This document shows, one piece after another, positions 1-29,711 of a stretch of 29,711 bases of DNA. The notes beneath the pieces were generated by a model. That model was given only the letters and a program-made list of their open reading frames with translations. It was not told the origin of the DNA and ran no database searches. Source of the stretch: Heliocybe sulcata (taxonomy: Eukaryota; Basidiomycota; Agaricomycetes; Gloeophyllales; Gloeophyllaceae); the NCBI GenBank assembly GCA_004369045.1, contig ML213552.1:1-29711 (forward strand), in the 5' to 3' direction. Position 1 is the stretch's first letter, and every line of letters begins with the position of its first letter. The translations under genes and the position numbers were made by a program.

Positions 1-339
1 CTAACCCTAACACCGTCTCGATCCATCTATTATACCTTCAGCGCACGAATGTATGCAGTATGCTATCCGACAATCTCAGCTCCGCTATGCATTCGAAACC
101 TGGTTGACACGAGATGTGGACATGCGGCCCAGCCCCAGCTCTGATTCAGGCTCGACTCGAATTTCTGCGACAACGAGGCACTCGACTTGCGGTTATGTCT
201 AATCTCCGAGACATCCCAGCCCTACTCAAAACTCGAGTCGAGGCCGTTCTGGCTCGCACACGCGCACCTCCAACTCTGTTCTGAGCCTATTCTCGTCTCG
301 TGGGTCGCTCGTACTTTTCCAGTCTCGCACCAATCTTGA

Positions 340-3105
340 ATGAAGGCGGACATGTCCTCCAAATCGCCGTTTCTTCCTGCCTCCACCTCGACCGCCCCCA
401 CCTCGCGTCGTGCGACCATCGCTGTGCCTGTCCCTGATCGCCCACCGCGCAGTATCCTTAGGTCCCCGCCGTCCTCTCCATCAGCCAAGCGTTTCTCTTT
501 GCCCCGGGCGCCCGTTCCATCGCCCGCCAACACAGTCGCGAGACCGCGCTACGCAAGCGTTGCAGTCCCCTCGGCGGCGTATATTGAGTTTGGGCCAGCA
601 CTAGAAGACACGACCGAGGGCGATAGGCTCGCGAGGGCGTGCGGCATGCCCGTACCACTGCATTATCCCGACCTCCCTCTGTCCCCTCCTCACGCGAATA
701 TGCACTTTACGTATCCGGACTATCGCGATGACGCTCATGCTCCCTCTGATCGCAATCCTCACCCGCGTCCGCGCCCGCACACAAGGAACTCGGAAAGGAA
801 ACGAGGCATCCCGCTTCCCGCTCCTGATGTGAAGCAGGTCTACGGGACGCTCCATGCGATCTTGCGCGGAATGGGCAAGAACGTGAAGGAGGTACTGGGT
901 CTGCAGGATGTGTTGAGCATGCACGAAGAGGGAGACGAAGGAGATAAAGATGAAGGAGGTACGCTGTTACGTTTGCGTGTGTGTGTCCCTCAAGATCTCA
1001 TTGTTGCGCTCGCTTCGCGTTCCAGACTCTGGACGCTCACGGAATGTCTTTGGCGTCGACCCACGGAGGAGCGTCAAGTACGCTGGGACGCTCGCGATGG
1101 TAGGCGCAGGATACGAGGCGAGGATTCCGATTGTGGTGGAGAGGTGTGTCGAACAACTCGTGAGGACAGGTGCGTTCTTTTCTGTGATTCCGACGAGGAC
1201 CAAACCTCATCCCCCTCGCCCTCGCCTCGTTCCTTTGGTGGCTTTACATCATGTCGCAACCTCAAACATGTATCACTACCCGACTCGCTCCCTCCGCCAA
1301 TGACGATATCAGGCATCTACAAGCCACACCTCTTCCGCGCCCTCCCCTCGCGCGAACGCCACCTCTTCCTCATAAAGCTATTCGACTCCGACGCACCTCT
1401 TCCTCCACAACCCTCCTCCTCTGCCCATCCGCACTCCTCTATACCAAATACCTCGTCACGCAGCAGCTCAGGCTCAACGTACCCGAATCCTAGAAACCGC
1501 CCCGGTCCTTCTAGCCCTTCTTCCAGCGAATCGGAGGCAGCTGACGCGTATGGACATGGATATGGTGCTCGCTTCGACCTTGCCAATGAGAGGACGGAAG
1601 ACGTCTGTGCGCTGTTGATGAGCTACCTGGGCTCTCTCCCGCGCCCGATCGTACCCGGCAAACTGGGGAGGGGGATATGGGAGTGGTGCGTGCTGCCTGG
1701 AGACGAGGATGAGAGGAGGGTGGAAGCGGCGGTTGCCCTGCTCAGGCTGCTCCCCACGCCGACGCTCGGGCTGCTAGTGTACTTGATGGGCTTCTTGACG
1801 ACAATACCCGTCGCACATAGGGAGAATGGTATGGGGGAAGAGGATGTTGCGGGTTTTTTCGGAGCGAGGATGGTTGGCGTTTGTGACGACGGTGCGTGTA
1901 TCAGTTCTCCTTTCTGAGAGGTGCCCGGTTCTGATGGTGGGGTGAGTTTAGAATCGGCTTCGAGGAAGTTGGGATACAACTCGCCGGAGGGGAAGGAAGA
2001 CAAGAGGGAGCGGGAGCGGGAGGAGCGCCGGAGGGCGGAGGTGACACTGCTGTGGGTGATGAGGCACTGGGAGAGAATTGCGACAGCGCTTTATGGAGGG
2101 GGGCGGGAGGGCAGACGAAGTTCGTCGTATGCCACTCGTGGGGAGGGCGGGGAGCGGGGTGTGGAGAGGCGGAGGACGATTGCGGGCGGGGTGTGCGTGG
2201 GTGGTGGGTTGGAGAAGAGGGGGAGGCGGGAGAGGGTGGAGAGGAGGGAGGCGAGTAGGCCGTATGGGTATGGCGCTGTGTCGCCGAAGAGTGGGCATCC
2301 GCGGTTGGCCTCGGAGTCGATTGTGGGACAGCAGGAAGGGAAGGACGTGCCTTGGGCTCCTGCTGCGGAGGCGGACGAGTGGAAGGCGACACCGAGGCCA
2401 GGCGTCAGGGGTAGGAAAGCGGGTTGTCCTGCCCCGCCTGCGTCGGGCTCGGCGGAGGACATGGTGATGCCTAGAGACTTTGCTGGGCAGCGAGACGTGA
2501 CGATTTTGCGAGCATTGGATCCTGCTGCAGATATCCGGGGCATCCCGAGTGCGCGCAGTGGCCTCGGTCTCAGAGTATCTCTGGGTGCGGGGGATGTGCC
2601 GAGTTTGAGAGATTCAGTCTCGTCGGTGGCGAGCAGCGCCCCCCTCACGCCGCCTGGGGATAAAGACCATGGTGAGTTGAATTTTGTTGGGATTTTGTGC
2701 GCGGGGCTGATAGAGTATGATGAGTAGACGTTCTGGGAGTGGGTGACGTGACGACTTGTGGGGATCTGGATACAAGTGAGTCTTTAGTAGCTCCCCGTGA
2801 TGTATTGTGGTTAACACCCGTTGCTAGTTGACGTTCCGCGTCTCCTTGCTGACAAGGATAAGACGATCACTGTCTTGGACGAAGAGCTCGAGGCGGCGCG
2901 GAGCCGCATCCGCGATCTCGAGGAGCGCGTCCATAGAAGGCCTTCTCCGCTGTCCCGGGAGGACGGGATGGAATGGTGCGGTCTGCTGGTGGGCGTGGCG
3001 GACGAGGAGCTGAGGAGACAGCTGGAGCTGGCGGAGAGGGAGAGGGATGAGACCAGGGAGGTGTTGAGCGAGGTGAGGAGGTTGGTTGAGGGACGGGCTG
3101 GGTGA
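340..3105 (+). CDS. RhoGAP-domain protein with C-terminal coiled coil
   Basis: Exons read as 340-958, 1026-1169, 1313-1891, 1952-2671, 2728-2775 and 2828-3105, giving about 795 residues; all joins keep frame. Residues 1-170 are Pro/Ser/Arg-rich and probably disordered. A RhoGAP-like fold follows at about 207-447: F-G-V-D-P-R-R-S-V-K-Y, then I-P-I-V-V-E-R-C, then the D-V-C-A-L-L-M-S-Y-L-G-S-L-P-R-P-I helix, and E-N-G-M-G-E-E-D-V-A-G-F-F-G near the end, matching the family's 'NkMt..nLA.vFgp' block. RhoGAP proteins speed GTP hydrolysis by Rho/Rac/Cdc42 and act on polarity and wall synthesis. The arginine-finger motif G-I-F-R-x-S-G is altered to G-I-Y-K-P-H, so catalysis is uncertain. A Ser/Thr/Asp-rich insert separates the two halves of the domain. 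The last exon (about 703-795) is a Glu/Arg/Leu-rich coiled coil. The start could also be the ATG at 352. The next gene is convergent. Confidence 0.85.
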
Positions 3106-3549
3106 CGGGACGTGGTGGTTGTTGAGAAGTGAGCAGAATGCAAAACATAGTTATTCGCAGTCTTGGATATCGGAAGCATCACTTCAACGCTTTGGAGAAT
3201 CAAATCTGGGATTCTGGCATCTAACTGACTATACACGATCCAGCGATGTTGTCATTGTCATTGAAAGTCAGACACAATGTGGTCGTCCTCCGGTACCTGA
3301 TTGCGACAACAAGCTTTCCGGTCATTGATAAGATGCGTAACCTCCGATGGCTGACGCACCACCAAGCAGTGCGATCGGTGTTCGCACTTGGCTCTCGCTT
3401 CGTACGGTCACGTTTCATGCCCGATGGCAACAGCAGCGAGGGAAGTGAAACTCAATCGTCGGAAGCAGGGGTATAGGTGTCACGCTAACAGAAGTACAGT
3501 GAAGAGGAAGCTACATATTCCCGTCGGTACAGAGACGGGTGACAGGGAT
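3106..3549. other. Intergenic gap between convergent genes
   Basis: This is 444 bp between the stop codons of the RhoGAP gene (+) and the P450 gene (-), so it should hold both 3' UTRs. Only short overlapping frames occur, none of which I recognise. I see no RNA gene or repeat here. Confidence 0.6.
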
Positions 3550-5894
3550 CTAATCTCGAGGGGCAATGCTCACTTGTAAGGGTAATCGCGCCCCCTTGTC
3601 CGATTGCCCTTCCACCATTGGGGCCATCACGAGACACGGTTCCCGTCGGAGCCGCATCGCGTCCTTTGTTAGCGAGAACTGGAAGTCGTCGAGCAGATGG
3701 AAGAGAAAGGTCTGCAGCTCGAGAATGCTAGTGGGCATGAATGAGTAACGGCAGCAACGCCGCAGCTGGGCTCGGGACTTACGCTATGCGCCACCCGAGA
3801 CAGGATCTAAACCCGGCAGAGAAGGTCATTCTGTGCACGATACGTCAACGATGGTACCTGGTGTCATGGAAGAGCGCTGACAAATTCGAGTACAGGCCGG
3901 CACCGCCGCCGTTCTTCTGGAGACCTGGACACGGCTCCCCAAGCCACCGTTCCGGTCTAAACAGATGGGCGTCCGGGCCCCACACATCCTTGTTTCTGAT
4001 GTGCTCGATTATGAGATACTACCGCTGGATATAAAGCGCGAAGAGCGGCGTACCTATGGTAGCCAGCGACCGATATGATCATCTTGGTTCCAGCCGGGAC
4101 CAACACCTCGGATATCTGTTCGCCTTTGGACGTGACGATCGGTTTATGGAGGGGCAGAACATCATCGGTCCGTGGTTGCCGATTCATATGGTATCCGACT
4201 GGGTGCAGTCTCAGGACTTCCTGCACAGACCAGTTTAGCACGAATGGAACCGATCGAGACGGGTTACCGTATCGCACCTTTATAACGCTGTTTAAATAAG
4301 ATAAGTTATCCATCTCCTTCACATACTTATTTTTATCGTCGAGGTCCGGGATCCCCCTTGCTTTCGCGCCTCTAATTTCCTCTCGTAGCCGGTCTTGACA
4401 CCGCTGGTCTCTGGCTAATTCATACAGCACAAACGACAACGTGGCGGCTGTCGTATCATGGCCTGCGAACATGACAGTACTAGAATAGAGATTAATACCA
4501 TGTTCACCGCCGCGAGCTCGACGACATGCGTACCACACTTGAGCCAGCATCTCTTCTCGCGAGAGCTTACTGCCTTCGTTGTGAGACGCGTTTGCATTGA
4601 CTGTCTCTGCGTGAACGGGGGGGGGCAATTACACAAGCACTGAAACGCACCGAGAAGGGTCAGCAAGTCCCGGCCCTTGGCTTTCCCCATGCCGCCTCTC
4701 GTCCTGTCCAAGTCATGGACACCCTTATCCTCCGTGACGAGCGACTTTGCCACGCCATCCACGACTCTCTTCACGCTCCGCAATCTCTCCAGCCCGTTAT
4801 TCGGTACATGGTCGAACAGCCAGCGTACGACGACGGGGGGGAGGAGGTGCATGCATCCTTGAGCGAGTACAGCCGCCGTTGTCGGAAGCGAGAACGCCTC
4901 GGCACTGCGTAGGGTCGGTCACCAGATAACGCTGGATAGATGAGAGACTAACGTCATGTTCTCGTATGCCTTGCCGAGCTCGCTGTCGAGATCATCTAGG
5001 GCGCCTATATCGTAGCCAAAAGCGGCTAGGACACCCCGCAAGGTCGCAAGCACCGAGCATAGGTTAGGCGATGCACAAGGGCGCGCATGGGAGGGTACGA
5101 ACCTTCTCCGATGATATCCAGCGAAGCTCGATGAATCCATTTAGGAAGGTCGATGATGACAGGCTTCCTATCCTGATCAAGCGTGTCTTCCTCATCCCCG
5201 GATATCATCGCTTTCCACTTGCACGCAAGCTGCAGGCGCGCGTAAGCGGGACTGTCCACATGAACGATGTTTACTTACACTCTTTACGGTATCTCTGAAC
5301 AGCGGGATGAGGCTCTTTGCTTCACCCAGTCCAAAGGCAGGGCTCATGACCCTTCTGTGGCGTCTGTGCGTGTCCGCTATCGCGCACTATCTGTTATCGT
5401 CCAACCAGTATACGACAGCGAGACCTACCATCCGCCCAGGCTATACCAGGACCGAGCAAGGTGCGCAGGACCTCCCTGTCTTGAGGTGGTTGTGTATAAT
5501 TCGAGAAATTGGCCTGAAAGATGTGTTGAATCGCCTTTGGATCGCACACCATGAGCCGATCCTCCTACAAGCCGAATCAGTGCGTGTCGCACACGGTCGG
5601 AGCTCGACTCACGCCGAACGGGGCTTTGAACCGCAATACAGCACCGTACCGGTCCTGCCATTCGAAATCCACTTCCCCCACCTGCCCTTGACGTATCTGT
5701 CGATAGTTACCTGGAATGATCGTGAGAAACGGGGACCCCAGAGGGGAATCGCTGCGCGAACCTAGGAGATAGGATTCTGATGTCGGCCCTCTGATGCTGG
5801 CGAGACTCGAGAGCGCGCGACGTCTGTGGCGAAAGTAAAGACCAAGCAGGGCGGCGCAGATTGAGAGGGCGAGGGCTGGATAAGGAAAGTTCAT
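3550..5894 (-). CDS. Cytochrome P450 monooxygenase, complete, 12 exons
   Basis: Exons on the minus strand: 5894-5613, 5564-5429, 5376-5279, 5229-5103, 5025-4953, 4904-4651, 4606-4534, 4479-4278, 4220-4054, 3995-3882, 3830-3783 and 3727-3550, giving 583 residues, near the usual fungal P450 length. Introns are 44-77 bp and all joins keep frame. The protein has an N-terminal membrane anchor (about 5-21) followed by a basic stretch and A-S-I-R-G-P, so it is an ER-bound, haem-thiolate monooxygenase served by a P450 reductase. Visible signatures: H-R-R-V-M-S-P-A-F-G (C-helix region), A-G-H-D-T-T in the I helix (about 350-355), E-V-L-R of the ExxR motif (about 416-419), P-E-R-W, and haem loop F-S-A-G-F-R-S-C-L-G with Cys near 519. 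Nothing appears broken. The H-R-R-x-x-x-P-A-F plus A-G-H-D-T-T pattern fits the CYP4-like clan expanded in basidiomycetes. I cannot name the CYP family or substrate. Confidence 0.93.
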
Positions 5895-8800
5895 GGTGAG
5901 GATAAGAGACGCGGGGGAGGGGACGTAGGATCAGGTTCTTAAAGCCAGGGACCGACCCGCGAAGACCGAGAGTGGTTCGTGAGTGACATCGTGACTGGTT
6001 CATTCCACTGAGACACTCGGAAGAACCACGCCATCGCAGGTGGGCTTCCGATTTGGCTGGGCAGAGCGAGTCGCAATGGCGTGCGTTGGAGGAGTTGATG
6101 ATGGGAGGAGTGCCTGCTCGATCACTGCCATCCCGATTCACAGCGCTTCCAAACGCCGATGTAATTCCCCGAGGCACAGCCTTCACCCCACCTTCGGAAT
6201 ACCACCTGCTTTCCCCCGATAGCCAACGCTCACGCTACCGCTGCTCATCTCGTGCTCTTGTACGTGTTGCTCGACGCTGCCGGATCCACCTGTATGAACA
6301 ATTCCTCTGATTGTCGGCGGAATACTCGGCATTCGGGAGGAGAGCTCCCCCAGGCAGACGTAGCCACGTATTCGCTCCCCGCACCGTTACGAGGCACTTG
6401 TTCCGCATGGGGCGCATCTGGAAATGCTATCTTGCTTATCGTAGATTTGCATTTCCTCTGGTTCGCACTGTCCGATCCCGACCCTGATCGAGATATTGAT
6501 TGTCGAATGCACTCGGCTAGTAATACAAAGGGAGCGTACAACCAAGGGCGAGACATGGCAGGGGCGTCTCCCGGAGAATCACGAAACTTCGATCGCCCGA
6601 GGTCGAGAAGGCACCCTGCCGGAGCCTGATTTCATGGCAGCTATGATAACGGCGCTCAGGCCACACTAGAGTGAAGCCTAACTGTCAGCGAAGACGCTAT
6701 CCCATTGGCGCGAAGATCTGAAGCCCCCGACCTGAACGCACGATGCTCCAAGAATCCGCAGCAAACGACCCTGGATAGAGGCATGTCGGACCCGGCGGAC
6801 GATCCCGCAGTAAACTGAGACAGTGATGAGCAGCCTTTTGTCTCCGGCTACTGGTATAAGCAGGCTCACTCTGTGAACCATTCGCGTGGGACAGCGACAA
6901 GACAATAAGACAGCCGCATGTTACACCATCAGCTGAGCTACTAGAACTCTAACGCCTTCGATGGGATTTATCCAGAGAACCGGGTACTATTGCGCTGCCG
7001 AGTATTCCAAACCCGGCGCCTATGGTCGTATTTCGGGTCTCTTCGTTCTTTCCCAAGTCCCTACGTGCTGCATCCGTATATAAACCACTGGCTATTTTGA
7101 GGCCGCTACTAGGTCGCAGGTCAGTGACGTAGTACTCGTGGATTTGCGAGATTAGGGTTATTCAGTGGGCTCAACTTGCGAATCTAAGCTCTGCCTGCGC
7201 TCTTCCAGGTTCTAATACAGCCACTCTTGACCGGAGGAAGCTCCAAAGAGTGGAGAAACAATACGACCAACCGACCAGAGATATACAGCCCACAGAGATA
7301 CCGCCGCCGTACGAGGCACCATCCGTATGCCACAACTCCAGCTTGGTCGCTGACGCCAACCAGTCGCACATCTCCGCAATCTATAAGTAGCCATCCGGCC
7401 CAGAATTGAAGAAATTCGCGCTGCCTTCGAGGCATGGCGCTTGTGATCGTGAAAGCAGGTATATCCTGCCAACGGTAAACTAAAAGACAGTACGTGCGGT
7501 TCAAGCAGCACACAACACCCGACCGACTGATTCCGCCACTGCGTTCCCGTACTAGGCGCCTCAACTCCAGTTTCCGGGTGTATCCGTGTTATATATCGGT
7601 ACTTTGATGCAGAGGAATATCTATGTCAGGAATCTAAGTAAGTGGCGAAATGTAAGGACAAATCACTTGGACATACTGTATTCCCTGTCCGGCTGGGCTG
7701 GTTTGCCAGACTCAGCATTGCTACTGAGACTCGCAGCTGCAATAGAGAGCCCTAGAAGAAGTGCCTGTCCTGCCACACCCGAGTTCTTTATGACCGCGCC
7801 ATCCAGAGGGAAGAGACACTTCTACGCACCAGCATAGACACGTTTCCATATGGCGGAATATCACTGACGAAGCAGAGCCGCTCACTGTCCGGCAAGTTCG
7901 CTGCCTTCCCCGTCTACAATCCGTGGAATAACAAACGTATGCACGCACCATCCGGCTTAACCCGGCATATGAAGGAAAGCAAGGTCCCCATCCAGCAGCC
8001 CGCACTCACCGGAATAACACGGAAAATCACGTCAGCGGCCTGTACAACACAGACGACCAGGTCCATTCATTCTCCAAAACCGACTGCAGGAGATACGGAG
8101 TAGACACAGCATTCAGGGGTCGACTTGCTCCGAGCGAATCCGTACTTGCTGCAAGAGCCAAGCTTGTCCGATGTCATAGCAAAGCTAAAGAGACAGACAT
8201 GGTCCCCGAGCTCGCCGAGGCTGACGGGAAATCAACCAGTCGGCCGCGTACGGATCTCCCAAGATTGCGATAGAGTCACCACCCAGCGCAGTAGTAACCG
8301 GGCGTACAAACGCGCCCTCGCCAATCCGGTGTTCCTGACGGGATCCGCCAAACGAGGACTGAGCACACAGAACAGGACCGCAGACACGGGCAGAGGATCC
8401 TCGCCAATCCACCGCGGCTTGCACGGGGTAAGAGCTTTTGCAGTCGATCTATCAAATCCAGCAGACTTACGTCTGACGGAGCCATAGGGATCCGCGCAAA
8501 GCCAGGCCGTACAGTGGCTCCGTCATATCCGGAGCACCCAGGCGCGACAATGGCTATTCAATATTCAATATTCAGTCCACGATGTTCCGCGTTTCAAAAG
8601 GCAAAACTGCTTGCTGCTCATCATGCTTGCGTTTGAGTGGCTTAGGCTGATGTAGAAGGTCTCGAGAAAGTGCCGAGTGGAGGGATTGCGCCGCTGGCGC
8701 CGGAGCCGACCAGAGGCAGGTCGCGTAGGATCTGGAGCAATTTATCCAACGCTGGCGCCTGGAACCAAGCAGGTGTAGAGGCGGCGGGGGAGAGCGCAGG

Positions 8801-9337
8801 GTGGGTTACAGACCTCGCATACTCCCGGCTCACACGAGCCACGCACGGTCGAAACGGAGGAATATGGCAAAAGATGAATGTCCGTCCGGACGAGCGTAGT
8901 ATCAGCGTTTGGCGCTACCATACGAAAATTGGAAAACGAGCAACGGCGTACCGGTGGAGAAAAATTCCCATAAGAAAGAGCCTACTTGTGGTCGCCTTAT
9001 ATAAGCTGAATCCTGAATTCATTTCCTAGAGTACACGCCGAAACTCTGGTATGCAGGGCGCCCTCCTCCAAGATGGGGAGAAGTCCTACCGTAGATGTCA
9101 GTGCAAAGAGGCATACCTTGATCAAGGTTCAGCGCACCCAGCTGGAGACGGCGAAGCGCGCCGACCCGCAATCTTTGTCGACCACGCGGTTGTATCTTCG
9201 AAGGATGAGAGAGTATCAGTCTCGCTCGTCGCTGGAGTTCATGTTCGGACGGTGAGAGTCATTTGCTGAAGCCTATGCCGGTGAAGCCCGAGCTACAGCG
9301 ATTATCCACGCGCAATCCGCGATACGGCACCAACCCT

Positions 9338-10330
9338 GTCTTGACTACGGCACCCCGCGAGGAGAGACAAAAATGATCAACAGTCGCCCTGGCATCGGAT
9401 GGACGATGCAAATGCAGAGATCACGGCAACGAACAACAGAGCACACGCAGGACCCGGTACCAGCCGGAGGCTGACTGTCAATCGACGACATCCGTCTGGT
9501 ACCGCACACAGTCGTTCAGCCTGTGTCGCCGTCTAGAGCGGGAGTGAGTAACGGATAGTGGATGTATATTCGGAGCTTACCAGGACGAAATATAGTACGC
9601 GACGTTAGCTCTCGGGACTTCGTGCCTTGGATGACGAGCTTTCGTGAAGCTCGAAGTACAGCAATCATGGACCAAAACACCGCAACAGCTCCGGTCCCGT
9701 GTGACTAATCAGCACCTACGGTGGATCTACCATTGGAGAGACAATAAAATGACCAATGGACAGTGGCACGGGAACGAGGAACCATGACCCCATGTCGGTA
9801 CTCGGTACCAGGCAAAGCAATCGCGACTGTCACCATCTTGGATTGTTGTGCATGGCGCCGCGCAAGATCGTCGGGCCTGTGTTGCCGTCTAGAGCGGGAG
9901 AGTCAGTCATCGAGGACGGTGGATGCATGCCAGAGCGTACCAGGGAGTCAAAATCGCAGGATGAGACAACACTGCGTACAGCATCGACTCCGTCTTGACT
10001 GATCAGCACCTGGCGTGGATCTGCTAATGGAGAGACAACAATGATCCATACTCGCCCTGGCGCCGGGTGCACGATGGAAGTGCAGATGGCATGGAGACGA
10101 GGGATGATGACGCCACGTCGGTACGCGGTACCAACCGAAGGAGGTCGATCAGCAGTCGACATGCTCCGTATGGTACCGCGCACAGACGATGGGCCTGTGT
10201 CAGGTTAATATTCTTGAGCGCCGTCTAGAGCGGGAGAGTGAGTGATCCAAAATGGTGGCAGTATGACCGGAGCGCACCAGGGAGTAGAGATACACGGACG
10301 GGATATGGTGCGTGGGATCAGCTCCAAGAA
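9338..10330. repeat. Decayed tandem repeat, three units of about 340 bp
   Basis: Three diverged units lie head to tail. The clearest anchor is gccgtctagagcgggag, found exactly at 9528-9544, 9884-9900 and 10220-10236 (spacings 356 and 336 bp), each time shortly after a c-c-t-g-t-g-t motif. Other landmarks recur in the same order: g-g-a-g-a-g-a-c-a-a with a-t-g-a-(t/c)-c just after it, a g-g-t-a-c-c block, and g-a-g-c-g-(t/c)-a-c-c-a-g-g-g after the anchor in units 2 and 3 (g-a-g-c-t-t-a-c-c-a-g-g in unit 1). Unit 3 has an extra 18 or so bases before the anchor. The units carry no conserved open frame, so this looks like an old non-coding satellite-type array. Confidence 0.75.
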
Positions 10331-11352
10331 CTTCGGGTCTTGGAATCCGAGAGACACAACAAGTCGATTGCGCAAAGGCCATCTTGAAAGCCCGGACCCA
10401 CAGAGTATTCTGTATAAAAGAAGGAGGGGCGTAGCTCAGCGCTCGATGGCGCCATAGGTATACCGAGGTAATCCTCATGGGGTATACGGTGCTATTGCAA
10501 GGGGAACGTCGATTCTCAACGCTCCCTCACTCTAGCACCGCATATCGCTGGAGGGGGACCAAGCTGGTGGGGCCGGGTTCGTCAACGCAAGAACTCGAAC
10601 GTCAGAAGCCCGTGAGGCGCGAAACGAAGGTTATGAGTAGGAGAGCTGCCACGGATGGCGGAACAAAAGGCGGCTGGTTGAGAGATATCCGGTACCAGTG
10701 TCAAAGTATCACTCTCGATGAAGCCTGACATGAGACCGCATACCGCTCGACAAGCATATACGCTCAAGGGGTCGGGACAGGTCTTTGTCTTTTAGCTTTT
10801 GGGTCATGGTCCGGGAGAGCCCAGAGTCAAGCGATGGTGGGACGTTTCAGATGCATGGGTCGCTAATCGATAGAGTTTGGGTAGTGCATGCCATGATCCA
10901 AACTGGCGCGGGCAGTCAAACGGTGGAGTGTAGGGAGCGTAGTGAAAGCCATTGGCAAGCAGCGAGAAACGGGCTGTATTGTCCACCTTTAGCGTAGTAC
11001 AAAGTCAAGCAAGTAGAGGGTTGGACGCACGTTGTCCGCATGTGCAAGGCAGACCACGTCTGCGGTGTAGATGGATGATTTCTGAGAGATCCAAGACGGC
11101 ATCAATATCCAGAAGTCACCAGATACAGAAGACGCTGGGATCTTCACGATATCTCCTTGATCGCCGGGGAAATGAGTACGGAGAGCTGGCAGCACGACTG
11201 GCTTGAAAGGCAAGTCCAGCTTGAAGTCCAGCTTGAATGGGTCCGATCAAGATCTACTGATTTTGGATAGATGAACGGGGGTGGATGCTGTGCAAGACTG
11301 GGCGAGCAAAAGCACGGACGACGGCCGAGCCTGCAGTCTTCTGACAGTGTAT

Positions 11353-11405
11353 AGAGTCTGTTTGTGTAGAGAGTCTGTTTGTGTAGAGAGTCTGCACAAA
11401 CAGAC
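11353..11405. repeat. Short direct repeats ending in a hairpin
   Basis: The 17-mer agagtctgtttgtgtag occurs at 11353-11369 and 11370-11386, and its first eight bases recur at 11387-11394. Directly after this, cacaaacagac (11395-11405) is the exact reverse complement of gtctgtttgtg at 11373-11383, giving an 11-bp stem with an 11-nt loop. It lies about 150 bp upstream of the importin start codon, in the likely promoter region. Confidence 0.8.
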
Positions 11406-11552
11406 GTCTCGTGCAAAGAGCGAAGGGCAGACCAGGTGGCAAGGCGATAAAGAGGCTCGGCTATTGCCGACCAGCTGATTCTCGCGGCCACTTCCACTTT
11501 TTACGCCCATACTCTTTCCTTCCTCTCGTCCTGTACATATTCAAAACTCGCC

Positions 11553-14500
11553 ATGGAGACAGTCGTGCCTCCAGAGGTGACTGCAGAACTGACGCAAATA
11601 CTCTCAAATCTCGTCCTGGGAGACAACCAGATCCGGTCAAAGTGCGCGATATACCTCTGCTCATGGGTTGAACTAAGGCGCAGGATTATTACAGTGCTGA
11701 GAACGCGGTAAACGAACGACTGGCAACGTCGCCTGAGCTGTATATGCTCGCGCTTGCGCAGTTTGCAATGTCTGCCGATAAGGAAGTCGTGCGTACACCG
11801 GCCTCTGCATTCCTACGCATCCGTCTCAATATTCCCTCCCAGATGCGCTCGTTCGCTCTCGTCCTCCTCCGCCGTCTTCTCTTCCGTACCCAGCCCAACA
11901 CCTCCATGACCCTCTACGACCATCTCTCCCCCAACGCCCTGGCCGCCCTCGAGCGCCTGCTTCTCCGAACCCTCTCCTCCGAGCCTTCCCAGTCCGTCCG
12001 CACCAAGGCAGTCGACACCATCTGCGACGTTGCGAACAATTCCATGGGGAGAGGCAGGCCGTGGCACGCTCTGCAGAACCATGCGTTCAGCATGACGCAG
12101 AGTGATGATCCGAATGCGAGGGAGGGCGCGTATAGAGTGCTTGCGGGATGTCCGAATCTGATCCTAGATCTGGAGGTCCCAACCGTAGTAAGTTTATTGC
12201 AGAAGGGGCTCCAGGACTCGCAATCCGTCGAGGTACGTCTCCCCCCACCCTGCACCACACCTTCTCCCATCCCCCCACTTAACGTCCATCCGCGCGACCC
12301 ATTTCCACAGGTCCGTCTCGCATCTCTCACAGCCTCAACCACCTACCTCTCCTCCGTCGAACCTCACCAGCTCGCGCAATCACTCTCCCTCATGTACCCC
12401 ATCCTCGACACCCTTCCCTCCCTCTCCAACACCCACCTCCCGCGCTTCCTCTCCGCCCTCACGCCCCTCGCCACCTCCACCCCCACCCTCTTCGCCCCGC
12501 ACCTCCCCGCGCTCCTCTCCTTCCTCTCCGCGCTCCTCGCGCCCTGCGCCGACCCCGGCCCCACGCCCACCGTCGCGCGCCCGTTCCCCAACTCCCCGGG
12601 GCAGAGCGCGTTCACGTTCCCGCCCTCAGCGCAGGAGAAAGCCGGGAAGGGCAAGGAGCCTGCGGAGGAGGTGGACGAGGAGAGGGAGGAGGTGCGCAAG
12701 GCGACGCTGGAGCTGATGATTAGCTTGAGCGAGGCGCGCCCGGGGATGGTGAAGCGGATGAGCGGGTGGGTCACGGCGGTGGTGCGGGGGTGTCTGGAGG
12801 GCATGGGTGAGATGCCAGAGGACGAGACGCCGGTGTGGTTGGATGCGGATGTACGTCGCCCTCCTTTGTCATGCTGATTGTGCCCGCCCCACTCATTTCT
12901 GCTCATCCGCCTCTCCCCCGCTCCTTTCTCCGCACAGCCCGACGACGACCCCACGGACGACACCTACCCGCACGTGTACGAACAAGCCCTCGACAGAGTC
13001 GCCATCGCTCTAGGGGGAAAGAGCGTGCTCCCACCCGCATTCCAGTACATCCCCGCAATGCTGGCCGGCCATGATTGGAGAATCCGACATGCGGGGCTCA
13101 TGGCGATCGCAGTGGTTGCGGAGGGGACTAGTAAGGCGAGTGTCGATTGCCATCTGCAGATTACGGTCTATCGTCGAGGTGGGATGGCTCGGTGCCCGAG
13201 ATCGAGATGTGGGATAGGCGCTTTCATTCCCAGCGCTAGTCGTGAATGCGAGACTGAACGAGTTCTTTCTCTATAGGTCATGTCGAATGAGCTCGGTAAG
13301 GTAGTCGAACTGGTCGTGCCCATGTTCAAAGACTCGCATCCACGGGTCCGGCACGCTGCCTGTCAGTGTATGTAAGTACCCCCTTCCTCCTCCTCCTCCT
13401 CCATCTCACTCATACATGCGATTTGCAGAGGGCAGTTGTGCACGGACATGGAAGTACGTCTGCTTTTTATGGACGCTGGAGACGGACGGCACTGATGGTG
13501 CGGGTGTGTAGGAGATCATACAAGAGAAGTATCACGAAGAGATTTTCGCAGCATTGATACCAACGTTGGATGCTCCTGAACCGAGGTACGTACGTCCCTA
13601 TCCCTCCCTTCCGCGCATCGCTCACCCCGCCCCTTTCTTGTGCGGTACATTCACTCCCTCTGGACCCACAGAGTCCACGCGCACGCCGCCGCCGCCCTCG
13701 TCAACTTCTGCGAAGGCGTCGCGCGCGACACGCTCATCCCCTACCTGGACCCCATCGTCGAGCGTCTCCTCCGCCTCCTGAACCCGAGCGGGGAGAGCGG
13801 GCGCGTCGTCAAGCGCTACGTGCAGGAGCAGGCGATCACGACGCTCGCGATGGTCGCGGACGCGAGCGAGGCCACCTTTGCCAAGGTGCGTCTGGGCCAT
13901 ATCAATATCGACGCGAATGGGTGTGTTGATGCGATGTATAGCATTATTCGTCGATCATGCCGCTGCTGCTTAATATACTGCAGAATGCGGCTGGGGGGGA
14001 GTATAACAAGCTGAGGTCCAAGGCGATGGAGTGTGCGGGTTTGATTGGTGCGCGATGTGTTGTGGAGGCGTGCAGCCCGCGTTGGCTGACCACTTTCCTG
14101 GCTCGCTTGTGCAGCTATCGCAGTTGGGCGCGACGTATTCCGCCCAGATTCGACGCCTTTTATCGAGCAGCTGATGCGGATACAAAGTAGGCGTGCTCTC
14201 CCTCTTCCGCTCAGAGTGCGCGTTGACTGTGTCTTCGTAGATAGCCCCCCAGACCCGAGCGACACCATGCTGCCACACTACCTCATCGCGACGTGGGCGA
14301 AAGTATGTCAAGCTCTCGGCCCCGAGTTCGAGCCGTACCTACCGGTGGTCATGCCCGCGCTGCTGCAAGCTGCGAGTGCGAAGGCGGACGTCTCGATATA
14401 CGACGGTACGTATCTGCTCGCTCGCGGCGCTCGAATGTGTTGAATTCGGCGTGTAGATGAGGACGAAGAGCGGGAGGAGAAGGACGGCTGGGAGACGATC

Positions 14501-15212
14501 TCGATGGACGGTCAGCAAGTTGGGATAAGGACGTCGGCGATTGAGGAAAAGTGCCAGGCATTCGAGACGCTGGTGATTTATTGCTCGACGTTGCAGGCAA
14601 AGTTCGCGCCGTATCTGCCGCAGAGCTTGGAGCTCGTTCTTCCATCGCTGCGGTTCTACTTCCACGACGGCGTCCGCGAGGCGTCTGCACTGCAAGTCCC
14701 ACACCTTGTCCGTCGCGACCAATTGGATTAACTGCCTCTTTTGCAGGTTGATCCCGATGCTGCTGGCCTGCGGCAAGAACAGCGGGACGCTCACGCACCA
14801 AATGGTCAACGCATCGTTCACGCAGCTCGTGAACTGCATCGGCTCCGAGAACGACGCCTCCTTCCTCGCCTCGCTCTACCGCTCCTTCACCGACTCTCTC
14901 CGCGTGATCGGCGGCCCGCCTGCGCTCCCGCAAGAATTGCAGGCGCACGCGATCGACGCGACGAAGCGGCAATTGCACGTCCTCGCCGACCGGCGCAAGG
15001 GCCGCGCGGCGAAGCCGTCGTCCGAGGTTGAAGACGAGCGGGAGGACATTGCGCTGTTGGAGGAGATGGAGGATTTCGCGCTGGAGGATATGGAGAAGAT
15101 GTTGAAGGCGTTTGATGCGAACCATCCGTTGGTTGTTGCTATTTCGAGTATCAAGGATTTGGGACTGCATCTGGAGGATTGGAGCGAGGGGGAGGGGGAT
15201 GAGGAAGGGTGA
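11553..15212 (+). CDS. PSE1: Importin beta-3 (Kap121/Pse1/IPO5-like), short C-terminus
   Basis: Exons: 11553-11641, 11695-11788, 11843-12232, 12311-12850, 12938-13135, 13277-13371, 13429-13453, 13512-13585, 13672-13885, 13942-14047, 14115-14186, 14241-14405, 14457-14691 and 14747-15212; 920 residues, every join in frame. It is a HEAT-repeat karyopherin: L-A-L-A-Q-F-A and [14 protein letters not shown] in the first repeats, then I-G-Q-L-C-T-D and the acidic loop before [11 protein letters not shown] at about 690-705, all typical of Kap121/IPO5. These carriers bind import cargo in the cytosol, cross nuclear pores and release cargo on Ran-GTP. Known relatives run to about 1090 residues. Here the chain ends soon after a second acidic stretch, in [10 protein letters not shown], so the last HEAT repeats are missing. 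Introns 13136-13276 and 14692-14746 use GC donors. Exon 7 is only 25 nt. Confidence 0.9.
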
Positions 15213-17441
15213 TGCGGACGGGGATTGTATGCGATTTGTGCTTTTGGCTTTGGATGTAAAGGATGTAACATACACATAATATCGGTGTAGTATATATGTT
15301 GGAAGAGTGGAGGCAGGAACGCGCCTCCAATATAGTGCTACGAGTCAGGAGATTGTGTAGTCTCCGCTTCTGCTCGCAGTCGAGACTCCAGCATCCTCAT
15401 GCTTGACAATCGCTGAGATGTGGCTCGGCGTCACGATCATGTGGCTCGTGACTCACGTGCATCGTGACAGTCAGAGTTTGCAGTGGCAGGACCGCTCGAC
15501 CTGTGCTTGCGCCTGGTTGGTCCAATGACTCAAGTGGTCCGTCACTTTATTGCTTTCCTATGACGCGTGAGCCCCGAACACATCGACACGAAATCGATTC
15601 AAAACATGGAATAGAGTGTAGGCAATGAAAAAGACGGTCAGCAAAGGAACGGCCGTTACAAGGTCCATTCACCTCTTCCGTTACTTCTTCTGGGAGCCAT
15701 CAATCTTCATCTCCAAAGTATGTCTCGTCAGAAAGTCTCGGCTTACACTCCCAAAAGCCCGAGCGTCGGCATCGTCCTCCTCCCAGCTGATATTGCGAGC
15801 GACACGTGACGAGAACCAGCGAGAAAGTTCTAACGAGAGATGGATAGGCTGAAGGAATGGACTGCAAGCCAGCACGACAATGACGCGGCATTCAAGAAGG
15901 ATCGGGAGGTCTTTCAGTCGAGAGACATGGGATGGGTGGTACCGCGTTTTATAGTTGAGGGTACGTCCGAAGAAGATGACGCCAAGAAAGGGAGGCAGGA
16001 CTCTAGGATGAGAGAATAGACGGCGGAGAGCAACGAACTTTGTCCGCTTTTGCCTCTATCGAGGGGACGCTACGCACTCGTAACACACTTCGGTAATCGC
16101 ACTAGTGGTTTGGATCATCATCGCACATGGAGAACGGATGGAGCCGGTGATACGCGATCTCTCGCAAATGCAGATTATTTGAGCGAGATCTTGGTCAGGG
16201 CCGGGTGGGTACGTGCCCTCTCCAATAATGTTCGTCAATTCAACGCATACATTTCCGTCGTTCATGTTGACGGAGATATAGCCGGGCATCTCATAGCCGT
16301 GTCCCGGGTGGCTGCGGGGACCAGGAACTAGGAGTTATATACGTGAAATGATCTTCGCATCCGTAAGGGAAATAGAGTACTTACGCTCGGCTTACTGGAG
16401 GGGTCAGCGGGATGACCGCTGGCCAAAGTTCCCGGAACGCATAAGCTGAGGAAGGAATAAATCGATCCACCAGGTCACTGTGAACCTCGTCGAGTACGGC
16501 AGCGAAAAGGTACGCAGAAGCATCGCGGATTCCGTAGTTACCATGAATGAAACACTTCAAAATCCCTTTCTGGTTCACATGCCCAAGAAAAACCCTCCGG
16601 TCCGTCACTCGCAGATGCGTCGAAACAAGAAAGCCGCTTCAGAGTGGAAACATCTACTCGGCCGTCGATATGCTCTGATGCGACTTGCACGCCTCCACCA
16701 CCGCGACTGAGTCTGAACAATGACATACTAATACCAAAGTAGATAGTGTTGTGGAGCGGTAGCAAAGCCCATGAGACGCAGTGGTAGAGACAGCAGGGCA
16801 TTCGCGAGCGAGTGGCGGCTCAATGTCGCCACGTGGCTTGTGCCCGTCAGGGACACCGCCGAATCCTACGTTCCCGCTCACGACCACTCGGCGCCAGGGT
16901 CAGACCATTGAATACTCTCGGCGTATGGCACCTTGGGAACTGATTCAGGTGGGAACTGATTCAGGATACGATTGAGTCCTGACGGTACTGGGAGCATAGC
17001 TCGCAAGTTTTGCGTCTGGCCCGTCACGGGTAGCGACCGTCCAGCCTGCATCCCCACATCCGCTGCCACTGCCAGTATCTATGCCTGACCCTGTCTGGAC
17101 AAAAGACTTCTCTGTGTTGTCGAGAGATTGCCCTGTTTTTGGTCGGACACCAGCCCTATCGCCAGTCATAGTTGCTGAGAAGCGACTTCTCCGTTCAACC
17201 GCCTGCACTAGGTACCCATTTACCCGGAAGAGCTCATTGGAACGATGATCCAGATCATTACGAACAGTCTGTCTGGTGTTTGTTCCCAAAACCTGGCTCA
17301 CTGCGTCTGGAACCCGACCAAGTTGTTGGGAGCTGGCCTTCTATGTAACTATAAGATACTGGGCAACCGTCCGCAGATAGCGGTGATTTTCTCCTGCCTC
17401 CACCTCTCATTTCCCTTTTAATAGACGACTAAGGACCTCCC
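15213..17441. other. 2.2-kb gap with unassigned open frames
   Basis: After the importin 3' UTR no gene can be assigned. Open stretches worth recording: a minus-strand frame without stops from 16055 to 15681 (125 codons, first ATG at 15875); a plus-strand frame 15840-16019 with ordinary composition that meets a GTACGT donor-like site near 15960; and minus-strand frames at 16608-16381 and 16289-16056. The 16.6-kb frame contains L-R-V-T-D-R-R-V-F-L-G-H, faintly like an Sm/LSM motif, but no full domain can be built. There is a 15-bp tandem duplication at 16935-16965. A block at 15374-15515 is shared with the region near 19 kb and is listed separately. These may be gene remnants. Confidence 0.45.
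15374..15515 (+). repeat. Flank block A, related to 18973-19113
   Basis: This block and 18973-19113 share tcgcagtcgagactc, then ggctc-g/a-gcgtcac with c-a-t-g-t-g, then repeated t-c-g-t-g-a-c, then a diverged c-t-g-(t)-g-c-t-t-g-c-g...c-c-t-g motif, in the same order and strand. This copy contains an E-box CACGTG (about 15454). It lies about 160 bp after the importin stop and nearly 2 kb before the intact unknown-family gene. Confidence 0.6.
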
Positions 17442-18768
17442 ATGGGCATCGGTGCGTATATTTTGATTACTCCTTAGCAGCAGGACTGACCGGTCCGTGA
17501 CAAATCTAGGCCGCAGAACATCGGATGGAGTACGCCGGACATGTCATCAGGTGATCAACCAAGTCCTGCGTCCAGAGTATGCGAAAAAGCTCTGGGTCGG
17601 TTATCATCCATCTTCTATCTAGCATCGTCGCTCAATTATGCTGTAGGCGGGCGTTTTCTCGCTTGCAGAACAGCACCTTGATATGCATCAATCTGTGAAA
17701 GAACAGCCGAAAGAATGGGATAGATTCATTGGTGCGGTCAGTTCGGCCTCCTCTCTTGCGTATATAGCTCTTTCATTTACGGTATTTGTGACCAGGCAAC
17801 CAAGAAATTTCCAATTTTCAGGGCATTCGAAGATGTCTGGCCGCTTCGTGAATATACAACCCAGCGTCTGAGAAAGTACAGGTCTCGTATGATGAAGGCG
17901 ACAGAGCAAGGAAACATCACAGAGAGGGACCTGCCGAAGCAATACCAGGATGCCCCGCCTCCGGGAGAGGAAATGGCGAGTGGCCAGGAGAGATATGGAA
18001 TCTTTGATACTGACAATGAATCTGTACCGAAGGCTGCTGACCTTCACCGTGCGACCGAGCCGCCATCAAATATGACTACTGGCACAGAGATAGGTAACAC
18101 ATTTAAGGTGGGTTATCCAGTGCATCTTTACTATGCACTGTCTCACGACCGGGCGCGGACCAAGACGTTATTCAACGGGAATGTCAGACTCCAGCCTTAC
18201 GGAGCGTGCGAGGTAGGTCAAATCAAGACGAGGATGATTAGACTCGCTTACCTCTGCGTCTAGATGTACGCGGAAATGCTCATCGAGCACGGGCACCAAG
18301 CTCCTCATTCGCCTGTTTTCTCCGCGTCCTGGCGTGCATCGAGTCACGAATTGCCCCCGAGGGCAGCTACAGCCGATCCGTCCGCGCTCCCTACCTCGGA
18401 CATTGTTTCGCCGACCTCTGAGCTTACCAAAGCGCTTGCAATATCGCCTGCCCCATTGGATCCCAGACAGCATGTGGGAGCCTTCCTGGCCTCCCTCTGC
18501 CCACCCCTTCCGCACATGCTACCAATATTCACTCGCGCGGGTATCTGCAACGAACGGTGAGTTCAATCTACTCCATCACCGTTTTCCTATCTCAGCGGGT
18601 CATCGCATCTAATTCACGGTCGTCAGATGCCTCCAAGCCATGGCTGCCTGGTCTCCAGCGCGGATCGACGACTTTCTTCGCAAAATGGTCGACAGGCGTG
18701 ACCTCAGTGCTTTGGAAGCGGAGGCTATTGCGTGCGGCCTCCGGGAGATTTCACAACGCGCAGTATAG
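17442..18768 (+). CDS. Uncharacterised duplicated family, intact member (339 aa)
   Basis: I do not recognise this family. Exons: 17442-17451 (10 nt), 17510-17599, 17669-17736, 17796-18212, 18264-18556 and 18627-18768; 1020 nt, all joins in frame, with an upstream in-frame stop (taa) supporting the ATG. The N-terminus is basic (R-R-T-S-D-G-V-R-R). Residues 15-90 look helical and carry K-K-L-W-V (29-33), K-E-W-D-R-F and F-P-I-F-R-A-F-E-D-V-W-P-L (61-73). Residues 90-260 are polar and Pro/Ser/Ala-rich, probably disordered. Residues 266-335 form a compact helical module: A-F-L-A-S-L, M-L-P-I-F-T-R-A-G-I, C-L-Q-A-M-A, I-D-D-F-L-R-K-M-V and a final I-A-C-G-L. Its spacing recalls a SAM-like five-helix bundle; that is inference. 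There is no signal peptide or membrane segment, so it is likely cytosolic or nuclear. A dead copy follows 580 bp downstream and a third lies at the right edge. Confidence 0.75.
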
Positions 18769-18972
18769 GATCTGCAAGGCTCCTATATCAGACTGTTCAT
18801 GTAGGGAAATGCATTGAACGACTTCTGATCTTCTGATCTTGCATCTGCCGAAACGTGTAACCTGGCACTCTGACCGACCCTGGTGTTCCACGGAGAAGAT
18901 TTGGACAGACCAGACACGCGAATCCATTACAATACTTCATGTCCCATCTCATAGGTAATAAATCCACATCTT

Positions 18973-19113
18973 TCGCAGTCGAGACTCGAGCCTTCTGTGC
19001 AATACGGGCACTCGGGCTCAGCGTCACAGTCATGTGATCGTGATCGTGACTAATCTGAAGTGAACTTCGCGAGGACGACAGCTCGAAATAGTCCTGCTTG
19101 CGGCCTGTGTAGT
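18973..19113 (+). repeat. Flank block B, related to 15374-15515
   Basis: This is the second copy of the block described at 15374-15515, with the same ordered motifs. It sits 234-374 bp upstream of the start of the dead unknown-family copy and about 200 bp after the stop of the intact one. This arrangement suggests it travelled with the gene as upstream sequence during duplication. The rest of 18769-19346 holds nothing else I can name; there is a small cttctgat direct repeat near 18823-18838. Confidence 0.6.
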
Positions 19114-19346
19114 ATCTTAATCGCAAGCAAAACGTTCTTTCTGTCCCATACCAATACATACGCAATATCGACTGAGCATGGTCATACGTCTGGACGGATA
19201 TATGATGTCGCGCATTGTACGCCTTGATTACGTTTCCAGGCTCGACCCAGAACACTGTCAACACAACTACCGCAACCATAAAGGTGAAGCGCTAGCCTTG
19301 ACCCGTTCTCATCCCTCCGAACGCTGACGACCTTCACCTGTGCAGT

Positions 19347-20475
19347 ATGCCTCGCGTCAAGGCCACATCAAAGTCCGCTATGGAGATAGGTGAGCGTTCT
19401 CTCCATCATGTGGCTATAGTCCCATACAATTAATACCGCCGTCATGGAGAAGTACGCGCGACGTCCCCCAGCACACGCCAGCACAAGTCACGGCGTTACA
19501 AGTACAGCAGAGCTATCCGCGAGATCCTGCCCGGCGCAGAGGTGACGAAGCTCTGGGTCCGCCTCTTCTCGCTTCCCGGGCTCTATCGCGCACCTGACGT
19601 TACGGGTTATGCGGGAAGCGGTGCGATCCCTCGCGCGCTCGTACCTTGACATCGAGCGTCCGCTGCGAGATTAACTCCCAGGAAAATGGGCCCGTCGCTC
19701 GGCCGTCGAGTCTGACGTTCGAGTTCCCGATCTTCGCGCGCGTATCCACTTCGGGGGTACGTGACCGCTGGATGTCGAATCAGAGGCACCACGCCCTGTG
19801 TCGCAAGGAGTCTGGCGCGGGGAGTGAGAAGGGCCAGAAAAGTGTCTCCCCAAAGATAGGATAAGGAGAATGGGTATGCCAATACGGAGACTGCGAGCGG
19901 GCGGCTGCCTCTCGAGCAAGAGTCTGGCGACGGGAATATGCACGTGAGTCCCAGCTCGAGGTGGAAGTGCCATGTTGTCTGAGATCCCCGCTGTAGGCAA
20001 AGTCTTGCCACAAACCCAAGATACGCACGTACCAGATGCCCGCGACTATCACTGACGCTGCGCCCACGCGCCCACCGTTCGGGACGGAGGCACCATTTTC
20101 AAGCTCGCAGGCGTCCACATCGCCGCGCCTCCCCTCGTCTGACACTGCATCCTCTCAAGCCTCGACCTCCCCCTCTGCCTCATCTGACTACCTCTACGCA
20201 TTCCTCTCGTCTCTGTCTCCGCTCCAATGTCTCACCTGCAACCCCTCTTTGCCCGCCTCGGACTCTCAGACGCAGAGCAAGTGCCATCCACTCCATCTTA
20301 CCCCAAGTACTATTGACGAGCATTCAGGTCTCAGATGCCTACGAGCGCTGGCTGAGCGACCCGGTCACGCCTGGACGCGTTTCTCCAGAGGCTGGTGCAG
20401 AAACAGGAGCTGAATATGTTCCAGGTGGACACGATCATTTGCGGCTTGAAGCAACCGGCGGGAAGCACTGAGTAA
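19347..20475 (+). pseudogene. Dead paralogue of the unknown family
   Basis: It follows the layout of the 17442 gene: a short first exon ending A-T-A-G just before a GTGAGC donor (19390), an exon with basic residues and T-K-L-W-V, a Y-L-D-I...K-W-A-R stretch aligned to H-L-D-M...K-E-W-D-R, an exon starting at an ATG (20038) with a Pro/Ser-rich linker, and the C-terminal module. Breaks: TAA at 19672-19674 where the intact copy has Gln; TGA at 19762-19764 where it has the Trp of W-P-L; a frame change near 20226 between S-S-L-S-P and S-H-L-Q-P-L-F-A-R-L-G; another near 20360 before L-D-A-F-L-Q-R-L-V-Q. The intron of the module (20277-20334) would use a GC donor. The ATG matching the intact copy may be the one at 19380. 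No functional product is expected unless the splicing differs greatly. Confidence 0.75.
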
Positions 20476-20801
20476 GCTTAATACGTGCACCTTGTTCATA
20501 CAGATGTCATACGGGTTCTGTAGACTGTACCACCCACCGATCACCGCACTCGGCACCCAAAGATCTGGCACTACTCATGCATAGCTGCTAACCCGTACAT
20601 TGTTCATAGCCAGCAGGGTTCGAAGTAAGGTTAGCGGGGTCCGGGACCTCACCCACGATGTTTGTCTTCTTCGACATGAAGTACCCCGTCCGCGGGCATG
20701 AGACGTCGACTGGCGCAGCTCCCGTCCCCGCCGGTGCACGCTCTGGTCGATATAGTTCAGTAAAGGCCGTAATCCGTGCTGGCGCTCTTGTCTCGAGCTG
20801 C

Positions 20802-20842
20802 GCTTTCATGATGAGTCGAAGCTCTGGATGGACAGTGTGCTC
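20802..20842 (-). repeat. Dispersed repeat fragment, copy 1 (minus)
   Basis: Read on the minus strand it begins gagcacactgtccatc and continues with gagcttcgactcatcatg then aaagc. The same string recurs, with small changes, at 24237-24272 and 28979-29009 on the plus strand. In this copy it sits in an open frame encoding E-H-T-V-H-P-E-L-R-L-I-M-K-A, and similarity to the 28979 copy continues for 50 or so bases further. The parent sequence is unknown. Confidence 0.7.
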
Positions 20843-22050
20843 TGTTGCCTGGCATCAGATTGTCTGAAGAGAACGGGAGGACCGGCTTACCGTTCCCAAA
20901 CGCTTTAGCTTCGACGTGCTCTTCCCAGCTCCGTCAAGACGCCTACAGTACCTCCGGTAGCTTCCAAGCCGCGTAAGTTTACCGAATTTCTTATTTCTGT
21001 TCTCGGGCGGACGTGAAAGTGGCCTACGGAGAGGAAAGAGCGCTGTTCGTTCATTGTCTCATTCAATGTGCACTTTCATCACGCCAAGGAATCACGACGC
21101 TGTGGACCATCATCACAGATGGTTGCTTGATCCCTCGCTGGCGTCAATAGTGTGTGCAGCAGCTTGCCAGGATCAGAGAGAAGAGGCACGGGAGGCGAAG
21201 GAAGACGAAGAGCATATAGCAGTACCTTAGAGACTAAGATACAAGCAGGACCAGCTAACCCTGAGGCGATTGTTCGACATGTGATTCGGAGGTGAGGGCA
21301 AAAGATGGGAGGTTCACGCAGGGTTATGAGAGGACGACGGAGAGTGAGAGGAAGGAGCATCACGGAAGATGCGGAGAGGCAGTGCGAGAGGCTGGCATGA
21401 TACTGCGTGTCGATAGTACGGATGATAGTGGATCAGGTGAACAGCCAAGATGATATGAGAACAGAGTGTTCCGCTCCAGGGTCCCGAAGTACGAGGGTGC
21501 GGTGTTGGATCAATCAGCGGCTTTTACGCTGGGGAGTTACTTGTACCCAGGATGAGGCGATGAGCTGATTCGTGTTTGGGAGAGGCCTGGCTAGTAGTGC
21601 CGCGGGCGACGGGAAGATAACTCAAAACAGAGTACGGCGGGACAGGAACAGGCCTGAGATGGCAGAGTTAGAGGAAAGAGAGCCCCGCAACGTCTCAATC
21701 GTCCATGCTTGCTCCACGGCGTTCGGGTCCTAGCTTGACCTGTTCTAGACCGCAGTAGGGACTAGTGTTGTGGTAAACGAGTACAGCGAAGGATTCAACG
21801 TGAGAGCCAAAAATAACTGCCATCGCGGAGGCGCACAAAAATAGCGTCTACAGCACGTGCCTGTGGTCGCCATGCGTAGTCCTCCGAATCAATCTTTCTC
21901 TAACCCTATCAGACGCAAGTGGACTCCATGCGCAGCCGCGACAACCAACACCCGCCTTGCCTCGGTCGTCCCTGCATGTGCTCACCACTGCATCTCCCCC
22001 ACTACGCCATCAAACGCACCTCCTGTACCATGCGGGTCCCCTCCCCTCCA

Positions 22051-22056
22051 TATAAA
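22051..22056 (+). promoter_or_regulatory. TATA box of the GH16 gene
   Basis: TATAAA lies 104 bp upstream of the GH16 start codon. The stretch that follows is C/T-rich, as is usual for fungal transcription starts. This spacing suits a regulated, strongly expressed secreted enzyme. Confidence 0.6.
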
Positions 22057-22154
22057 CCCTCGCGAAACGGGCAGGCGTCCTCATCGCACCCTGGTGGTAG
22101 TCTCTCTTCCGCTGTACCTTTCGCTCTTTGTCTGTACATTCCCTCACGACCACC

Positions 22155-23793
22155 ATGCGCTCTCTCGCCCTCCTCTCCTTCGTCTCCACCGCCCTCGCAG
22201 CCACCTACAGTCTCAGCGACAACCACGTCGGTCCCGACTTCCTCACCTCCTTCACACACGAGGCCATCCCAGACCCTACCAGCGGCAGAGTGTGCGTGCC
22301 CTCCCTCCCTTCCTCCTCCTCCGCCTGACCCCCGCGCAGGAACTACGTCGACCAGGCCACCGCCACCGCCCAGAACCTCACCTTCACCTCCCCAGACTCC
22401 CTCGTCCTCCGCGCCGACGCCACCACCACCCTCACCCCCACCGGTCCCGGCAGAAACTCGGTCCGCATCAAGAGCGTCAAGACCTACACCACCCATGTCT
22501 CTGTGTGAGTGCCTAGATCCCCACTCTTGCGTTGACACTGACCTCTTTGTTAGATATGACATCCGCCATATGCCCCAAGGCCTCAGTACGTGGCCCGCTG
22601 CGTGGGAGGTCCAGGAGGATGGCTGGCCTGCAGGCGGCGAGGTGAGCGTCTTCGTTCCTGCCACTTTTTGACTGCATGCGTTTCCTTCCCCATCCATTCT
22701 CCTCCCACCGTCTCTTTCCGCGTACGCGTTCCCACCCCGTCCTCCCACCTGCCCTACTACCCTCCATCCACGCACACCCCACCCCATCCACTCACTCCTC
22801 ACCTCCACTCAACCGCACTCCTTTTCACTCCCCAATTCCTCCCTCTCGCATTATACTCACCCTTCCCAGGTCGACATCCTCGAAGGCGCCAACGACGTCG
22901 CCCCCAACCAAAGCACACTGCACACCGCCGCAGGCTGCACAATGCCCGACGGGCGCGCCGAGACCGGGTGCGCTCCTCCCCTTCCCTTTCCCCTTCTCCC
23001 CTCCCTCCTCCTCCGTCCCCTCCTCCCCTCCTCCTTCCGCGAGCACAGCTAACTAGTAACCCCCCCAGCACCCCCGTCAGCGAAGACTGCGGCGACTCCG
23101 CCGGGCCAAACCTCGGCTGCGGCGTCCACGCGCCCACCACAAACTCCTACGGCACCGCCTTCAACGCCGCCGGCGGTGGCTGGTGCGTCCCTCCCCCCCC
23201 TCCTTGCGTGGTGTTAATAAAGTGAATTGGGGGGACTTTAGGTACGCGATGGAGCGCACGCCCGACTTTGTCAAAGTCTGGTTCTGGTCAAGAGGGGACG
23301 CGAGCGTGCCTGCGGACGTGAGCGGGAACACGGGGTCTGTCGACACGGATAACTGGGTTTGTCTTTCCCTCCCTTCCCTTCCCTTCCCTTCCCTTTCCCC
23401 CTCCCCTGCCCTTCCCCCTTGCCTCGAGTACTCACACAAACCTACGTACGCAGGGCACCTCCACCGCCTTCTTCCCGACCTCCTCCACCTGCGCCCTCTC
23501 CACAAAAGTCGGCGCGCCGCACAACATCATCATCAACCTCACCTTCTGCGGTGCCTGGGCAGGCACGACCTTCGCCAGCGCGGGCGGCGTCGGGGCTTGT
23601 AACAGTGCGTCTCTCTCTCCCTCTCCCTCTCCCCTTCCCTTTCCCCTCTCCCTCCCCTTCCCCTCTCCCTCCCCTTCCCCTCCCCTCCCTCCTCGCGTGA
23701 GCTGACACTGTGTTTTTAGCCTACGTGGAGCAAAACCCCACAGCGTTCGTAGACGCCTTTTGGGATATCGCGGCTGTAAGGGTGTACGCGTGA
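22155..23793 (+). CDS. Secreted GH16 endo-1,3(4)-beta-glucanase
   Basis: Exons: 22155-22291, 22340-22504, 22554-22641, 22870-22967, 23069-23182, 23242-23356, 23454-23604 and 23720-23793; 313 residues, all joins in frame. A signal peptide (about 1-15, ending A-L-A) is followed by the beta-jelly-roll domain of basidiomycete GH16 enzymes of the Phanerochaete Lam16A type: G-R-V-N-Y-V-D, P-G-R-N-S-V-R-I, R-H-M-P-Q-G...W-P-A-A-W, then the catalytic G-E-V-D-I-L-E-G with nucleophile Glu130, Asp132 and acid/base Glu135, and the C-terminal F-W-D-I-A-A-V-R-V-Y-A. It should cleave beta-1,3 or mixed beta-1,3/1,4 glucans outside the cell, in nutrition or wall remodelling. Four introns are long for this window (97-228 bp) because of pyrimidine-rich tracts. 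A truncated relative lies 630 bp downstream. Confidence 0.93.
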
Positions 23794-24419
23794 GCGCCGG
23801 AGAGAAGGAGAGAGGGTATTTATTGAAAAGGGGGTGCTGTGCGCCTTGTTGGTTGGTATTTGTATTGGGTATTTATTGATTTTTTGGGATGAGGTTAAGA
23901 GAAGGGAAGGGAAGGGTTGTTCGATATTGGGAGTGTAGTGTGCCGTCCGAGGACTCGCTTTGGGTACTTGTAGAATGAGACTGAAGGCGCGTTTCCCGGA
24001 GCTCGAGCCTCCGTGCTTGGTGGAAGCTCCAGAAGGCGATGTTGTGAAAGCAAGCAAGCAAGCGCCTAGTCGTACTGTTACACGGATTTGAAAAGGGAGT
24101 ACTGGGTCGACGTTCTCTTTTATCTTTTCCCTCGCATATCAGCTGTCGGGGTGCCAGTACGAGAACAGGAGCAAGCAGTTGACGGTTCGGGAGGTCTCAC
24201 TAGTACTGCCTGGACCAGACATCCGTTCTCCCGGCGGAGCACACCGTCCATCCCGAGCTTCGACTCATCATAATCTCAACCAAACATATATATAGTAGGC
24301 ACCAGCGCCTTCGATATGTGCGTATGCATTGATCTCCCTTGGTACGCAGGAAGAGAAATGGCTTGATACTTACATCAAGGTACTGAACAGGCGCAAGCAC
24401 GAATCGAGCTCTCGCCCTC
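23794..24419. other. Gap between the two GH16 copies
   Basis: The first part is the GH16 3' UTR and includes a purine tract g-g-g-a-a-g-g-g-a-a-g-g-g near 23904-23918. The second part carries the repeat fragment at 24237-24272. No gene is seen, and the missing 5' half of the second GH16 copy is not here in any frame I can detect. Confidence 0.55.
24237..24272 (+). repeat. Dispersed repeat fragment, copy 2 (plus)
   Basis: It begins gagcacaccgtccatcccga and continues gcttcgactcatcat, nearly identical to the minus-strand copy at 20802-20842. It breaks off after c-a-t-c-a-t-a, where the other two copies read on as a-t-g-a-a-a-g-c. It lies about 150 bp before the point where GH16 homology begins. 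Confidence 0.7.
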
Positions 24420-24896
24420 GTGAAGTTCTCGATCTGGTTTTGGGCAAGGAACGACGCGTCGGTTCCTTTCGACGTAAGCTCCGGACCGGCTCAGATTGAC
24501 ACAAGCACCTGGGTAAGGACCTTTGCAACTTCTCAGCATCGTTATCCACTATTAAGTGCTACCATAGGGAGAGCCGACAGCTTACTTCCCCAATACGGAC
24601 TGCAACTTGGCTTCTCACTTTGGCCAGAACAATATCATATTCGATCTAACGCTCTGTAAGCCTGCGTTGTCGATCCCGTTTCGACAGCGATTGTTCTAAT
24701 TCCGAGAGTAGGTGGAGACTGGGCTGGGGCTGTCTACAACTCGGATGGATGCTCTGGGGACTGCGTCAGTGAGTGGCGACTGTATGGACCCCTTGGTTGA
24801 CCCGGAACTAACAGCTGTTAAGCTTACGTCAATGAGAACCCATCTGCATTTTCCAATGCCTATTGGGACATCGGATTCGTGCGGGTGTACGAATGA
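24420..24896 (+). pseudogene. GH16 3' half, active site missing
   Basis: Exon-like blocks 24420-24512, 24568-24655, 24712-24768 and 24823-24896 join in frame and align with the second half of GH16: V-K-F-S-I-W-F-W-A-R-N-D-A-S-V-P, then G-E-P-T-A-Y-F-P-N-T-D-C, F-D-L-T-L-C-G-D-W-A-G, and A-F-S-N-A-Y-W-D-I-G-F-V-R-V-Y-E to a stop. Splice sites are good and no internal stop is seen. Everything before V-K-F-S, including signal peptide and E-x-D-x-x-E, is absent. It resembles other basidiomycete GH16 proteins as much as its neighbour (it has S-G-D-C and A-Y-F-P-N-T, which the neighbour lacks), so it may be a separate paralogue cut at its 5' end. Confidence 0.8.
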
Positions 24897-25061
24897 TCGA
24901 CGCGGTAGCAGATAGATAGCTCAAGAATTGCACAAACGGCTCGCAGTCCTCCGTTCTATTCGTATGAATCATCACGAACCAAATCATCCCTGCGCAATCC
25001 AATGACATACGTTCTCGTACTACCTTACGGTAGTCGTGCTAACTGTGCCGAGACATTTTAA

Positions 25062-27819
25062 CTACGTGGGCGAACGTCCAAGGCTGGTCTTGGCCATCTT
25101 GCACTTCCGCCGTTCCGGATCTTCAGGCTCGCCCGGTTGGCTTTGACTAGCACTCCGCTTGCTAGCAGACGATTGCGAGCGGGATGCAGTGGACCTGGAC
25201 ACCTCAAGAGCTTCAGCTTTTAGCTGGTCCTGAAGTTTATCCCCGCTGAGCCATCCGGTCTCCGTATTCAAGTGGTCATACAGCAGCTCTATCATCGGGG
25301 TGTGAGTTTCGATGGGTGTGACATCTTCGAGGTCCGCGAATGTCTTCTCCTCATCCTCTTCGGAGTCCACATCAATCTCATGTGCGACGGAAGTCTTTGG
25401 TGTACTGGTAAGGAGACTCGCGATAGAGTCACGCTCCTGTGCGAATCCTAGAAGATACGACGGGGTAGCAGTCTTTGTAGAGACAGAGGCGACCGCCTCC
25501 TCGCGCACAGGAGCACTCTCCGGCTCAAGAAGATGGGGATAAATCTTCACATAGTACCTCTTGAGCCACTGCAATGACCTGCGTATGATCCTCCGCACAT
25601 GCAGACTGTCAAACCGCAGAACCTTGGCCCCCGTGCTCAAGTAACCAGCATGAAAAGCACCCAGTTTCTCGCTTCCTCCACTTGCCTCTCCATTCGGCGC
25701 ATAGTCGTACGAATCGAAGTACTGCCTCATGACCAACTTAACTGAGTCGCAGTTATGTCTGAGGTAACGGAGACTTTCATAGATCAACACGTGGACAAAA
25801 GATTCCAGGTCGTCTGCGACTTGGTGAACTTTCTTTGGATTACGTAGCAGCGCTGCAGACATAAACTGCCATGTACCCTACTAACTGTGTTAGAAATGTC
25901 ACAACGCATATTTCGCGGAGAAAATACGCACTGTGCGGTTCGGCTGCCTGGCCCCCTCTCTATTGGTCCTCACGTCCTTCGACAGATCCCAATCGTTCAG
26001 AATGGCCGTAGTGACAATCTCTGGCGAGCCGTCCGCTTGTAGCCGCCCCGTGGGGTGAGAGTAGATTAGGATGTTGCCGCGGCTGACGTCGCGATGAAGG
26101 ATTCCGGCTCGTTCATAAGCCATGTAATGTGCTGAAGATCGATGAATATGGTAGCGGACACAATTGCACGAGCGGACTCACCGACAACGGCATACATGAT
26201 GGTCGCAATCAGTTGTCTAGACTCCTCGAAATCGTCGAGAGGCTGGCCAATTTCTGAGACGACCATTCGGTAGTGAATATGCGGCTTCATGGTATTCATC
26301 TCATCTGCACTGTCGCCTCTCGCATGTTTGTCCGTCAACGTTGACTGGGGCCCATCTAAGGCCGCTGGAGAGAGAGGAGCGTTCGAGCCCCGAAGTGCTG
26401 TCTGGACTGCATTTCCTTCTGAACTGGACTGGGTACCTAGCCATGGACCAGTCATACCAGCGCCACTGGCGGCCGGAACGTCGTCAGGAACAGGGTGCGT
26501 GGACTCTCCGGAGTTCAATCCACAACGGCTGCAGACGTCGCCGTCACATACGAGCGTAGGGACATACTCGACCTGAGCTACCCGTAGAGCACGCAGGACA
26601 TCACCCTCCTTCTGAATACCGGGTAACGAAACGCGCCAGCAGTCCTTCAAATAGAACAAGCGGCGCGTTTCCGGATCCATGGCAATATACCCCCGCGTCC
26701 CTCGTCCAGTGACACCGAGTGCCCGGAAATGAGGCTTCGCGACAAGGAAGTATCGAACCAGTTGCTTCTCTGCAGGGCGACTCTCGCCCAAAGGCAGGCT
26801 TTCAGGACTTTGAGGAGCGGTCTGTGGGGCAAGAACGTGCCGTACACAGTTGCAGTCGCTGACCTTTAGCTTCCACCAGGGCCAATCCTCGCGGAGAGAA
26901 TCCTGCCAGTACTGGAGTTGCTTAGGAGTTAAGGCGTTGGGGTCTGGGCCTGCCTTCATCAGATCATACAACGCTGACGGTTTGTCAATCTTCTCAGCTG
27001 TCGGGTCGATACCTTGCTGCTCATCGGACAGCTTGCAGAACCGCCAGAGAAACTGAACAAGCAACGTTGGGTCTTCAACATAATCGACGAGATCAGAGAC
27101 AAAGGCGCCAGCCTTATCCCAACGGAAGAAACGGGCGTAACGCCCCAGCACTTGAAGTGAGAAGATGTGGGTGCGCTGCTGGTGGGCGAGCATCGCCTCC
27201 GAATAACCAATCGCCTGTCCTCGAGTCTGCGTTGGTTTCTCCCCTAGGCGCTCGAACGCTTCCGTGGGGTCGTCACAGAATCCATCCACTTGACGGGCGA
27301 CTTTCATTCCCTTGAACTCAACAAAGACACGCATGTTGCTCCATCGTGTGGCGCCATCCTGAGGCGCCTGAAGCTCGGGATACAGGCCCACATCTGGAAC
27401 TTGCCTCCCTCTTCCGCGGTAGTCCTGCGGATCCCCCTTATGCGGCGTGGCGACGAATTTATAGCCTGAGCAGAAGTTACTTTCATGTACGACTTGAATC
27501 TAGGAAAGTATAGTCAGCAGCTAACCCGGATAGTAATACCCGACTGCCTAACCCAAGGTGTATACATGCCACGTTCTGTCTGGATAGTTTCCATGGGTCT
27601 GAAAATGTCGGGAGAGAATGTCGGAGTGTTGCCCCATTCAGCCTAGACAGGCATGAATCTATCCAGCCATTCTATTCCCGCCAGCCTAATGAACTCCCCA
27701 TTCATATCAAGTGCGTGCTGTTTCTTCCTTTCCTCGGCGGCCGGCTCTTCGTGGGCGTGAGGACGAGAGCCCGTTGTAGACCTTTTGTAAGGCGAACTGG
27801 AAACCTGAGACGAAGGCAT
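25062..27819 (-). CDS. FunK1 fungal-type protein kinase, in-frame stop near N-terminus
   Basis: Minus-strand exons: 27819-27643 (ends at TAG), then 27594-27553, 27499-26182, 26131-25932 and 25877-25062. Starting at the ATG at 27594 the chain is 791 residues, all joins in frame. It carries the FunK1 pattern: V-P-D-V-G-L-Y-P and V-F-V-E-F-K early, F-Y-L-K-D-C-W-R as the ATP-binding lysine strand, H-R-D-V-S-R-G-N-I-L catalytic loop (466-475), D-W-D in place of D-F-G (500-502, normal for FunK1), then G-T-W-Q-F-M-S and D-D-L-E-S-F-V-H-V. The basic C-terminus may be nuclear. The upstream exon ends I-E-W-L-D-R-F-M-P-V then TAG (27645-27643), and the same frame continues into F-R-P-M-E-T. That upstream part resembles the usual FunK1 N-terminus, so the stop probably shortens the protein. 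Cellular roles of FunK1 kinases are poorly known. Confidence 0.82.
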
Positions 27820-29393
27820 TGTAGCAGATGAGGGTGACGAACCTCGATAAGGAGAGCGCCCAGGTATACCGCGCACTGTGTGGTCTAATGTGGCACTGTT
27901 TGTTTGACTTGTGTTCTATCACGTTAGCACGAGGTTGATGCCCTGTTTCTCACCTCGGGTTTCGGGAAGCAATCACGGCGCGGAAGGATCTTGACTCAAA
28001 CGATTATAGGAATGGTTCCAGGAATAGTCGTCTTGCAATGCAGCGTGCACGCAGTTCCAGCAAAGATGCTGTTGCAGCAGTCACGCAGCAGTTCGAGTAA
28101 CGGCCCACGATCACGTGATTTTGCAAGAGGCGCGCGTCCGCGACGCGCCACGATGGAAGACTGTGGCGTCCGTCGATATGACTCTATATTGACTACAATA
28201 TACGTTTACGGGGTATCCGTTCCTTGTGCCTTGCGATACGTACGCCGCAACAGGCCTGCGGCAGCAGTATCGAGCAAGATTGTATATGGATCAACTCATG
28301 AAACACGCGACAGATTGTCTGTAGGACCTGGGAGCTATCATTACGATGCACGCGGCTGTATGCACTTTGCGTGTCGAGGGTCAGTAACCCATGAGTTGGA
28401 GCAGAGAATACCGATGTTCATAGCCGACTGGGATGTGGCTTTGATGCGAGGCAAGTACTGCACATGACGGCCAGTTCTCGGATCGATATGCTGTGGAGTT
28501 TGAGGTTCCCGGGGCGGAAAAGACATACAATACAAATAGTTTTCGAGCTTAGAAGCTAGTTTGGTGTGCAACAGCGGTAAGAGAGCTGCACAAAGCTGGA
28601 CGAACGCACGACCGGAGCGCAATCGATTGTTATCCAGCGCGCGTTGTTATGCGACTACAAAACTACTTGTTACTCGATCTCGATCTCTATCTTCGACATA
28701 CTCAGACATGCTCAGCTCATCTCCGATCCCCAAGCGTCTATGATCCCGACGGCAAAAAAGATCTAATTTTTGCGAGCGTAAATCTCACGCCAAATCAACC
28801 AGCCTGTCTACCGACATTCTGCCCCAATGGCGGTACGGAAGGTTGGTCACGAGCCTAATCCTTACCCATCGGATGTGGTTCAATGCTGTCTTATTTTTTG
28901 TTAGCTCAAACTGCATATAGCCAGTAGTGCTGGATCTCTTTACAGAGAAGCCGATGATCGTTGTAGAACGAGGTCACGGAGCACCCGAGCTTCGACTGAT
29001 CATGAAAGCAGAGCTTGGAACGAGACTTCAAGTTGGCACCAGCAACGATCGCCGCCTTTACTGCGCATGAGGATCAAGGCGTACAGGTGGGTGTCCCAAG
29101 GACGATGGTCACAGCGGCCTAGCGACGTCTCCCCGCTGAATCTGGCGAGTACTTCATGCCGAAGGAGGGAAGTCTCCGGAAGAGTGTGCTGGTCTGCTTG
29201 CGTATGAGTAGCGCAGTGGCCTATGTACGCCCAATATCAGATCTTGTGGTAATGTCCACCGTAGTCAGTGCATTCAGGCGTAATCTGCCAGTTCTACGTT
29301 GATCAAGAGCACGGCGGAGTAGGGGTGCGGGGATTTGTATACCAAGAGCAGTTATTAAGGATGCACAAACGAGCGCAGCAGGATACCCAACCG
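27820..29393. other. 1.6-kb gap right of the FunK1 gene
   Basis: It should contain the FunK1 promoter on the minus strand. I see no gene with recognisable features. Around 28106-28150 there is a CACGTGA and a CG-rich stretch of alternating c-g-c-g motifs. The dispersed repeat fragment at 28979-29009 lies near the right side. Confidence 0.5.
28979..29009 (+). repeat. Dispersed repeat fragment, copy 3 (plus)
   Basis: It reads gagcacccgagcttcgact then gatcatgaaagc, matching copies at 20802-20842 and 24237-24272 apart from an internal deletion of six or so bases. Similarity to the first copy continues to about 29070 (c-g-c-c-t-t-t-a-c-t-g versus g-g-c-c-t-t-t-a-c-t-g). One frame reads P-E-L-R-L-I-M-K-A-E-L-G-T-R, then meets a stop. 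Confidence 0.65.
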
Positions 29394-29711
29394 TTAAGCA
29401 TACTCGGCCCTGTCCGCCATGTCCTTCAATCCCCACTGAATCGCGTCCACCTGGAATACACTGAACTCGCCCTTCTGCACCAGCTTTTGAAAAAATGCGT
29501 CCACACGCGACTCGGGCCGCGCAGCGAGCGCTCGGAGGCACCTGAAACAAAGTTCCCTGTCAATCGCAGGATAGAGTAAGCGGAAATGGAGGACGTTTAC
29601 TCTGCATTCGAGATTCCGAGGCGATTGAAGACGGGCCACAGGTGAGGCTGGGGCGGAGAGAGAGACGAGAGGAAGGCTAGGACGGAGTCGGAGGCGGAGG
29701 GGTCAGAGGGA
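29394..29711 (-). CDS. Unknown-family member, C-terminal part, runs off the window
   Basis: On the minus strand the frame enters from the window edge (29711), has an intron at 29600-29542 (GTAAAC...TTTCAG) and ends at TAA 29396-29394. It encodes a Ser/Asp-rich linker and the same C-terminal helical module as the genes at 17442 and 19347: A-F-L-S-S-L-S-P-P, F-N-R-L-G-I-S-N-A-E, C-L-R-A-L-A-A-R-P, V-D-A-F-F-Q-K-L-V-Q-K, F-Q-V-D-A-I-Q-W-G-L-K. It is closer to the dead copy than to the intact one. The intron falls in the same place and phase (2) as in the others. No break is seen in the visible part. The 5' half lies outside the window, so its integrity is unknown. Confidence 0.75.

Follow-up and report, generated by a model that had tools for sequence, protein, structure and literature searches.

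A two-domain gene family of Heliocybe sulcata and a C-terminal module held in common with helix-turn-helix-like proteins

Introduction

A short contig of the basidiomycete Heliocybe sulcata raises the question of what is encoded by a gene that is found there intact, dead and cut short within 12 kb. An earlier note, made from the letters of this DNA, described a protein with a helical N-terminal domain (N-domain), a disordered linker and a SAM-like helical C-terminal module (C-module), and knew of no named family with this combination. We have followed the gene through the rest of the genome. The window is the entire contig C50, with 29,711 bases, from an assembly of 31.6 Mb in 51 contigs; the coordinates of the features discussed are collected in Table 1.

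Results

Three members of the family lie in the window

The intact gene, the dead copy and the partial copy that the earlier note had placed in the window were all borne out by a scan with hidden Markov models (HMMs) of the paralogs together with DNA alignment. The C-domain HMM was built from five loci and the N-domain HMM from four, all on other contigs; neither contains rows from C50 or C42, though their rows had been co-aligned with C50 and C42 rows. The scan covered the 1,039 open stretches of at least 15 residues in the six frames of the window, and 20 codon-block shuffles served as the control. With the C-domain HMM, the top seven stretches (rows) of the window all fall within the three copies, with scores of 44.4 and 43.3 bits for the cut-off copy, 33.2 and 31.0 bits for the intact gene and 24.7, 17.1 and 15.6 bits for the dead copy; the highest shuffle score was 10.0 bits. 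With the N-domain HMM, the intact gene accounts for the top two stretches, at 35.4 and 15.2 bits, the second of them slightly above the shuffle maximum of 12.6 bits. The dead copy scored 8.2 bits with this HMM, behind an unrelated stretch (8.4 bits) and under the control. The N-terminal part of the dead copy is evident from its DNA instead, which is 72% identical to that of the C42 gene over 349 columns (E 1.6e-22). A strict, guessed DNA pattern for the W-P-L motif gave no match.

Paralogs revise the model of the intact gene

The six-exon model of 339 residues given in the earlier note stands in that its exons are present and can be joined with GT..AG introns, but the exact model is probably wrong at intron 2 and perhaps at intron 4. 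In C42, C15a and C15b, intron 2 starts directly after TGG and exon 3 opens with KAVQALASEYLD or EAVRDLADE.L; the window gene matches this pattern, with an intron-2 donor GTCGGT and an exon 3 that opens with AGVFSLAEQHLD. Revising intron 2 in this way raised the score of the protein against an HMM of C42, C15a and C15b from 132.1 to 150.0 bits, a gain of about 18 bits. Based on the donor position in the paralogs and on this gain, the V of the K-L-W-V motif, formerly read as part of the N-domain, is most likely the start of intron 2. The span of intron 4, taken as one, is 152–157 nt in the paralogs and 156 nt (18108–18263) in the window gene, and thus the window gene probably has an intron of this length rather than the 51-nt intron of the earlier model; the HMM is non-decisive here, as the two versions differ by about 1 bit (150.0 vs 148.9). 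In C42, two 51-nt introns flanking a 54-nt exon are also possible at this span. The revised protein has 310 residues.

Intron positions are held in common by many of the members. The introns after KLW and before the FPIF exon, both of phase 0, are found in six of the six non-decayed loci (splice sites judged by eye). The phase-2 intron in the C-module, which had been reported for all three copies in the window, is present in the intact gene, in the C42 gene and the cut-off copy, in C15a and C15b, and in the dead copy, where the donor is GC (by eye); it is not a property of the whole family, as the C-module is read through without an intron in C7b and C3.

Table 1. Positions of the intact gene, its copies and its paralogs
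Feature	Position	Strand	Description
Exon 1, intact gene	17442..17451	+	MGI plus 1 nt, followed by a phase-1 intron; corresponds to where exon 1 ends (MDI/MNI) in C42 and C15a
Exon 2	17510..17595	+	End revised to TGG
Exon 3	17647..17736	+	Start revised; AGVFSLAEQHLD..; aligns with KAVQALASEYLD / EAVRDLADELLD of C42, C15a
Exon 4	17796..18107	+	Last part of the N-domain (FPIF..FEDVWPLR) and linker; end moved from 18212 to 18107 (less certain)
Exon 5	18264..18556	+	Linker and first half of C-module
Exon 6	18627..18768	+	Second half of C-module and stop; preceded by the phase-2 intron
Decayed copy (pseudogene) resembling the C42 gene	19347..20478	+	71% DNA identity; splice sites lost; frameshifting gaps; in-frame stop
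Segment common to C42:88808-94093	24427..29711		99.6% identity; holds the FunK1-type kinase match and the third copy
Third copy, cut by contig end	29394..29711	-	Part of exon 5, and exon 6; found by the C-domain HMM; no difference from C42
C42 gene	C42:93776-95091	-	N-domain and C-module
C15a	C15:291859-293168	-	N-domain and C-module
C15b	C15:299917-301205	+	N-domain and C-module
C7b	C7:166578-167643	-	N- and C-exons close together on one strand
C3 member	C3:1226191-1227284	-	N- and C-exons close together on one strand
Further C-module locus	C7:201649-201879	+	C-module present

One copy has decayed and one is cut by the contig end

Aligned over its whole length with the C42 gene, the decayed copy is identical in 789 of 1108 columns; exons reach about 75% identity and introns 63%, values that are approximate as the exon labels are a few bases off. 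The acceptor of intron 2 and the donor region of exon 3 are gone, and exon 3 contains an in-frame stop (both by eye). Fourteen gaps in this alignment touch exons, 12 in the decayed copy and 2 in C42, and 8 of the 12 are not a multiple of three, although one of these 8 is the alignment end. Judged by these lesions, the copy is a pseudogene.

The partial copy is likewise present, but its truncation is due solely to the end of the contig: its 318 bases are identical to part of the C42 gene, which is complete, with six exons and 312 residues. The larger segment that this copy shares with C42 differs at 22 positions, of which 11 are in 24440–24604, 8 in 25490–25558 and three elsewhere; the differences are thus clustered in two patches, and none is within the gene fragment. 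The third member thus exists, although it may turn out to be the C42 gene itself, present here as an allele, a duplication or an assembly overlap. We discarded the idea that the window is simply a haplotig, since only the segment from 24427 to 29711 matches C42 (60001–103193) end to end; leaving aside the dead copy, which matches the C42 gene at 72%, the remainder of C50 has no match in these 43 kb of C42. A genome search with positions 10000–20000 of the window led to a single place, the C42 gene at 66% similarity (one of two candidates was scored). The common segment also contains a FunK1-type kinase match (25062–27391, minus strand) with four stop codons, perhaps intronic, in its C-terminal match row; this kinase family accounts for 114 matched stretches in a genome search.

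The two domains occur together at seven or more loci

When the proteins of the window gene and of C42, and portions of those of C3 and C7, were run against the genome, the N-domain and the C-module were found together, in the same order, at seven loci, including the decayed one; this count merges the cut-off copy with the C42 gene and is a lower bound. The two-domain gene family is therefore genuine, small and multigene, and its members are scattered over the genome. Three full-length two-domain proteins are available, from the window gene (310 residues), C42 (312) and C15a (305), and C42 and C15a have six exons each with the same five intron positions. Six exons are also recognisable in C15b, but by eye the frame is not kept across its junction of exons 1 and 2 as it is in the other members. 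In C7b and C3, the order of the two domains is taken from neighbouring exons, with the linker partly modelled. One further locus on C7 has a C-module, and by eye no N-domain is seen in the three plus-strand frames of the 3.2 kb upstream.

The architecture common to these proteins is an N-domain of about 100 residues (KLW..., [FL]PIF..F...[WY]PLR), a linker in which Ser, Thr and Pro make up 33–51% of the residues in the three full-length proteins, and a C-module of about 75 residues. The members are well diverged: in BLASTP, the window protein is 28–32% identical to those of C42 and C15a over 310–321 columns in three of the four directions, while the fourth direction returned only the C-module (45% over 74 columns), and the proteins of C42 and C15a are 48% identical. 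Coding constraint is evident among three members. Based on most of exons 2–6 (Nei-Gojobori), dN/dS is 0.438 for C15a and C15b (278 codons), 0.389 for C15a and C42 (270 codons) and 0.343 for C15b and C42 (269 codons), which points to these three as coding genes under selection. Synonymous sites are saturated in the three pairs that include the window gene, so these yield no ratio, and the constraint applies to C15a, C15b and C42.

These ratios bear on the rapid turnover that the earlier note had suggested. Rapid turnover is supported in part, by the decayed copy and by the duplicate pairs, but three members have values of 0.34–0.44. The same evidence speaks to the idea that the family is dispensable and decays fast, has no role in the cell and is maintained by duplication in unstable regions. 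One copy is clearly dead, the junction of exons 1 and 2 of C15b is out of the usual frame, and one copy lies inside a 5.3-kb segment common to two small contigs, all of which would fit this idea; yet C15b itself is among the members with low ratios, and C42, C15a and the window gene keep full-length frames at only about 28–48% identity. We consider a family of this dispensable kind quite unlikely.

C15a and C15b are arranged head to head (C15:291859-301205), about 7 kb apart, with a dS of 0.305 between them, and by eye the translations downstream of the two genes are alike.

The C-module is not recognised as a SAM domain

The earlier note had found no name for the family, and it is without a name in the libraries that we searched, as matches in Pfam, NCBIfam and the PDB give none. 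Whether complete proteins or single domains are compared with Pfam and NCBIfam, no match exceeds a cut-off, and no enzyme family is among the matches. Searches of the PDB with profiles A1 (6 matches) and A2 (5 matches) returned weak matches to unrelated proteins. A scan of prokaryote genomes with the joined domains of C42 gave 82 pattern matches, none of which was confirmed as a relative, and the literature matches listed contain nothing on a family that joins this N-domain to this C-module. Thus, of the proposal that the protein is a modular adaptor or binding protein rather than an enzyme, the modularity and the want of any matched enzyme family in Pfam and NCBIfam agree with our results.

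The description of the C-module as SAM-like fared less well. If the module were a divergent member of the SAM superfamily, it might act as SAM domains do, by head-to-tail or pairwise association. Consistent with this, AlphaFold2 placed five helices within the roughly 75 residues of the C3 C-module in both of two models, made from 3 and 7 aligned rows, although at modest confidence (mean pLDDT 74.6 and 78.6; pTM 0.60 and 0.66), and by eye the opening V..FL..L...F...GI...L..L resembles that of a true SAM domain encoded on C3. This true SAM domain, the positive control taken from the genome under study, reaches 60.6 bits in Pfam, but none of the seven C-modules of alignment A1 matches a Pfam SAM family at E values up to 10. 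A search of the genome with SAM_2 found four places, none of them family members. Comparison by hhalign of the C-module profiles with two true SAM domains of the genome gave probabilities of 4.3% and 0.2%, and of 0.45% and 4.6%. Moreover, Foldseek searches of the PDB with these modest-confidence models returned no SAM domain in the 31 matches of the first model or among the best 50 of the 85 matches of the second. We therefore regard a divergent SAM domain as an unlikely identity for the module.

No known association fold is supported by structure either, as nothing reached E ≤0.001 among the Foldseek matches listed for the PDB and the viral models. The best PDB match listed was chain d of the chloroplast ATP synthase (E 0.94, TM 0.51; E 2.1 with the first model) and the best viral match, among the best 50 of 227, had an E value of 0.73; both were set aside.

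A similar module ends four helix-turn-helix-like proteins

Indirect backing for the adaptor or binding idea comes from a second protein class that seems to bear the module. A search with C42 reached C26:298742-299056 (E 0.118), which is the C-terminus of a gene with a helix-turn-helix (HTH)-like N-terminal part. HTH relatives of the C26 protein are encoded on C14 (two genes, C14a and C14b) and on C19, and a similar C-terminal module was noticed in them, first by eye. In all four HTH-like proteins the module immediately precedes the stop codon. Searches within this class agree: the C14b query finds the modules of C14a (E 0.0014) and C26 (E 0.79), and the C14a query finds that of C14b (E 0.019).

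To compare the two classes, the four HTH modules were aligned as a profile with the profile of six family modules. This gave a probability of 94.3% and a score of 43.4 over 77 columns, while 50 column shuffles reached at most 1.5% and a score of 15.7. The two row sets in this test are disjoint; a comparison of A1 with A4 (99.7%) was set aside as circular, because these alignments have three rows in common. Row by row, the scores spread widely. An HMM of the HTH modules gave the six family rows 20.7 down to 0.2 bits, with 6.5 bits for C3 and 0.2 for C7b, and the family HMM gave the four HTH rows 19.0 down to 1.5 bits, with 3.7 bits for C19 and 1.5 for C14b. In view of this spread, we judge the link, as far as sequence comparison carries it, to be firm for the two sets and weak for C7b, C3, C14b and C19 taken singly. 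That a module is common to the family and to HTH-like proteins is new relative to the earlier note.

One result is at odds with reading this similarity as a sign of association. The joint profile A4 had 10 matches in the PDB, headed by a designed helical repeat protein at E 9.9e-6, with a methyltransferase at E 0.011. We read both as a general helix pattern, and the designed repeat at the top suggests that part of the profile signal may be of this sort as well.

The assignment of the N-terminal parts to the HTH class is itself based on matches below the curated Pfam cut-offs: 15.4 bits for C26 (cut-offs 21.2 and 24.6), 16.0 bits for C14b (24.6) and, for C14a, 13.8 bits to Sigma70_r4_2 only (25.7), while C19 has no Pfam HTH match. 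The likeness of C26 and C14b to HTH_23 and CENP-B_N proteins thus consists of subthreshold matches, and the two-domain family differs from such proteins in that it has no match of this kind.

Subthreshold matches to CENP-B_N, HTH_23 and transposase HTH domains in this class could also mark both the two-domain family and the HTH-like class as remnants of a DNA transposon, with the HTH of a CENP-B/Tc1-type transposase, with the C-module as its dimerisation part, and with copies spread by transposition. Near the decayed copy, a pair of inverted 35-bp arms, 94% complementary, starts at 20808 and 24237, as might be expected from this origin; but the arms flank no family gene, and no transposase domain was found in the two full family proteins scanned, those of the window gene and C42. 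Introns held in common, dN/dS below 0.5, and seven diverged loci with no burst are also contrary to spread by transposition, and we find a transposon origin very unlikely.

Discussion

A module found at the C-terminus of two unlike classes of proteins, one of them likely to bind DNA, would most simply be read as an association domain, for docking or oligomerisation. According to this proposal, the HTH-like proteins would bind DNA with their N-terminal part and associate through the C-module, and the two-domain family would join the same assemblies through its own C-module, with its N-domain in place of the HTH, as a co-regulator or as a competitor. That the C-module is an association or docking module common to the likely DNA-binding proteins and to the family, with the family in one of these two roles, seems to us a good possibility that falls somewhat short of probable. 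The sequences themselves show the family, its gene structure, the order of its two domains, constraint in three members and the common module, whereas we infer the association function, a nuclear role and the choice of partners. The three full-length proteins have no long hydrophobic stretch (mean hydropathy over 19 residues at most 1.41), and their most basic 30-residue stretch, which lies in or after the N-domain, has a charge of +11 in C42, +8 in C15a and +6 in the window gene, where it is weak. The S/T/P-rich linker and the basic stretch are compatible with a role in the nucleus.

A broader reading is that these 75 or so residues form a fungal association domain that is as yet undescribed and has no relation to SAM. 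It would join a class of HTH-like DNA-binding proteins and an HTH-less family in a regulatory assembly restricted to one lineage, with members that multiply and decay fast. We offer this as a speculation, and on balance a doubtful one. Should the association prove real, families at present labelled hypothetical would be annotated by a new domain model. Unnamed gene families are plentiful in fungal genomes, and a module present on both classes would provide a handle on association and on regulatory rewiring.

Known systems offer partial parallels. According to PMC4844672, the transcription factor LEAFY combines a SAM oligomerisation domain with a DNA-binding domain, and oligomerisation gives it access to low-affinity sites and to closed chromatin. 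The likeness lies in a DNA-binding protein that carries a helical domain for association, which is what we propose for the proteins with an HTH and the C-module. The differences are that the SAM domain of LEAFY is N-terminal, whereas the module here is C-terminal and without detectable SAM similarity, that the family has no recognised HTH, and that association is, in our case, a proposal. Similarly, fungal SAM domains such as SAM_Ste50p (PMC9815663) are small helical protein-protein modules in fungal proteins; the C-module differs from them in having neither a Pfam SAM match nor a profile match to the two SAM domains of the genome.

Other features of the window

The two inverted arms (20808–20842 and 24237–24271) lie 3.4 kb apart, and a related third 17-mer is found at 28987–29003, downstream of the cut-off copy; the window contains four matches with at most three mismatches, compared to 0.13 expected. 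The arms and the 17-mer may represent the end of a transposon or a 3' flank that was duplicated. Long pyrimidine-rich repeats of the TCCCC type occupy 22973–23716 on the plus strand, and diverged direct repeats of 46–48 nt, at a spacing of 318–356 nt, are found from 9497 to 10265. Two open frames on the plus strand appear to be ordinary neighbours, one with a RhoGAP domain (340–1917) and one with importin-like HEAT repeats (11744–12877).
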